DNA of 64,000 nucleotides from Pseudomonas sp. SST3 (lineage in GTDB: Bacteria > Pseudomonadota > Gammaproteobacteria > Pseudomonadales > Pseudomonadaceae): NCBI RefSeq assembly GCF_003325755.1, contig NZ_QORI02000001.1:372001-436000 (forward strand), written 5' to 3'. Under the pieces are notes generated by a model. It was not told the DNA's origin. It saw only the letters and a program-made list of their open reading frames with translations, and did no database searches. The position numbers and the translations under genes were made by a program. Positions within the stretch are counted from its first letter, which is position 1; the number at the start of each line of letters is the position of its first letter. Positions 1-64,000 of the stretch are shown here, piece after piece.

Positions 1-755
1 CCGATCATCAGCGTTTCGGGCCCGCCCAGCAGTTCAGGGATGACGAACTCACCTACTACCGGAATGAACACCAACATACAGCCAGCAATGATGCCGTTCT
101 TCGACAGCGGCACGGTGATCTTCCAGAAGCTGGTGAGGTTGCGCGCACCGAGGTCCGAGGCGGCTTCGAGCAGGCTGAAGTCGTGCTTCACCAGATTGGC
201 GTAGAGCGGCAGGATCATGAACGGCAGGTAGGAATAAACCACGCCGATGTATACAGCCAGATCGGTGTTGAGGATGCGCAGCGGTTCGTCGATCAGGCCC
301 AGGCCCATGAGCAGGCCGTTGAGAATACCGTTGCTGCTGAGGATGCCCATCCAGGCGTAGACGCGGATCAGGATCGCAGTCCAGGTCGGCATCATGATCA
401 GCAACAACAGCACGGTCTGCAGATCCTTGCGCGCCCGGGCGATGGCGTACGCCATGGGGTAGCCGATCAGCAGGCACAGAAGGGTGCTGAAGAAGGCAAT
501 TTTCAGCGAGCCGGCATAGGCGGCCCAATACAGATCGTCTTCGCTGAGGAAGATGTAATTGCCAAGATTGATCACCACCTGCAGCTGTTGCTCGGCGTAG
601 GCGAAGATATCCGTGTATGGCGGAATGGCCACATCCGCTTCGGCAAAGCTGATCTTCAGCACGATGGCGAATGGCAGCAGAAAGAACAGCATCAGCCACA
701 GGAAGGGCACGCCGATGACCAGTCGGCGCCCGCTGTTCAAGCGCGAGCGGCTCAT
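1..755 (-). CDS. spuG: Polyamine ABC transporter permease SpuG/PotH (3' end outside window)
   Basis: Inner-membrane permease of a spermidine/putrescine importer. 251 residues are visible from ATG at 755 and the C-terminus lies beyond the left edge. Reading this frame gives an N-terminal hydrophobic helix (VPFLWLMLFFLLPFAIVL), several more membrane segments, and the PotH-like stretch YPMAYAIARA followed by MPTWTAILIRVYAWMGIL. The EAA-type cytoplasmic loop reads LEAASDLGARN. The start overlaps the stop of the ATPase gene (ATGA at 752-755), so the two are translationally coupled. It should pair with SpuH, which would lie next to the left. The family is certain. The symbol rests on gene order matching the P. 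aeruginosa spu operon. Confidence 0.93.
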   Translation of the reverse strand, partial: MSRSRLNSGRRLVIGVPFLWLMLFFLLPFAIVLKISFAEADVAIPPYTDIFAYAEQQLQVVINLGNYIFLSEDDLYWAAYAGSLKIAFFSTLLCLLIGYPMAYAIARARKDLQTVLLLLIMMPTWTAILIRVYAWMGILSSNGILNGLLMGLGLIDEPLRILNTDLAVYIGVVYSYLPFMILPLYANLVKHDFSLLEAASDLGARNLTSFWKITVPLSKNGIIAGCMLVFIPVVGEFVIPELLGGPETLMI

Positions 756-1903
756 GCCTGCAGCACCACGCCGCTGTCGCTCTGCCAGTGCAGATAGACC
801 TGTTCTTCCCAAGTCGGCCATTTCACGTGGCGCTCGGCGTTGGCGACGAAGGCCTGCAGCAGCATCCCCGACTCAAGCTTGATGTAGTACACCGAGTGAC
901 CGCCCAGGTAAGCGATATCGTGCACCTCGCCCTGCACCCAGTTGTAGTCGGCCATCTCCAGCACCGGCTTCTCCAGGCTCATGAGGAGTTTTTCCGGGCG
1001 CAGGGCGTAGGTCACGCGCTTATCCTGGGCCCGCGTGCTGATGCCGTGGCCGACATAGATCGGCCGCTCCAATTGCGGGCAGGCGATCACGGCATAGGCT
1101 TCGGAGTCTTCGATCAACTCGCCGTCGAACAGGTTGACGTTGCCGATGAATTCGCAGACCAGCCGACTAGCCGGCGTTTCGTAGATATCCATCGGGCTGC
1201 CGACCTGGGCGATCCAGCCCAGGTGCATGATTGCGATGCGCTCGGCCATGGTCATGGCCTCTTCCTGGTCGTGCGTAACCATCACGCAGGTCACGCCGAC
1301 CCGCTCGATGATCTGCACCAGCTCCAGCTGCATCTGCGAGCGCAGCTTCTTATCCAGGGCACCCATGGGCTCATCGAGCAGCAGCAGCTTCGGGCGCTTG
1401 GCCAGTGATCGCGCCAGCGCCACCCGCTGCCGCTGACCACCGGAAAGCTGATGCGGCTTGCGCTTGGCATATTGGGTCATCTGCACCAGGCCGAGCATTT
1501 CCTTCACTCGTTCGTCGACCTCGGCCTTGGCCAATCCGTCCTGCTTGAGGCCGAAGGCGATGTTCTGCTCCACGCTCATGTGCGGAAACAAGGCATAAGA
1601 CTGGAACATCATGTTGATCGGCCGCTCATAGGGCGGCATGTCGGTGATGTCCTGACCGTCGAGGAAAATCCGTCCTTCGGTAGGCCGTTCGAAGCCCGCC
1701 AGCATGCGTAGCAAGGTTGATTTGCCCGAGCCCGAGCCTCCGAGCAGCGCGAATATTTCGCCCTGATGGATACTCAGCGAGACATCATCGACCGCCACCG
1801 TTTCATCGAACTTCTTGGTGACGCGGTCGATCTTCAGCAGCACCTGCTTGTTCTGGCTCTCACCGGTGAGGGCTTTTTTGTAGGCGCTGGAGGCAACTGC
1901 CAT
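752..1903 (-). CDS. spuF: Polyamine ABC transporter ATP-binding protein SpuF/PotA-PotG type
   Basis: 383-aa cytoplasmic ATPase that powers polyamine import. Walker A GGSGSGKST is near residue 55. The Q-loop (MMFQSYALFPHMSV), signature LSGGQRQRVALARSL, Walker B LLLLDEPMGALD and switch His (VMVTHDQEEAMTMAERI) follow in order. A C-terminal TOBE-type regulatory domain fills roughly 280-383. Length is normal for PotG. It lies 81 bp downstream of the spuE binding-protein gene and overlaps spuG by 4 bp. It shares the transport operon with SpuD/SpuE as periplasmic receptors. Confidence 0.95.
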   Translation of the reverse strand: MAVASSAYKKALTGESQNKQVLLKIDRVTKKFDETVAVDDVSLSIHQGEIFALLGGSGSGKSTLLRMLAGFERPTEGRIFLDGQDITDMPPYERPINMMFQSYALFPHMSVEQNIAFGLKQDGLAKAEVDERVKEMLGLVQMTQYAKRKPHQLSGGQRQRVALARSLAKRPKLLLLDEPMGALDKKLRSQMQLELVQIIERVGVTCVMVTHDQEEAMTMAERIAIMHLGWIAQVGSPMDIYETPASRLVCEFIGNVNLFDGELIEDSEAYAVIACPQLERPIYVGHGISTRAQDKRVTYALRPEKLLMSLEKPVLEMADYNWVQGEVHDIAYLGGHSVYYIKLESGMLLQAFVANAERHVKWPTWEEQVYLHWQSDSGVVLQA

Positions 1904-1984
1904 GCGCGAACTCCCGATTGGAAAAATAGGCCCGGCGCGCCGGGAGTATCGGGTGGGCGCGATGCACCCACCACTTCGTCGTCG

Positions 1985-3085
<1,101 letters not shown>

Positions 3086-3258
3086 TTACAGACCGCACCT
3101 GCCGCAGCGGGCGAAAGGCGGGCTGTTTATTGGAAAAACCTCGAAAAATCAACTGGAAGAACGCAACCGGTGATGCGGCCATGCTCCAGAAACAAACTGC
3201 ACGTGAAGAATGCCGGCCAGAAATGCGGTTCCGTGCATGCCATCCTCCCGATAAGAAT

Positions 3259-3279
3259 GCCGGCGGTTGTCCCGCCGGC
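3259..3279. repeat. GC-rich hairpin between the two binding-protein genes
   Basis: Perfect 8-bp arms GCCGGCGG and CCGCCGGC around a 5-base loop. On the transcribed (minus) strand no clean U-tract follows, so it looks more like an mRNA-stabilising or attenuating structure than a full terminator. It lies between spuD and spuE in a 251-bp spacer that otherwise shows no gene. Confidence 0.55.
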
Positions 3280-3321
3280 GTATCGCCAGACCGCTCCGAA
3301 GAGCGGGCCTGAGCGCCTCGA

Positions 3322-4587
<1,266 letters not shown>

Positions 4588-4670
4588 TCAACAACCCGAA
4601 CGCGGTTCGCACCCACGTTCGTAACATTAGCTCTTGGCGGTGCTGAGCACCTTCGTTCGCACCCTTTCGG

Positions 4671-6029
4671 TCAGCCGAGCGCGTCCTTGGCGGTGGCATC
4701 CAGGCACAGGCGAACCTTGCCGATCAGCTCGTCGATCTGCTCTTCGTTTATCACCAGAGGCGGCGAGATGATCATGGTGTCACCCACCGCGCGCATCACC
4801 AGACCGTTACGGAAGCAATGCTCACGACAGAGCATGCCCACCCCTGGATCGGCAAAACGCTCGCGGGTCTTCTTGTTCTTTACCAGCTCCAGCGCGCCAA
4901 GCATGCCCACGCCCCTCGCCTCACCCACCAGCGGATGCTCGACCAGCTCCTGCCAGCGAGACTGCAAATAAGGTGCCGTCTTGCTCTTGACCCGCTCGAC
5001 GATTTTTTCTTCGCGCATGATGCGGATGTTTTCCAGCGCCACCGCGGCCGCCACCGGATGCCCCGAATAGGTGAAGCCGTGGTAGAACTCGCCGCCCTCA
5101 TTGAGGGTGTGCACCACTTCGTCGCGCACCACCACGCCGCCCATGGGCAGGTAGCCCGAGGTCAGGCCTTTGGCAATCGGCATCAGATCCGGCGCATTGC
5201 CGTAGTAGTCACTGCCGAACCACTCGCCGGTGCGCCCGAAGCCGCAGATGACTTCGTCGGCGATGAACAGAATGTCGTAACGCGCGAGAATCTCGCGGAT
5301 CTTTGGCCAATAGCTGTCCGGTGGAATGATCACTCCACCTGCGCCCTGGATCGGCTCGGCGATGAAGGCGGCGACCTTGTCTCCGCCCACCTCGAGAATC
5401 TTCTGCTCGAGTTGCTCGGCGACGCGCGTGCCGAACTCGTCCGGATCCAGATCACCACCCTCGCCGAACCAGTAGGGCTGGTCGATATGCTCGATCCCTG
5501 GGATCGGTCCATCGCCCTGCTCGTGCATCGCCTTCATGCCGCCAAGGCTGGCACCGGCAATGGTCGAGCCGTGGTAGCCGTTCCAGCGACCGATGACGAC
5601 CTTCTTCGCCGGCTGGCCCTTGATCGCCCAGTAGTGCCGCACCATACGCAGCACAGTGTCGTTGGCCTCCGAGCCGGAACCGGTGAAGAACACGTGGTTC
5701 ATGCCTTCCGGGGCGATTTCGGCGATGGCCTGGGCCAATGCCAGCGCTGGCGGATGCGCGGTTTGAAAGAACAGGTTGTAGTAGGGCAGTTCGCGCATCT
5801 GGCGAGTCGCCGCCTCGACCAGCTCCTCACGACCGTAACCCAGGTTCACGCACCAGAGCCCGGCCATGGCATCGAGGATCTTGTGCCCTTCGCTGTCCCA
5901 CAAATAGACGCCCTCGCCGCGGGTGATGATGCGCGTGCCCTTGGCGTTGAGCGCCTTGAAATCGGTGAACGGCGGCAGGTGATGGTCGCGGCTCAGGGCT
6001 TGCCATTGCAGGGTTTGCGAATCGCTCAT
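4671..6029 (-). CDS. spuC: Putrescine-pyruvate aminotransferase SpuC (class III, PLP)
   Basis: 452-aa class-III aminotransferase that moves the amino group of putrescine, and probably cadaverine or diamines, to pyruvate, giving 4-aminobutyraldehyde. The PLP-binding lysine is K287 in the motif [30 protein letters not shown] near residue 117 binds cofactor phosphate, and [19 protein letters not shown] carries the PLP-contacting Asp. Length and the N-terminal [16 protein letters not shown] are typical of the SpuC/omega-aminotransferase group. It lies between spuB and spuD on the minus strand. An untranslated spacer of about 250 bp separates it from spuD, so the transporter genes may have their own promoter. 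Confidence 0.94.
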
Positions 6030-6139
6030 CAGTCACCTCTTTTATCCGTGATTTTCGATGGATGAAAAGCTCGTCCATCCGAAGCCTCCGGCCAAACGTG
6101 GGGTAGATCACGCCTAATCGATCCACCCCACGGGGCCAT

Positions 6140-6169
6140 GGTGGATCGATGAAGCGCGATCCACCCTAC
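6140..6169. repeat. Palindromic intergenic repeat, GGTGGATCG...CGATCCACC type
   Basis: The inverted arms GGTGGATCG and CGATCCACC enclose GATGAAG and are followed by CTAC. A nearly identical copy (two base changes) lies at 58254-58283. This is the kind of dispersed REP-like element common in intergenic DNA of pseudomonads. It sits in the 144-bp gap between spuB and spuC. Confidence 0.7.
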
Positions 6170-6173
6170 AGCG

Positions 6174-7529
6174 TTACACCGAGAGCATCAGAAACTCGCG
6201 CTCCCAGGAGCTGATCACCCGGTGGTAGTTCTCCTGCTCGGCACGCTTGACTGCGACGTAGCCGGTGATGAACTTCGGGCTCAGGTATTTCTCCAGCTCG
6301 CGGCAGTTCTCCATCCGCTCCAGCGCCGCCTCCAGGGTCAAAGGCAGGCGCAGGTTGCGGCGTTCATAGCCTCGCCCCTTGACGGGCTGGCTCGGCGTCA
6401 GCTCCTCGACCATGCCGATGTAGCCACATAGCAGGCTGGCAGCGATGGCGAGATACGGATTGGCATCGGCACCTGGCAGGCGGTTCTCGACACGACGGTT
6501 CTGCGGGTCGGAATCCGGTACGCGCAGGCCGACGGTGCGGTTCTCTTCGCCCCACTCGACGTTCACCGGCGCCGATGTGTCGGGCAGGAAGCGACGGAAC
6601 GAATTGACGTTCGGCGCGAACAGCGGCAGCAGCTCGGGAATGTACTTTTGCAGGCCGCCGACGTGATGCAGGAACAGCTGGCTCATGGTGCCGTCGCTGT
6701 TGGAGAAGATGTTGCGTCCGGTCTCGTCGATCACGCTCTGGTGCAGGTGCATGGCGCTGCCCGGCTCGCCCGTCATCGGCTTGGCCATGAAGGTCGCCGC
6801 GACGTTGTGCTTGAGCGCGGCCTCGCGCATGGTGCGCTTGAATACCAGTATCTGGTCGGCCAGGTGCAACGCCTCGCCATGACGGAAGTTGATTTCCATC
6901 TGCGCGGTGCCTTCTTCGTGGATAAGGGTATCCAGATCCAGCCCCTGGGCCTCGCACCAGTCGTACATATCTTCAAACAGAGGGTCGAATTCGTTCGCCG
7001 CATCGATGGAAAACGACTGCCGACCCGTTTCCTGGCGACCCGAGCGGCCGATGGGCGGCTGGAAAGGCAGATCGGGGTCCTCGCAGCGCTTGGTCAGGTA
7101 GAACTCCATCTCCGGCGCGACGATCGGCTGCCAGCCCTTGGCGGCGTACATCTTCAGCACACGCTTGAGGATGTTGCGCGGCGATATCTCGATGGGATTG
7201 CCCATCTTGTCGTAGGTGTCGTGGATCACCTGAGCGGTGGGTTCGATGGCCCAGGGCACGAGAAATACCGCGTCTGGATCGGGGCGACAGAACATGTCGA
7301 TGTCGGCGGGATCAAGCAGCTCGTAGTAGATGTCATCCTCGACGTAATCGCCGGTGACGGTCTGCAACAGCACACTCTCAGGAAGGCGCATGCCCTTCTC
7401 GTCGAGAAATTTGTTGGTGGGGGAAATCTTGCCGCGGGCGATCCCGGTCAGATCGCTGATCAGGCATTCCACCTCGGTGATCTTGCGTTCTTTCAGCCAG
7501 CCGGTGAGCTGGTCGAGCTTGCTGGACAT
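6174..7529 (-). CDS. spuB: Glutamate-putrescine ligase, glutamine-synthetase family (SpuB)
   Basis: 451-aa GlnA-like ATP-dependent ligase that joins glutamate to putrescine or another polyamine to give a gamma-glutamyl amine, the first step of the gamma-glutamylation route. The N-terminal beta-grasp segment reads ECLISDLTGIARGK. The catalytic part shows EFDPLFEDMYDWCEAQGLD, the ATP/glutamate loop AMHLHQSVID, and ENRTVGLRVPDSD with the active-site Arg, then HRVPGADANPYLA-type sequence (ENRLPGADANPYLA). There is no C-terminal adenylylation loop of true GlnA, and it is shorter than GlnA (about 470). A paralogue, spuI, is divergent at 8574. Confidence 0.92.
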   Translation of the reverse strand: MSSKLDQLTGWLKERKITEVECLISDLTGIARGKISPTNKFLDEKGMRLPESVLLQTVTGDYVEDDIYYELLDPADIDMFCRPDPDAVFLVPWAIEPTAQVIHDTYDKMGNPIEISPRNILKRVLKMYAAKGWQPIVAPEMEFYLTKRCEDPDLPFQPPIGRSGRQETGRQSFSIDAANEFDPLFEDMYDWCEAQGLDLDTLIHEEGTAQMEINFRHGEALHLADQILVFKRTMREAALKHNVAATFMAKPMTGEPGSAMHLHQSVIDETGRNIFSNSDGTMSQLFLHHVGGLQKYIPELLPLFAPNVNSFRRFLPDTSAPVNVEWGEENRTVGLRVPDSDPQNRRVENRLPGADANPYLAIAASLLCGYIGMVEELTPSQPVKGRGYERRNLRLPLTLEAALERMENCRELEKYLSPKFITGYVAVKRAEQENYHRVISSWEREFLMLSV

Positions 7530-7574
7530 AACGACCTCAGAGATTAATGAAACGAGCGCCGTGCCGGCCCGCGC

Positions 7575-8321
7575 TCAGCGCCGTCCTGCGCGTTCCCGGC
7601 ATGCGCGAGCAAAGCCCTCGAACAACGCCAGGTAGTAAGGGTGCTGATGCACCTTCCATTCCGGATGCCACTGCACGCCGAGGGCGAAGCTGCGCGCGCC
7701 CTCGACGGAAAACGCCTCGATCAACCCATCCGGTGCCAGCGCTTCGATGCGCAGGCCATGGCCAAGCCGCTCCACGCCCTGACCGTGCACCGAATTGACC
7801 TCAATCTGAGCGGGAAGACCGATCTGTTCGAGCAAGCCTCCGGGCTGAACATGCACCGGGTGACTGAGGCCGTACTGCACCTCGACCGGATCGTCCGCTC
7901 GCTCGCGGTGATCGGCGAAGGGGCCGGCTTCATGAACCTTCTGATGCAAGCTGCCGCCGAAGGCGACGTTCATTTCCTGAAAGCCACGGCAAACGCCAAA
8001 CACCGGTATGCCAGCTTCTACCGCGGCGCGGATCAAAGGAAGTGTCAGCTGATCACGCGATGGGTCATGAGGCGTGCCTTCGGCACTGGCGGGGCCGCCG
8101 TAATGGTGCGGCTCGACATTGGATGGCGAGCCGGTAAAGAGCAGCCCGTCTACGCTATCAAGGAGAACAGCGGGATCAATCAGGTCGCCGAGCGCCGGGA
8201 TGACCAGCGGCATACCGGCTACAGCCGCCGCGCGCAGGTACTTGTCGCCGGCAATGTGGAAACTGTGGTGGCCGATCTGCCTGGTACAGGCCGAAACGCC
8301 GATCAAAGGCACGCGAGGCAT
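7575..8321 (-). CDS. spuA: Gamma-glutamyl-GABA hydrolase SpuA (class I glutamine amidotransferase-like, PuuD)
   Basis: 248 aa from the ATG at 8321. A much longer upstream open frame runs antisense to spuI and is not coding. It releases GABA and glutamate from gamma-glutamyl-GABA. The catalytic nucleophile is the Cys of PVFGVCRGFQEMN. The His-Glu pair comes near the end in ALGVQWHPEWK. The N-terminal PLIGVSACTRQIG and GLLFTGSPSNVEPHHYGG are PuuD hallmarks. It is the first gene of the minus-strand spuABC... run. The 252-bp space to spuI is a divergent promoter region. Confidence 0.94.
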   Translation of the reverse strand: MPRVPLIGVSACTRQIGHHSFHIAGDKYLRAAAVAGMPLVIPALGDLIDPAVLLDSVDGLLFTGSPSNVEPHHYGGPASAEGTPHDPSRDQLTLPLIRAAVEAGIPVFGVCRGFQEMNVAFGGSLHQKVHEAGPFADHRERADDPVEVQYGLSHPVHVQPGGLLEQIGLPAQIEVNSVHGQGVERLGHGLRIEALAPDGLIEAFSVEGARSFALGVQWHPEWKVHQHPYYLALFEGFARACRERAGRR

Positions 8322-8573
8322 GGGATACTCGTCTTTCCAGGGTGGGCTCGTCGGAGAGTAGTCTTGTTCATTTTTATAGACAATAGCCGACCGATCGACC
8401 TTCCGAAAGCGACCGCAGCGCCGCGCAGCTTTTTTCGGTACCGCCCCAGAACCGCCCACTGTGGGCGCTCTTGGGGCATTCAGAGGCGCTATTGACAGCG
8501 AGTTGGCTTTCCGATTGACTCCAAGACATGTTGTTTGCTGATTGAAATTTTTAACAATTAAGGTGTTTTCATC
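8322..8573. promoter_or_regulatory. Divergent spuA / spuI promoter region
   Basis: 252 bp between two divergent polyamine genes with no open frame of its own. On the plus strand a TTGACA hexamer at 8492-8497 is a possible -35 element for spuI, but I see no convincing -10 at the expected spacing. On the minus strand an AT-rich stretch near 8375-8390 (TATAAAAA-type) could be a spuA -10. The exact start sites cannot be fixed from sequence alone. Confidence 0.45.
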
Positions 8574-9950
8574 ATGCTTCCGCCGCCGCGTGCCGTTCAG
8601 CTCAATGAAGCGAACGCGTTTCTGAAAGAACACCCGGAGGTCCAATACGTCGACCTGCTGATCGCAGACATGAACGGTGTCGTGCGAGGCAAGCGCATCG
8701 AGCGTGCCAGCCTGCATCGGGTGTACGAAAAAGGCATCAACCTCCCCGCTTCGCTGTTCGCGCTCGACATCAATGGCATCACCGTGGAAAGCACCGGGCT
8801 GGGCATGGACATCGGTGATTCGGACCGGACCTGCTTCCCCATCCCCAACACCCTGAGCAATGAACCCTGGCAAAAGCGCCCCACCGCGCAGCTATTGATG
8901 ACCATGCATGAGCGCGACGGCTCGCCATTTTTCGCCGATCCGCGCGAAGTGCTGCGCCAGGTGGTCAGCAAGTTCGATGCGCTGGGCCTGACCGTCTGCG
9001 CTGCGTTCGAGCTGGAGTTCTACCTGATCGACCAAGAGAACGTGAACGGTCGCCCACAGCCGCCACGCTCGCCAATTTCCGGCAAGCGCCCGCACTCGAC
9101 CCAGGTCTATCTGATCGATGACCTCGATGAATACGTCGATTGTCTGCAGGACGTCCTCGAAGGCGCCAAGGAACAGGGCATTCCCGCCGATGCCATCGTC
9201 AAGGAAAGCGCCCCGGCGCAATTCGAGGTCAACCTTCACCACGTTGCCGACCCGATCAAGGCCTGCGACTACGCGGTGCTGCTCAAGCGACTGATCAAGA
9301 ACATCGCCTACGACCACGAGATGGACACCACCTTTATGGCCAAGCCCTACCCCGGCCAGGCCGGCAACGGGTTGCATGTCCATATCTCGCTGCTCGACAA
9401 GAATGGCAACAATATCTTCGCCACCGACAATCCGCTGGAAAGCGAAACGCTGCGCCATGCCATCGGCGGCATTCAGCAGACCATGGCGGCGTCGATGGCC
9501 TTCCTCTGCCCCAACGTCAATTCGTACCGCCGTTTCGGCGCGCAGTTCTATGTTCCCAACGCACCTTGCTGGGGCCTGGATAACCGCACCGTGGCGCTGC
9601 GTGTCCCAACCGACAGCCCCGACGCCGTGCGCATCGAACATCGCGTAGCCGGGGCGGACGCCAACCCGTACCTGCTGCTCGCCGGCGTGCTGGCCGGCAT
9701 CCATCACGGGCTGACCAACAAGATCGCGCCGGACGAACCAATAGAAGGCAACTCCTACGAGCAGGTCGAGCAAAGCCTGCCGACCAACCTACGCGATGCG
9801 CTGCGCGAGCTGGACGACAGCGAGATCATGGCGCGCTACATAGACTCGACCTACATCGATATCTTCGTTGCCTGCAAGGAGAGTGAGCTGGCCGAGTTCG
9901 AACACTCGATCTCCGATCTGGAATACAACTGGTACCTGCATACCGTTTGA
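8574..9950 (+). CDS. spuI: Gamma-glutamylpolyamine synthetase, glutamine-synthetase family (SpuI/PauA type)
   Basis: 458-aa GlnA-like ligase, divergent from spuAB. The N-terminal LLIADMNGVVRGKRIERASL is the beta-grasp segment. Catalytic motifs are FELEFYLID, MAKPYPGQAGNGLHVHISLLDKNG, NSYRRFG, then LDNRTVALRVPTDS and EHRVAGADANPYLLLAG. Together with SpuB it gives two ligases for polyamine glutamylation. In P. aeruginosa such paralogues differ in polyamine preference, so one may favour putrescine and the other spermidine or cadaverine. AAGGTG about 12 bases upstream of the ATG serves as a weak ribosome site. Confidence 0.92.
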   Translation: MLPPPRAVQLNEANAFLKEHPEVQYVDLLIADMNGVVRGKRIERASLHRVYEKGINLPASLFALDINGITVESTGLGMDIGDSDRTCFPIPNTLSNEPWQKRPTAQLLMTMHERDGSPFFADPREVLRQVVSKFDALGLTVCAAFELEFYLIDQENVNGRPQPPRSPISGKRPHSTQVYLIDDLDEYVDCLQDVLEGAKEQGIPADAIVKESAPAQFEVNLHHVADPIKACDYAVLLKRLIKNIAYDHEMDTTFMAKPYPGQAGNGLHVHISLLDKNGNNIFATDNPLESETLRHAIGGIQQTMAASMAFLCPNVNSYRRFGAQFYVPNAPCWGLDNRTVALRVPTDSPDAVRIEHRVAGADANPYLLLAGVLAGIHHGLTNKIAPDEPIEGNSYEQVEQSLPTNLRDALRELDDSEIMARYIDSTYIDIFVACKESELAEFEHSISDLEYNWYLHTV

Positions 9951-10116
9951 TCGGAAGCCCGGTTGCGCAGGTCGTCCCGCGCAATCGGCGGTTGGCTCAA
10001 GCGTGCCGACCCCACTCGGCCACGGTACGCCTCTTCGCCGCGCATGCCGTGAATACGACGCCGTGGTGGCCTGCCTGTTTGCCACGAGGCAACCAAGTGG
10101 CTTCCAATAGGCGACT

Positions 10117-10776
10117 ATGAAAATACCCGACAGCTCGCCCCTCCCCACGCCAAGCCGCAAGCCTCGCGCCAGCAGCCAGGCGCGTATCGCGCAGATCCTC
10201 CGCGCCGCACGCGAGCTGCTTGCTGCTCAAGGCGTGGTCGGGCTTTCGATCTACAGCGTCGCCGAACGCGCCGGCATTCCACCGTCCTCGGTCTATCACT
10301 TCTTCGCCAACGTTCCAGCACTTCTCGAAGCCTTGACCGCCGATGTGCATTCGGCTTTTCGTTCAAGCCTTGAGCAACCTGTCGATCACCTGGCCTTGAA
10401 CAGCTGGCAGGACCTGTCCCGGCTGATCGAGCGGCGCATGCTGGCCATCTACGAGGCGGACCCCGCAGCCCGCCAATTGATCCTCGCCCAGCATGGGCTG
10501 ACCGAAGTGACTCAGGCGGACCGGCAGCACGACACCGAACTCGGCGAACTGATGCAGGTCCTTTTTGAACGGCATTTCCATCTACCCGCACTGCCGGACG
10601 ATGTCGAGGTATTCGCCCTGGCGCTGGAGCTTGGCGACCGGGTTTACGCACGATCAGTGCATTTGCATGGTCGAATTACTGCGCGAATGGCCGAAGAGGG
10701 TATGCGCGTCTTCGATGCGTACCTGGGGCTTTACCTGCCGCCCTTCCTGCCCAAACGTGAGCAGCCAAACGGATAA
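10117..10776 (+). CDS. aguR: TetR-family repressor AguR
   Basis: 219-aa TetR-type regulator. The N-terminal HTH (about 25-70) reads RIAQILRAARELLAAQGVV, then IYSVAERAGIPPSSVYHFF. The C-terminal ligand domain is divergent, as usual. It sits directly upstream of aguB-aguA in the same direction. In P. aeruginosa the equivalent gene aguR represses aguBA and responds to agmatine and N-carbamoylputrescine. The symbol is assigned by this position and family. A perfect 7-bp-arm dyad immediately at its 3' end (10776-10791) is a candidate operator for aguBA. Confidence 0.85.
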   Translation: MKIPDSSPLPTPSRKPRASSQARIAQILRAARELLAAQGVVGLSIYSVAERAGIPPSSVYHFFANVPALLEALTADVHSAFRSSLEQPVDHLALNSWQDLSRLIERRMLAIYEADPAARQLILAQHGLTEVTQADRQHDTELGELMQVLFERHFHLPALPDDVEVFALALELGDRVYARSVHLHGRITARMAEEGMRVFDAYLGLYLPPFLPKREQPNG

Positions 10777-10791
10777 CCGATACTTATCGGT
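10776..10791. promoter_or_regulatory. Inverted repeat upstream of aguB, candidate AguR operator
   Basis: Arms ACCGATA and TATCGGT are separated by 2 bases, a spacing typical for TetR dimers. It begins at the last base of the aguR stop codon and lies 121 bp before the aguB start. There is no U-tract after it, which argues against a terminator. Assignment to AguR is inference. Confidence 0.45.
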
Positions 10792-10912
10792 AAATTACCG
10801 CCTTAAAAGCTGGAATGGCGGAAATAACGCTTCAAAACCGGATAACTATCGAATAGATTTCGCAACACCCGAGACAGGGTCCCACTCACGCCAGCATTCG
10901 CGAGGTTTTCCA

Positions 10913-11791
10913 ATGTCCCGCACCGTTACCGTCGCCGCCACCCAGATGGCCTGCTCCTGGGATCGCCAAGCCAACATTGCCAATGCCGAGAAGCTGGTCC
11001 GTGAAGCGGCTGCCAAGGGCGCGCAGGTGATTCTGATCCAAGAGCTGTTCGAGACGCCCTACTTCTGCCAAAAGCCGAACCCCGAATATCTGCAACTGGC
11101 CAGCTCCGTCGAGGAGAACCCGGCGATCCAGCATTTCCAGAAAGTCGCCGCTGAGCTGCAGGTTGTGCTGCCGATCAGCTTCTTCGAGGTGGCTGGCCGC
11201 GCCCGCTTCAATTCCATTGCCATCATCGATGCCGACGGCAGAGTACTCGGCGTCTATCGCAAGAGCCACATCCCGGACGGCCCCGGCTACCACGAGAAGT
11301 ACTACTTCAATCCGGGCGACACCGGCTTCAAGGTCTGGAATACCCGCTACGCCAAGATCGGCGTGGCCATCTGCTGGGACCAGTGGTTCCCCGAGACGGC
11401 GCGCAGCATGGCGCTGATGGGTGCCGAACTGCTGTTCTATCCAACGGCCATCGGCAGCGAGCCGCACGACCCGAACATCACCTCGCGTGATCACTGGCAG
11501 CGCGTGCAGCAAGGCCATGCCGGCGCCAACCTGATGCCGCTGATCGCGAGCAATCGTATCGGCACCGAAGAACAGGACGGCTACGACATCACCTTCTACG
11601 GTTCCTCATTCATCGCCGACCAGTTTGGCGCCAAGGTCGAGGAAATGGACGAGACCAGTGAAGGCGTGCTGGTGCACCAGTTCGATCTCGATCAGCTTGA
11701 GCACATTCGCAGTGCCTGGGGTGTGTTCCGTGACCGTCGCCCGAATCTGTATAGCCCAATCAAGACGCTGGATGGCTCGCTGGAGTCCTGA
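10913..11791 (+). CDS. aguB: N-carbamoylputrescine amidase AguB (nitrilase superfamily)
   Basis: 292 aa from the ATG at 10913. A longer open frame starts inside aguR but has no support. It hydrolyses N-carbamoylputrescine to putrescine, CO2 and ammonia. The nitrilase catalytic triad is visible: Glu in ILIQELFETPYFC, Lys in VYRKSHIPDGPGYHEKYYF, and Cys in VAICWDQWFPE. It is followed by agmatine deiminase aguA, which makes its substrate. Length fits the family, whose members are about 290 aa. Confidence 0.95.
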   Translation: MSRTVTVAATQMACSWDRQANIANAEKLVREAAAKGAQVILIQELFETPYFCQKPNPEYLQLASSVEENPAIQHFQKVAAELQVVLPISFFEVAGRARFNSIAIIDADGRVLGVYRKSHIPDGPGYHEKYYFNPGDTGFKVWNTRYAKIGVAICWDQWFPETARSMALMGAELLFYPTAIGSEPHDPNITSRDHWQRVQQGHAGANLMPLIASNRIGTEEQDGYDITFYGSSFIADQFGAKVEEMDETSEGVLVHQFDLDQLEHIRSAWGVFRDRRPNLYSPIKTLDGSLES

Positions 11792-11809
11792 TCAAACCTT
11801 TGACCTACA

Positions 11810-11858
11810 GTAGGAGCGCGAGCTGCAGCGCCGCATTGGCAATCAAGCTCGCGCCTAC
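11810..11858. repeat. REP-like inverted repeat between aguB and aguA
   Basis: Arms GTAGGAGCGCGAGCT and AAGCTCGCGCCTAC flank a central spacer of about 20 bases. The GTAGGAGCG core is a widespread pseudomonad REP motif. A related half is at 48278-48300. It sits in the 94-bp gap between aguB and aguA and may separate transcript stability of the two genes. Confidence 0.65.
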
Positions 11859-11885
11859 AGGCAGCGCACTCTACGGAAACGACCG

Positions 11886-13001
11886 ATGACCACCCTCACC
11901 ACCACGCCGCGTGCCGACGACTATCACATGCCAGCCGAGTGGGCACCGCATAGCCAGACCTGGATGGTCTGGCCGCAGCGCCCAGACAACTGGCGCGACC
12001 AGGGCACGCCGGCGCAAGCGGCCTTTACCGCGGTGGCCAAAGCCATAGCGCGCTTCGAGCCGGTCACGGTCTGTGCTACCGCCGAGCAGTACGTGGCTGC
12101 GCGGGAACAACTCGACGACCCGCGTATCCGCGTGGTGGAAATCAGTAGCGACGATGCCTGGGTACGCGATACCGGCCCGACCTTCGTGATCAACGGCAAG
12201 GGCGGCCTGCGCGGCGTCGATTGGACCTTCAACGCCTGGGGCGGACTGAACGGCGGGCTCTATGAGGACTGGCAGCGCGACGATGAAGTGGCGCGCAAGA
12301 TCCTCGAGATCGAGCGCTGCGACCGCTACCGCACCGAGGGCTTCGTCCTTGAAGGCGGTTCGATTCATGTCGACGGTGAAGGCACGCTGATCACCACCGA
12401 AGAGTGCCTGCTCAACCGAAATCGCAACCCGCACCTTTCTCGCGAAGAGATCGAACGGGTGCTGGCCGATCATCTGGCGATCGATAAGGTCATCTGGCTG
12501 CCATACGGACTGTACAACGACGAAACCGACGGGCACGTGGACAACTTCTGCTGTTTCGTTCGCCCAGGCGAGGTCCTGCTGGCCTGGACCGATGACCGCG
12601 ACAACCCGAATTACGAGCGCTGCCAGGCCGCCATGAGTGTACTGGAGCAGGCGCGTGATGCCTGGGATCGACAACTGGTGGTACACAAGATGCCCATCCC
12701 AGGACCGCTTCACGCCACCGAAGAAGAATGCGCCGGTGTCGTGCCGCTGGTCGGCACCCAGCCGCGTGATCCTTCGATCCGCCTGGCCGGCAGCTACGTG
12801 AACTTCCTGATCGTCAACGGCGGCATCATCGCCCCGTCATTCCGCGATCCACTGGATAGCGAAGCAGAGGCTATTCTTAGCCGCGTGTTTCCACAGCATC
12901 GGGTCGTCATGGTACCGGGTCGCGAGATTCTGCTCGGCGGCGGCAATATCCACTGCATCACCCAGCAGCAGCCCGCCGCGTCGAACCGCCCTTCGGCGTA
13001 G
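11886..13001 (+). CDS. aguA: Agmatine deiminase AguA
   Basis: 371-aa guanidino-group-modifying enzyme that converts agmatine to N-carbamoylputrescine and ammonia. The start [20 protein letters not shown] matches the family N-terminus. Conserved motifs are [57 protein letters not shown] and the C-terminal [11 protein letters not shown] with catalytic Cys357. With AguB it turns agmatine (from arginine) into putrescine, which feeds the spu genes. Confidence 0.96.
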
Positions 13002-13028
13002 CGCACCCATCAGAGGAGATCGCCGGGC

Positions 13029-13703
13029 ATGCATTTCAGAGCCGTTCTACTGTGCATGTTGCTGGCGCCATCGGTTCAGGCGATCGAGGCCTATTCGTGC
13101 CGCAACGGCTTCTTCCCGGCATTCGCAGGCCAGGTGCAACAGGCCGAACTGGTCGCTGACAGCGGCCAGCGGGTGCACTTCAGAGACGATGCCGCCGGCT
13201 GCCCCGAAGATGAGTCCTGCCTGCAGAAAGCCTATCTTGTGGATGGTGACAGGCTTCTTGTCGGCAACCAGGCGGATGGCTGGGCCTGCGTCTGGTACTT
13301 TGCCGAGAAGCGCGAGTTCGTCGGCTGGCTGCCCGCAAGCCACATCGACATTGAAGCCTCACAAACACCCACGGCCGACGACTGGATTGGCCGCTGGGTG
13401 CCGATTGCGGGCAGCAACAGCATCGTCATCAGCCGTCCCTCGCCGGCCGGCCCGCTTTTCGCCGAAGGCGACGCGACCTGGTATGGCGGTCTCAACAGCC
13501 ATGGCGAGAGGATCGTCCATGTCGGTGCATTCGCGGGCGAGGCACGGCCTTCCGGCGATTTGCTGAAGATCGCAGAGGGCGATGACGACTACGACTGCAG
13601 CGTCACCTTGCAGTACGTTGCAGGTAACCTGGTCGTGACCGACAACAGCCATTGCGGCGGGATGAACGTTCGGTTCGATGACGTCTACCGCGAAGCGCCC
13701 TAG
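13029..13703 (+). CDS. Exported protein of unknown function with SH3-like segment
   Basis: 224 aa, good AGAGGAG ribosome site before ATG 13029. Residues 1-18 form a signal peptide (MHFRAVLLCMLLAPSVQA). The central part, DRLLVGNQADGWACVWYF then EFVGWLPASHI, has the pattern of a bacterial SH3-like module that binds cell-wall components. Several Cys residues suggest periplasmic disulfides. A C-terminal domain (about 115-224) is unlike anything I recognise. It starts 27 bp after aguA and may share its transcript, but nothing ties it to polyamines. Confidence 0.75.
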   Translation: MHFRAVLLCMLLAPSVQAIEAYSCRNGFFPAFAGQVQQAELVADSGQRVHFRDDAAGCPEDESCLQKAYLVDGDRLLVGNQADGWACVWYFAEKREFVGWLPASHIDIEASQTPTADDWIGRWVPIAGSNSIVISRPSPAGPLFAEGDATWYGGLNSHGERIVHVGAFAGEARPSGDLLKIAEGDDDYDCSVTLQYVAGNLVVTDNSHCGGMNVRFDDVYREAP

Positions 13704-13837
13704 GGCTTTGTCTGATCCCGCTTCCTTGAAGCGCAGCCGATCTGGTCTAGAGTTCAGGCTTTCAGACGACGGCGGTGCCAGCACGGCAGTCGCCACCCCG
13801 ATCACCTGACCTTAAACAGGAACATGCTGCTGTGCTG

Positions 13838-14431
13838 ATGCCCCGTTCTGCCCTGCCGGCTTTGCTGGCCCTTGCGCTTGTCACCAGCGGCTGCGATGAC
13901 GATGGCGACCCCGGCGCCGATCCCAGCGCTGGCTACGTCCCGCCGACCCTGGAACAACTTCCCGACTGCAACCGGATAGCCGCAACGCTTGGGCCGATGA
14001 TCGACGGGCTGGTGCTGGTCGACGAAGAAGACGGCGGGCGCTACGACAATGTGACTGTCTACGGCATCAGCTGCACCTGGCTATCCAAGGAAATGCAATC
14101 CGGCAACGCGTTCGAGATGGTCAAGGGCGGCGGCTTGTCGATCGGCATCAGCGTGGACCCGGAGCCATCGGACGCGAAGCTGCTTCGGCAGATTGGGATG
14201 ATCTATGACGATCACAGGGTTGAGGACATCGGCGGATTCGTCGTGGACCCGAGCAAGCAGTTGGATCCAGCTGCCCAGCTGGGCATCGTCGGCCCGCAGG
14301 TGGTTGTCGGCAGAGTCACTGTTATCGCGGCGGCGGGAGGCATTGCGCTGCAGAAGGTCGAGAGCATGCAGGGCATCACCAACGACCAAGCCATTGAAGG
14401 TGCGGTTGCCGTTCACAAGATGCTGCGTTGA
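13838..14431 (+). CDS. Putative lipoprotein, unknown function
   Basis: About 197 aa. The lipobox LVTSGC ends a short hydrophobic leader (MPRSALPALLALALVTSGC), predicting acylation at that Cys and outer-membrane or periplasmic anchoring. A GTG two codons earlier (13832) is an alternative start, better spaced from the AGGA at 13818-13821. The mature part is acidic at first (DDDGDPGADPS) and carries two further Cys residues. I do not recognise a named domain. The DUF3558-like layout of small Cys-containing lipoproteins is a loose resemblance only. Confidence 0.7.
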   Translation: MPRSALPALLALALVTSGCDDDGDPGADPSAGYVPPTLEQLPDCNRIAATLGPMIDGLVLVDEEDGGRYDNVTVYGISCTWLSKEMQSGNAFEMVKGGGLSIGISVDPEPSDAKLLRQIGMIYDDHRVEDIGGFVVDPSKQLDPAAQLGIVGPQVVVGRVTVIAAAGGIALQKVESMQGITNDQAIEGAVAVHKMLR

Positions 14432-14496
14432 GGTCACAGAAACTGAACTGACAAGGCAATGAAAACACTAAGCGCAGCGACAGCGCAGAACATAAA

Positions 14497-14523
14497 ACAG
14501 GAAACAGGAAACAGGAAACAGGA
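14497..14523 (+). repeat. Heptamer tandem repeat (ACAGGAA)n covering a ribosome-binding site
   Basis: Nearly four uninterrupted copies of the 7-mer ACAGGAA end in ACAGGAG, placing an AGGAG Shine-Dalgarno 6-7 bases before the ATG at 14530. Each unit contains a partial SD (AGGA). Short tandem repeats of this kind can change copy number by slipped-strand mispairing. Confidence 0.8.
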
Positions 14524-14529
14524 GCGAAC

Positions 14530-14913
14530 ATGTCTTTAGCAACAGGGCTGCAAACGCTTTCCATGGCCGGCGTACTCATGCTGATCAGCCTCAGCGGACA
14601 GGCTCAGGAACCGAGCCATCAAACGATGATGTCGAACATGCACACCCAACTGGCCAACTTCGGCGGCTCCATGCACACGACGGCCAAGGTCTGCGGGGAC
14701 TCCTCAGACGAACAGCTGGCCGAGCAAAAAGAGAAGCAAAGAGCCCTGTCGATCCAGAACGGTATGGACACGGCCGCTTTTGACAAGGCCTTCAACGCCG
14801 GTGCAAGCGAGGCGAAAACAAAATGGGCAGCCATCCCGGCGTCTGAACGTCAGGCCAAATGCGACGAGTTCAAGCAAGAGATGGAAGCGTTAGGCCAGCA
14901 GTTCATGCAATGA
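14530..14913 (+). CDS. Small exported alpha-helical protein, unknown function
   Basis: 127 aa. Signal peptide residues 1-25 end with SGQAQ. The mature protein is rich in Glu, Lys, Gln and Ala, is likely helical, and has only two Cys residues (KVCGD and AKCDE) that could form a disulfide. Its SD is the last unit of a heptamer repeat. No family recognised. It is a lone gene between a lipoprotein and a convergent GGDEF gene. Confidence 0.7.
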   Translation: MSLATGLQTLSMAGVLMLISLSGQAQEPSHQTMMSNMHTQLANFGGSMHTTAKVCGDSSDEQLAEQKEKQRALSIQNGMDTAAFDKAFNAGASEAKTKWAAIPASERQAKCDEFKQEMEALGQQFMQ

Positions 14914-14972
14914 CAGCGCTCGCATAGGCCATCGGTCGCGGCGAGCGGCGCCGTACCAGCCCAAGGCGCCAC

Positions 14973-15971
14973 TCAGGACACGATCACCTGATTCTTGCCC
15001 AGGCGTTTGGCGGTATACATCGCCGCATCGGCACGAGCGAACATTGCGCTCAGATCCGGATCGCTGGCTCTGATATAGGTCACGCCGAGGCTGATGGTGA
15101 CACCGAAACGCTGGCCGTCTGGGCTGGTGAAGACCAGTCGCTGAATCTCGCGCTGCAGCCGTTCGGCGATCTGCTCAGCGAGGTCAGGCTGGCAGCCGGG
15201 TAGCAGCAAAGCGAATTCTTCACCGCCAATGCGACCGAACAGATCGCCGCGACGCAGTACCGATGAGCCGCACTGGGCTACGCGCTGCAGCACCTGGTCG
15301 CCCGTCTGATGCCCATGGGTGTCGTTGATTCGCTTGAAGTCATCGATATCCAGCAGCTGAAAAGCCAGCGGACTCGCGTATTGCCGGGCCAGATCGAACT
15401 CGCGCTGAGCGCATTCGAAGAAGTAGCGTCGGTTGCTGCTCTGGGTCAGCACGTCGGTGGTGGCCAGCCGCTGCAGTTCACCTTCGAGCTGCTTCTTTTC
15501 CGTGATGTCTTCGGCGATGCCGACGATGATCGGCCCGCGCGAGCTATCCTCGCTGCCCGCGATGAAGCACTTGTCGCTGAGCCAGCGCAGTTGCCCGTCG
15601 GCACGGATGATGCGGTACTCACGCTCTTCGACGGCGCCCTTGTCCAGAACCTCGAGCATGCTGCGCTGCGCGTATTCCAGATCATCGGGGTAGATGCTGT
15701 TGCGCCATTCGCCGAAATCCGCCAGCAGCAACGCGACGGAGCGGCCAAACACCTGCTCGTATGCCGGGCTGACGTAGATCATCTGCTGGGCCTTCCAATC
15801 AAACGCCCAGAGCACAGCCTTGACCGCACCCATCAGGGTGCTGAACAACTGTTCACGCTCGCTCAGGCGCTCGACCTCACCGCGCGCGTGCATGAGAGCC
15901 AACAGGGTTTGCGCCTCAGTCGGGGGAAGAATGCCAACCCCCGTATCGCTTCGCGACTTCACCACATTCAT
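14973..15971 (-). CDS. PAS-GGDEF diguanylate cyclase
   Basis: 332 aa from the ATG at 15971 (AGGT just upstream). A start at 15998 would add 9 residues. A PAS domain (about 45-170) includes VLWAFDWKAQQMIYVSPAYEQVFG and the PAC motif IVGIAEDITEKKQLE. The GGDEF domain follows, with active-site GGEEF in FGRIGGEEFALLLPG. The autoinhibitory I-site RxxD lies five residues before it (RRGD), so product inhibition by c-di-GMP is expected. There is no EAL domain and no membrane segment, so it is probably a soluble sensor. In P. aeruginosa a GGDEF gene also sits next to desA. Confidence 0.9.
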   Translation of the reverse strand: MNVVKSRSDTGVGILPPTEAQTLLALMHARGEVERLSEREQLFSTLMGAVKAVLWAFDWKAQQMIYVSPAYEQVFGRSVALLLADFGEWRNSIYPDDLEYAQRSMLEVLDKGAVEEREYRIIRADGQLRWLSDKCFIAGSEDSSRGPIIVGIAEDITEKKQLEGELQRLATTDVLTQSSNRRYFFECAQREFDLARQYASPLAFQLLDIDDFKRINDTHGHQTGDQVLQRVAQCGSSVLRRGDLFGRIGGEEFALLLPGCQPDLAEQIAERLQREIQRLVFTSPDGQRFGVTISLGVTYIRASDPDLSAMFARADAAMYTAKRLGKNQVIVS

Positions 15972-16112
15972 ACCTGCATTCCCAAATGGCGCCGGCACCA
16001 GCGGAGGCCCACTAGGGGTTGCTGTCGCGTTAGCACCAGAATGCAGTTCAGAGAGCGCCGGCTGAGCAAAGTTCCAGCCGGCGCGCCCATCGTGAAACGC
16101 GCCGATCGGAGG

Positions 16113-17303
16113 TCAGGCGTGGGCGACGGCCGGCCTCAGCGAGTAGGTTCTCAGGTGCTCGGCGAACTCGCGCAGCGATTGGATACCGCTGGCTTCGGCT
16201 TCCTGCACCCATTGTTTCATCGCGGCGAGCATGTCATGGCCGTTGGCGCTGGTACGGGTCCATATCTGCTGCAAGGCCAGACGCTGCTCGTAAATGATGC
16301 GCAGCGACTGGCTCTGTTCCAGGATCACCGCGATACGCGCCTGTTGCTCATCCTGCAGCAGGCTTGGTTCACGCGACAGCAGCCGCTTGGCCCGGCGAAA
16401 CTGATGGCGCATCGAGGCATCGGCGCGCTCCAGTTCCAGGCGCACGAGCGGCTTGATCACCAGCTTGCGGTACTGCGCCATGATCTGGAAGCGGTTGTTG
16501 AGAATCGCCATGGCGCTATCCATGTCCAGCTGACGCTTGGCCGTGACGCGGTGGGCGATGGGCGCGGTGCGATTCACTTTCGCCAGGCCAAACAGGCTGA
16601 ACAGCTTGATCCAGGCCCAGCCCATGTCGAACTCCCACTTGCGCACCGACAGCTTGGCCGAGTTCGGATAGGTATGGTGATTGTTGTGCAACTCTTCGCC
16701 GCCAATGAGGATGCCCCAGGGCACCAGGTTGGTCGCCGCATCCCGGCATTCGAAGTTGCGATAACCCACGGCATGTCCCAGCCCGTTGACCACCCCGGCG
16801 GCCCAGAGCGGGATCCAGATCATCTGCACCGCCCAGACAGTCAGGCCGATCACACCGAACAGCGCCAGATCGAGGCCAAGCATCAGGACGATACCCAGAT
16901 TGGGGAAGCGCGAATACAGATTGCGCTCGATCCAGTCATCCGGGCAGTTTTTGCCATAGATGCGCAGGGTTTCTTCGTTCTTCGCTTCTTCCATGTACAG
17001 CTCGGCGCCGCGCCGCAGAACCGTGCCGAGCCCTTTCTGCACCGGGCTATGCGGGTCGTCCGGCGTTTCGCATTTAGCGTGGTGCTTGCGGTGGATGGCC
17101 GTCCATTCACGGGTGTTCATCGCCGTGGTCAGCCACAGCCAGAAACGGAAGAAATGTTTGAGCCCAGCATTCAGCTCAAGCGAACGGTGAGCGGAATAGC
17201 GATGTAGATAAACGGTGACCGCAACAATCGTCACGTGAGTCAGTAGCAAGGTGGCCGCGACCACTTGCCAGGCCGAGAGGTTGAGAAATCCGGTGTACCA
17301 CAT
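16113..17303 (-). CDS. desA: Delta-9 acyl-lipid desaturase DesA
   Basis: 396-aa integral-membrane fatty-acid desaturase from ATG 17303 (GAGG ten bases upstream; an open frame to 17444 has no membrane-protein character). It introduces a cis double bond in phospholipid acyl chains. Three di-iron His boxes are present: HRYSAH, HRKHH and HNNHH (in GGEELHNNHHTYPNS). Four membrane segments flank them. The C-terminal third (about 250-396) is a soluble Gln/Arg-rich helical extension. The sequence closely follows P. aeruginosa DesA (PA0286) as I remember it. Confidence 0.93.
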   Translation of the reverse strand: MWYTGFLNLSAWQVVAATLLLTHVTIVAVTVYLHRYSAHRSLELNAGLKHFFRFWLWLTTAMNTREWTAIHRKHHAKCETPDDPHSPVQKGLGTVLRRGAELYMEEAKNEETLRIYGKNCPDDWIERNLYSRFPNLGIVLMLGLDLALFGVIGLTVWAVQMIWIPLWAAGVVNGLGHAVGYRNFECRDAATNLVPWGILIGGEELHNNHHTYPNSAKLSVRKWEFDMGWAWIKLFSLFGLAKVNRTAPIAHRVTAKRQLDMDSAMAILNNRFQIMAQYRKLVIKPLVRLELERADASMRHQFRRAKRLLSREPSLLQDEQQARIAVILEQSQSLRIIYEQRLALQQIWTRTSANGHDMLAAMKQWVQEAEASGIQSLREFAEHLRTYSLRPAVAHA

Positions 17304-17790
17304 GTGTAGCAGCCTCGCAGCGAAGAAAAACCCGGGCCGGCAGCGCCAGCGCCGGACCATTATCTGCCCCTGACGATACATTGCGCGCCCGCCCGTCGCA
17401 GCATCGCGACTTTTCGATGGGCGCCGGTGTACGCAGATGCGCACCAGGCTAATTTACCGCTCGCTCGCCTGGTCGCGGGCCGCTCTAGCTCTGCGCTCGC
17501 CGCATGCTCGCCAGCGTTCGTCAGCGGATGGTTTTCGATGCTGACCAGCCGACCGGCGGCAGACGCTGAGCGAAACGCCTAAGCTGATTGGAGTTGCCTC
17601 TGTTCAGCGTCAGATCCAAATGGCACGGCGTCTCGCCCGCGCCAGGGTAATGGAGCGCAGAATCGCCAGCCGACCTTGGCAACCCCGGGCGCTGGTGCCC
17701 GCCAAGCAATTTTTTTCCGAGCAATGCGCCAGCCGACCATCAAACTGGCAAACTGCTGTTCAAGTGCCGGAGCACTGCCGGAGGTCCCGC
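17304..17790. other. Non-coding divergent region desA / response regulator
   Basis: 487 bp with only short shadow frames. It must hold the desA promoter (minus) and the promoter of the two-component cluster (plus). I see no clear sigma-70 pair, tRNA or repeat in it. Confidence 0.5.
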
Positions 17791-18177
17791 ATGACCGAGC
17801 TGAAACGGATTCTGCATGTCGAGGACGACCCGTCCATCCAGGCGGTCGTCAAAGTAGCGCTGGAAGCGATCGGAGGTTATCAAGTGCTGTCCTGCTCGTC
17901 CGGCCTGCAGGCACTGGGAGAGGTTGAATGGTTCGCACCGCAGTTTATCCTGCTCGATGTGATGATGCCGGGCATGGGCGGTACGGAAACCCTCGCCCGG
18001 CTCGGCGAACAGGTCGACCTGGCGCAGGTGCCGGTGGTCTTCATGACCGCCAAGGCTCAGCCCGGCGAGCTCGAAAATCTGCGCAAACTCGGCGCACGCG
18101 ACGTGATCATCAAACCGTTCGATCCGATGCGTCTGGCCAGCCGGATCCAAGCAATCTGGGAAGCCGGCGACGCCTAA
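17791..18177 (+). CDS. Single-domain response regulator
   Basis: 128-aa CheY-like receiver with no output domain, ATG at 17791 with a GGAGG SD eight bases upstream. The acidic pair is E11-D12 in ILHVEDDPSI. The phospho-acceptor is D56 in FILLDVMMPGMGG, with T (VVFMTAKAQ) and K (VIIKPFDPM) as the conserved switch residues. It lies 34 bp before the sensor kinase. A close paralogue follows the kinase, so the kinase is bracketed by two receivers. Confidence 0.93.
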   Translation: MTELKRILHVEDDPSIQAVVKVALEAIGGYQVLSCSSGLQALGEVEWFAPQFILLDVMMPGMGGTETLARLGEQVDLAQVPVVFMTAKAQPGELENLRKLGARDVIIKPFDPMRLASRIQAIWEAGDA

Positions 18178-18211
18178 GCCGCCGTCCCCACCTCAACGAG
18201 ACAGTCAGCAG

Positions 18212-20617
18212 ATGGAGTCATCGAAATCGATGCCGGCGCCTTCCCCTCCTCCCCGCGAATTGTCCCGGCTCGCCGCCCTGCTGCGCTACGAAATCCTCGA
18301 TACACCGGACGAGTCCGCCTTCGATGACTTCACTCAGCTGGCGTCGTATATCTGCGACACCCCGATTGCGCTGATCTCGCTGGTTGATGATCACCGCCAG
18401 TGGTTCAAGAGCCGCTTCGGCCTCGATGTCAGCGAAACCCCGCGGGAGATCTCGTTCTGCACCCATACCATCGAAGGCCAGGGCATTTTCGAGGTCAACG
18501 ACGCACAACAGGATCAGCGTTTTCAGCAAAATCCGCTGGTGACTGGCGCCCCTCGCATCCGCTTCTATGCCGGCACGCCACTGACTTCGCCGGATGGCTA
18601 CAACCTCGGCACGCTCTGCGTAATCGATCATCAGCCGCGCCAGCTCAGCGATGCGCAGCGCGACGCCCTGGCGAATCTGAGCCGACAGATCATGCGGCTG
18701 TTCGAAGAGCGCCTGCAGGGCCACCGCTACGCCGAGCAGGCGGCGCTGCAGCAGGCCCTGATCAACAGCGCCGGCAGCGCGATGCTGCTGACCACCGCCG
18801 ACGGGCGGATATCGGGCGTCAACCCGACCGCCGAACGCCTGTTCGGCTATTCCGAGCAGATGCTGGTCGATCAATCGCTGACCTCGATATTGTTTCCGCC
18901 GGACGCCCTCGCCCGTCGCGCGAGCATCCTCAGCGACGAACTGGGCGAGATCATCGAGCCGGGATTCGCCGTGCTCACCGCACCATTGCTCGAAGGTCGC
19001 CGCGAGATGCGCGAGTGGCGTCTGCTGCACCGCACCGGAGAGAGCGTGCCGGTACTGCTGAATGTGTCGGCAATTCACGACGAACGCGAGCTGCTGCGCG
19101 GTTACATTATCAGCGCCTATGACCTGGCCCATCAGGAGCGCTTGCAGCTGCGTCTGCAACAGATCGCGGCACAGGTTCCCGGCATGTTGTTCCAGTTCTG
19201 CTGGCGACCCGACGGAACCAGCTCCTTCCCGTACCTTAGCGAGGGGGTCGAGGATATCTACGGGCTGAGTGCGGCCGAGATGACGCCAGGCATCGGCCCG
19301 GTCTTCGACCGCATTCATCCTTGTGATCGCGAGCCCGTGCTGACAAGCATCGGCAAGGCCGCCTCGACACTCACACCCTGGTACTTCGAGCACCGTATCG
19401 ATCACCCCCGCAAGGGCTTGATATGGGTCGAGGCACGCGCCACGCCGATGCGTCAGGCGGACGGGTCGGTACTCTGGCACGGGCTGGTCACCGACATCAC
19501 CGACCGCAAGGCCGAGCAGCTGGAACTGGACAAGCAGCAGGAAATGAACCGACGCCTGCTCGAAGCCCTGTCCGAAGCTGTCGTCGCCTGCGACTCGGAA
19601 GGCCAGCTCACCCTGTTCAACCACACCGCCCGGCTCTGGCATGGCGTCGACGCGCAGCGCCTTACGCCGGAACAGTGGCCGGCCGCCTATCACCTCTGCC
19701 AGACCGACGGTGTGACGCCGATGGCCTATGAGGAAGTCCCGCTGACGCGTGCCTTGCGTGGCGAGCGCATCCGCAACCTGGAGCTGACCATCGTCAACCA
19801 GGGCATGATCCGCCACGTCTCAGCCAATGCCGATCCGATGTATGCCTCCAACGGCCAGCAGAACGGTGCCGTGGTGGTGCTGCACGACATCACCGAGCGC
19901 AAGCAGATCGAGACGCTGCAACGGGATTTCGTCTCCACCGTCAGCCATGAGTTGCGCACACCGCTGACCTCCATCACCGCCTCGCTCGGGCTGATCTGCG
20001 GCGAGGTGATCGGCGAAGTACCGGAGCACCTGCAGGAGCTGCTGGATATTGCCCATCAGAACAGCAAGCGCTTGAGCGCGCTGATCGATGACCTGCTGGA
20101 TATAGACAAACTCTCGGCTGGCAAGATGCGTTTCGAGCTGCAGCTGCAGCCACTGCAACCTCTGCTGGAGCAGGCCCTGCGCAGCAACCAGGGTTACGCC
20201 GAGAGTTATTCGGTCACCACCGAGCTGATCAGCTGCCCCTCGGTGTCGATCAGAGTCGATACGATGCGGCTGGAGCAAGTATTGAGCAATCTGCTATCCA
20301 ACGCAGCCAAATACTCGCCGCCTGGCGAGACCGTCGAGCTGTGGGCCGAAACGGTCGATGCCCATAAAGTCCGCGTCAGCATTCGCGACAAGGGGCCGGG
20401 GATTGCCGATACCTTCCGCGAACGGATATTCAGCAAGTTTGCGCAGGCGGACGCTTCGGATACGCGCCAGCAAGGCGGTACCGGCCTTGGCCTGGCCATC
20501 AGCAAGGAGTTGATCGAGCATATGGACGGACAGATCGGTTTCGATTCGGCCCCTGGCGCAGGCGCCTGTTTCTGGTTCGAGCTGCCCTGCTATCCGTTAC
20601 ATGAGGCTCAGCCATGA
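18212..20617 (+). CDS. Cytoplasmic GAF-PAS-PAS-PAS sensor histidine kinase
   Basis: 801 aa, no transmembrane segment. The GAF domain spans about 15-170 (LRYEILDTPDESAFDDF, PLTSPDGYNLGTLCVID). Three PAS modules follow, at about 180-300, 310-435 (ending VTDITDRKAEQ) and 445-565 (ending LHDITERKQIE). The HisKA phospho-acceptor is in FVSTVSHELRTPLTSITA. The HATPase has N-box LSNLLSNAAKYSPPG, G1 DKGPGI and G2 GGTGLGLAISKEL. The GAF plus SHELRTP type resembles kinases that sense redox or light-like signals, but no cofactor Cys or His is evident. It overlaps the following receiver gene by 4 bp. Confidence 0.92.
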   Translation: MESSKSMPAPSPPPRELSRLAALLRYEILDTPDESAFDDFTQLASYICDTPIALISLVDDHRQWFKSRFGLDVSETPREISFCTHTIEGQGIFEVNDAQQDQRFQQNPLVTGAPRIRFYAGTPLTSPDGYNLGTLCVIDHQPRQLSDAQRDALANLSRQIMRLFEERLQGHRYAEQAALQQALINSAGSAMLLTTADGRISGVNPTAERLFGYSEQMLVDQSLTSILFPPDALARRASILSDELGEIIEPGFAVLTAPLLEGRREMREWRLLHRTGESVPVLLNVSAIHDERELLRGYIISAYDLAHQERLQLRLQQIAAQVPGMLFQFCWRPDGTSSFPYLSEGVEDIYGLSAAEMTPGIGPVFDRIHPCDREPVLTSIGKAASTLTPWYFEHRIDHPRKGLIWVEARATPMRQADGSVLWHGLVTDITDRKAEQLELDKQQEMNRRLLEALSEAVVACDSEGQLTLFNHTARLWHGVDAQRLTPEQWPAAYHLCQTDGVTPMAYEEVPLTRALRGERIRNLELTIVNQGMIRHVSANADPMYASNGQQNGAVVVLHDITERKQIETLQRDFVSTVSHELRTPLTSITASLGLICGEVIGEVPEHLQELLDIAHQNSKRLSALIDDLLDIDKLSAGKMRFELQLQPLQPLLEQALRSNQGYAESYSVTTELISCPSVSIRVDTMRLEQVLSNLLSNAAKYSPPGETVELWAETVDAHKVRVSIRDKGPGIADTFRERIFSKFAQADASDTRQQGGTGLGLAISKELIEHMDGQIGFDSAPGAGACFWFELPCYPLHEAQP

Positions 20618-21003
20618 AGCCATTGCAGCGGATCCTTCATGTCGAAGACGTCCCGTCCATTCGAGTGGTAACGCGGATCGCCCTGGAGAAGCTTGGTGGC
20701 TTCCAGGTGCTCAGCTGCGCGTCTGGCCTGGAAGCGCTGGAACAGGCCCAGCGCTTCGCACCTGACATGATTCTGCTGGATGTAATGCTGCCGCAGATGG
20801 GCGGCATCGAATTACTGCGTCAGCTCTCGCTGCAGATTGATCTACGGCAGACGCCGGTAGTGCTGCTGACCGGACAGCCGAACGAACCCGCCGATGCAGG
20901 CGAGCTGCAGCGGCTCGGTGTACGCAAGCTACTGCAGAAACCATTCGACCCCCTGCAACTGGCGACGCAACTGCAAGAAATCTGGAATTCCGAGCAGCGA
21001 TGA
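20614..21003 (+). CDS. Single-domain response regulator, paralogue of 17791-18177
   Basis: 129-aa CheY-like receiver translationally coupled (ATGA) to the histidine kinase. Phospho-acceptor D56 in MILLDVMLPQMGG, Thr in VVLLTGQPNE, Lys in KLLQKPFDPL. It shares the opening RILHVED and the middle QVLSC.SGL with the first receiver, so the pair arose by duplication. The third acidic position is Val (EDV) rather than Asp. Either it is a second output or it acts as a phosphate sink. Confidence 0.92.
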   Translation: MKPLQRILHVEDVPSIRVVTRIALEKLGGFQVLSCASGLEALEQAQRFAPDMILLDVMLPQMGGIELLRQLSLQIDLRQTPVVLLTGQPNEPADAGELQRLGVRKLLQKPFDPLQLATQLQEIWNSEQR

Positions 21004-21263
21004 CAGCGCCAATCTGTGCTACGCAGCGGGTTGCCAAACGCCCTCGGCGACACTGACGAATTCGCGCAGCGCGCCGACCGCTTGTCGCGAATTCGAGCCG
21101 GAGCAGCGCCGACGTCGCTGCTGAAGCTCGCAGGCCTCCGCGTCGTCTGGCCGGCATTGCTGAACTCGGCTAACCCCTTTTTGGGATCAGCCGCACCGGT
21201 AGCCGCTCGGCGCACAAGCTGACCGTCGACGACACCTTTCAGGTTTGACTTGCCGCTGTCCCT

Positions 21264-22757
21264 TCAAAGCTTTATCCAGGTTGCCTTCAGCTCGGTGTAT
21301 TTGTCGAAGGCATGCAGTGACTTGTCGCGACCGTTGCCGGATTGCTTGAAGCCGCCGAACGGCGCGGTCATGTCGCCGCCGTCGTACTGATTGACCCAGA
21401 CGCTGCCGGCCCGCAGCGCCTTGGCGGTCAGATGGGCCTTGGACAAATCGGCAGTCCACACCGCCGCTGCAAGGCCGTACGGGGTGTCGTTGGCGATCGC
21501 GACGGCCTCTGCCGCCGTGTCGAACGTAATCACCGACAATACCGGGCCGAAGATTTCCTCCCGGGCGATCTTCATTGCATTGCTGACACCATCGAAAATA
21601 GTCGGCTCGACGTAAAGGCCGCCAGTGTCTTGCAGTGTCCGCTGGCCACCGATAAGCACCTGAGCGCCATCGTTGCGGCCGGCTTCGATGTAGCCGAGCA
21701 CGGTATCCAGCTGCTGCGTGTCAACCAGGGCTCCGACATTGGTCGCCGGGTCCAGCGGATTACCTGGCTTCCAGCCCTTCAGCGCCTCGACCACCAGCGG
21801 CAGGAAGCGCTCCTTCACCGCGCTTTCCACCAACAGACGCGAGCCGGCCGTGCAGACCTCCCCCTGGTTGAAGGCGATGGCGCTGGCAGCCGAGCGGGCT
21901 GCAGCTTCGAGATCGGGCGCGTCGGCGAAGACGATGTTCGGGCTCTTGCCGCCCGCTTCCAACCAGACCCGCTTCATGTTGGATTCGCCAGCGTAGATCA
22001 TCAGCTGCTTGGCGACCCGCGTGGAGCCGGTGAATACCAGCGTATCGACGTCCATATGCAGCGCCAGCGCTTTGCCCACGGTGTGTCCGTAACCCGGCAG
22101 CACATTGAGCACCCCCGGCGGAATGCCCGCTTCGATGGCCAGTTGCGCCACACGGATCGCACTCAGTGGCGATTTCTCGGACGGTTTGAGTATCACCGAG
22201 TTGCCGGTGGACAACGCCGGACCGAGCTTCCAGCACGCCATCATCAGCGGGAAGTTCCATGGCACGATGGCCGCCACCACACCGACCGGCTCACGGGTGA
22301 CCAAGCCCAGCTGATCATGCGGAGTCGCCGCTACTTCGTCGTAGATCTTGTCGATAGCCTCACCCGACCAGCGCAACGCATTGGCCGCCCCGGGGATATC
22401 GATGCTCAGCGAATCGCCGATGGGCTTGCCCATGTCCAGGGTTTCCAGCAACGCCAGCTCTTCGGCGTTGGCTTGGAGGAGATTGGCGAAGCGGATCATG
22501 ACCGCCTTGCGCTTGGCCGGCGCCAGCCGCGACCAGACGCCCGACTCGAAGGCCATGCGCGCGCTGATCACGGCGCGGTCGGCATCAGCTTCGTCGCAGC
22601 TCGCCACTTGCGCCAACACACGCCCATCGACCGGACTGATGCAATCGAAGCTGGCCGCTGCGCTGGATGCCGTGTATTCGCCCTGAATGAAGGCACGACC
22701 TTCGATGCGCAGGTCGCGGGCACGCTGTTGCCAATCGGCGAGAGTCAGGGTGGTCAT
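21264..22757 (-). CDS. kauB: Gamma-glutamyl-aminobutyraldehyde / omega-amino aldehyde dehydrogenase KauB (PuuC)
   Basis: 497-aa NAD(P)-dependent aldehyde dehydrogenase from ATG 22757 (AGAGGAC SD). It oxidises 4-guanidinobutyraldehyde, 4-aminobutyraldehyde or the gamma-glutamylated form in polyamine and arginine catabolism. Cofactor motif FTGSTRVAKQLM, general-base Glu in LEAGGKSPNIVF, nucleophile Cys in FNQGEVCTAGSR. The whole sequence matches Pseudomonas KauB closely as I recall it. It neighbours rpmG-rpmB, as in P. aeruginosa. It would act on the product of SpuC and of SpuI/SpuB. Confidence 0.9.
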   Translation of the reverse strand: MTTLTLADWQQRARDLRIEGRAFIQGEYTASSAAASFDCISPVDGRVLAQVASCDEADADRAVISARMAFESGVWSRLAPAKRKAVMIRFANLLQANAEELALLETLDMGKPIGDSLSIDIPGAANALRWSGEAIDKIYDEVAATPHDQLGLVTREPVGVVAAIVPWNFPLMMACWKLGPALSTGNSVILKPSEKSPLSAIRVAQLAIEAGIPPGVLNVLPGYGHTVGKALALHMDVDTLVFTGSTRVAKQLMIYAGESNMKRVWLEAGGKSPNIVFADAPDLEAAARSAASAIAFNQGEVCTAGSRLLVESAVKERFLPLVVEALKGWKPGNPLDPATNVGALVDTQQLDTVLGYIEAGRNDGAQVLIGGQRTLQDTGGLYVEPTIFDGVSNAMKIAREEIFGPVLSVITFDTAAEAVAIANDTPYGLAAAVWTADLSKAHLTAKALRAGSVWVNQYDGGDMTAPFGGFKQSGNGRDKSLHAFDKYTELKATWIKL

Positions 22758-23085
22758 GGGGCGTCCTCTGGTATTGGTCAATAATCAGAAAGGCACCCTA
22801 AACCAGCAGCGCCAGGGCTATCAATATTTTTTACGAAATGCCTAATTTACGCCTTTTAATGTTCGTTTTTTAAAACATGGCTTCGCCAAACCAGCTATGT
22901 GAATAACGTTGCGTACAGCATAGCCGTCAACCTGTACCGTCGGCGCGGACCGGAGCCAGTGATCTCGCCGCACCGCAGAACTTTTCGAATGCTCCTTTGC
23001 CAACCACACATTACGCTTTCGTCAGCTTCGAGCGCATCGAGTCGACCCCGCAACAACAGCTGGCAGAACGGTCGCAGCCAGAAAC
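22758..23085. other. Non-coding region upstream of kauB
   Basis: 328 bp between kauB and the rpmG terminator. The kauB-proximal 120 bp is notably AT-rich (runs of T and A around 22825-22880), as expected for a promoter, but no regulator site is recognisable. The rest holds only shadow frames. Confidence 0.5.
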
Positions 23086-23114
23086 GAAAAAACCCGCCAA
23101 TTGGCGGGTTTTTC
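23086..23114 (-). terminator. Intrinsic terminator of rpmB-rpmG
   Basis: Perfect stem AACCCGCCAA / TTGGCGGGTT with T-runs on both sides (AAAAAA before, TTTTTC after), 17 bp downstream of the rpmG stop. The symmetric tracts allow function in either direction. Confidence 0.9.
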
Positions 23115-23130
23115 TTCAAGGGCCGATCAA

Positions 23131-23286
23131 TTACTTGATCTTGGCTTCCTTGTAGATCACGTGCTTACGCACGACAGGATCGTACTTCTTGATTTCGATC
23201 TTGTCGGGGGTGGTGCGCTTGTTCTTGTCGGTGGTGTAGAAGTGGCCGGTACCGGCGCTGGACACCAAACGGATCAGGTCACGCAT
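23131..23286 (-). CDS. rpmG: 50S ribosomal protein L33
   Basis: 51-aa basic protein starting [19 protein letters not shown] and ending VIYKEAKIK. It is the Cys-free (zinc-independent) L33 form. It lies 11 bp downstream of rpmB with its own AGGAG. The rpmB-rpmG pair is the usual arrangement. Its small size explains why a length cut-off would miss it. Confidence 0.97.
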
Positions 23287-23297
23287 GATAGTTCTCC

Positions 23298-23534
23298 TTA
23301 AACCTTTTCGCCGCGAGCGCGGATTTCAGCCAGAACGGCGTCGATGCCGCGCTTGTCGATAACGCGCATGCCCTTGGCGGTCAGGCGCAGACGTACGAAG
23401 CGGTTTTCGGACTCGACCCAGAAGCGATGATGCTGCAGGTTCGGCAGAAAACGACGACGGGTTTTGTTGTTCGCGTGGGAAATGTTGTTCCCGGTTACCG
23501 GACCCTTACCGGTAACTTGACAGACTCTCGACAT
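23298..23534 (-). CDS. rpmB: 50S ribosomal protein L28
   Basis: 78 aa, full family length. [32 protein letters not shown] is the conserved L28 N-terminus (shown here only by its start, [12 protein letters not shown]). Basic, cytoplasmic, part of the large subunit. First gene of the rpmB-rpmG operon. Promoter must lie in the following 613-bp gap. Confidence 0.98.
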
Positions 23535-24147
23535 GCCTCAGCCCTCTAAAACCACATGCCCAACCCGGCATGGGTTGGCCGCTTGAATTCAATTGTCTTT
23601 TTGGCGCTCAGCGCCACGTTTCGTTGGGGTCTTACCGGCTACGCGGCAAGCGAAGAAACCGGGCCCCTAGAAAAGAGCGCTGCTTTATATCAGAAAGCCC
23701 CCCTAGCAACAAGCATGGCGTGACTTTTCCTTGCCGGCCGCTTTGGGCGCAAACCCCGGCAAGAGCAGGCCTGGAGCAAGCATTCATGGATTCGCCGTTC
23801 GTCGCCTGACACCCCGCGATCAATCAGCTTATATAGCCGAAGCGGCGCCGTTGCGATGCCATCTTTGAGCGTTGCCGTCCGGCCATCATTGCGGGTTACG
23901 AATAACGAGCAGTGACCTTAATAGCCCGCTGATACTTACCTTATCGGTGCGCCACTCTTCAAAAATCGAATTATAGTTTTACTGTGCGGAATGCAGGATC
24001 GTTTTTTTCAGCTACCATGGAATAAATCTTCACAGCAATGCAGGCGATGCCAAGCCTAAGGGTGCCCCGTAGCCGCACTGCCTGCCATCAGGGCGATCTG
24101 CTATCGTTCGCCCCCGCTGCCCCATTACCAGACAGACCGATATCACC
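23535..24147. other. Non-coding region between rpmB and IclR gene
   Basis: 613 bp with only short frames of no coding character. It should contain the strong rpmB promoter on the minus strand and the IclR-gene promoter on the plus strand. The stretch 23960-24030 is AT-rich (several T-runs). I see no repeat, tRNA or named regulatory motif. Confidence 0.5.
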
Positions 24148-24930
24148 ATGAGCGACGCTGAAGACATCGAGAACCCAAAGGACCGCAAATTCGTCGAGGC
24201 CTTATCTCGCGGGCTGGATGTACTGCGCGCCTTCACCCATGGCTCGGTGGTGATGGGCAATCAGGATATCGCACGCATCACCGGGTTACCGAAGCCTACG
24301 GTGTCGCGTATGACCTACACCTTGACCAAGCTCGGCTACCTCAGCTACTCGCAGCAGCTCGAGAAATATCAGCTCGACTCCGGCGTGCTGGCGCTGGGTT
24401 ATGCCTACGTTTCCAACCTGCGCGTGCGCCAGCTGGCCAAACCGTACATGGACGAGTTCGCTCGTCGCACCAATACCTCCGTCGGCCTGACCTGCCGCGA
24501 TCGGCTATCGATGATCTACGTGGAGAACTGCCGCCCCGCCGAAGTATCGACGCTGCGCATGGATGTGGGTGTGCGTCTGCCACTGGCTACCACCGCCGCT
24601 GGCCGTGCCTTTCTGGCCGCCACTCCGGAAAAGGAGCGCGAGCACCTGATGGCCGCGTTGGAAACCAAATACGGCGACGACTGGCCGACGATGAAACGGT
24701 CGCTAGAAGAGTCTTTCGATGAGTTCAGTCAGCACGGCTTTTGCCTGTCACTTGGTGATTGGGATCGCAACGTGAAGGCCGCCGGCGTGCCGCTTCGCCT
24801 GGCCGATGGCAGCATCATGGCGCTAACCTGCGGGGCGCCGTCGTTCCAGCTCAGTGAAGAAACCCTCCGGGGCTCGCTGGCGCACCAGCTGGAAATGCTC
24901 GCCCGGGACATCGAGAGTCTCGGCGTCTAA
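24148..24930 (+). CDS. IclR-family transcriptional regulator
   Basis: 260 aa. The N-terminal winged HTH (about 18-78) reads FVEALSRGLDVLRAF, QDIARITGLPKPTVSRMTYTL and LGYLSY. The effector domain (about 90-255) includes VENCRPAEVSTLRMDVGVRLP, TAAGRAFLA and the terminal ALTCGAPSF. The closest functional neighbours are the TetR/hydrolase pair and the acyl-CoA dehydrogenase operon. IclR proteins often control aromatic or fatty-acid catabolism, so control of the latter operon is possible but not shown. Confidence 0.9.
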   Translation: MSDAEDIENPKDRKFVEALSRGLDVLRAFTHGSVVMGNQDIARITGLPKPTVSRMTYTLTKLGYLSYSQQLEKYQLDSGVLALGYAYVSNLRVRQLAKPYMDEFARRTNTSVGLTCRDRLSMIYVENCRPAEVSTLRMDVGVRLPLATTAAGRAFLAATPEKEREHLMAALETKYGDDWPTMKRSLEESFDEFSQHGFCLSLGDWDRNVKAAGVPLRLADGSIMALTCGAPSFQLSEETLRGSLAHQLEMLARDIESLGV

Positions 24931-24942
24931 TCTAAGCCTTGG

Positions 24943-25524
24943 TTACTGGGCTTTGACGCTCGCCCAGGCGATCTCGGCCAGCAGCTCGCGGCAATCGGCC
25001 AGCGGTGTACGCGAGCGCCCCGCCAGCCAGTTGCGCGCCATGTCGTGACAGGGCCCGATCACCACCGCTAAAAAGCAGTCCCCAGGCATGCGGCGAAACG
25101 CGCCGCTGTCGCGATGGCGGCGCAGAATCGCAGCGACACGCTCTCCGTGGGTTCGATTGACCTCCTTCAGCCGCTCGCCCATCTCCCCCGCCTCGACCCG
25201 GCCACGGTTATGCAGCACGAAGCGCGCCCAGTCCGGGTTCGCCACCACCCAATCGATATAGCTAGTGACGAACAGCTTGACGCAGGCTTCGGCATCCAGC
25301 GTCTCGATCAATCCGGCCTCCAGCAACGTGGCGTATTCGCCAATGCCTTCCAAATAGAGCGCAGCGATGATCCGCTCGCGATTGCCGAAATGGTGGTACA
25401 GGCTGCCAATGCTGGCGCCAGAACGGTCACGGATCATCTCGATCGTGGTGGCTTCAACCCCGTATTCGGTAAAACAGGCAAGCGCGGCCTGAAGAATGTC
25501 TTGCTTGCGGCTACTGCGGGCCAT
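24943..25524 (-). CDS. TetR-family repressor
   Basis: 193 aa. HTH at about 8-55: ILQAALACFTEYGVEATTIE, then RDRSGASIGSLYHHFGNRE. The C-terminal TetR_C ligand domain has no named subtype I can assign. It is convergent with the IclR gene (12 bp apart) and divergent from the hydrolase at 25617. A 15-bp perfect dyad in the 92-bp gap is the probable operator, giving autoregulation and control of the hydrolase. Confidence 0.92.
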   Translation of the reverse strand: MARSSRKQDILQAALACFTEYGVEATTIEMIRDRSGASIGSLYHHFGNRERIIAALYLEGIGEYATLLEAGLIETLDAEACVKLFVTSYIDWVVANPDWARFVLHNRGRVEAGEMGERLKEVNRTHGERVAAILRRHRDSGAFRRMPGDCFLAVVIGPCHDMARNWLAGRSRTPLADCRELLAEIAWASVKAQ

Positions 25525-25549
25525 CCGGCCTCCGAATAGAATACTTTTC

Positions 25550-25564
25550 TAGAATTAAATTCTA
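25550..25564. promoter_or_regulatory. Perfect inverted repeat, probable TetR operator
   Basis: Arms TAGAATT and AATTCTA around one central A. It lies midway between divergent start codons, just upstream of a TATACT -10-like hexamer at 25572-25577 reading toward the hydrolase, so binding would cover the -35 region. Confidence 0.6.
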
Positions 25565-25616
25565 CTGCTCGTATACTGCACCGATCCAGGCAATATAAAA
25601 AGACCGGAGAACAGGC

Positions 25617-26525
25617 ATGGCGACGATACAGGCTGAAGCACTCTCGATCGACAACGGTAACGGCCATCAGCTCGCTAGCTGCTGGTACAAGCCCGCTGGC
25701 ACACCACGCGGCGCCGTGCTGATCGCCCCGGCTATGGCTGTGAAACAAGATTTTTACGGCCATTTCGCCAGTTGGCTCGCCGAGCGCGGATTTCTGGTGG
25801 TGACCTTCGACTATCTCGGCATGGGCCAGTCACGTCATATTCCTTTACGCCAGCTCGATGTAGATATCCTCGACTGGGCCCGCCACGATTGCAGTGCCGT
25901 GCTGGCAAAGGTCGCGGAAGCGGCCGGAGAGCTACCGTTGTATTGGATTGGGCACAGCGTCGGCGCGCAGATCTTGCCGCTAGTCAAAGGTCACGAGCGG
26001 CTCACCCGCATCGTCACCATCGCCGCGGGCAGCGGCTACTGGCGCGAAAACAGTCCACAGATCAGACGCCAGGCATGGTTGCTCTGGCATGGGCTGGCCC
26101 CGCTGCTAACGTCTCTGTTCGGCTACTTTCCCGGCGGACGCATCGGCGCGGTCGGCGATCTGCCGGCCGGGGTCATCCGCCAATGGCGTCGCTGGTGCCT
26201 GCATCCCGAGTATCTGGTCGGCGTCGAAGGCGAGTCGATGCAACGCGCCTTCGCATCCGTGCAGACGCCGATGACCTCGCTCTCCTTCACTGATGACGAA
26301 ATGATGTCGGCGCGCAATACGGAATCGCTGCATGGCTTCTATACCCGCGCGCCGAAGAGCATGCACCGCATCGCCCCAGGTGAAGTCGGCGCGGATCGCA
26401 TCGGTCACTTCGGCTTCTTCCGCCGAGCCTTCGCGCCAACGCTCTGGTCGAATTATCTGCTGCCGAAGCTGGAGCAATGCCAGCAAGACCAGCCTGATGC
26501 ACTGACCACAGCGAGGTTGGCATAG
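25617..26525 (+). CDS. Alpha/beta-fold hydrolase
   Basis: 302-aa predicted serine hydrolase of the serine-aminopeptidase/lysophospholipase-like group. The nucleophile elbow is GHSVG in LYWIGHSVGAQILPL. The oxyanion-region motif is VLIAPAMAVKQDFYGHFA, followed by LVVTFDYLGMGQSR. A late His is in RIGHFGFFRRAF. There is no signal peptide. It is controlled, by position, by the divergent TetR gene. The substrate is unknown. Such TetR/hydrolase pairs often handle fatty esters. Confidence 0.88.
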   Translation: MATIQAEALSIDNGNGHQLASCWYKPAGTPRGAVLIAPAMAVKQDFYGHFASWLAERGFLVVTFDYLGMGQSRHIPLRQLDVDILDWARHDCSAVLAKVAEAAGELPLYWIGHSVGAQILPLVKGHERLTRIVTIAAGSGYWRENSPQIRRQAWLLWHGLAPLLTSLFGYFPGGRIGAVGDLPAGVIRQWRRWCLHPEYLVGVEGESMQRAFASVQTPMTSLSFTDDEMMSARNTESLHGFYTRAPKSMHRIAPGEVGADRIGHFGFFRRAFAPTLWSNYLLPKLEQCQQDQPDALTTARLA

Positions 26526-26566
26526 GGGTACAAGCTGGCCGGCGGGAGCTTTCTTTCTTCGCCGCA

Positions 26567-26585
26567 GGGTGGGCTTCAGCCCACC
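26567..26585. repeat. Palindromic repeat GGGTGGGCTTCAGCCCACC
   Basis: Perfect dyad GGTGGGC-TTCA-GCCCACC type, repeated at 43741-43762 with a leading GTA. A dispersed intergenic element between the hydrolase and the acyl-CoA dehydrogenase terminator. Confidence 0.7.
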
Positions 26586-26631
26586 GCCAATGCTGAAGCG
26601 AACGCCGCCCGGCCCGCCCGACAAAAGCATA

Positions 26632-26664
26632 CCTAGAAAGCAAAACCGGGCCATAGGCCCGGTT
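26632..26664 (-). terminator. Intrinsic terminator of the acyl-CoA dehydrogenase operon
   Basis: 9-bp stem AACCGGGCC / GGCCCGGTT with a 3-base loop. On the minus strand it is followed by TTGCTTT. It lies 20 bp after the stop of the last acyl-CoA dehydrogenase gene. Confidence 0.8.
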
Positions 26665-26684
26665 GCTGTGCTGCGATCAAACGA

Positions 26685-27827
26685 TCACGCCACCTGCATC
26701 AAGTTCGCATAGGCCTTCAGATGATGATCATCATCACCGAACTGGTGGGCGATCATCACCAGGCGCTTGGCGTGGTGGGCGAGGTTGTATTCCCAGGTCA
26801 TGCCGATGCCGCCATGCAGCTGGATGGCTTCCTCTGCCACCTTGCGGGCGGCGCGGGCGCAGATGTACTTGGCGGCGGCGATGATGCGGCTGCGCTCGTC
26901 GTTGTCTTCGCCGTCGGCAAAGGTCGCCGCGAGGATCGCCATGCTGGTGGCCTGCTCCAGCTCGGTCTGCATGTCCACCATGCGGTGCTGCAGCACTTGG
27001 AACTTGCCGATCGGCACGCCGAACTGCTTGCGCGTCTTCAGGTAGTCGAGGGTCAGCTTGCAGGCTTCGTCCATGCTGCCCAAGGCGTCGGCACACTGAG
27101 CAGCGATGGCGCGGCCCTGCTGGTAACGCAGCGCCGGGAGCGTATTGCCGATTTCGCCGAGCGCCGCATCTGCGCCTAGCTGCACGTTGTCTAGGAACAG
27201 CTCGCAGCCCTTGCGCCCGTCGATGGTCGGGTAGACGCGGCGGCTCACGCCTTGGGCGTTCGGATCGACGAGGAACAGGCTGATACCGGTTTCGTCGCGG
27301 CTATCGCCTGCGGTACGCGCGGAGACGATGATCTGCCCGGCGCTGTGCCCGCCGATCACCACGGCCTTGCGTCCGGACAGGCGATAACCGCCGTCCACCG
27401 CTTCAGCCTTGGTCTGTACATCGTTGAGGTTGTAATGACTCTGCGCCTCGTCGAGCGCCACCGCCAATTGCAGCGAGCCGGCCGCCACCTGCGGCAGCAG
27501 ATCCTCTTTCTGCGCGTCGCTGCCCAGCTGGTTGAACAATCCGCCGCCAAATATAACCGATTGCAGATAGGGCTCCAGCGTCAGGCCACGGCCCAGCTCG
27601 GTCATCACCAACATGGTTTCCACACCGCCGCCGCCAAAGCCGCCGATCTCCTCGGCAAACGGCACGGCGGTCAGGCCCAGCTCTCCCAGCTGGCCCCAGA
27701 ACTCGGCGGAGAAGCCCAGTTCCGACTCGCTGAATTTCTCGCGCTGCTCGAACGGGTAGGCGTCGCGCACCAGACGCGCCGCGGTATCTTGCAGCATTTG
27801 CTGCTCTTCAGTCAGTTTGAAGTCCAT
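26685..27827 (-). CDS. Acyl-CoA dehydrogenase, small-subunit type (PimD-like)
   Basis: 380-aa flavoprotein of the acyl-CoA dehydrogenase superfamily. It starts MDFKLTEEQQMLQDTAARLV and ends with the FAD-region motif QLHGGIGMTWEYNLAHHAKR. It is paired with a second acyl-CoA dehydrogenase 12 bp upstream, as in heterodimeric pimeloyl-CoA dehydrogenases (PimC/PimD). That pairing and the preceding bifunctional hydratase/dehydrogenase suggest degradation of a dicarboxylic, branched or long-chain acyl-CoA. The exact substrate is an inference. Confidence 0.9.
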   Translation of the reverse strand: MDFKLTEEQQMLQDTAARLVRDAYPFEQREKFSESELGFSAEFWGQLGELGLTAVPFAEEIGGFGGGGVETMLVMTELGRGLTLEPYLQSVIFGGGLFNQLGSDAQKEDLLPQVAAGSLQLAVALDEAQSHYNLNDVQTKAEAVDGGYRLSGRKAVVIGGHSAGQIIVSARTAGDSRDETGISLFLVDPNAQGVSRRVYPTIDGRKGCELFLDNVQLGADAALGEIGNTLPALRYQQGRAIAAQCADALGSMDEACKLTLDYLKTRKQFGVPIGKFQVLQHRMVDMQTELEQATSMAILAATFADGEDNDERSRIIAAAKYICARAARKVAEEAIQLHGGIGMTWEYNLAHHAKRLVMIAHQFGDDDHHLKAYANLMQVA

Positions 27828-27839
27828 TGCGGTGCCCCC

Positions 27840-29036
27840 TTACAGCTCGAGAATCATCTTCGAGACGATGTTCTTCTGGATTTCGTTGGAGCCGCCGAAA
27901 ATCGACAGCTTGCGCATGTTGAAGTAGTCGCCAGCCAGCGACGCGCTGTAGTCGGCGTGCAGCAGCTCGCCTTCATAGTCCAGCTGCAGTTCTTCATCGA
28001 GGAACGGCAACGCATAAGGGCCGATGACCTTGCGCAGCAGGCTGGTGATGGCCTGGCGGATCTCGGTGCCCTTGACCTTGAGGATCGAGGACTCCGCTCC
28101 CGGCACGCCGCCCTCCTTCGCCGCGGCAAGAGTGCGCAGCGTGCTCATTTCAATGGCCATCAGCTGCATCTCGACTTCCGCAACCTGGGCGCGGAACAGC
28201 GGGTCTTCCAGCATCGACTTGCCGTCGCAAACTTCCTTCATGGCGATGCGCTTCAGATGCGCCAGCGCCGCCTTCGAGGCGCCGATACCGGCGAGGCCGG
28301 TGCGCTCGTGGGTCAGCAGGTACTTGGCGCAGGTCCAGCCCTGGTTTTCCTCGCCGACGAGGTTTTCCACCGGCACCCGGACGTTGTCGAAGAAAACTTC
28401 GTTGACCTCGTGGTCGCCGTCGAGGGTGATGATCGGCCGCACGCTGATGCCCGGCGTGCTCATGTCGATCAACAGGAAGCTGATGCCGCGCTGCTGCTGG
28501 GCTTCAGGATCGGTGCGCACCAGGCAGAAGATCATGTTGGCGTGCTGCCCGAGGGTGGTCCAGGTCTTCTGGCCGTTGACCACGTAGTGATCACCGTCGC
28601 GCACGGCGCGGGTCTTCAGACTCGCCAGGTCGGAACCGGCGCCCGGCTCGGAATAGCCCTGGCACCACCAATCTTCGCCGGAAAGAATGCGCGGCAGGTA
28701 ATAGTCCTTCTGCTGCTGGGTGCCGAACTTGATGATCACCGGCGCAACCATGTTGACGCCGAAGGGCACGCTACGCGGCGCACCAAAGGCAGCGCATTCT
28801 TCGTCGAAGATATGCTTTTCCACCGGGCCCCAAGTGGTGCCGCCCAGCTCCACCGGCCAGCCCGGTGCGTACCAGCCACGCTTGACCAGAATCTGCTGCC
28901 AGCGCTCATGGTCCTGTTTGGACATGTGCTTGCCGAGCTTGACCTTGGCGGCGATGTCCGCGGGCAGCTCGTTTGTCAGGAAGGCGCGCACTTCATCGCG
29001 GAAGGCGAGCTCTTCGGCCGTGTAGTTGACGTTCAT
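27840..29036 (-). CDS. Acyl-CoA dehydrogenase, large-subunit type (PimC-like)
   Basis: 398 aa from ATG 29036 (a GGACC-containing leader; an open frame to 29225 is shadow). FAD/acyl-CoA dehydrogenase signatures: WCQGYSEPGAGSDLASLKTRA (FAD), YVVNGQKTWTTLGQHANMIF, and the C-terminal FGGSNEIQKNIVSKMILEL. It is adjacent to the smaller paralogue at 26685-27827. The two would form a two-subunit enzyme that passes electrons to ETF. Confidence 0.92.
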   Translation of the reverse strand: MNVNYTAEELAFRDEVRAFLTNELPADIAAKVKLGKHMSKQDHERWQQILVKRGWYAPGWPVELGGTTWGPVEKHIFDEECAAFGAPRSVPFGVNMVAPVIIKFGTQQQKDYYLPRILSGEDWWCQGYSEPGAGSDLASLKTRAVRDGDHYVVNGQKTWTTLGQHANMIFCLVRTDPEAQQQRGISFLLIDMSTPGISVRPIITLDGDHEVNEVFFDNVRVPVENLVGEENQGWTCAKYLLTHERTGLAGIGASKAALAHLKRIAMKEVCDGKSMLEDPLFRAQVAEVEMQLMAIEMSTLRTLAAAKEGGVPGAESSILKVKGTEIRQAITSLLRKVIGPYALPFLDEELQLDYEGELLHADYSASLAGDYFNMRKLSIFGGSNEIQKNIVSKMILEL

Positions 29037-29079
29037 GGGAAGGTCCTCATGGTGCGTTCGGATTGCAGGCGGGTCGCGC

Positions 29080-31185
<2,106 letters not shown>

Positions 31186-31477
31186 GGCAGGCCTCCGCTT
31201 GTGAAAATGATGATTGGATTTGTTATTTCACGGAATCAAGTTTCGCACAGCAGAATAGTCGACTCATTTCTGCATGTCGAGAGACTGGCAACAATCCTCT
31301 CGACTGGCAAGCGCCACCACCTCACCCAAATACACCGGGCGTCGCTTTTCGGCTGTTTTCGCGCCAGATCGGTGCGCCAGCCGGTATCGCCACGCCAAGG
31401 CGACCCGTAGACGACACCACAGCGGCTTTATAGGCTCAACGACCAGAGGGTTCATTGGCGAACGGGATAGCGAGCCA
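31186..31477. other. Non-coding region upstream of the bifunctional beta-oxidation gene
   Basis: About 290 bp. It should hold the minus-strand promoter of the beta-oxidation operon. The first 60 bp are AT-rich (TGATTGGATTTGTTATTTC type). No recognised operator. Confidence 0.45.
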
Positions 31478-31518
31478 TAAACAAAAAGGAGCCAGCCCCA
31501 AGACAGGCACTGGCTCCT
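31478..31518 (-). terminator. Intrinsic terminator of gabD
   Basis: 9-bp stem AGGAGCCAG / CTGGCTCCT with a 14-base loop. On the minus strand it is followed by TTTTTGTTT. It lies 16 bp past the gabD stop. Confidence 0.85.
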
Positions 31519-31534
31519 CGTGATGCCGCGTGGC

Positions 31535-32983
31535 TTACAGCCCCAGGCAGAGGTACTTGATCTCCAGGTAATCCTCGATGCCGTACTTCGACCCTTCACG
31601 CCCCAGGCCGGAGGACTTCACCCCGCCGAACGGCGCCACCTCGGTGGAAATCATGCCGGTGTTGACGCCGACCATTCCCGACTCGATCGCCTCGGCTACT
31701 CGGAAGACCCGGCCCAGGTCACGCGCATAGAAGTACGCCGCCAGCCCGAACTCGGTGTCGTTGGCCAGCGCGATGCCTTCGGCCTCGTCCTTGAAGCAGA
31801 ACAGTGGCGCCAGCGGGCCGAAGGTCTCTTCCTTGGCCACCTTGGCGTCATGCGGCACATTGACCATCAGCGTCGGCTCGAAATAGCTACCGCCGAGGCT
31901 GTGCGCCTTGCCTCCGGTAACCACCTGGGCGCCGCTGGCGACGGCATCCTCGATGTGTTCCTTGACCTTGGCGGCCGCCCGTTCATCGATCAACGGACCG
32001 ATGTCGACGCCTTCATCGAGGCCATTGCCGACCTTCAGCTTCGCCACTGCCGCCTGGAATTTCTCGGCGAAAGCGTCGTACACACCCTCCTGAACATAGA
32101 TACGGTTGACGCAAACACAGGTCTGCCCGGCATTGCGGTACTTGGACTGCATGGCACCCTTGACCGCCTCGTCCAGGTCGGCGTCATCGAAGACCAGGAA
32201 CGGCGCGTTGCCGCCCAGCTCCAGCGACACCTTCTTGATCCCTGGCGCGCACTGAGCCATGAGCTTGGCGCCCACTTCGGTGGAGCCGGTGAAGCTGATC
32301 TTGCGCACGGTCGGGTTGGCGGTCAGCTCGTTGCCGATGTCGCCGGCCGAGCCGGTGATGACACTGAACACGCCCTTGGGAATGCCGGCACGCTCGGCCA
32401 GTTCGGCCAACGCCAAGGCAGAGAATGGAGTCTGGCTGGCCGGCTTGACCACCATGGTGCAACCCGCCGCGAGTGCCGGCGCGGCCTTACGGGTGATCAT
32501 CGCCGCCGGAAAGTTCCACGGCGTGATGGCCGCCGTGACACCGATCGGCTGTTTGATGACGATGATCCGCTTGTCTTTCTGGTGCCCCGGAATCGTGTCG
32601 CCATAGACGCGCTTGGCTTCCTCGGCGAACCACTCGATGAACGACGCGGCATAGGCAATCTCACCCTTGGATTCAGCCAGCGGCTTGCCCTGCTCCAGCG
32701 TCATCAGCCGACCCAAGTCGTCCTGGTTCTCCATCATCAGCTCGAACCAGCGGCGCAGCTTCTGCGAACGCTCCTTGGCCGTCAGGTCACGCCAGGCCGG
32801 CAGCGCGCGCTCGGCCGCCTCGATGGCACGTCGGGTCTCAGCGCCACCCATCTTCGGCACGGTGCCGAGAATCTCGTTGCTGGCCGGGTTGTTGACCTTG
32901 ATGGTCTGGCCGCTGTCCGCGTCCTGCCAGGCTCCGTCGATATAAGCCTGCTGGCGGAACAGCCAAGTGTCTTTGAGTTGCAT
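31535..32983 (-). CDS. gabD: Succinate-semialdehyde dehydrogenase (NADP+)
   Basis: 482 aa from ATG 32983 (GGAGACTGCC upstream). It oxidises succinic semialdehyde to succinate, the last step of the GABA pathway. Motifs: SFTGSTEVGAKLMAQ (cofactor), Glu in LELGGNAPFLVF, Cys in NAGQTCVCVNR, terminal FGGVKSSGLGREGSKYGIEDYLE. The usual partner gabT (GABA transaminase) is not adjacent. It has its own terminator and a near-palindrome upstream at 33126-33141. It completes the polyamine-to-succinate route of this window. Confidence 0.93.
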   Translation of the reverse strand: MQLKDTWLFRQQAYIDGAWQDADSGQTIKVNNPASNEILGTVPKMGGAETRRAIEAAERALPAWRDLTAKERSQKLRRWFELMMENQDDLGRLMTLEQGKPLAESKGEIAYAASFIEWFAEEAKRVYGDTIPGHQKDKRIIVIKQPIGVTAAITPWNFPAAMITRKAAPALAAGCTMVVKPASQTPFSALALAELAERAGIPKGVFSVITGSAGDIGNELTANPTVRKISFTGSTEVGAKLMAQCAPGIKKVSLELGGNAPFLVFDDADLDEAVKGAMQSKYRNAGQTCVCVNRIYVQEGVYDAFAEKFQAAVAKLKVGNGLDEGVDIGPLIDERAAAKVKEHIEDAVASGAQVVTGGKAHSLGGSYFEPTLMVNVPHDAKVAKEETFGPLAPLFCFKDEAEGIALANDTEFGLAAYFYARDLGRVFRVAEAIESGMVGVNTGMISTEVAPFGGVKSSGLGREGSKYGIEDYLEIKYLCLGL

Positions 32984-33315
32984 GGCAGTCTCCTTCGAGC
33001 CGGCGCGCGGCGCCGGGAAATGGACAAGGCCGTCTGGCCGGTAGATAGCGGACGAGCCGCACTGTGCATCCCTCGACATCCGTAGAACAGGAAGCGACCA
33101 CCGGGTTCCAGGCGTGGAGCGATGCGTTTGAAATCTCAAACACATGCTAGGGCCGGCTACCGATTCCAGGCAACACCATGTTCAAAAAAACTAACGCTTC
33201 ATAGGCTTGCCTGATAAGCGTAGGCCGCGGCGGCGCTCGAATGCGCTTTGCGCACCCCAGCCGCCGAAGCGCCATGGACGATCGCCGGCGAGATGCGTAT
33301 GATTGCGCCCGCGCC
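32984..33315. promoter_or_regulatory. gabD promoter region with near-palindromic site
   Basis: 332 bp between gabD and tRNA-Arg. At 33126-33141 a 16-bp imperfect dyad, GTTTGAAATCTCAAAC (7 of 8 pairs), lies about 145 bp upstream of the start and could be an operator for a gabD regulator. The tRNA promoter should lie at the right-hand end. Nothing else is seen. Confidence 0.4.
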
Positions 33316-33392
33316 GCACCAGTAGCTCAGCTGGATAGAGTACTGCCCTCCGAAGGCAGGGGTCGTGGGTTCGAATCCCGCCTGGTGCGCCA
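33316..33392 (+). tRNA. tRNA-Arg (anticodon CCG)
   Basis: 77 nt including encoded CCA. The acceptor stem GCACCAG pairs with CTGGTGC. The D-arm AGCTCAGCTGGATAGAG, the anticodon loop CTCCGAA (anticodon CCG) and the T-loop GGTTCGAATCC are all canonical. Single-copy tRNA-Arg genes are common island integration sites, and an accessory region starts right after it. Confidence 0.97.
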
Positions 33393-33462
33393 TATAAATC
33401 AGCACGTTACGCCTAATTATCTGTTTTCAACCAGGACGGTGACAGCAGGGCGACAACACTTG

Positions 33463-33509
33463 CTAAGCAAAGCCCCCCCTTGAGTAATTAAGGGGGGCCT
33501 TTTGCTTAG
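33463..33509 (+). terminator. Long hairpin downstream of tRNA-Arg
   Basis: CTAAGCAAA...CCCCCCTT faces AAGGGGGG...TTTTGCTTAG, a stem of about 19 bp with minor mismatches and an 8-base loop (GAGTAATT). The T-rich right arm makes it a plausible tRNA terminator and a boundary of the restriction island. Confidence 0.65.
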
Positions 33510-33562
33510 AGTAGCCTCGGGAACGCGCACAATTGAGAACAGGGAACCTGTCCGTCAGCTAA

Positions 33563-33586
33563 AAGATGTGTTATATAAGACATCTT
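33563..33586. promoter_or_regulatory. 24-bp near-perfect dyad over the promoter of the HTH-methyltransferase
   Basis: Arms AAGATGT and ACATCTT with the central TTATATAA also symmetric: 11 of 12 base pairs match. It ends one base before the ATG at 33587. The central TATATA (33572-33577) is a -10-like hexamer positioned so that transcription would begin at or next to the ATG, predicting a leaderless mRNA. A protein bound here would block its own promoter. The HTH at the N-terminus of the gene product is the obvious candidate. Confidence 0.7.
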
Positions 33587-35107
33587 ATGAAATCATCCGC
33601 CATTCAAAAATTGCGCCTTCTACTGGGCGAAACCCAAGCCCAATTCGGAGCACGATTCCAAGTGAGCCAGATCACGGTTAGTTATTGGGAAACCGGTCGC
33701 TCTATGCCTGCGGGACGGCGGCTGAACGAGGTTACCGCTTTGGCGTCAACCGCCCTACCCGCCAAGCCAAAATCGACGCCCTTTCGCCCCATTCAGTACC
33801 TTGGAAGCAAGCAGCGCCTAGCCGAAACGATCGTTAATGTTCTCGAAGAGATATCTCCGAAACAAACACGGGTTGGGGATTTGTTCGCGGGAAGTGGGGT
33901 AGTAAGTGCATTAGCAGGAGCCGAGCGGCCCGTAACAGCAGTCGATATACAAACCTACTCGAAGATTCTTTCCACGGCCGCCCTGCTTGAACAGGCAGAA
34001 AAATTCGCGCATATGACTGGCGCCGAATTCAAAGAACGATTTGCTAGCGCATCCGACCTCCTTGAAGAAGCCTTGACCCCTCTACTTGCCTTTGAGCGCG
34101 AAGCTGAGGCCGAGGCTATCAAAGGCAATCCAGAGTTGCTGGTCCAAATTATTGAGTTTGGGTCAATCGCTGTATACGAGCAGCGCCCGTTAACAGGCAT
34201 GCCCGCCACCCTTGGAAAGCTCATAAAAAATGCGATAAGTGCACTAGCCAACATTCGCGCCTCATCAGCTGAGATTACTGCTACACGTTATTTTGGCGGG
34301 CCCTATTTTTCTTATAGGCAAGCAATTGCCTTAGACGCAATCTACATCGCGACACACTCGGATTCCGGCGGCTCGCAGAACATTGCCGCATTAGCAGCCA
34401 TCATCAGTACAGCCAGCGTGATAGTCAATACAGTAGGGAAGCAGTTCGCCCAGCCGATGAAACTGAAGAAAGCGGACGGCCGAATCCCACCACTCCTGCT
34501 CCAAAGGGCCTTACGGGACCGCAGTATTGATACCTTGGAAGTGTTTCAAGAGTGGGCAACTCGTTGGCAAACACATGCTCTGAGCGGCAATTTCGATCAT
34601 GATATCGTGCAGGGTGATGTAGTCGACTTTGTCGTTAACGATCAATCCTGCGGAGCCTTTTACGCCGATCCGCCCTACACAATTGATCATTACTCGAGGT
34701 TCTACCACGTACTGGAAACCCTCTCTCGTCGAGACTCACCTCGTTTAGACGAGATGAAAAAAAAGGGAGAGGTTTCAGTAATGCGCGGCATTTATCGTCA
34801 TGGCCGCTATCAATCCCCGTTTTGCGTTCCCTCAAAAGCGCAAGCGGTGTTCGAGCAGCTGTTCGCTGCAGCTGGACAAAAAGCTGTGCCACTAGTGATG
34901 TCATATTCACCATTTGATGAAGAAGAGAGCCATCGCCCACGGCTCCTTACATTGGATGCGCTCATCTCGACGGCGGAGCGTCATTTTCGGCAGGTGTCGG
35001 TTCAAGAGATAGACGAACACAGCCACAGGAAACTGAACGCAAAAGCAGCCAACATGAGCGTCCGCAGTGATGCGGAGCGACTTATTGTTTGCGAAGTGAC
35101 CAACTAA
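33587..35107 (+). CDS. D12-class adenine-N6 DNA methyltransferase with N-terminal HTH (M1)
   Basis: 506 aa from ATG 33587. An earlier ATG at 33566 lies inside the dyad and is not preferred. Residues 5-45 form an XRE-like helix-turn-helix (LRLLLGETQAQFGARF, then SQITVSYWETGRSMPAG). The methylase follows: motif X at IQYLGSK (69-75), SAM motif I DLFAGSG (98-104), a long target-recognition region, and catalytic motif IV DPPY at 361-364 (AFYADPPYTIDHYSRFYH). Motif order is that of Dam/FokI-like D12 enzymes. It is 1 bp overlapped (TAATG) with a second D12 methylase. AT-rich codon use differs from its neighbours. It probably modifies one strand of an asymmetric site and represses its own promoter. 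Confidence 0.9.
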   Translation: MKSSAIQKLRLLLGETQAQFGARFQVSQITVSYWETGRSMPAGRRLNEVTALASTALPAKPKSTPFRPIQYLGSKQRLAETIVNVLEEISPKQTRVGDLFAGSGVVSALAGAERPVTAVDIQTYSKILSTAALLEQAEKFAHMTGAEFKERFASASDLLEEALTPLLAFEREAEAEAIKGNPELLVQIIEFGSIAVYEQRPLTGMPATLGKLIKNAISALANIRASSAEITATRYFGGPYFSYRQAIALDAIYIATHSDSGGSQNIAALAAIISTASVIVNTVGKQFAQPMKLKKADGRIPPLLLQRALRDRSIDTLEVFQEWATRWQTHALSGNFDHDIVQGDVVDFVVNDQSCGAFYADPPYTIDHYSRFYHVLETLSRRDSPRLDEMKKKGEVSVMRGIYRHGRYQSPFCVPSKAQAVFEQLFAAAGQKAVPLVMSYSPFDEEESHRPRLLTLDALISTAERHFRQVSVQEIDEHSHRKLNAKAANMSVRSDAERLIVCEVTN

Positions 35108-36492
35108 TGGAAAAATACCTCGGCAACAAATCTTCTCTACTACCGCTAATTGATCGATTCTTTGAGGACCGGATTCCCGGCGCGACGCAACTTTCGGATG
35201 TGTTCGCAGGGACAAATAACGTTTCTCGATACTTCCGCTCACGGGGATGGGCAACGGCAGCCTGTGACGCGAATCGCTTCAGCTATGTGCTCGCGCAAGC
35301 ATATCTCTGCACCAACGCCATACCCATGTTTCAAAGCGTTCGCACCGCCAACAAAGATGCCTTCCGGCTGACTAGATTACAGAGTGAATTAAGTCGTTCG
35401 ATTGCGAAGTTCGGTTCGCTATACCTTCCAAATCATTCTGCAGACCAGGTTTTCCAGGATCTAAAACACCTAGCAAATGTGCTGGCAAACCTGCAGAACA
35501 TAGGGGAGAACAACACCAAACCCGGTGTAATCAGCGAATGCTTCACGCAATGGGGTTCACGGGCCGCGTATGCCAGTCGCCGCGGAAGCGAAGGCTTCAG
35601 AAACTACTTTTCTAAGGAAAACGCGCTCTTTCTCGATGGGGTGCTATCCACACTTCGCGCATGGTGGCGGGAAGCACGCCTCACCCGGAATGAACTATTT
35701 CTACTCCTCACCAGTGTGATCGAAGAGGTCACCATCACCGCTAACGTCAATGGTACGTTCCATGACTTCAATCGTGATCGCTTGTGGCCCAATGCCAACC
35801 AGGCATTCCTGCTGCGGCTGCCGCTAGTATCTTGCTCAAGCCCAGTAGCAGAAGTGGCAAATGCCAACGCTGTTGACGCCGCCTCTGCCTTTGCCAAGCA
35901 CGATATTTGCTATCTCGATCCCCCCTACAATTTCCGCCAATACAGCGCCTACTACCACCTCCTGAACTTCATCGCTGCGTATCCGTTCCTGGAGGACATC
36001 GAGTTATATGTCGCTGGCCTAACGCATGTCCGGGGCCAACACCCAGAGGACGACTTCACCAGCGATTTCTGCTTCAAGACTCGTTTTATCGATAGTCTCC
36101 GAAAACTAATCGAATCTACCGACGCAGCGCACGTCGTATTGAGTTATTACGGCGGACGAAATCATTGGAACCACTGGGCATCGGTCGAGGAACCGACCGA
36201 CCAAGGGCTTCGTGAGCTCAAAACCCTGTTTGAGGACACAGGCCTATTCTCACGATGCGAGGTCGTTCCAGCGCTTGAGGTTAGGAAGAACTACCAAAGC
36301 CGAGTGGGCGAGCAAAAAGAACTAGTTAACGAATACCTATTCCACGGCGTACGACGCGCACAATCAGGCTCTCAGCTAAGGCCTCCCGCACCATTAGCCG
36401 CCAATGTCCGATGGGGGCTGATCGATGAATTCTGTCACACGGCCCCGCTGAGACAGGATGAAATCGATCAGGTCGCACGTACTGCTGGATGA
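35107..36492 (+). CDS. D12-class adenine-N6 DNA methyltransferase (M2)
   Basis: 461 aa from ATG 35107, coupled to M1 by TAATG. Motif X YLGNK at 4-8, motif I DVFAGT at 31-36, catalytic DPPY at 271-274 (CYLDPPYNFRQYSAYYH). It lacks the HTH of M1 and is not a simple duplicate, since similarity is confined to motifs. A second methylase is expected when the recognition site is asymmetric. Its last 99 bp overlap, tail to tail, the nuclease gene on the other strand. Confidence 0.88.
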   Translation: MEKYLGNKSSLLPLIDRFFEDRIPGATQLSDVFAGTNNVSRYFRSRGWATAACDANRFSYVLAQAYLCTNAIPMFQSVRTANKDAFRLTRLQSELSRSIAKFGSLYLPNHSADQVFQDLKHLANVLANLQNIGENNTKPGVISECFTQWGSRAAYASRRGSEGFRNYFSKENALFLDGVLSTLRAWWREARLTRNELFLLLTSVIEEVTITANVNGTFHDFNRDRLWPNANQAFLLRLPLVSCSSPVAEVANANAVDAASAFAKHDICYLDPPYNFRQYSAYYHLLNFIAAYPFLEDIELYVAGLTHVRGQHPEDDFTSDFCFKTRFIDSLRKLIESTDAAHVVLSYYGGRNHWNHWASVEEPTDQGLRELKTLFEDTGLFSRCEVVPALEVRKNYQSRVGEQKELVNEYLFHGVRRAQSGSQLRPPAPLAANVRWGLIDEFCHTAPLRQDEIDQVARTAG

Positions 36493-37731
36493 GATTGTCG
36501 GGTAACTAGAAAAAAGATGAGTCGGCTCAACCCCCCAAGCTTCAATCTTAGGAAATTGGCGATGGGCCCCTTCAATAGTCGAATAACCAAGGAACGTGGG
36601 CTGATCTGCGCCGGGGAAAGGCACGAGAAAAACAGATAGCACGCTTGCCTCTGGAGTCCGTAGGGAATCTATATAGTAGAGCTGCTTTACGATATCCGGC
36701 CCACCAGGACGAGCAATTGGGAACCTGTAGTAATACTTTGCGTCGACGATGAGACGCCAGGCACCTCGAACTACGACCATATCTGGAATCTGTTTGTGGT
36801 CGTATCGGGCCTTTTGCCCGGCAGGACTGCTACACCACCATACAGGTTGACCAATCGAAGAAATCGGATCGACTTGACTGTCGGCGCCGATGGCCATACG
36901 ACAAGCATCTTCCCAGACCGAATAGAATGAGGTCGTACCGTAGATTTGTGGGTTTGACACCGCGCCGGCTAGCCTTGAACTTAGGAGCTCTCTGAGCAAT
37001 TTTAGAAGCCGGAGAGCATCGGTTCGATAAACACCTCGCTGCTCAAGAGCCAAGAGGCGATCCAAGTACGCTCGCCGATCTTCCGGAATTGGCCACTGCG
37101 GCACAAGAAGTCCAGCCGCCTCCTCGGCGTGCTCGACAACAGCGGGTGTGACCAATTCGTAGCGCTCTTGCAAGCGGCGAAGTATCCCCACCTGAAGCGC
37201 ACTTATTTCGTTGAGTACACCCTCCCTCCGCTCGGCTATTACAGATGGATAGATTGCGGCCCCCTGAATAAGAACCGGAAAGCACTTGGCGATTGTCCTG
37301 GCCCAATGTGGGCGCCCTTGATCACTAACCCGAACCTGTTCCCTTCGATACAAACCGTGAGAATAGAACCACTCCTGGAGACTTAAAAGTGCGTCGTATT
37401 CCCTCAGAACCTCACTATTCCCATATTCAGGATCCAGCTGCTTGTCGACCGTTGGCCGTCGAAATGCGCTGCGCTCAAAATAATTTCGAAGGATGCGAAT
37501 AGTCCCGGACAAATCGAAACCATTACCACCACCAAATTTTGGACATGCGAATAACAGAAAATTTGGGAAAACAACGATACCCACAAAAGCCAGAACCAGC
37601 CGACCTCCATCGGTTGGTCGCAAGATTCGCGCGCTTATCAAGTAATCAAGACAGGAGTTTTCCGACTCCAGCTTGGCAGACCACTCGCTCCACGTTAGCG
37701 AATCACCCTCAACGAGATTAATAACACTCAT
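36394..37731 (-). CDS. McrC / LlaJI-R2-like restriction nuclease subunit
   Basis: 445 aa from ATG 37731. An in-frame ATG at 37794 would add 21 residues, and neither has a clear SD. The C-terminal half carries a PD-(D/E)XK nuclease core: D317 in KQIPDMVVV, then D330-A-K332 in RLIVDAKYYYRF. The N-terminal half contains LFACPKFGGGNGFDLSGTIRILRNYFERS, shared in style with LlaJI-type R2 proteins (from memory). It follows the McrB-like motor on the same strand. The pair would translocate and cut DNA lacking M1/M2 marks. It overlaps M2 by 99 bp at the 3' ends. Confidence 0.82.
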   Translation of the reverse strand: MSVINLVEGDSLTWSEWSAKLESENSCLDYLISARILRPTDGGRLVLAFVGIVVFPNFLLFACPKFGGGNGFDLSGTIRILRNYFERSAFRRPTVDKQLDPEYGNSEVLREYDALLSLQEWFYSHGLYRREQVRVSDQGRPHWARTIAKCFPVLIQGAAIYPSVIAERREGVLNEISALQVGILRRLQERYELVTPAVVEHAEEAAGLLVPQWPIPEDRRAYLDRLLALEQRGVYRTDALRLLKLLRELLSSRLAGAVSNPQIYGTTSFYSVWEDACRMAIGADSQVDPISSIGQPVWWCSSPAGQKARYDHKQIPDMVVVRGAWRLIVDAKYYYRFPIARPGGPDIVKQLYYIDSLRTPEASVLSVFLVPFPGADQPTFLGYSTIEGAHRQFPKIEAWGVEPTHLFSSYPTISSSSTCDLIDFILSQRGRVTEFIDQPPSDIGG

Positions 37732-37732
37732 T

Positions 37733-37819
37733 TCAAATCTGACTTTCAGCTTCTTCGGCGGCGCTAGTAGATGCACCCGCATCAGATAAATCATTCGTTT
37801 GATTTATGATCTCAGGCAT
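37733..37819 (-). CDS. Possible 28-aa leader/coupling ORF between R1 and R2
   Basis: A small frame with ATG at 37819, 8 bases after the R1 stop, and TGA at 37733-37735, one base before the R2 ATG. Product begins MPEIINQTNDLSDAG, acidic. The tight fit on both sides suggests translational coupling of R1 to R2 rather than a functional peptide. No SD. It could be chance. Confidence 0.25.
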   Translation of the reverse strand: MPEIINQTNDLSDAGASTSAAEEAESQI

Positions 37820-37827
37820 TTTTAACT

Positions 37828-39558
37828 TTAGCGGCGCACCAACGCCACCAGCCCAGATCGCTGGGACTGCGAGAAGCTTTTTGCTAGGAAGAGAGACTCT
37901 TGTCGGAATCTAAGGACATCGTCCCACAGGTATAAAAACAACTTTTCGAGTACAGCATCTGGACTCGCAAGTTGTTTTTCCGTCAGAAAATAAGGGCCGA
38001 TTAACTTATCTTCATGAATTCCCAAGCCGATGAGAAACTCGTTGATAGCGGCACGGAAGACATCCCAGTCGTAGTCGCGACCACCATAACGAACCACCGA
38101 AATGTTCGCTGGGTACAAGCAAGGCTCGGTGTACCCCTTGTAGACATAGCTCCAGCGGCGGCGAAACGCCGTATCCAACGGAAAAACTCCTTGGTCAGCA
38201 CTGTTCATAGTCGCCCACAAATAGAGATTCGCTGGCAGCCTTATTGTGGCTATTTCAAGTTGATACGATGCGAAGAACGCTCGTTGTTCGGGGGTTGCTT
38301 CGATCTCGTAACGACTAGCACCCGACTCATCTCGATCTAACAACTGCAGCACATCACCCAGAATAGCAGCGGCGTTTCCTCGATTGATCTCTTCGATCAG
38401 CACCACGACAGTCTCATTCGGGCAGCGAAGCGCGCGCAATAAACCCCGCATCAGAGGACCGGGCACATATCGATAGTCAATAAATGGCTTGCCTCGACTT
38501 CCCGGCGCTCCGTCAGCTTCCTGTAGAGCGTTCAACTCGTCAATTTGTTCATATACAGGCTGAGGCTTGAAGGCGCCGACAAAATCGAAAAAAGACGACT
38601 CAGGATGAAACTGCGTCCTGATCACATGATCTGCAGCTTGCGTCAAGCGATCCAAGTAATAGCTTTTTCCCGACCCAGGACAGCCGGTTACGATAAGTTG
38701 ATGAGGGTGCTGAAGCGAGGCGAGGCTAGGCGACTTTGGAATCAGAGTTGAGGAATTCTCTCCTCCTGAGCGCAGCGTCAGTTGGCGGTCTAATCGAGGT
38801 AGCGTCTGCCGTAAAACCAGCCTTAGGCGTTTGTATGCATTCAGAAACCCTCTGATTCTATTTCTGACGTCTATCTGGATCTGACTAGCAGCATCCTTGT
38901 ATTTCGAAGCGGCGACCTCGATGGGCGCTACTGGCTGCTGCTTATCGGTAACCTGCACTTTAGCGAATGCACCTTCGAACTCCTGTCGCTCTTCGGCATT
39001 TAGCCTAAAATAGCGTCCGATTTCCCAGCCGTTCGAATTAATCTGGAACAAAAGTAGAAGTTTACTGCTATCTGAAAGCACCTTGTCGATTTCGCCTTCC
39101 GGCACGTAGTCGAAAAAAGTCTGTGCGCCATACCAAGCCTCCTTAAAAGGATCGCTCACAGGGAAACCACCAGCGAGCCGGCTAGCTAATTCACTAACTA
39201 CTTCATATTCGGCTTCATCACCACCAGTACCCTGCCAAAAAGCTGGAGCATCTGCAGGCGTCAGCTGATGCTTAAGATAGGCGTCTGCGAGGGAAGTGAT
39301 CGCTGGATTTTCTGCCGAGCCGTCAACCAGTCCTTGGTTGTGCAGCGAGTTGAAGTATCGACTCCTCGTGACGGCGTTATCAGAGAGGACACCGTTGTCA
39401 CGAATACCACGCAGGCTATTGACGATCTGTTGCGTGCTTTTAAGCTCAGAGCTGTAAAGAGAGAGTGGCTGTAATTTCGGGGTATTCTTGCGCGTCAAAG
39501 ATAGTTTGAAATCCAACACCTTCGTCAGAGCAAGCTGTTCTACATCTGTAAGCGGCAT
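37828..39558 (-). CDS. McrB-like AAA+ GTPase restriction subunit (R1)
   Basis: 576 aa with AAGGAG SD before ATG 39558. The N-terminal part (about 1-280) is a variable region that, in McrB relatives, contacts DNA. The AAA+ module has Walker A GCPGSGKS at 292-299, Walker B VVVLIEEINRGN at about 383-394, and the McrB-type sensor MNSADQGVFPLDTAFRRRW starting at 451. McrB uses MNTAD here, part of its GTP specificity, so GTP rather than ATP is likely. It drives the nuclease at 36394-37731. Confidence 0.88.
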   Translation of the reverse strand: MPLTDVEQLALTKVLDFKLSLTRKNTPKLQPLSLYSSELKSTQQIVNSLRGIRDNGVLSDNAVTRSRYFNSLHNQGLVDGSAENPAITSLADAYLKHQLTPADAPAFWQGTGGDEAEYEVVSELASRLAGGFPVSDPFKEAWYGAQTFFDYVPEGEIDKVLSDSSKLLLLFQINSNGWEIGRYFRLNAEERQEFEGAFAKVQVTDKQQPVAPIEVAASKYKDAASQIQIDVRNRIRGFLNAYKRLRLVLRQTLPRLDRQLTLRSGGENSSTLIPKSPSLASLQHPHQLIVTGCPGSGKSYYLDRLTQAADHVIRTQFHPESSFFDFVGAFKPQPVYEQIDELNALQEADGAPGSRGKPFIDYRYVPGPLMRGLLRALRCPNETVVVLIEEINRGNAAAILGDVLQLLDRDESGASRYEIEATPEQRAFFASYQLEIATIRLPANLYLWATMNSADQGVFPLDTAFRRRWSYVYKGYTEPCLYPANISVVRYGGRDYDWDVFRAAINEFLIGLGIHEDKLIGPYFLTEKQLASPDAVLEKLFLYLWDDVLRFRQESLFLAKSFSQSQRSGLVALVRR

Positions 39559-39697
39559 CCCCCCAAACTCCTTGGTTAGTCCTTCCTGTGATCGATATTA
39601 ACGCGCTTATGCCCGCAACGACCCTATCGCGGCACCTTGCACGACCCAACGAACATTGGCAATAGACATAGCACCGCCCCAGGAATGAACCGATCGG
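39559..39697. promoter_or_regulatory. Upstream region of the R1 gene, up to the IS fragment
   Basis: 139 bp that must include the minus-strand promoter of R1-R2. A TTAATAT stretch around 39597-39603 (reverse strand) is the best -10 candidate. The M1-type dyad (AAGATGT...ACATCTT) is not repeated here, so the methylase HTH may not control R1 directly. Confidence 0.4.
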
Positions 39698-39858
39698 TGG
39701 ACTTGCCCCGACCAAACCGGACACTAACTCCCCGTTAAATTGATGCTGCTGCCAAGGGCCTAAATTCCCTCGGCGAGCGGTATTTCAAGGCGCTGTGCGG
39801 ATGCTGCTCGTTGTAATGCTCAAAGGCGATCGTCAGGTTGCGCAAGGCTGTCTCTCGG
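39698..39858. mobile_element. IS3-family insertion-sequence fragment
   Basis: The left boundary TGGACTTGCCCC (39698-39709), continuing to CCGGACA, looks like an IS3-group terminal repeat starting with TG. Inside it is the 3' end of the transposase gene (minus strand). The other end of the element is missing; sequence changes to chromosomal coding sequence near 39858. It marks the right edge of the restriction island. Confidence 0.7.
39735..39858 (-). pseudogene. IS3-family transposase OrfB, C-terminal remnant
   Basis: Reverse-strand translation gives [19 protein letters not shown], then [12 protein letters not shown], ending at TAA (39735-39737). The [17 protein letters not shown] tail is the signature C-terminus of IS3-family rve integrase-type transposases. 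Only about 40 residues survive; the catalytic DDE domain is gone. Confidence 0.82.
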
Positions 39859-39897
39859 TTTGATTAACTCGTCAGACGACTAGGCAGCCTGGGCTCC

Positions 39898-41526
39898 ATG
39901 GTCATCCTGGCGTTCGATACCTATGAGGTTTTCCGGCTTCTCGATGCCTGGCTGCGGCAGGTGTTCGTACCGATGTTGTCGGGCAATGTACGGGGGCTTT
40001 TCTTCGGTCGGGAAAGCTCACTCGACAGCTGGTACGCCTCGCCAGGATGGGGGCAACTGCTGTGCTCTGTCCCGCTGACGCCATTGAATGCGCCCGATAC
40101 CAACGAGCTCCTGCTGAGTCTTGGCGTCACGGGCGAGAAGGCAGCTCTCATCGCTCGAGCCACCCATGGCCACCCATTGGCGCTGAAGCTCGCCGCCGCC
40201 GGTCTTCGTGAGGCGCAGCCCGGTTATCTCCCTACGGATGCGTCGGTTCAGCATGCGCTGGATGAGCTGACGCGCCTGTTTCTCGAGGATGTCAGCGATC
40301 CGGTCACCCGGCGTGTACTGGAGGGCGCCTCCGTCACCCGACGGACCACGGTTTCGTTATTGCGAAGCATGTTTCCGGAGCTCGCGCCTCAGGATGCTTA
40401 CGAGCGCCTGCGCAAGCTGCCGTTTGCCGGCTGCGTCAGTGATGGGCTGGTCATCCACGACGCCGTTCGAGATGCCATCGCCAGTTCGCTGCATGCCAGC
40501 GACCCCAGCCGTCACCTCGCGTATCGGCAGGCCGCCTGGCGACAACTGGTCACCGAGGCTGAATCTGCAAGCAGTGGAGATCTCTGGCGCTATACCGCCG
40601 ACATGCTTTACCTGATCGAGAATCCGGTCGTGCGCGAAGCGTTTTTTCCGCGGCATGCCACCTCGCTCAGCGTGGAAGCGGCGCAACCAGTCGATAACGG
40701 TGCATTAACAGCGATTATTCGTGCCCACGAGGGCGGCCTGGCCGCCCAGACGCTACTGCAATGGTGGCGCCGCCTGCCGCAAAGCTTTTCGATCGTGCGC
40801 AACGGGGGCGGCGGGATAACCGGGTTGTACTGCAGACTGCGCTCGGATCTGGTCGAACCTGCCTGGCTCCGGGACGATCCCGTAACCGCCCAATGGCACA
40901 GCCATCTGACCAACAGCCCGATGAACAAGGGTGACATTGCGCTTTTCTGTCGACGCTGGCTGAGCCTCGATGAGGCTGATTCGCCGGGCGAAGTACAAGC
41001 GGCGGTGTGGCTTGACCTCAAGCGCGCCTACATGGAGCTGCGACCACGGCTGCGGCGGGTTTATCTCACCGTGCGCGACCTTGCAGCTTATGCCTCGGTT
41101 GCCCAGCGGCTGGGTTTCGAGGTGCTGACAGACCGTGAGGTGGAGCTTGATGGTCATCGATACCACAGCGCGGTGCTCGACTTCGGCCCCAGCTCGGTCG
41201 ACGGCTGGCTGTCGGAACTCGCTGCCGCAGAGCTTGGTATGCAACGCACTTGCGACCTTCTCGATGTCGAGGCACGGGAATTGGCGCTCGACGAACGCCG
41301 CGTTGCGCTGACACCGCTGGAGTTCGGCGTCATGCATCACCTCGTGACGCGCGAGGGTAAGGTGGTGTCGCGCAGTGAGCTGCTGCACGATGTCTGGGAC
41401 ACCCAATACGAAGGCGGCAGCAACGTCGTGGATGCCGTGGTGCATACCTTGCGCCGCAAGCTTGGCACGCAGTCTGGCCGAATCGAGACGGTATCCGGGG
41501 TGGGCTACCGATTGAAATCTCGCTGA
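39898..41526 (+). pseudogene. 5'-truncated STAND-type ATPase with C-terminal winged-helix domain
   Basis: 542 codons are open from ATG 39898, but the protein begins in the middle of an ATPase: MVILAFDTYEVFRLLDAWL is a Walker B-like strand, and no Walker A precedes it. The frame upstream is stopped at 39865-39867, next to the IS fragment. The middle part is helical. Residues about 440-542 are a clear OmpR/PhoB-type winged helix (LTPLEFGVMHHLVTREGKVV, TLRRKLG, VSGVGYRLKSR). The IS insertion with flanking deletion removed the P-loop. It may still be expressed as a DNA-binding fragment, but I regard it as broken. Confidence 0.72.
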
Positions 41527-41821
41527 TGGCCCCGCCTGGCAAAATAACGATATAGCCAGGTTAGCGCTGCCTGTTACTGACCTCGGCCACTCTGCCAGCA
41601 CACGGGACGGGGCGAGGCCGCCAGCCCCTTCGCGGGCACCAGGACGACAGGGCACTGCGCTCCTTCCGGGGCCACGCCGGGACTGGTACACACGTCTCGC
41701 ACAAATTTCAGCGAGACGAGAAGGCCTTGTCCTGCACCTTGACGAGGCTCACGGACGTTATGCTGGCCGCCGACGCGAGACGCTAGCGCGCTCGATAAAC
41801 ACGCCATAACGAGGAACGCAG

Positions 41822-42190
41822 ATGATCGACTTCAACAACAAGGGCTTCTTCAAGCTGAAGCAGAACGACGAGTATGCGGAGCGGGTCAGGTCCCTGCTGG
41901 TGGACGGCGAGCAGGTCATCGACGCCTACAAATCGATGCGTGACGGCGTGGTGTTTACTACCAAGCGAATCATCGCGGTCAACGTGCAGGGCCTCACCGG
42001 GAGCAAGAAGGACTTCACCTCCCTGCCCTACAAGAACATCGTCGCCTATTCGGTAGAAACGTCCGGAACCTTCGATCTGGACTCCGAACTGGAGATTTAT
42101 TTTTCTTCGTTGGGCCAAGTGAAGTTCGAATTCACCGGCAAGACTTCAATCGTGGAAATATCGAAACAGATTTCCAAGCATCTTCTCTGA
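41822..42190 (+). CDS. Small PH-domain protein (bacterial PH_1)
   Basis: 122 aa, cytoplasmic. Start at 41822 with GAGGAACGC upstream. The sequence MIDFNNKGFFKLKQNDEYAE, then DGVVFTTKRIIAVNVQGLTGSKKDFTSLPYKNI and YSVETSGTFDLDSELEIYF, follows the bacterial PH-domain pattern (YvbH/bPH_1). Function of these domains is unknown. No operon partner: neighbours are the truncated ATPase and a VOC fragment. Confidence 0.85.
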   Translation: MIDFNNKGFFKLKQNDEYAERVRSLLVDGEQVIDAYKSMRDGVVFTTKRIIAVNVQGLTGSKKDFTSLPYKNIVAYSVETSGTFDLDSELEIYFSSLGQVKFEFTGKTSIVEISKQISKHLL

Positions 42191-42221
42191 GCCAACCGGG
42201 CGACGGCATTCTCACAGCGCT

Positions 42222-42310
42222 TTAATTGGAGCGTTGCGGGTTCCACACCACTTCCCAGAGGTGCCCATCCGGGTCGTGGAAATACCGGAATAGCCGCCCC
42301 GGAAGGCGTC
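42222..42310 (-). pseudogene. VOC (glyoxalase/bleomycin-resistance) family C-terminal fragment
   Basis: In one reverse frame the DNA reads YFHDPDGHLWEVVWNPQRSN then TAA at 42222-42224, a textbook VOC-family end. Immediately before it, GGYSG is found in a different frame, so at least one frameshift is present. The N-terminal two thirds is missing. About 30 codons remain. Confidence 0.72.
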
Positions 42311-42461
42311 ATGTGGCGGCTTTATAATGGCGGCCCCTCCGCATCCGCGATGGCCACAGCATCGCTGAAAGGCTCTGCGCGGCGCCTGGCAAACTGCGCT
42401 TCTGCAAGCGATTGCAGGATGGTAGCGTTCAAACCGTTCGGGAAAAAATCGAGGTTCCACG

Positions 42462-43625
42462 ATGCACCTGTCCAGGAAATGTCGCGCCCGGTTGGCTGTC
42501 GTCGCCTTCCTGGCGACCTTCAGCCATCTGGTCATGGCCGATGCGGAATTTACCGACATTGACGCGACGGTAGCGGACGCCGCCCAGACCCTGATGACGC
42601 AACAGGCTATTCCGGGTCTGGCCATCGCCATCACGGCGCAGGGCAAGCAGCGCTTCTACGAATACGGGGTCGCCTCGAAAGCGACGCAGCAGCCCGTTAC
42701 GCGCGACACCCTGTTCGAGATCGGCTCGGTCAGCAAAACCCTTACCGCCACTCTGGTGGCTTATGCCGGCGCCCAGGGAAAGCTCTCGCTGACCGACAGC
42801 CCCAGTCGCCATCTGCCCGCTCTTGAAGGCAGCGAACTGGATCAGATCTCCCTTATCGATCTCGCCACGCATAGCGTCAGCGGCTTTCCCTTACAGCTGC
42901 CCGATGAAGTTCGTAACGAGCAGCAGCTGACCGATTACTTCAGAGCCTGGCGACCCCAGTACCCACCGCACACCCGCCGTACCTACGCCAACCCCAGCAT
43001 GGGTCTGCTTGGAATGGTCGCTGCGAAGAGCCTGGGGCTTCCCTACGCCGATGCCTTGCAGACGCAGCTGCTGCCGAAGCTCGGCATGCGCAACACCTTC
43101 ATCGACGTGCCTTCAAGCGAGATGGCCCGCTATGCACAGGGCTACAATAAAAACGGCGACCCGGTCAGGCTGAACCCCGCACTACTGGCGGACGAAGCCT
43201 ACGGCGTGAAAACCACCAGCCAGGATCTGCTTCGCTTTATCGAGACGCAGCTCAGCATCGCCGAGACGGATGATTCGGTCAGGCAGGCCATGGCCGCGAC
43301 CCGAACCGGCTACTACCGGGTGGGCGCCATGACACAGGCGCTGGTGTGGGAGCAGTACGACTATCCGGTAGCGCTGGGAGATCTGCTGGCCGGCAACAGC
43401 AGCAGGATGGTGCTCGAAAGCCAGCCCGCGCAGCCGATCTCCCCGCCTCTGCAACCGCAGGCCGATATCTGGATCAACAAAACCGGCTCCACCAACGGCT
43501 TCGGTGCCTATGTGGCCTTCATACCGGCCAAGCAGCTGGGAATCGTCATTCTGGCTAACCGGTACTACCCCAACGAGGCGCGGGTGAAGCTCGCTTATCG
43601 CATCCTGAAGCAGTTTGACGAATAA
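42462..43625 (+). CDS. Class C beta-lactamase (AmpC type)
   Basis: 387-aa periplasmic serine beta-lactamase with signal peptide ending SHLVMA|DAEF. Active-site motifs: S89-V-S-K92 (FEIGSVSKTLTATL), Y175-A-N177 (RRTYANPSMGLLG) and the KTG triad in INKTGSTNGFGAYVAF. All three class C motifs are intact, so it should be functional. No divergent ampR-type LysR gene is adjacent. Expression may be constitutive and low. It may also be a native housekeeping ampC of the host, not an acquired gene. Confidence 0.93.
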   Translation: MHLSRKCRARLAVVAFLATFSHLVMADAEFTDIDATVADAAQTLMTQQAIPGLAIAITAQGKQRFYEYGVASKATQQPVTRDTLFEIGSVSKTLTATLVAYAGAQGKLSLTDSPSRHLPALEGSELDQISLIDLATHSVSGFPLQLPDEVRNEQQLTDYFRAWRPQYPPHTRRTYANPSMGLLGMVAAKSLGLPYADALQTQLLPKLGMRNTFIDVPSSEMARYAQGYNKNGDPVRLNPALLADEAYGVKTTSQDLLRFIETQLSIAETDDSVRQAMAATRTGYYRVGAMTQALVWEQYDYPVALGDLLAGNSSRMVLESQPAQPISPPLQPQADIWINKTGSTNGFGAYVAFIPAKQLGIVILANRYYPNEARVKLAYRILKQFDE

Positions 43626-43740
43626 CCAGATGGCTGGCGGGCCTTAGGGACCGCAGGCCGTCGACACGCGGGTGGTGGGCTGAAGTGGAGCGCCGCCTGC
43701 CCCGCCCTATACCCTTACTAAATGGCTATCGCACCAGCTC

Positions 43741-43762
43741 GTAGGGTGGGCTTCAGCCCACC
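43741..43762. repeat. Palindromic repeat GTAGGGTGGGCTTCAGCCCACC
   Basis: Second copy of the element at 26567-26585, here preceded by GTA. Intergenic, between ampC and a hypothetical gene. Confidence 0.75.
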
Positions 43763-43851
43763 GGGCTGCGATCTGTCGCGACATGGACATCGGGCTCTGC
43801 TCTGATCAACGAGGCAGAGCGAGCGCGGCGCAACCATCAACCAAGCCCGAG

Positions 43852-44172
43852 CTACCCGTCTGCCTCCACTCCATGGGTGGCATCCGATGAGGCGGTCCGT
43901 TCAGCTGGCCCGGGCTCCGGTTGCGAAGACTGGCAGTCTTCCGTGCGAATACCCAAGGCCATCAGCAGCGTCTCGGTTACTTCCATGAATGAATATCCGT
44001 CGGCCCATATCTGCGTTTTACCGTTCAGCCTGTTATCCATTTCTTCCATATCCTGAGCTGGAGCGTCCGCCCAGCTGTCGTTCGGGTTGTCGTAGGCCTT
44101 GCCGAGTGGCAACACATAACCACAGCACCGAACGTGCCATCGTTCTTTCGAATAATTTCCGTTGTTTTTCAA
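43852..44172 (-). CDS. Hypothetical protein
   Basis: 106 aa. No recognised domain, signal peptide or membrane helix. It starts MKNNGNYSKERWHVRCCGYV and has a low-complexity C-terminus (PEPGPAERTASSDATHGV). There is no clear SD. The residue choice is more protein-like than most frames here, but this is a weak gene call. It is divergent from mdcR. Confidence 0.45.
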   Translation of the reverse strand: MKNNGNYSKERWHVRCCGYVLPLGKAYDNPNDSWADAPAQDMEEMDNRLNGKTQIWADGYSFMEVTETLLMALGIRTEDCQSSQPEPGPAERTASSDATHGVEADG

Positions 44173-44379
44173 TCACTTACACATACTCGATATATGCACT
44201 TCATGCAACATGCATGGCGAGCGCTTGCATGTTCATGCGATGTGCACGCCAAGCGCTTTCGGCCAGGCTCGACGAATCGCGTCGCCGACTAGCGCATCAC
44301 GCGAACAGCGCAACCGATTCCCGAGCCCGAAGCCGCTTTGCCTTAGGCATAATCGACTCCCTTGTCCGAGCCCTCGCCC

Positions 44380-45300
44380 ATGCAAATCGACGAAGAACTC
44401 ACCCTGAAAAAGCTGGAGGTCTTTCTAGCTTTCATGCGCAGCGGAAACCTGAGCAAGGCAGCCGCCGACCTGAACACCAGTAATGTCAGCGTGCACCGCG
44501 CGATCCATTCACTGGAAAGTGCGCTGCGCTGCCCGCTGTTCAAGCATGAGGGGCGCAATCTGATTCCGCTGGAAAGCGCTTATGTGCTGGAAGAAAAGGC
44601 GCAGAAGCTGGTGCAGGACGTGCTCGAGACGGTGCGGCAGACCCGCGAGGCGGCGGGGTTCTCAGCCGAGCGGTTCAAACTCGGGGCGCTCTATTCGCTG
44701 ACGGTTAAAACCGTCCCGCAGTTGATCATGGGCCTGAAGCTGCGCCGCAGCGAACTCAACATAGACCTCATCCTCGGCTCCAATATCGACCTCTTCTACA
44801 AGCTGAAAAACATGGAGCTGGATGCCATCCTTGTGTCACTGAACGAGAGCGTCAGCAATGACCAAGACTGTGCGCAGCTGCCGCTGTTCGCCGATGACAT
44901 CTTTCTCGCTGCACCGGCCGATTCGCCGTTCGCGCAACAGGCGGAAGTCGACCTGAGCGAGCTTCGCGACGCCACTTTCATTACTCTGACGCAAGGCTTC
45001 GCGACGCACCAGGACGGTAATCGGGTGTTCCAGCAGGCCGGCTTCGAGCCCAAGGTCGCGATGCAGGTAAATGACATCTTCACCTTGCTGAGCATGGTCA
45101 ATTCAGGCGTGGGGTATGCGTTGCTGCCGGGACGGGTGGGGATGGTCTACGAGTCGCGGGTCAAACTGGTCCCGCTGCAGGCGCGTTACCACCTGCAGCA
45201 GCATATCGGGGTGGTGTTTCTGAAGGCCAAGGAGCGCGATCCCAACCTGCTCGCGCTCCTCGCCGAATGCCGCATGTACAGCCTCAAGAATCCAAGCTGA
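44380..45300 (+). CDS. mdcR: LysR-family regulator of malonate catabolism MdcR
   Basis: 306 aa from ATG 44380, six codons inside a longer frame. N-terminal LTLKKLEVFLAFMRSGNLSKAAADLNTSNVSVHRAIHSLE (LysR winged HTH; key part SKAAADLNTSNVSVHRAI). The effector domain follows. It is convergent with mdcM and sits at the downstream end of the mdc operon. By family, it activates mdc in response to malonate. The assignment is by position and family. Confidence 0.85.
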   Translation: MQIDEELTLKKLEVFLAFMRSGNLSKAAADLNTSNVSVHRAIHSLESALRCPLFKHEGRNLIPLESAYVLEEKAQKLVQDVLETVRQTREAAGFSAERFKLGALYSLTVKTVPQLIMGLKLRRSELNIDLILGSNIDLFYKLKNMELDAILVSLNESVSNDQDCAQLPLFADDIFLAAPADSPFAQQAEVDLSELRDATFITLTQGFATHQDGNRVFQQAGFEPKVAMQVNDIFTLLSMVNSGVGYALLPGRVGMVYESRVKLVPLQARYHLQQHIGVVFLKAKERDPNLLALLAECRMYSLKNPS

Positions 45301-45306
45301 AACGCG

Positions 45307-45341
45307 GGAGGACGGAAAACGGCAACGCCTTTTCCACCTCC
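45307..45341. terminator. Hairpin between convergent mdcR and mdcM
   Basis: Stepped stem: GGAGG with CCTCC and GGAAAA with TTTTCC around a short loop, in the 48-bp gap between convergent stops. Probably a shared terminator, though a clear U-run is absent. Confidence 0.4.
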
Positions 45342-45348
45342 ATGGCTG

Positions 45349-46113
45349 TCAACCCAGCAGCCCGCGCATGATGAAGAACAGCAGTGACGGGCCGAGCAGA
45401 CAGCCCAGCGCGGTATAAAACGCAGCCGTCAGGCAGCCGTAAGGCACCAGCTTGGCATCGGTCGCCGCCAAGCCGCCGGCCACACCGCTGGAAGTACCTA
45501 TCAGCCCGCCGAAGATCACCGCCGCGCGCGGATTGTTCAAACCGATCATCGGAGCGAAGAACGGCGTCGCGATCATCACCAGGATCGCCTTGACCAGACC
45601 GGCCGCGATGGACAGCGCCATGACTTCGGAACTGGCACCGATCGCCGCGCCTGTCACCGGACCAACAATGTAGGTCACCGCGCCGGTGCCGATGGTGGTC
45701 AGGCTGACCGCATCGGTATAGCCGAAGGCCATGGCCACCGAGACGCCCGCAATAAACGACGAGAACACGCCGACGAACAGGGCCAGCACACCGACCATCC
45801 CAGCGCGCTTGAGCTCTTCGATGCTGACGCCGAAACCGGTGGCGACGATGGCGAAGTCTCTGAGCATGGAGCCACCGAGCAAACCGATGCCGGAGAACAG
45901 GGCAATGTCGACCAGACCCTTCTGCCCGCCGGTCACCACACCGCCGATATAAGACAGCAACAAGCCGATCAGGATGGCCACCGCCGAACCGTGCAGACGA
46001 CCCTTGGTGAGCTTGTCGGACAGCCAGTAGGAGAACCACATGGTGGCGCCGATGATGGCGAAGCCGCTGATCAGACCGTAGCCGGAGACAACCTTGAGTA
46101 GAGATTCGTACAT
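45349..46113 (-). CDS. mdcM: Malonate transporter subunit MdcM (MadM family)
   Basis: 254-aa integral-membrane protein with about 9 hydrophobic segments, from MYESLLKVVSGYGLISGF to FFIMRGLLG. It matches MadM, the large subunit of the MadLM malonate carrier. Sodium coupling is known for Malonomonas MadLM and inferred here. It is 3 bp downstream of mdcL. Confidence 0.92.
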   Translation of the reverse strand: MYESLLKVVSGYGLISGFAIIGATMWFSYWLSDKLTKGRLHGSAVAILIGLLLSYIGGVVTGGQKGLVDIALFSGIGLLGGSMLRDFAIVATGFGVSIEELKRAGMVGVLALFVGVFSSFIAGVSVAMAFGYTDAVSLTTIGTGAVTYIVGPVTGAAIGASSEVMALSIAAGLVKAILVMIATPFFAPMIGLNNPRAAVIFGGLIGTSSGVAGGLAATDAKLVPYGCLTAAFYTALGCLLGPSLLFFIMRGLLG

Positions 46114-46116
46114 GGC

Positions 46117-46515
46117 TCAGCCCTCGGTAGTCAGTGGTTTGGCTTCATCGGCTTCAAGCTTTTTTCGGCCGATCCGATCGAGCACTGGTACCAGGGCAAA
46201 GGCGATGGCGACCGCGGCGATGCCGGCGAGGATGGCCATCGGGCCGCCGCTCAGCGCGCCATAGACGTTCTGCTGCGCCGCCATGGCGACCACGATTGGG
46301 ATATACACGGCACTCCAGAATTTGATGCCCTGCTCCGAATCCATCGTGAACAGGCCACGCGTCTTGAGATAGCTGCCAAGCAGGATCAGCAGCACCATGG
46401 CGATGCCGACGCCGCCGACGTTGGCTGGGACGCCGATGAGTTTGCCGAGCAATTCACCGACGAAGATGCCCGTCAGGGTGCACAAGGCCAGGAAGGCCAC
46501 ACCGAAAATAATCAT
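46117..46515 (-). CDS. mdcL: Malonate transporter subunit MdcL (MadL family)
   Basis: 132-aa membrane protein with four helices, starting MIIFGVAFLALCTLTGIFVG. It is the MadL-type small subunit that works with MdcM. It follows a 126-bp gap after mdcH, so it may have its own promoter or weak termination ahead of it. Confidence 0.92.
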   Translation of the reverse strand: MIIFGVAFLALCTLTGIFVGELLGKLIGVPANVGGVGIAMVLLILLGSYLKTRGLFTMDSEQGIKFWSAVYIPIVVAMAAQQNVYGALSGGPMAILAGIAAVAIAFALVPVLDRIGRKKLEADEAKPLTTEG

Positions 46516-46641
46516 TGTTATTGTCCTTTTGGGTTGCGCTCAGGCCCGGCGGTGCCGGCTCCAACGCGCATGTGTTGTCGAGGTCGTTGTTTTTATCCAT
46601 CGAACAGTGGCGAGTACGGCTCGCTCTGATTTGCACGCGAT

Positions 46642-47577
46642 TTATCGGCTCTGGCTGCCCTCCTGACGCAGCAAGGCGTCCAGTGTGTCCAACCGGGCGC
46701 CCTCAAAGGCGATCAGCGTACCTTGTTCAAAAACCCGCCGCGCCAGCCCTGTCAGTACCGAGCCGGGGGGCATTTCGATATGCAAGCGCACGCCGCGCTC
46801 GTAGGCGGTGCGCAGGGTGCCGTGCCAGTCGACGACGCGACACATGTTGAAGGCGAGGTCGTCACGCAGCCGCTCAGGATCAGCGATGGGTCGGGCTGTG
46901 GTGCTGCTCAGATAGCGAATGCGAGGCGCGCGAAGCGGAATACTGGCGAAGGCTTCGGCTAGTTGGGCCGCGGGTGTTTGCAACAAGGCGTTGTGGGACG
47001 GCACGCTCACCGCGAGGCGCTTGGCGCACGACGCGCCCAATGCCTTCGCTCGTTGGGCGACAGCTGCCATGGCAGCGTCCGCGCCGGCGACAACGATCTG
47101 GTTGTCGGCATTGATATTTGCAAGATGCACCGGTGTGATTTCGTCATGCACCTCGGCCAACAGCCGCTCGACCGAGCCCAGATCCAATCCGATCACGGCA
47201 GTCATGCCGAAGCCTTCGGGGTAGGCGTTCTGCATCAGTTCGCCGCGCAGCGCGACCAGCCGGACGGCGTCGCGGTAGTCGAGCGAACCGGCAACCACGG
47301 CCGCGGCGTAGGCGCCGATGGACAGTCCTGCCACGTAGTCCGGCGACTCCCCTCCTCGCATCAACAATCGGGCACCGGCGACGCCTGCAATCAACAGGCA
47401 GAGCTGTACCGCGCGAGTCGACATCAGCGCCGCTTCGCTATCCAGCGCCAACGCATCCTCGTCCAGTACCTGTCCTGCCTGTTGCAAGCAGTCGAGCACC
47501 TCGGGCTCTTGCGGCAGGCGATGCAGCATGCCGGGCTTCTGCGCACCCTGACCGGGAAACGCGAACAGGCTGCTCAT
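46642..47577 (-). CDS. mdcH: Malonate decarboxylase subunit MdcH (malonyl-CoA:ACP transacylase)
   Basis: 311-aa FabD-like acyltransferase. It starts MSSLFAFPGQGAQKPGML, with the active-site Ser in GLSIGAYAA and later His in SVPSHNALL. It charges the MdcC acyl-carrier protein with malonyl from malonyl-CoA so that the cycle can start. It overlaps mdcG by 4 bp. Confidence 0.93.
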   Translation of the reverse strand: MSSLFAFPGQGAQKPGMLHRLPQEPEVLDCLQQAGQVLDEDALALDSEAALMSTRAVQLCLLIAGVAGARLLMRGGESPDYVAGLSIGAYAAAVVAGSLDYRDAVRLVALRGELMQNAYPEGFGMTAVIGLDLGSVERLLAEVHDEITPVHLANINADNQIVVAGADAAMAAVAQRAKALGASCAKRLAVSVPSHNALLQTPAAQLAEAFASIPLRAPRIRYLSSTTARPIADPERLRDDLAFNMCRVVDWHGTLRTAYERGVRLHIEMPPGSVLTGLARRVFEQGTLIAFEGARLDTLDALLRQEGSQSR

Positions 47578-48206
47578 GCCGCCAGCTCTGCCTGATCCAG
47601 GGGATTACCCCAAGGATTACCGACCAGCCGCGCACCACTGGAACATTTCAGCAGTACGCGGCTCGCATCGCCTGCCCATTCGCGCAGCGCGACGGCGCCG
47701 GACGGCGTTTCCAGCTGCATGTCGACCCGGCACTGCCTGCCGTCTAGCAATTGTTGCAGCGCCCGCGCTTCGCGACGCGGGAGTGCGGTCGGGCTGCGCA
47801 GCAGCAGATCGAGATCGCTATTGGCATGGGCGACCGCTAGCCCGGTGGCGAGTTGATAGGCCACCGAACCGGTCACGCCCCAGCTGCGCCCCAGGTCATC
47901 GAGAATGGGCTTGATCGCCGCCAGCGCCTTTAAAGCCGGAAGCTCGCTGGGCGGCAGCGCCTCGATCAAGTGCTCGGGGCTCACGCAACGCAGCACGCTA
48001 CTCACGTCCATGATCGAGGCGTAGCGCTGATCGCGGCTGGCGCCACGCACGCCCACCGCGACCTGACCGCTCATCACCACGGCCCGACGAACCACCACCG
48101 GTTGGCCGGCGGTGAGCACTTGTCGCGTCCACTCCGGTGCATCAGCGGGGAGCTGCGCTGGGGTCATGCCCCAGAGCAGGTCATGGGGGCGTGGAGTCTC
48201 GTGCAT
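47574..48206 (-). CDS. mdcG: Phosphoribosyl-dephospho-CoA transferase MdcG
   Basis: 210-aa nucleotidyltransferase-fold enzyme that attaches the 2'-(5''-phosphoribosyl)-3'-dephospho-CoA prosthetic group to MdcC. The nucleotidyltransferase motif is visible as HANSDLDLLLRSP. It starts MHETPRPHDLLWGM and lies 117 bp downstream of mdcE. Confidence 0.9.
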   Translation of the reverse strand: MHETPRPHDLLWGMTPAQLPADAPEWTRQVLTAGQPVVVRRAVVMSGQVAVGVRGASRDQRYASIMDVSSVLRCVSPEHLIEALPPSELPALKALAAIKPILDDLGRSWGVTGSVAYQLATGLAVAHANSDLDLLLRSPTALPRREARALQQLLDGRQCRVDMQLETPSGAVALREWAGDASRVLLKCSSGARLVGNPWGNPLDQAELAA

Positions 48207-48277
48207 CTACAGCCTCCTCATGGGCAGGTCGTTGATGGCCCGCGCGGGTTTGGTTGCCGGGCCGCCAGTGGCGGCGG

Positions 48278-48300
48278 TTCGCGACCAAGGTCGCTCCTAC
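48278..48300. repeat. REP-like element (TTCGCGACC...GGTCGCTCCTAC)
   Basis: Imperfect dyad GCGACC / GGTCGC with the GCTCCTAC flank common to pseudomonad REP sequences, related to 11810-11858. It lies in the mdcE-mdcG gap. Confidence 0.6.
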
Positions 48301-48323
48301 GATGGCTTGCCGTACGCTTTTGC

Positions 48324-49109
48324 TCACCACTGTGTGCGCAGCATCTCGCGGACTCGTGACGACGCCTCGCGATTCGGCGCGCCGAGGCGGCCGCGCAGAT
48401 CGGTGCTGCTGCCGATATCCTCGACCGCCTTTCTCAGGCAATCGCGAACTCGTTGCAGGTCGTCCGCCGCGGGCTGTTCGATGTTCGCCACCGACAGGGT
48501 TCCCCAGAGCAGGCCGAGGGTGGCGTAGTTGTCGATGTCGTAAGCCATTGGCGGCACGGACTCGGCCAGGGCTTCGAGCTCCTCGACGCTGCGCAGGGTG
48601 ATGCGGGCGGCGGCGGCCTTACCCATGGCGTGCACCATCACACCCGGATCGCGCAGGGCGATGATCCGCTGGGCCTGGTAGCCGTGAGCGAGAAAGGCGC
48701 CGGACATGGCCTTGCCCACCAGCAGCGCGATCACCGGATGCCCGGCCAGCCGCGCACGGGCATAGCTGTCCACCGCGCCGGCCAGCGCCTGGTGAATCCC
48801 TAAGGCTTCTTCGCGGCGGCCGTAGGCCTGACTCGGCACGTCGACCACGGCGACCAACACGCGCTTGTCGCCGTGGTCGCGGTCGGCTTCGATGACTTCA
48901 TCGACGGCCTTGCCCAGACCCCAGCCTTCGAGCAGGCCGACTTCGCCATTGCGCGCGCGCGGGAAGGGATTCTCGGCGTCCGGCACCACGGCGATATAGC
49001 GGGCGGCGCGCTCACCGAGCGTGCCGTCGACCACCTTCACCGAGGCCGGATAGCCCGCCAGTGCCTGGCCACCGGCCAGGGCTTGCAACCAGTTCAGTCC
49101 ACGGCTCAT
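48324..49109 (-). CDS. mdcE: Malonate decarboxylase gamma subunit MdcE
   Basis: 261-aa carboxyltransferase-fold subunit that, with MdcD, decarboxylates malonyl-S-ACP to acetyl-S-ACP. It starts MSRGLNWLQALAGG. AccA/crotonase-like core: AVVDVPSQAYGRREE, GHPVIALLVGKAMSGAFLAHG. 4-bp overlap with mdcD. Confidence 0.92.
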   Translation of the reverse strand: MSRGLNWLQALAGGQALAGYPASVKVVDGTLGERAARYIAVVPDAENPFPRARNGEVGLLEGWGLGKAVDEVIEADRDHGDKRVLVAVVDVPSQAYGRREEALGIHQALAGAVDSYARARLAGHPVIALLVGKAMSGAFLAHGYQAQRIIALRDPGVMVHAMGKAAAARITLRSVEELEALAESVPPMAYDIDNYATLGLLWGTLSVANIEQPAADDLQRVRDCLRKAVEDIGSSTDLRGRLGAPNREASSRVREMLRTQW

Positions 49110-49972
49110 TGAGCATCTCCTTCATAGAGGGCACGCACGGCGGCGGCATCAAGCTGCGTGCGGGTGTCGACATCGGCCAAGCGTTGCAGAAACCAGGCAT
49201 AGCGGCGGCTGCGCGGCTGCAGCGGCTTGCCGAGGGCGAACAGTTCGTGCAGTTGCGCGCGGATGGCGTCGGTGTCATCGGCCACGTAGGCATCCACCAG
49301 ACCCGAGGCGTAGCGTTGCTCGCCACCGGTCAGGCTCCAGATGAACGGGCGGTCACGCGAGTCGTATTCGTCCAGCCCGGCTTCCTGTTCGATGACTTGC
49401 GGGCCGTTGAGGCCGATGCGCGCCTCGCGGGTGGCGACCAGGTAGCTGCACAAGCCGGCAGCGATGGACATGCCGCCAAAGCAACCGACTGAGCCTGCGA
49501 CCACACCGATCACCGGCTGGTATTCACGCAGCTCGACGATGGCCGCCTGAATTTCGGCGATGGCGGCCAGGCCCAGGTTGGCCTCCTGCAGACGTACACC
49601 GCCGGTTTCCAGCAGCAGCACGGCGCGAGTCGGAATGCCATTGCGGTTGTCTTCGATGGCTAGCTCCAGGGCGCCGGCGATCTTGGCGCCGCCGACTTCG
49701 CCCATGCTGCCGCCCTGGAAGGCGCCTTCGATAGCGGCGATCACCGCCGGCTGGCCGTTGATGGTTCCTTTCGCGACCACCACGCCGTCGTCGGCCTGGG
49801 TGACGATGCCCTGCTTCGGCAGCCAGGGCGAGGTGACGCGATCGAACGGATCGAGCAATTCGCGGAAGCTGCCCTCATCCAGCAGCGCGCGGGCGCGCTG
49901 GCGGGCGCCGAGTTCGACGAAGCTGCGCGACTGAAGTAAACGGGCCACGTTGTTAGCAGACGAATCAGTCAT
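49106..49972 (-). CDS. mdcD: Malonate decarboxylase beta subunit MdcD
   Basis: 288-aa AccD-like carboxyltransferase-fold protein. Motifs: ARQRARALLDEGSF, INGQPAVIAAIEGAFQGGSM, VAGSVGCFGGMSIAAG. It forms the decarboxylating complex with MdcE. It overlaps mdcC by 8 bp. Confidence 0.92.
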   Translation of the reverse strand: MTDSSANNVARLLQSRSFVELGARQRARALLDEGSFRELLDPFDRVTSPWLPKQGIVTQADDGVVVAKGTINGQPAVIAAIEGAFQGGSMGEVGGAKIAGALELAIEDNRNGIPTRAVLLLETGGVRLQEANLGLAAIAEIQAAIVELREYQPVIGVVAGSVGCFGGMSIAAGLCSYLVATREARIGLNGPQVIEQEAGLDEYDSRDRPFIWSLTGGEQRYASGLVDAYVADDTDAIRAQLHELFALGKPLQPRSRRYAWFLQRLADVDTRTQLDAAAVRALYEGDAQ

Positions 49973-50264
49973 GGCCGACTTCCTCCAGTCCCTGCTCCAG
50001 ACGCAGACGCACTACGCCGGGGGTGGCCCCAAAATCGTGAATGTCGATATTCAAGGCTGGCGGTGTCTGCTCGCGGAACATCCGCTCGAACAGCTGCTGC
50101 CAGCGCTGCTCGGCGCCGTTTACCGAGGTGACCACCTGGATCGCCAGCTTGCCGGCCTGCCCGGGCTCGAGCAGCACTTCAAGATCGCCCGAGCCGACCA
50201 CTCCGACCAGGGCCTTGCCGCGGGCGGGTTGCCCAGCGGCGAATTCGAAAGACAGGGTTTCCAT
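49965..50264 (-). CDS. mdcC: Malonate decarboxylase acyl-carrier protein MdcC (delta subunit)
   Basis: 99 aa from ATG 50264 (GGGAG about 10 bases upstream; a TTG at 50270 is the alternative). It carries the phosphoribosyl-dephospho-CoA group on a Ser near residue 25, in the motif GVVGSGDLEVLLEP. Substrate malonate and product acetate are both thioester-bound here. Confidence 0.9.
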   Translation of the reverse strand: METLSFEFAAGQPARGKALVGVVGSGDLEVLLEPGQAGKLAIQVVTSVNGAEQRWQQLFERMFREQTPPALNIDIHDFGATPGVVRLRLEQGLEEVGHD

Positions 50265-50266
50265 GA

Positions 50267-51139
50267 TCAATTGCTCCCAATCGAGGCCGGCGCAGCAGGC
50301 GTCAGGCGGTCGAGGAAAAGGGTGGCGGCCAAGAGATCGGCGGCGCCGCCCGGCGAGGCGTTGAGGGCGAGCATGTCGCGATCCAGCTCACGCAGCTGAC
50401 GGCGACCGGCGAGGCTGGCGGCGCCGCCAGCGTCGAGCACGGCGCGGGCACCGGCCTGCATGCGGGTCAGTCCCTGGAGCCCGGCACGGTGCAGCACGCA
50501 GGTGTCGGTCAGCCCATTCATGATCGCCAGCAGCGCATCGAGCCGGGCGTTCTGCTCGCCTACCCCGTCGCGCCGGCTGGCCAGCAGTTGTGGCAGGCCC
50601 TGCTCGATAACCGCCGGAAAGCCGTGCTGCGCCTGTTCGCGGGCGCCGAGCACACCGTAGGTGCGACAGACGCGAGCGCCATGGCTATCGGAGTTAGCCG
50701 ACGCGAGAGGATCGCTCAACCGGGCCAGTGCCGCCGCGGTATCAGCGATACGTCGAGCATCGGATGTGGTTTCGAGCACCGCCGCCGCAGTGAGCAGCCC
50801 TAGCGCCCAAATCGCGCCGCGATGCGTATTCACGCCGCTGGTGACGCGGAGCATTTCGGCTTCGCCGTCCCGGCCGAGTTGCCCAAGGCTTTCGCGCAAT
50901 GGCTGGCCGACCTCACCAATTGTTTGCGCCGCTTCAGCCATTGCCTTGAAGGCCGGCCACAGCGCATTGGCAGAAGCGTGCATCAGGCCCAGGTGCAGGT
51001 CGCTGTGGGCACCGCTGCCGCGCCGGTCTACCAGACCCGGCTTGGGTGATAGGTCGGCTTCATCAATCAGCGCTTGTACCGCCAGGTCCGCCAGCCGCTC
51101 GGCAAGCGAGGGCTGTTGTCTCGCAATCAGTGCGCTCAT
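50267..51139 (-). CDS. mdcB: Triphosphoribosyl-dephospho-CoA synthase MdcB
   Basis: 290 aa from ATG 51139, which overlaps the mdcA stop (TAATG). It makes the prosthetic-group precursor from ATP and dephospho-CoA. CitG-like signatures: [20 protein letters not shown] and [15 protein letters not shown]. Confidence 0.92.
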
Positions 51140-52806
51140 TACCAGCTCCTGAATTTCGCAGGCGGGTTGTAGAGCCCACCAGACCACTCGACCAGCTCGG
51201 CGATGCTCTTGGCTGCGAGTAGTTCGCGGCTGGCGTCGTTGCGACGAATGCCAAGGTCCTCCGGCAGCGCGATCAGCCCTTCGCGACGCATGCGCTCGGT
51301 ATCTTTCGGGTTATGGCGCAAGCCGATGCTGGTGACGCCCGCCACCGCGGCGATCATGGCCTGACGCTCTTCCAGCGAACGCGCCTTGTACAGGTAGGCG
51401 ATGCCTTCCTCGGTGAGCAGGTGGGTAACGTCGTCGCCATAGATCATGATCGGCGCCAGCGGCATGCCGCTCTTCTTCGCCACGTCCACCGCATCGAGCT
51501 GCTCGACGAAGGTGGGTTTGCCGCCTTCCTGGAACGTCTCGACCATCTGCACCACCAGCTTCTTGCCGCGCTCGAGCATGGTCACCGGGGCTTCGCCGCC
51601 GGGCATGGCCATGTCCAACCAGGCAGGGGTCGGATGGCGGCGACCACGCGGGTCGTGGCCCATATTCGGCGCACCGCCGAAACCGGCCAGACGACCCCGG
51701 GTCACGGTGGAGGAATGACCATCGCCATCGACCTGCAGCGTGGCGCCGATGAACAGGTCCACCGCGTACTGCCCGGCCAGCTGGCACATCATGCGGTTCG
51801 AACGCATCGAGCCGTCGCGGCCGGTGAAGAACACGTCCGGGCGCTGGGCGATGTAGTTCTCCATACCCAGTTCGGTGCCGAAGCAGTGCACGCTCTCGAC
51901 CCAGCCGGTCTCGATCGCCGGGATTAGCGTCGGGTGCGGGTTGAGCGTCCAGTTGCGGCAGATCTTGCCTTTCAGACCGAGGGATTCGCCGTAGGTCGGC
52001 AGAATCAGCTCGATGGCAGCGGTGTTGAAGCCGATGCCATGATTGAGCGACTGGACGTTGTGTTTCTCGTAGATGCCGCGGATCGCCATCATCGCCATTA
52101 ACACGTGCACCGGCTTGATGTGGCGCGGGTCGCGGGTGAACAGCGGCTCGATATAGAACGGCTTGTCGGCCACCACCACGAAATCGACCCAGCTGGCGGG
52201 GATGTCCACACGCGGCAGCTCGTCGACAATTTCGTTGACCTGGAAGATGACGATGCCGTCGGAGAAGGCGGTGGGCTCAACCAGCGCCGGAGTATCTTCA
52301 GTGCTGGGGCCAGTGTAGATGTTGCCGTGACGGTCGGCCTGAAAGCCGGCCACCAGCGCGACATTGGGGATCAGGTCTACCAGCAGGCGCGAATACAGTT
52401 CGATATAGGTATGAATGGCACCGACTTCCAGCAGGCCGTCTTCGAGCAGCTGGCTGATGCGCAGGCTCTGCGGGCCGGCGAAGGAGAAGTCGAGCTTGCG
52501 GGCGATCTGCCGTTCGAACAGATCCAGGTGCTCGGCGCGGCTGACGCTCGGCATGATCATGTGCAGGTCATGCAGCTTGCCGGGATCGACCTGAGCCAGG
52601 GATCGCGAGAGAAAGTCCGCCTGCTTCTGGTTGTTGCCTTCGAGTACCACCCGATCACCCGGCGCGATCAGCGCTTCGAGCGCCGCGACAATCTTGTCGC
52701 TCGGCAGGACCACGCCGTCCGCAAGACTGCGCACCTGGTCGAGACGCCGGGCTTTTTCAGCGCGACGACGCGACCACTGCGGCGGTGGGGATATTGTTGT
52801 TGTCAT
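51139..52806 (-). CDS. mdcA: Malonate decarboxylase alpha subunit MdcA (acetyl-ACP:malonate ACP transferase)
   Basis: 555 aa from ATG 52806. An open frame to 52869 passes through the promoter dyad and is not used. It exchanges acetyl for malonyl on MdcC, releasing acetate. Signatures: [56 protein letters not shown]. First gene of the mdcABCDEGH operon. Confidence 0.95.
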
Positions 52807-52850
52807 GCTGACTCCACAGGTTTCCGCTTTGTGGAGCGCACAGTAGAGAG

Positions 52851-52866
52851 ATGACCGAACGGTCAT
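52851..52866. promoter_or_regulatory. Inverted repeat ATGACCG-AA-CGGTCAT upstream of mdcA
   Basis: Perfect 7-bp arms with a 2-base spacer, 45 bp upstream of the mdcA start, in the likely promoter. The short spacer fits a TetR-type dimer better than the T-N11-A sites of LysR proteins. Confidence 0.6.
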
Positions 52867-52924
52867 CAATCAAGCGCAGAGACGCTTCGTTACGCTGAGG
52901 TTAACGATTCAGCAGAACCGGGCG

Positions 52925-53362
52925 CTACAGCCACCCGAGGGTAACGCTGGCAAGCAGCAGATAGCGGCCGCCCTTGGCCAGGGTCACCAGCAGCAAAAAG
53001 CTCCAAAGGGGTTCTCGCAGGGTGCCCGCGATGACGGTCAGCGGGTCGCCGATGATCGGCACCCAGCTCAGCAGCAGCGACCAACGCCCGTAGCGGTGGT
53101 AGCTGCGCTGCGCCTTTTCCAGTTGCCGCTCGCTGGCCGGAAACCAGCGTTTATGACGCAGCCGCTCGATGGAACGGCCGAGCAGCCAGTTGACCAGCGA
53201 GCCCAGCACGTTGCCGAGCGTGGCGACCCACAGCAAGGTCACCGGAGAGAGGCTACCGCCAAGTAGCAACCCGACCAGCGCTGCTTCCGATTGCGCCGGT
53301 ACCAGTGTGGCGGCGGCAAAAGCCGCGGCGAACAGGCCGAAATAAGCGGTCAGATCGGCCAT
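52925..53362 (-). CDS. YqaA/DedA-like membrane protein
   Basis: 145 aa from ATG 53362. SNARE-associated/DedA-type membrane protein with about four helices: TAYFGLFAAAFAAATLVPAQSE, LLWVATLGNVLGSLVNWLLG, RWSLLLSWVPIIGDPLTVIAG, SFLLLVTLAKGGRYLLL. YqaA family members of this length have no settled function; related DedA proteins are linked to lipid flipping. Confidence 0.88.
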   Translation of the reverse strand: MADLTAYFGLFAAAFAAATLVPAQSEAALVGLLLGGSLSPVTLLWVATLGNVLGSLVNWLLGRSIERLRHKRWFPASERQLEKAQRSYHRYGRWSLLLSWVPIIGDPLTVIAGTLREPLWSFLLLVTLAKGGRYLLLASVTLGWL

Positions 53363-53461
53363 GGTTTCTGCAGGCTTAATAAATGAACGGCACTGAGCGC
53401 CAGAACGCGGCCAAGACCGCTGGCGCAACTCGGAATTCTGGCGAACCGTATGGTCCTGATG

Positions 53462-53704
53462 TCAGCGCCCCGGCTGTGGGCGAAAGCCCGGCACCGCAGC
53501 GGGGCGATCCATTCGGCCTGCCGGTTGCGTGCAGTTGAGGTCGCGAAACGGCTGGCCGTTGAGCAGTTCCCAACCGTGTCCAGGTGGGGTCTGCCGGCAA
53601 ATGACGGTGCCGTCAGCCTTGCTCTGCCACTGGTAATAGGGTGCAGGGCCCGCAGCTGCCAATAGCGGTAGGGAGAGACTGAAGGCAAGAAGAAGGAAAC
53701 GCAT
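53462..53704 (-). CDS. Small exported protein, DUF4124-like
   Basis: 80 aa from ATG 53704 with AGAAGGAAACGC upstream. Signal peptide MRFLLLAFSLSLPLLAAAG. The mature part has YYQWQSKADGTVICRQTPPGHGW, reminiscent of the DUF4124 pattern (Y.W.D.dG...y...PP). Two Cys. Function unknown. Confidence 0.72.
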   Translation of the reverse strand: MRFLLLAFSLSLPLLAAAGPAPYYQWQSKADGTVICRQTPPGHGWELLNGQPFRDLNCTQPAGRMDRPAAVPGFRPQPGR

Positions 53705-53835
53705 GGTCGGGCTTCGGCAGTGGGCTGGGGCCACTTTAGCCGGATCGTCGTGTGGCGCAAGCACCGTCCGACAATAGTCGGCTAAAGCCTGTAGCCAAGT
53801 GCGACGTTAGCCTTGCTGGCGGGCGGACGACCGGC

Positions 53836-54264
53836 TCAGTACCAGACCTTCGCCGCCTCGCGCATGAAGATTTCTACCGTCTTCGGCCCGACGCCTTCGA
53901 ACTCGGCCAACCGCTTTTCCAGCTCTTTGCGGCTTTCGCTCTGCGCATGGATGTTGCCGAGCTTGCCGTCGTATTCGCTGCTGAGCTTGTTGCACAGTTT
54001 CAGCAGGCGCTCGGCTGTCGATTCGTCATAGCGTACGTAATGCGCCTCGCCGAGCATGTCCACCAGTTCCTGCCAACTGCAGTTGCAGAGTTTGCGCGGC
54101 GTGTCGCGCTGATGCTTGTCGACGATGACCCGATAGGCCTCGGCAGCAATGTCCTGCTGGATGCGCTTGCCGAACAGGAAGCTGGCGATAAACCACTTGA
54201 AAAGCTCGTCCCCGCCCTTCTCGATGTCGATACCCAGATCTTTCGCGCTGATTTCACTTGCCAT
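53836..54264 (-). CDS. HhH-motif protein, possible DNA-binding/endonuclease III-like
   Basis: 142 aa from ATG 54264. The C-terminal motif FEGVGPKTVEIFMREAA is a helix-hairpin-helix, as in EndoIII/HhH-GPD proteins. The catalytic Lys/Asp of a glycosylase and an iron-sulfur cluster are not evident in this short protein, so enzymatic activity is doubtful. It begins MASEISAKDLGIDIEKGGD. Confidence 0.75.
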   Translation of the reverse strand: MASEISAKDLGIDIEKGGDELFKWFIASFLFGKRIQQDIAAEAYRVIVDKHQRDTPRKLCNCSWQELVDMLGEAHYVRYDESTAERLLKLCNKLSSEYDGKLGNIHAQSESRKELEKRLAEFEGVGPKTVEIFMREAAKVWY

Positions 54265-54634
54265 GGTGCACCTCGCTGAATGCTCTCCACTTATGCGACG
54301 CCGCGGTGCACGCCGGGTTTCGCGCGGGAAAAACGCGCAATAAGCGGAAATCCGCCGACCGCCACGTGACGATCGGCAGTTTTCTGCCCATGCGCGATTC
54401 GAAAGCCAGCTGGAATCGCGTACTAGGGCCATGAGTAGTGATGGCACGGCTCGTGCTATGCCAGTATTGCCCGATGCGATCAAAGACAAGAAAAGCCGCA
54501 CAGCGCCCTCCTGCTTTCACTGCGAAAGCCTACCCGTGCCTCCGTCTTTTCTTGTCCGCTTGCAGCTCTACGGCTGCGACTGATCGTCTATCTTCAGTTC
54601 TGCGAAACCAATAACAACGAAACGGAGAAACACA
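54265..54634. other. Non-coding region upstream of the TAXI receptor
   Basis: 370 bp. Near the right end is a small hairpin, GCAGC-TCTACG-GCTGC (54564-54579). The receptor has a CGGAG ribosome site. No other feature seen. Confidence 0.45.
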
Positions 54635-55588
54635 ATGAGATTGACCAAACGATTCAGCCTGCTTGCTGCCGCAGCGGCCTTTACCGCCAGCACCGCCGCG
54701 GTTGCCGCGCCGACCTTCATCAATGTTCTGACGGGCGGCACCAGCGGCGTGTACTACCCGATCGGTGTGGCGATCTCCCAGCTGTACAGCAAAGGCATCG
54801 AGGGCTCGAAAACATCCGTGCAGGCAACCAAGGCCTCGGTCGAAAACCTCAATCTGCTTCAGGCCGGTCGCGGTGAGCTGGGCTTCGCCCTCGGTGATTC
54901 GGTGGCCGATGGCTGGAACGGTGTAGAAGACGCCGGTTTCAAAGCCCCGCTGAAGAAGCTGCGCGCCATCGGCGGCAGCTACCCGAACTACATCCAGATC
55001 GTCGCCAGCAAGGAATCCGGCATCAAGACGCTGGCCGACCTGAAAGGCAAATCGCTCTCCGTTGGCGCACCTAAATCCGGTACCGAGCTCAACGCGCGCG
55101 CCATTCTCAAGGCGGCCGGCCTGAGCTATGAAGACATGGGCAAGGTCGAATATCTACCGTTCGCCGAGTCGGTCGAGCTGATCAAGAACCGCCAGCTCGA
55201 CGCCACGCTGCAGTCCGCCGGCCTGGGCATGGCGGCCATCCGCGACTTGGCCTCGACCATGGAGCTGAACTACGTCGAGATTCCGGAAGATGTCGTCGCC
55301 AAGATCAACAACGACGCCTATCAGGCCGCGAAGATCCCGGCAGGCACCTATGACGGCCAGGAAGCGGACGTCCCAACCGTCGCCATCACCAACATCCTCG
55401 TGACCCACGAAGGTGTCTCCGACGACGTCGCGTACCAGATGACCAAGCTGCTGTTCGAAAACCTCGACCAGCTGAGCAAAGCCCATTCGGCTGCGAAGGA
55501 CATCAAGCTGGAAACGGCCACCAAGGCGCTGCCGATCCCGTTGCATCCGGGTGCCGAGCGTTACTACAAAGAAGCCGGCGCGCTCTGA
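54635..55588 (+). CDS. TAXI-family TRAP transporter substrate-binding protein
   Basis: 317-aa periplasmic receptor with signal peptide ending STAAVAA|PTFINVLTGGTSGVYYPIG. The segment GTSGVYYPIGVAISQLY is the TAXI signature. The ligand is unknown (glutamate-, benzoate- or carboxylate-like ligands are known in the family). It feeds the fused permease that follows 173 bp later. Confidence 0.92.
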   Translation: MRLTKRFSLLAAAAAFTASTAAVAAPTFINVLTGGTSGVYYPIGVAISQLYSKGIEGSKTSVQATKASVENLNLLQAGRGELGFALGDSVADGWNGVEDAGFKAPLKKLRAIGGSYPNYIQIVASKESGIKTLADLKGKSLSVGAPKSGTELNARAILKAAGLSYEDMGKVEYLPFAESVELIKNRQLDATLQSAGLGMAAIRDLASTMELNYVEIPEDVVAKINNDAYQAAKIPAGTYDGQEADVPTVAITNILVTHEGVSDDVAYQMTKLLFENLDQLSKAHSAAKDIKLETATKALPIPLHPGAERYYKEAGAL

Positions 55589-55595
55589 GTACACT

Positions 55596-55617
55596 CGGAG
55601 CGGCACCCGCCGCTCCG
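55596..55617 (+). repeat. Hairpin between TRAP receptor and permease genes
   Basis: Perfect 9-bp stem CGGAGCGGC / GCCGCTCCG with a 4-base loop, 8 bp after the receptor stop. No U-run follows. Likely an mRNA 3'-stabilising element giving more receptor than permease. Confidence 0.6.
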
Positions 55618-55761
55618 ACTCCCGGCTCGCGAGCGCACCCGCGTTCGCGGCTGGAATTCCCCGACCAACCTTCTGCAGAGATGCTAGTAAAACCAGCGTG
55701 TTTCCACGGCAGGTTTTGTTAGCAGCTCTACGCGACCACGCTTTTCAGCTCGAGGCACTTC

Positions 55762-57795
55762 ATGAGCGAACTACAACAAGAACAGGGCTTGGCTGGCAGC
55801 CCTGCCGGATGGCCCAAGACACTGTTCTATGTCGCCCTGCTGTTTTCCATCTATCAGATCGTCATGGCGGCGTTTCACCCGGTATCGAGCCAGGTTCTAC
55901 GTGCCGGGCATGTCGGTTTCCTGTTGATGGTGGTGTACCTGAGCATTCCCGCCGCCGGCAAGGGTCGCCCCTGGCAGCCCCTGGCATGGGTGCTGGCGCT
56001 AGCCGGCATGGGCACGGCGTTTTATCAGTGGTACTTCGAGGGCGATCTGATCCAGCGTTCGGGTGATCTGACGACCTTCGACTTCATCGTCGGGGTGACG
56101 CTGATCGTCCTGGTCTTCGAAGCCGCCCGGCGGGTGATGGGCGTCGCATTGCCGATCATCTGCGGACTGTTTCTCGCCTATGGCCTGCTCGGACAGTATC
56201 TGCCGGGCGACCTGGCGCATCGTGGCTATGGCCTGGATCAGCTGATCAACCAGCTCGCCTTTGGCACCGAAGGTCTGTATGGCACGCCGACCTACGTATC
56301 GGCCACTTACATCTTCCTGTTTATCCTGTTCGGCGCCTTCCTCGAGCAGGCGGGCATGATCAAACTCTTCACTGACTTCGCCATGGGCCTGTTCGGCCAC
56401 AAACTCGGCGGCCCCGCCAAGGTTTCGGTGGTGTCCTCGGCCTTGATGGGCACCATCACTGGCTCGGGCGTAGCCAACGTGGTGACAACCGGCCAATTCA
56501 CCATTCCGCTGATGAAACGCTTTGGCTACCGCGCGGCATTTGCCGGAGGGGTCGAGGCGACGTCCAGCATGGGTAGCCAGATGATGCCGCCGGTGATGGG
56601 CGCCGTGGCCTTCATCATGGCCGAGACGATCAATGTGCCCTTCGTGGAGGTGGCCAAGGCCGCACTGATTCCGGCGTTGCTGTACTTCGGCTCGACGTTC
56701 TGGATGGTCCACCTGGAAGCCAAGCGCGCTGACCTCAAAGGCCTGCCGAAAGAGCAGTGCCCAAGCGCCTGGGCAGCCGTGAAGGAGCGCTGGTTCCTGC
56801 TGATTCCCTTGGTAGTGCTGGTCTGGCTGCTGTTCTCCGGACGCACGCCGATGTTTGCCGGCATCATCGGTCTGGCGCTGACCGCCATCGTTATCCTGGG
56901 CTCGGCAATCATTCTGAAGGTGTCCTCGTTTGGCTTGAGAATCGCCTTCTGGATTGCCCTGGGGCTGCTCTGCGCGGCGTTTTTCCAGCTGGGCATCGGC
57001 GTCATCTTCGGGGTCATCGGCGTACTCGTGGCGGCCTGCTGGTTCGTCAAAGGCGGCCGCGAAACCTTGGTGATCTGCCTGCATGCGCTGGTCGAAGGCG
57101 CCCGCCATGCCGTACCCGTGGGTATTGCCTGTGCGCTGGTCGGCGTGATCATCGGTGTGGTGTCGCTGACTGGCGTGGCGTCGACCTTTGCCGGCTACAT
57201 CCTGGCGGTGGGCGAGGACAACCTGTTCCTGTCCCTGCTGCTGACGATGCTGACCTGCCTGGTACTCGGCATGGGTATCCCGACGATCCCCAACTACATC
57301 ATCACCAGCTCGATCGCTGCGCCTGCATTGCTTGACCTCGGCGTGCCGCTGATCGTTTCGCACATGTTCGTCTTCTACTTCGGCATCCTCGCCGATCTCA
57401 CACCACCGGTGGCGCTGGCCTGCTTCGCCGCTGCGCCCATTGCCAAGGAGACTGGGCTGAAGATCAGCATGTGGGCCATACGGATCGCAATCGCCGGATT
57501 CGTGGTGCCCTTCATGGCGGTCTACAACCCAGCGCTGATGCTGCAGGGCGACAGCCTGTGGATGACGGCATACATGCTGATCAAGGCAGCCTTCGCGATC
57601 GGTCTATGGGGTATCGCTTCGATCGGCTACCTCCAGCGGCCGCTGGCCTGGTGGGAACGCCTGCTCGGCTTTGCAGCCGGCGCGACATTGATTGTGGCCA
57701 TGCCGATCACCGATGAAATCGGCTTCGGTATCGGCATTCTGCTGCTGGCCCAACACATCGTGCGGGCACGCCGCGCAGGGCCGGTACTGGCGTGA
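55762..57795 (+). CDS. Fused TRAP transporter permease (DctQM type)
   Basis: 677-aa inner-membrane protein with roughly 16-18 hydrophobic helices, the fused 4TM plus 12TM form that partners TAXI receptors. Conserved DctM-type sequences: LFILFGAFLEQAG, SSALMGTITGSGVANVVTTGQFTIPLM, TSSMGSQMMPPVMGAVAFIMAE. It overlaps the following gene by GTGA. Confidence 0.93.
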   Translation: MSELQQEQGLAGSPAGWPKTLFYVALLFSIYQIVMAAFHPVSSQVLRAGHVGFLLMVVYLSIPAAGKGRPWQPLAWVLALAGMGTAFYQWYFEGDLIQRSGDLTTFDFIVGVTLIVLVFEAARRVMGVALPIICGLFLAYGLLGQYLPGDLAHRGYGLDQLINQLAFGTEGLYGTPTYVSATYIFLFILFGAFLEQAGMIKLFTDFAMGLFGHKLGGPAKVSVVSSALMGTITGSGVANVVTTGQFTIPLMKRFGYRAAFAGGVEATSSMGSQMMPPVMGAVAFIMAETINVPFVEVAKAALIPALLYFGSTFWMVHLEAKRADLKGLPKEQCPSAWAAVKERWFLLIPLVVLVWLLFSGRTPMFAGIIGLALTAIVILGSAIILKVSSFGLRIAFWIALGLLCAAFFQLGIGVIFGVIGVLVAACWFVKGGRETLVICLHALVEGARHAVPVGIACALVGVIIGVVSLTGVASTFAGYILAVGEDNLFLSLLLTMLTCLVLGMGIPTIPNYIITSSIAAPALLDLGVPLIVSHMFVFYFGILADLTPPVALACFAAAPIAKETGLKISMWAIRIAIAGFVVPFMAVYNPALMLQGDSLWMTAYMLIKAAFAIGLWGIASIGYLQRPLAWWERLLGFAAGATLIVAMPITDEIGFGIGILLLAQHIVRARRAGPVLA

Positions 57796-58193
57796 TCGGA
57801 TTGTGTCTGGGTTTGGCCGGGGTGGTATGGGCGCAGGTGCCTACTACTGATTTCACCCTGGCCTGGACCCACACAATCGAGAAGATCCGCTGGGAGGAAG
57901 ATTACCGCGTGATGCCGGACGGACTGCTGCTCGGCGAAGCGCGGGTCAAGGGTTCAGGTGCCGGGATGGAAATCCCGGATGATGCCCAACTGCGTAACGG
58001 GGCCTGGCACTACCAGCGCCAGATGCCGCCGTTACAACCGCTGCGCGTGGGGCGAACCCCCGAAGCAGGGGATTACCAACTGTGCTTTGACCAGCGTTGC
58101 CACGCGATGAGCGAATGGCTCGGCCCACCAAAAGCGGACCAGCCCGCGCTGGAGCTTTGGAGTTGCGCCGCGCCCGCGGACGGCTCCTCCTGA
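57792..58193 (+). CDS. DUF1850 protein
   Basis: 133 aa, GTG start in a 4-bp overlap with the TRAP permease. N-terminal signal-like segment MIGLCLGLAGVVWAQ. DUF1850 pattern FTLAWTHTIEKIRWEEDYRV with two later Cys residues. DUF1850 genes are frequently found after TAXI/TRAP permeases, so it may be an accessory subunit; its role is unknown. Confidence 0.85.
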   Translation: MIGLCLGLAGVVWAQVPTTDFTLAWTHTIEKIRWEEDYRVMPDGLLLGEARVKGSGAGMEIPDDAQLRNGAWHYQRQMPPLQPLRVGRTPEAGDYQLCFDQRCHAMSEWLGPPKADQPALELWSCAAPADGSS

Positions 58194-58253
58194 TTCGGCA
58201 CCTTCGCAGCCCTGTCTCCATAGCTAGGCGGCGTAGGGGCTGCGACGGCCGCT

Positions 58254-58283
58254 GGTGGATCGGTGAAGCGTGATCCACCCTAC
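58254..58283. repeat. Palindromic intergenic repeat, second copy
   Basis: GGTGGATCG...GATCCACC dyad followed by CTAC, two changes from the copy at 6140-6169. Between convergent DUF1850 and PepSY genes. Confidence 0.7.
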
Positions 58284-58312
58284 TTAGGCGACGCCGGTCA
58301 GGCGTGTGTCGA

Positions 58313-59497
58313 TCAACTCGTTTCCACCAACGTACCCCGCCGCACGAGCGTCGAGCGCCGTGCTCGCAATTTGCGCCACCAGATCACCACGCCGGTCACC
58401 GACAGCACCGCAATCGCCACGCCTAACACGGCAATCAGGATACGCCCCGGCAGGCCGAGGATTCGGCCGCCATGGATTGCAGGCTGCAACATGTGGAACT
58501 GCTCGCCTAGCGTGCCCTGCCCCGGGATCTCCTGGCCCAGTAACTGCGTGCCGTCGCTGCCATGGAAGAACAGCCAGGCGTTGCCCTGGTTGCTGTCGTG
58601 GTCACCGAAGCCAGCGCCGTAGAAGTTGTATTCGAAGCTGTAGTACAGCTCGCCGATGGGCTCACTCAGCCCCAGGTCCGCGGCGTGCTGCATGGCGTAG
58701 TCGTAAGCCTGGTGGAAATCGTACCGGGTCACGCCGAGTTCTTCCTTGGGCAGCTTGCCTCTGGCCTCGTAGACGCTCGGAGCAACGGGTGAAAGTAACG
58801 AAACCACTGGCTTGAACACCTGTTCAGGCAGGTTCATCGCGATGCTGCTGACCGCCACCGGGGTTAGCAATAACCACAGCCAGAGTCCGCTGGCACGATG
58901 CACGTCATGGTTGAGTCGCTGTCGCTTGATCTTCCAGGCCGTCCACCATTTGCTGAAGAATGGCCGCCCGCGCGGGAAGGTCAACAGCAGCGAGATGAAG
59001 CAATCCAGGGTCCAGAAGATCGCGACGATACCCATCAGCCAAAGCCCCCAATTTCTGGGCAGCGACAGGTTGTAGTGGAATTCGAGCATGAACGGCACGA
59101 AGTTCTGCCGCGAAAAACAGCACTCGCCCCAGTAGCGCGTGCCGACCGGCTCGCCGGTGACCACGTCGAGGTAGTGCACCACCGGCCGCTCGTCATAGGG
59201 TTTTCCGGTTTCAGGGTCGTTGCGCGGCACCAGTGCCATCAGCGCGGCATGGCCCGGCTCGTCGGGAAATTCCATGTACCAGACCTGCATGCGCGGATTG
59301 GCCTGCTGCAGCCGCTCCACCAACGTGCCCGGCGCCAGCACGGGCCCTTGGCTGGTGGTGTGGTAGAACTCCGGGTTCAGCCACTCGTCCAGCTCGTGAT
59401 GAAAGGCGAGGATGCTGCCGGTAATACCGGCGAGGAACAGGAACAGCGCGGTGGCCAGGCCAATGTAGCGGTGCAGAAGAACGAGGATCGGGCGCAT
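58313..59497 (-). CDS. PepSY-associated transmembrane protein (possible ferric reductase-like)
   Basis: 394-aa inner-membrane protein with four helices (VLLHRYIGLATALFLFLAGITGSILAF, LWLMGIVAIFWTLDCFISLLLTF, LWLWLLLTPVAVSSIAMNL and GRILIAVLGVAIAVLSVTGVV) and a large periplasmic PepSY region (about 35-130 and 215-350). Several His residues near helices (LLHRYIG, FHHELDEW, DVHRASG) suggest heme or metal ligands, as in FoxB/PiuB-type siderophore-reducing proteins. It follows a TonB siderophore receptor but has its own upstream terminator. Confidence 0.85.
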   Translation of the reverse strand: MRPILVLLHRYIGLATALFLFLAGITGSILAFHHELDEWLNPEFYHTTSQGPVLAPGTLVERLQQANPRMQVWYMEFPDEPGHAALMALVPRNDPETGKPYDERPVVHYLDVVTGEPVGTRYWGECCFSRQNFVPFMLEFHYNLSLPRNWGLWLMGIVAIFWTLDCFISLLLTFPRGRPFFSKWWTAWKIKRQRLNHDVHRASGLWLWLLLTPVAVSSIAMNLPEQVFKPVVSLLSPVAPSVYEARGKLPKEELGVTRYDFHQAYDYAMQHAADLGLSEPIGELYYSFEYNFYGAGFGDHDSNQGNAWLFFHGSDGTQLLGQEIPGQGTLGEQFHMLQPAIHGGRILGLPGRILIAVLGVAIAVLSVTGVVIWWRKLRARRSTLVRRGTLVETS

Positions 59498-59514
59498 CGT
59501 CGGTTACCGTTTTT

Positions 59515-59553
59515 TAAAATGCAAAAAGCCGCCGATCCATAGCGATCGGCGGC
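59515..59553 (-). terminator. Intrinsic terminator of the TonB receptor gene
   Basis: 10-bp stem GCCGCCGATC / GATCGGCGGC with a 6-base loop, followed on the minus strand by TTTTTGCATTTT. It lies 12 bp past the receptor stop and before the PepSY gene, so the latter probably has its own promoter or partial read-through. Confidence 0.85.
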
Positions 59554-59564
59554 AGCGTCACGGA

Positions 59565-62048
59565 TCAGAAGTCGTAGGTCAGGGTCGCCATGACGTTGCG
59601 CTCCTCGCCGTAGTAGCACTGGCTCAGGCTGTTGCATGCGGCCACGTACTCCTCATCGGTGAGGTTGTTGAGATTCAGACGCACGCCGACGCCCTGCAAG
59701 CCCATACGCGCCATGTCGTAGCCGAGCATGGCGTCATACAGCGTGTACGACGGTATGCGCAGTGTGTTCTCCGCATCGGCCCAGCTCCTGCCGAAATAGC
59801 GCGCGCCACCGCCGACCTGCAGCCCTGCCAGAGGGCCCTGATCGAAGGTGTAATCGGTCCACAACGAGGCCATGTTGCGCGCGACTGCGTTGGGCGTATT
59901 GCCACGATTGTTCACGCCTGCGGCGCCGGTGAAGTCCTTGGAATACTCCACGTCCATGTAGGTGTAACTGGCAATGACGTTGACCTGTTCGAGCGGCCGC
60001 AGACGGGCTTCCATTTCCACGCCTTTGGACGTGAGCTCGCCCACTGCGCGGTAGAAATTTTCGTTGGAATCCTTGTTCGCCAGGTTCGACTGTTTCAGAT
60101 CGAAGTAGGAAATGGTGTAGAGATCGTCGGTGCCGAGCGGCTGGTACTTCAGCCCTACCTCGTACTGTTCGCCCTCGGTCGGGTCCAGCAGGGCAATGTC
60201 GTAGACCCCTGGCGATACCTCGTTATAGGCCGCGGTGGCGTTCGGATTGAAGGACTCCGAGTAACTGACGTAGGGAGACAGGCCGTTATCGAAGGCATAG
60301 AGCACACCGACCCGGCCGGTGAACTGCTCCAGCTTGGCGCTATCGGCCTGGTCACCATAGGACGCATCGTTCGTATGGTCGAAGGAGACATCCACCCAAT
60401 CCTGGCGCATGCCCAACGAGAAGCGCCAGTTGCCCAGACTGATCAGATCCTGCACATAGAGGCCGGTCTGCTCCAGCTCACGGGTCTCGTCGTACTGGTG
60501 ATGGAACGTCGGGCTACCTGCCCCGACTGCACCGGTGTAGGGGTTGATCGCAGGCAGCCCATAACCCGCGTCGTAGTCGACCTTGGCCTTGCGCCGCTGG
60601 TAGTCGAGACCAGTTACCAGCGTGTGGCTGAGGGCACCGGTATCGAAGAGAAACTGCAACTGGTTGTCGATGGTCCACGCGTGCAGCGCCTCGTCGGCAC
60701 CGGTGTAGTAGCGCACCAGCTCGTCGGCCGTGGCGTAGCCGTATTGGTAGGCCTGCCCGGATTTCACGGTGGAGTCGAGGTACTGGAAGTTCTGCCGGGC
60801 GGACACGGTATCGTTGAAGCGGTGTTCCAGCTGGTAGCCGAGCATCTGCTGGTCTCGTTCGAACTTCTCGTAGTTATCGTCGCCTTCGAAGAAGCTGCGC
60901 GAGATGCGCTGACCGTTATGCGAGGTCACCGTGCCGTCAGCCGGCAGGCCGCCGTGGTAGCCGCTTTCGGGATCTTTCTGCAGCATCGCCAGCAAGGTCA
61001 GGCGAGTGTCCGCGGTGAAGTCGATGCTCACCGACGGCATCACCGCGTAGCGCTGCTCCTCGATACCATCGACCTGGTTATTGGCATCCTTGACCACGCC
61101 CGCAAGGCGATAGGCGATCCGCTCATCCTCCAGCGGGCCGGTGAAATCGAACGCGGCCTGCTCGTAGTCGTGGCTGCCATAGGAGAACTGCAGCTGGCGG
61201 CGGGTTTCGTGCTGCGGTTTCTTGGTGGTCATCGCCACCAGGCCGCCGGGCAGGCTGCGTCCATAGAGTACCGATGACGGCCCCTTGAGGATGTCGATAC
61301 GCTCGACGAAATAGGGGTCGACCTGCAGGCTGCTGTAGGTACCGCTATCGCCCAGGAGCTTCTGGCCGTCGAGGTAGAGGTTATCCACCGATCCGTCGGT
61401 AATGCCGCGCATGGCGACATAGTCATAACGCGTCGTCGCACCGTAAGGCGCGCTCATCAAGCCAGGCGTGTAGCGGACCGCCTGAGCGATGGAGCGTGAG
61501 CCTTGATCCTCGATCTGCTGGCGCGTTACCACCGAAACGGTCTGAGAGGTCTCTGCCAGCGGCATGCTGGTCTTGGTCGCCACGCTGCTATGGGTAGCGC
61601 TGTAGCCCTCCATCTCGCCCAGCGCATTGCCCAGGGCAAAGCCCTCGACCACCATCGGCTTCAATTCCACAGTGCCGGTTTGCTCCGGGCGCGGTGCTAA
61701 CGAGTAGGTGCCGCGCGCGTCGCGCGCCGCCTGCAGTCCGCTGTCCTGTAACAGCGTTTCGAAGCCTTCCTCAATGCCGTATTGACCTTGCAGGCCGCTC
61801 GATTGACGCCCCTCGAGCAGGCTGCCATCAACCGACAACATAACCCCCGCCTCGCCGGCAAAGCGGCTAAGCGCACTGGACAGCGGACCCGCCGGAATAT
61901 CGTAACCACGCACAGCCTGCTGACTGGCGGACTGCGCCAAGGCCACCGGCGGCGTAGCAAGCGTGACAAGGGGCAGACAGAACATAGCGGCGCGAATGGC
62001 ATGGGCGAGCGTACTGGAACGGCGGAGCGGAAGAGCATTGAGATGCAT
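59565..62048 (-). CDS. TonB-dependent siderophore receptor with STN signalling domain
   Basis: 827-aa outer-membrane receptor. Signal peptide about 1-39. Residues about 50-110 form the STN domain (YDIPAGPLSSALSRFAGEAGV), which passes the signal to FecR. The plug (about 150-270) includes SQTVSVVTRQQIEDQGSRS and VERIDILKGPSSVLYG. The rest is a beta-barrel ending in aromatic Phe (MATLTYDF). Likely ligand is a ferric siderophore, unidentified. The operon has sigma factor and FecR upstream. Confidence 0.94.
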   Translation of the reverse strand: MHLNALPLRRSSTLAHAIRAAMFCLPLVTLATPPVALAQSASQQAVRGYDIPAGPLSSALSRFAGEAGVMLSVDGSLLEGRQSSGLQGQYGIEEGFETLLQDSGLQAARDARGTYSLAPRPEQTGTVELKPMVVEGFALGNALGEMEGYSATHSSVATKTSMPLAETSQTVSVVTRQQIEDQGSRSIAQAVRYTPGLMSAPYGATTRYDYVAMRGITDGSVDNLYLDGQKLLGDSGTYSSLQVDPYFVERIDILKGPSSVLYGRSLPGGLVAMTTKKPQHETRRQLQFSYGSHDYEQAAFDFTGPLEDERIAYRLAGVVKDANNQVDGIEEQRYAVMPSVSIDFTADTRLTLLAMLQKDPESGYHGGLPADGTVTSHNGQRISRSFFEGDDNYEKFERDQQMLGYQLEHRFNDTVSARQNFQYLDSTVKSGQAYQYGYATADELVRYYTGADEALHAWTIDNQLQFLFDTGALSHTLVTGLDYQRRKAKVDYDAGYGLPAINPYTGAVGAGSPTFHHQYDETRELEQTGLYVQDLISLGNWRFSLGMRQDWVDVSFDHTNDASYGDQADSAKLEQFTGRVGVLYAFDNGLSPYVSYSESFNPNATAAYNEVSPGVYDIALLDPTEGEQYEVGLKYQPLGTDDLYTISYFDLKQSNLANKDSNENFYRAVGELTSKGVEMEARLRPLEQVNVIASYTYMDVEYSKDFTGAAGVNNRGNTPNAVARNMASLWTDYTFDQGPLAGLQVGGGARYFGRSWADAENTLRIPSYTLYDAMLGYDMARMGLQGVGVRLNLNNLTDEEYVAACNSLSQCYYGEERNVMATLTYDF

Positions 62049-62151
62049 GAGTCATCCTTTTTGCGCGGCAAAATCGTGATCGTTGCCGTTATGCCCGCCG
62101 ACATTGCCAAAAAGGGAACTGCAGATAAGAACTTTTTACATTCGTGTTTAA

Positions 62152-63105
62152 TCAGGCGGTCGTCTGCAATGGCTCGAGGCTCACCCACCAGGGAAGCCGA
62201 CGATTGATACGCAGCGACAGCGTGCTCGCCAGCGCTTCCAATACCCGCTCGGTATCCGCCAATGGATAGGCGCCCACTACACGCAGACCCGCCACTCGCG
62301 GATCGCAACCGAGATAGCCCTGGCGATAGCGCGCCAACTCCGCGACAAAATCGTCGAGGCGCAGGTTATCGGCCAGCAGCACGCCGCCGGCCCAGGCTTG
62401 CCGACCCGATTGGACAGGTTGTCCGGGCTCGATGCGATGACTGTCGAAGGCAATCTGTTGCCCCCGCGTGACGGTACCTGAACTGCCACGCTCGGCCAGC
62501 TGGATCTCGATGGTCCCGTCGAACACGCTGAGCTGAGTGCTACCGTCACGCTGCAGCACCGAGAATCTCGCGGCATCACGCGCCAGCAGGATGCCCTCGG
62601 CGGTACGCAGCATCAGCGGACGTCGATCGGCAACCGTCTGCAGTAACAGCTCACCGCGGAACAGCGAGACCTTGCGAGTCCGGTCTTCAAAGGCGATGTC
62701 CACGGCGCTATCGGTGTTCAACCACAGCCGTGAGCCGTCATCCAGACGCCAATCGCGCACCTCACCAACAGCCGTGCGCTGGTCCGCCGTCCAGCTTCGC
62801 CACGGCATTGCACCCGCGGCCAGCGCCAGCGCGCCTCCACCGCAGAGGATCGACAGGGTCTTCAGTGCCTGCCGGCGATTCGCCTGCCTGGGTTGCAACA
62901 GGGCCGTAGCCGCTGGGCTGAACCGATCACCGGCCAAGGGTTCGAGCCGTCCGCTGATATGCTCGACCCGTTGCCAGGCGCGGGCATGCTCGGGTGCCGC
63001 CAGCCAGGCACGCCAGGCTTCTCGGTCAGCCTCGCTGGCCGATTCGGATTGCAGCACCGCGAACCACCGGGCCGCAGCCTGCAGCACCTGATAGTCGAGG
63101 CTCAT
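62152..63105 (-). CDS. FecR-family anti-sigma/signal transducer
   Basis: 317 aa. The N-terminal cytoplasmic domain (DUF4880) carries AARWFAVLQSESASEADREAWRAWLAA. A hydrophobic segment follows near 85-105 (TLSILCGGGALALAAGAMP). The periplasmic FecR domain follows (WRLDDGSRLWLNTDSAVDIAF). It relays the STN signal from the receptor to the ECF sigma factor. 4-bp overlap with the sigma gene. Confidence 0.94.
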   Translation of the reverse strand: MSLDYQVLQAAARWFAVLQSESASEADREAWRAWLAAPEHARAWQRVEHISGRLEPLAGDRFSPAATALLQPRQANRRQALKTLSILCGGGALALAAGAMPWRSWTADQRTAVGEVRDWRLDDGSRLWLNTDSAVDIAFEDRTRKVSLFRGELLLQTVADRRPLMLRTAEGILLARDAARFSVLQRDGSTQLSVFDGTIEIQLAERGSSGTVTRGQQIAFDSHRIEPGQPVQSGRQAWAGGVLLADNLRLDDFVAELARYRQGYLGCDPRVAGLRVVGAYPLADTERVLEALASTLSLRINRRLPWWVSLEPLQTTA

Positions 63106-63620
63106 GCCTCGTCCTCGGCCAGCATCAGGCAGTGCAGCATGGCCTGCGCCATGTATTTTTTTACCATCCGCTCGGACACCCCGAGCTCGACGGCGATGGC
63201 TGCGTAGGTCATCCCGTGCAGCTGTGACAGCAGAAATGCACGACGCACCTTGATCGGCAGGCGCGCCAGCATCGCATCGACCTGCACCAGCGTTTCGACG
63301 ACTAGCGCTTGCGATTCTGGCGACGGCATCACGGCTTCGGGCTGCAGCATGAGCGCATCCAGATAGGCCTGCTCGATCCGCTTGCGGCGCCAGTGATTGA
63401 TCAGCAGCCCCCTGGCGATGGTATGCAGGTAGGCGCGGGGTTCGCGAATGGCGTCCAGCCGATGGTCCTTGGTCAATACGCGGACAAAGGTGTCCTGCGC
63501 CAGGTCGGCGGCCTTCTGGCTACAACCGAGCTGGCGACGCAACCAGCCGTTCAGCCAGCTCTGATGATCCACATAGAGTCGATGCACCAGCTGCTGCCGG
63601 ACCATACCCTGGGTCGCCAT
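63102..63620 (-). CDS. FecI-type ECF sigma factor
   Basis: 172 aa. Region 2 DLAQDTFVRVLTKD and region 4 RAFLLSQLHGMTYAAIAVELGVSERMVKKYM are canonical ECF sigma features. AAGGAC lies before the ATG. It should transcribe the receptor gene when the siderophore is bound. A possible Fur-like site lies 21 bp upstream. Confidence 0.95.
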   Translation of the reverse strand: MATQGMVRQQLVHRLYVDHQSWLNGWLRRQLGCSQKAADLAQDTFVRVLTKDHRLDAIREPRAYLHTIARGLLINHWRRKRIEQAYLDALMLQPEAVMPSPESQALVVETLVQVDAMLARLPIKVRRAFLLSQLHGMTYAAIAVELGVSERMVKKYMAQAMLHCLMLAEDEA

Positions 63621-63640
63621 GGACGTTGTCCTTCACCGTA

Positions 63641-63664
63641 GAGAACGTAATGCTAACGCTTCTC
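63641..63664. promoter_or_regulatory. Weak candidate Fur-type site upstream of the sigma factor
   Basis: GAGAA and TTCTC arms surround a 14-base AT-balanced middle, in the promoter region of an iron-starvation sigma factor. Fur control is expected from the family; the match to the Fur consensus is poor. Confidence 0.25.
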
Positions 63665-63769
63665 AACAACACAATCCATTCCCAGCGACGACGGTGTTTA
63701 TCGGTCTCATTCGGCCTTTTGCCCGGCCTCGGCTAGGCTCATCTCAAGACAGTTTTTCGGAGGCTGCAC

Positions 63770-64000
63770 ATGAAACACATCGCAAGGCTGAGTGCCGCCG
63801 TCCTGCTGCTAGCTGTATCGGCGGTCCAGGCGGAAGAAATGCTGCCTGGGCTATGGGAGTTTTCCAGCGACGACATCGAGGTGAACGGCATGCAAATGCC
63901 GGGCGTCGCGGAGATGGTCGAACAGATGAAGAGCCTCCCGCCCGAGCAGAAAAAGATGATGGAGGAAATGCTCGCGGCACAGGGTGTCGAGCTGGGTGCC
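63770..64000 (+). CDS. DUF3617 exported protein (3' end outside window)
   Basis: 77 residues are visible from ATG 63770 (GGAGG 8 bases upstream). Signal peptide MKHIARLSAAVLLLAVSAVQA, then EEMLPGLWEFSSDDIEVNG. The LPGLWE motif is typical of DUF3617 proteins, which are about 130-160 aa and of unknown function. Right edge cuts it. Confidence 0.82.
   Translation, partial: MKHIARLSAAVLLLAVSAVQAEEMLPGLWEFSSDDIEVNGMQMPGVAEMVEQMKSLPPEQKKMMEEMLAAQGVELGA

Follow-up and report, generated by a model that had tools for sequence, protein, structure and literature searches.

A putative Type II restriction-modification locus of the LlaI/BsuMI/LlaJI group with a convergent pair of D12 adenine methylases

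A kind of McrBC-related Type II system having two Type IIS methylases was named in 2008 (PMC2614495). In LlaJI, R1 was found to bind site-bearing DNA, and phage resistance required both subunits; in vitro, neither nuclease nor GTPase activity was recovered, including any GTPase activity of R1 (PMC1459862). The McrB signature reads MNxxDRS (PMC7680126), and the reading domains reported in McrB relatives comprise DUF3578/SRA, YTH or EVE, and B3 (PMC7680126, PMC12707154).

In this study, a locus of four open reading frames at 33587-39558 was analyzed within a 64-kb window, which denotes the whole stretch of DNA presented above. The genes M1 and M2 on the plus strand converge with R2 and R1 on the minus strand (Table 1). 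The best reading of these genes is a Type II restriction-modification locus of the LlaI/BsuMI/LlaJI group, in which an m6A pair would replace the two C5 enzymes of LlaJI. Three features of the LlaJI group, namely a PF09563 nuclease with PD-(D/E)XK, an McrB-like AAA+ partner and a linked methylase pair, are present, and the linked pair was found in the window and six further loci. In the narrow sense the locus is neither LlaJI, which has two C5 methylases whereas M1 and M2 both belong to PF02086, nor LlaI, as R1 (576 aa) includes an N-terminal domain and the HTH is fused to M1.

Table 1. Features of the locus and its borders, in positions of the 64-kb window.
Feature	Positions	Strand	Details
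tRNA-Arg (CCG)	33316..33392	+	left neighbour of the low-G+C block
Palindrome AGATGT-N10-ACATCT	33564..33585	+	one base before the M1 start; -10-like TATAAG inside
M1, D12 class m6A methylase, 506 aa	33587..35107	+	PF02086 6.6e-14; DPPY at 361
M2, D12 class m6A methylase, 461 aa	35107..36492	+	PF02086 1.1e-18; DPPY at 271
Convergent M2/R2 3' ends, 99-nt overlap	36394..36492	both
R2, LlaJI-family nuclease (McrC-like), 466 aa	36394..37794	-	PF09563 RE_LlaJI 2.7e-22
R2 catalytic motif PD (337-338) ... DAK (351-353)	36736..36786	-	35-row alignment
R1, McrB-like AAA+ motor with N-terminal recognition domain, 576 aa	37828..39558	-	AAA_5 2.9e-08
R1 MNSAD, in the place of the McrB signature MNxxDRS	38194..38208	-	residue 451
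R1 Walker A GCPGSGKS (292-299)	38662..38685	-
R1 N-terminal domain, residues 1-281, predicted helical	38716..39558	-	among fetched loci only with the D12 pair
Putative insertion-sequence transposase remnant	39735..39860	-	right edge of the low-G+C block (approximate)

Gene content, setting and relatives

The initial annotation had placed two D12 methylases opposite an McrB-like AAA+ motor and a PD-(D/E)XK nuclease. Its coordinates are exact and the Pfam matches agree with it, including PF02086 in both methylases and PF09563 in R2 above the cut-off, which bears out the kinship to LlaI and LlaJI; the DPPY motifs lie where it had put them, and the MNSAD sequence is present. The overlaps of M1 with M2 and of M2 with R2, the palindrome and the frame departure at the R1 3' end are additions to it. 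R1 also has a match to the McrB model of NCBIfam (7.6e-10), which falls well short of the cut-off of that model. The interpretation given in the initial annotation was upheld in part. The layout occurs in five loci besides the window, one of them annotated with a 'LlaJI family restriction endonuclease' and two 'DNA adenine methylase' genes, and the general kind was already named; no paper on the convergent D12-pair form was found among the matches listed from the literature searched.

The island character that had been noted earlier is supported by base composition, with a G+C content of 51-53% in the gene block versus 63% and 60.5% in the flanks, and by the adjoining tRNA gene. The frame at the right edge is presumably an IS3-like transposase remnant. 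A tRNA-targeted integrative element was considered and rejected: no integrase was seen by eye among ORFs of at least 80 aa, and the tRNA end is unrepeated among the repeats reported for 33250-40300.

One genome scan provided a total of 27 loci, four of which encode both methylases. Three of these are convergent as in the window (L001, Herbaspirillum aquaticum; L002, a Burkholderiales MAG; L003, Cupriavidus sp. WGlv3), and the fourth is collinear (L005, Fundicoccus ignavus). Convergent sets were also found on the conjugative plasmid pTE_T100_3 in an E. coli strain (L028), adjoining a recombinase gene, and on a viral contig (L038) together with a serine-recombinase-like gene. In the large protein set, where about 8000 candidates were scored for each protein, relatives at E≤0.001 numbered 2088 for M1 and 55 for R2, including relatives at 91% and 92%, respectively. 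Since the four-gene order recurs and such close relatives exist, a chance association of the genes was ruled out. Searches of phage records gave two weak places for M1 and eight places for M2, none of them covering 80% of M2. The gene set is rare among the sampled genomes. A PF09563 search of 369 genomes of the class found it only in the genome on which the search was centred (1/369), and its control detected Bacillus subtilis alone among 14 known genomes; M2 at E≤1e-40 was likewise confined to the centre genome among those of the order (1/399), the family (1/398) and the genus (1/60). We regard the locus as a real, mobile and rare variant of McrBC-related Type II restriction.

One methylase had been claimed to carry its own HTH, and indeed M1 possesses an N-terminal HTH at residues 6-46 (Pfam HTH_3, 5.1e-05, just above the cut-off). 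Pfam detects it in the window, in L028 and in the relatives corresponding to L002 and L003; in L001 it was seen by alignment only, and M1 of L038 and L005 is devoid of it. A small HTH-like frame precedes M1 in L005, by eye like the one before the LlaI-type methylase in L030. Each methylase contains a single DPPY, and the M1 stop overlaps the M2 ATG by one base. Because the M2 profile was built from loci that the same profile had found, single-sequence scores were relied on for M2, with 270 bits for L005 and 76 for L031. At the other end, M2 and R2 run into each other in every one of the six convergent loci, their 3' overlap measuring 99 nt in the window and 126, 44, 108, 24 and 4 nt in L001, L002, L003, L028 and L038, respectively.

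R2 residues D338, D351, A352 and K353 are invariant in all 35 aligned rows. The conserved start of R2 is probably the ATG at 37731 and not 37794, as many relatives begin there. The predicted fold of R1 is similar to that of McrB, and the predicted fold of R2 to that of McrC, with the fold matches listed for R2 covering mainly residues 99-457. A PDB search by sequence matched the motor, with other matches weak (E 0.039-0.73). R1 also carries EEINRGN, and its signature in the window reads MNSADQG, a partial match to that of McrB.

The R1 N-terminal domain and its methylase partners

The N-terminal domain of R1 is mainly helical in the AlphaFold2 model, which is confident for residues 1-250 (block means 84-97) at a whole-model pTM of 0.50. 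Residues 42-87 are predicted as helix-helix-strand-strand and look like a winged helix, judged by eye without a fold match. The fold matches listed for R1 span residues 276-576 (the motor) only, so that the N-terminal fold is unnamed but not thereby new, and the N-terminal pieces from five loci gave nothing over the cut-off in Pfam. Two proposed likenesses were rejected with hhalign, which gave a probability of 0.1% to the separate gene of LlaI and aligned only the motor (columns 294-590) to LlaJI R1 rather than its N-terminus. A total of 37 N-terminal relatives, including that of the window, were found in the large protein set; for 24 of the 36 others the assembly apparently matches that of an M1 or R2 relative, as counted by eye.

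A profile of R1 residues 1-281 (35 rows) matches six of the 32 R1-bearing loci, exactly the six with both M1 and M2, whereas the motor profile matches all 32. The 26 loci without the domain include three that are cut short (L012, L019 and L020) and several near copies. One of the loci lacking the domain, L030, contains a broken LlaI-type D12 methylase. L005 shows the domain with a modest score (35 bits, E 6.7e-10 in a small set) and a motor score of 214 bits, versus 311 bits for the motors of L013, L018 and L027, which have a C5 methylase in the locus and no such domain.

Phylogenetic analyses of motor and R2 placed L005 apart from the other D12 loci. In the motor trees it groups with L007, L009 and L021, with support of 100/96 and, in the pruned tree, 98/95; the R2 fork joining the same four has 92/87. 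L007 and L021 encode two C5 methylases each, and none was found in L009. Tests on the motor (p-AU 3.4e-09) and on R2 (p-AU 2.7e-06) both rejected topologies holding the seven D12 rows together. From these discordant trees, the domain and methylases seem to differ in history from the motor and nuclease, as would be expected of a domain reading the same site that is protected by M1 and M2. Within the sampled loci, the recognition domain and M1/M2 appear to form a module, to which two or more lineages of motor and nuclease have been joined. The exchange would seem to be one event among few sampled loci, resting on one tree outlier, L005.

The D12 group in the topology tests is defined by methylase content, not from the trees. 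The motor trees omit L012 (partial), L014 and L022 (no R1 match), as well as L024, L027 and L034-L036, which were taken as near copies or close kin from lengths and scores only; the pruned tree also omits the long branches L004, L020, L029 and L030. The R2 tree leaves out the same rows as the motor trees together with L029 and L030, and is to be read with its long branches and the unlike letter make-up of nine rows, including L005. L032, L033 and L037 duplicate L001 and L003.

Control, restriction state and alternative readings

The palindrome before M1 occurs once in the 64-kb window and in none of 100 shuffles. L001, L002 and L003 have a single copy each, situated 0-3 nt before M1, and the palindrome is absent from 34 of the 37 loci. 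A -10-like TATAAT/G lies at the same position of the palindrome in the window, L001 and L003, less clearly in L002, as seen by eye; a scan for consensus sigma-70 promoters did not list the site. L028 instead has two direct ACATCT repeats 21 nt apart before M1, and the half-site is absent within 250 nt of M1 in L038 and L005. No such palindrome was found in the R1 upstream regions of five compared loci, and the operator pattern followed by a start codon had no match in viral contigs. Single copies of AGATGT lie close to the start of R1 in L028 and within the first codons of R1 in the window. The palindrome is likely the operator and promoter of M1, probably bound by the HTH of M1 as a fused controller. 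With the -10-like element inside the palindrome, transcription would start at or next to the start codon, and the M1 message would be leaderless.

The half-site AGATGT/ACATCT might itself be the methylation target, so that M1 transcription would be gated by methylation, as reported for LlaJI. It is identical in the window, L001, L002 and L003 though the HTH helices differ, it recurs as direct repeats in L028, and it is similar to known sites of two-strand m6A modification, GATGC/GCATC (PMC9799307) and GATG/CATC (PMC12898733); PMC11779793 mentions, second-hand, that LlaJI is controlled through its own sites. However, half-sites precede M1 in the five loci with the HTH and are absent in L038 and L005, where the HTH is missing. 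A plain HTH operator explains this better, since the half-sites track the presence of the HTH, and we regard a methylation target as unlikely. Also quite improbable is a combined reading, in which the R1 N-terminus is a new helical class of site reader travelling with the D12 pair as a portable cassette and the operator half-site is the target of that cassette, its methylation both marking self and setting the methylase supply.

The 3' end of R1 raises a question about restriction in the window. After about residue 564, R1 departs from the family sequence and stops early, and the conserved W..G.GAPL tail is present in another frame just downstream. R1 has 576 aa versus 591-638 aa in 34 full-length relatives (two further relatives are fragments), and its stop no longer meets the R2 start, unlike in L001, L002, L005 and L028, where the two overlap by four bases. 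Intact R1 copies exist in other loci. The off-frame end could be a real lesion or a sequencing error, and restriction here may be impaired because of it. The system might accordingly be a modification-only remnant, in which M1 and M2 methylate and the 3'-damaged R1 allows no cutting; R1 being shorter than every full-length relative, its displaced tail and its separation from R2 all argue for this. But the motor motifs and R2 are intact, the other three genes are without visible damage, and the lost stretch falls after the motor core. Moreover, a single departure in an assembled contig may reflect a sequencing error, and R1 and R2 of L038 are likewise without overlap. We consider such a remnant possible, though not the favored reading.

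In the preferred reading, a short asymmetric site would receive m6A on one strand from M1 and on the other from M2. By analogy to the site-specific binding of LlaJI R1, the N-terminal domain of R1 would read the unmethylated site. R1 would then assemble into an NTP-driven ring, probably using GTP, which drives R2, and motif and fold suggest that R2 cuts. M1 and M2 would be co-expressed from the promoter overlapped by the palindrome, where the HTH of M1 probably binds, and the methylases would thereby limit their own supply; R1 and R2 would be expressed from a separate, facing promoter. The likeness of R1 and R2 to McrB and McrC in fold could also suggest a Type IV, modification-dependent nuclease, with the methylases as unrelated neighbours or regulators. 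This is very improbable: all six loci bearing the R1 domain also have the methylase pair, in both layouts, and R2 belongs to the LlaJI family, whose type member restricts unmethylated DNA (PMC1459862). We regard as probable, as a whole, a mobile Type II system in which the D12 pair marks, R1/R2 cuts, M1 limits itself, the specificity module has been exchanged and R1 is off-frame in this copy. Gene content, catalytic motifs, the fold kinship of motor and nuclease, the association of domain and methylases, the discordant trees and the palindrome are its well-supported parts.

Significance and comparison with known systems

New in this study are the confinement of the R1 N-terminal domain to the six D12-pair loci, the apparent exchange of domain and methylases as a module, the palindrome shared by the window and three relatives, and the M2/R2 3' overlap throughout the convergent loci. 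Several unrelated reading domains have been described in McrBC-type motors. In the present locus another one, without a Pfam family, is tied to an adenine methylase pair. As it seems joined to two motor lineages, swapping the domain together with the methylases is predicted to change the site, and such modules would help to account for the gain of new targets by motor-driven restriction. Safe entry into a new host could be explained, in a testable way, by the conserved operator and the 3' overlap. The link between the unnamed recognition domain and the methylase pair is the part most worth the attention of specialists.

LlaI of Lactococcus shares with the locus a D12 adenine methylase, a small HTH-like upstream frame (by eye), an McrB-like motor and a LlaJI-family nuclease, but its motor is short (337 aa) and preceded by a separate gene, its controller is separate as well, and its genes are collinear. 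M.LlaI is reportedly one fused D12 protein. The LlaI copy in L030 has broken methylase frames and is 96.8% to a phage 'LlaI methylase'. The best structural matches of motor and nuclease are to an integrative model of YdiS/YdjA, which we take to be BsuMI. The BsuMI methylases are C5 enzymes. BsuMI differs further in its short motor (343 aa) and its three-gene restriction cassette (PMC1459862). In the SfaNI-like and MhoVII Type IIS systems, too, an asymmetric site is modified by two m6A methylase activities, one for each strand (PMC9799307, PMC12898733), but these have a single endonuclease, of the AlwI family in the SfaNI-like systems, and the word McrB is absent from both papers.

McrBC of E. 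coli has the same motor-nuclease pair and fold. It is not known to have cognate methylases. It differs from the present locus in being modification-dependent (PMC12707154). LlaJI of the Lactococcus plasmid pNP40 has two methylases, an McrB-like R1 with its own N-terminal half and a PF09563 R2 (PMC1459862), as in the window, but its methylases are C5 enzymes, its four genes are collinear and the similarity between the two R1 proteins is confined to the motor. LlaJI.R1 of Helicobacter pylori possesses a B3 domain (PMC7680126, PMC12707154); the N-terminus of R1 in the window is predicted to be mostly helical.

Right-hand side of the gene block

The final conserved stretch of R1, the McrB-like motor gene, lies in a different frame from the remainder of the gene, and the start-stop overlap between R1 and R2 (the LlaJI-family nuclease gene) that is present in Herbaspirillum aquaticum (L001), a Burkholderiales MAG (L002), Fundicoccus ignavus (L005) and the E. 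coli plasmid pTE_T100_3 (L028) is absent from the window. At the right edge, a regulator gene comes after a transposase-like remnant. The regulator carries an OmpR-type DNA-binding domain (PF00486) at its C-terminus and, judged by eye, appears truncated at its N-terminus.

Coordinates of the features discussed
Locus	Position	Feature
Window	37730-37870	R1 3' end, R1/R2 junction
Window	39735-41526	transposase-like remnant, regulator gene
L028	210-1022	predicted sul2 resistance gene
L030	2700-4386	LlaI-type operon
L039	6630-10410	M1-like methylase and neighbors
L004	9193-10533	C5 methylase, LlaJI-type pair

Plasmid-borne copies and M1 relatives

The conjugative plasmid pTE_T100_3 carries both the predicted sul2 gene and the restriction-modification cassette. 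The LlaI-type operon of L030 is also plasmid-borne, in Lactococcus; there the annotation breaks the adenine methylase into fragments but shows the genes for the motor and the nuclease as whole. In L039, an M1-like D12 methylase adjoins a beta-class methylase (PF01555) as well as a sequence that weakly matches a PLD-type nuclease (E 0.004, under the cut-off). This gene company suggests that M1 relatives may work in other systems.

Other LlaJI-type loci

Upstream of the LlaJI-type motor-nuclease pair, L015, L017 and L023 encode one C5 methylase and one NPPF-motif protein, perhaps another methylase mix. In L004, a C5 methylase converges on the LlaJI-type pair with a 26-nt overlap, and thus the convergent plan is not limited to the D12 form.
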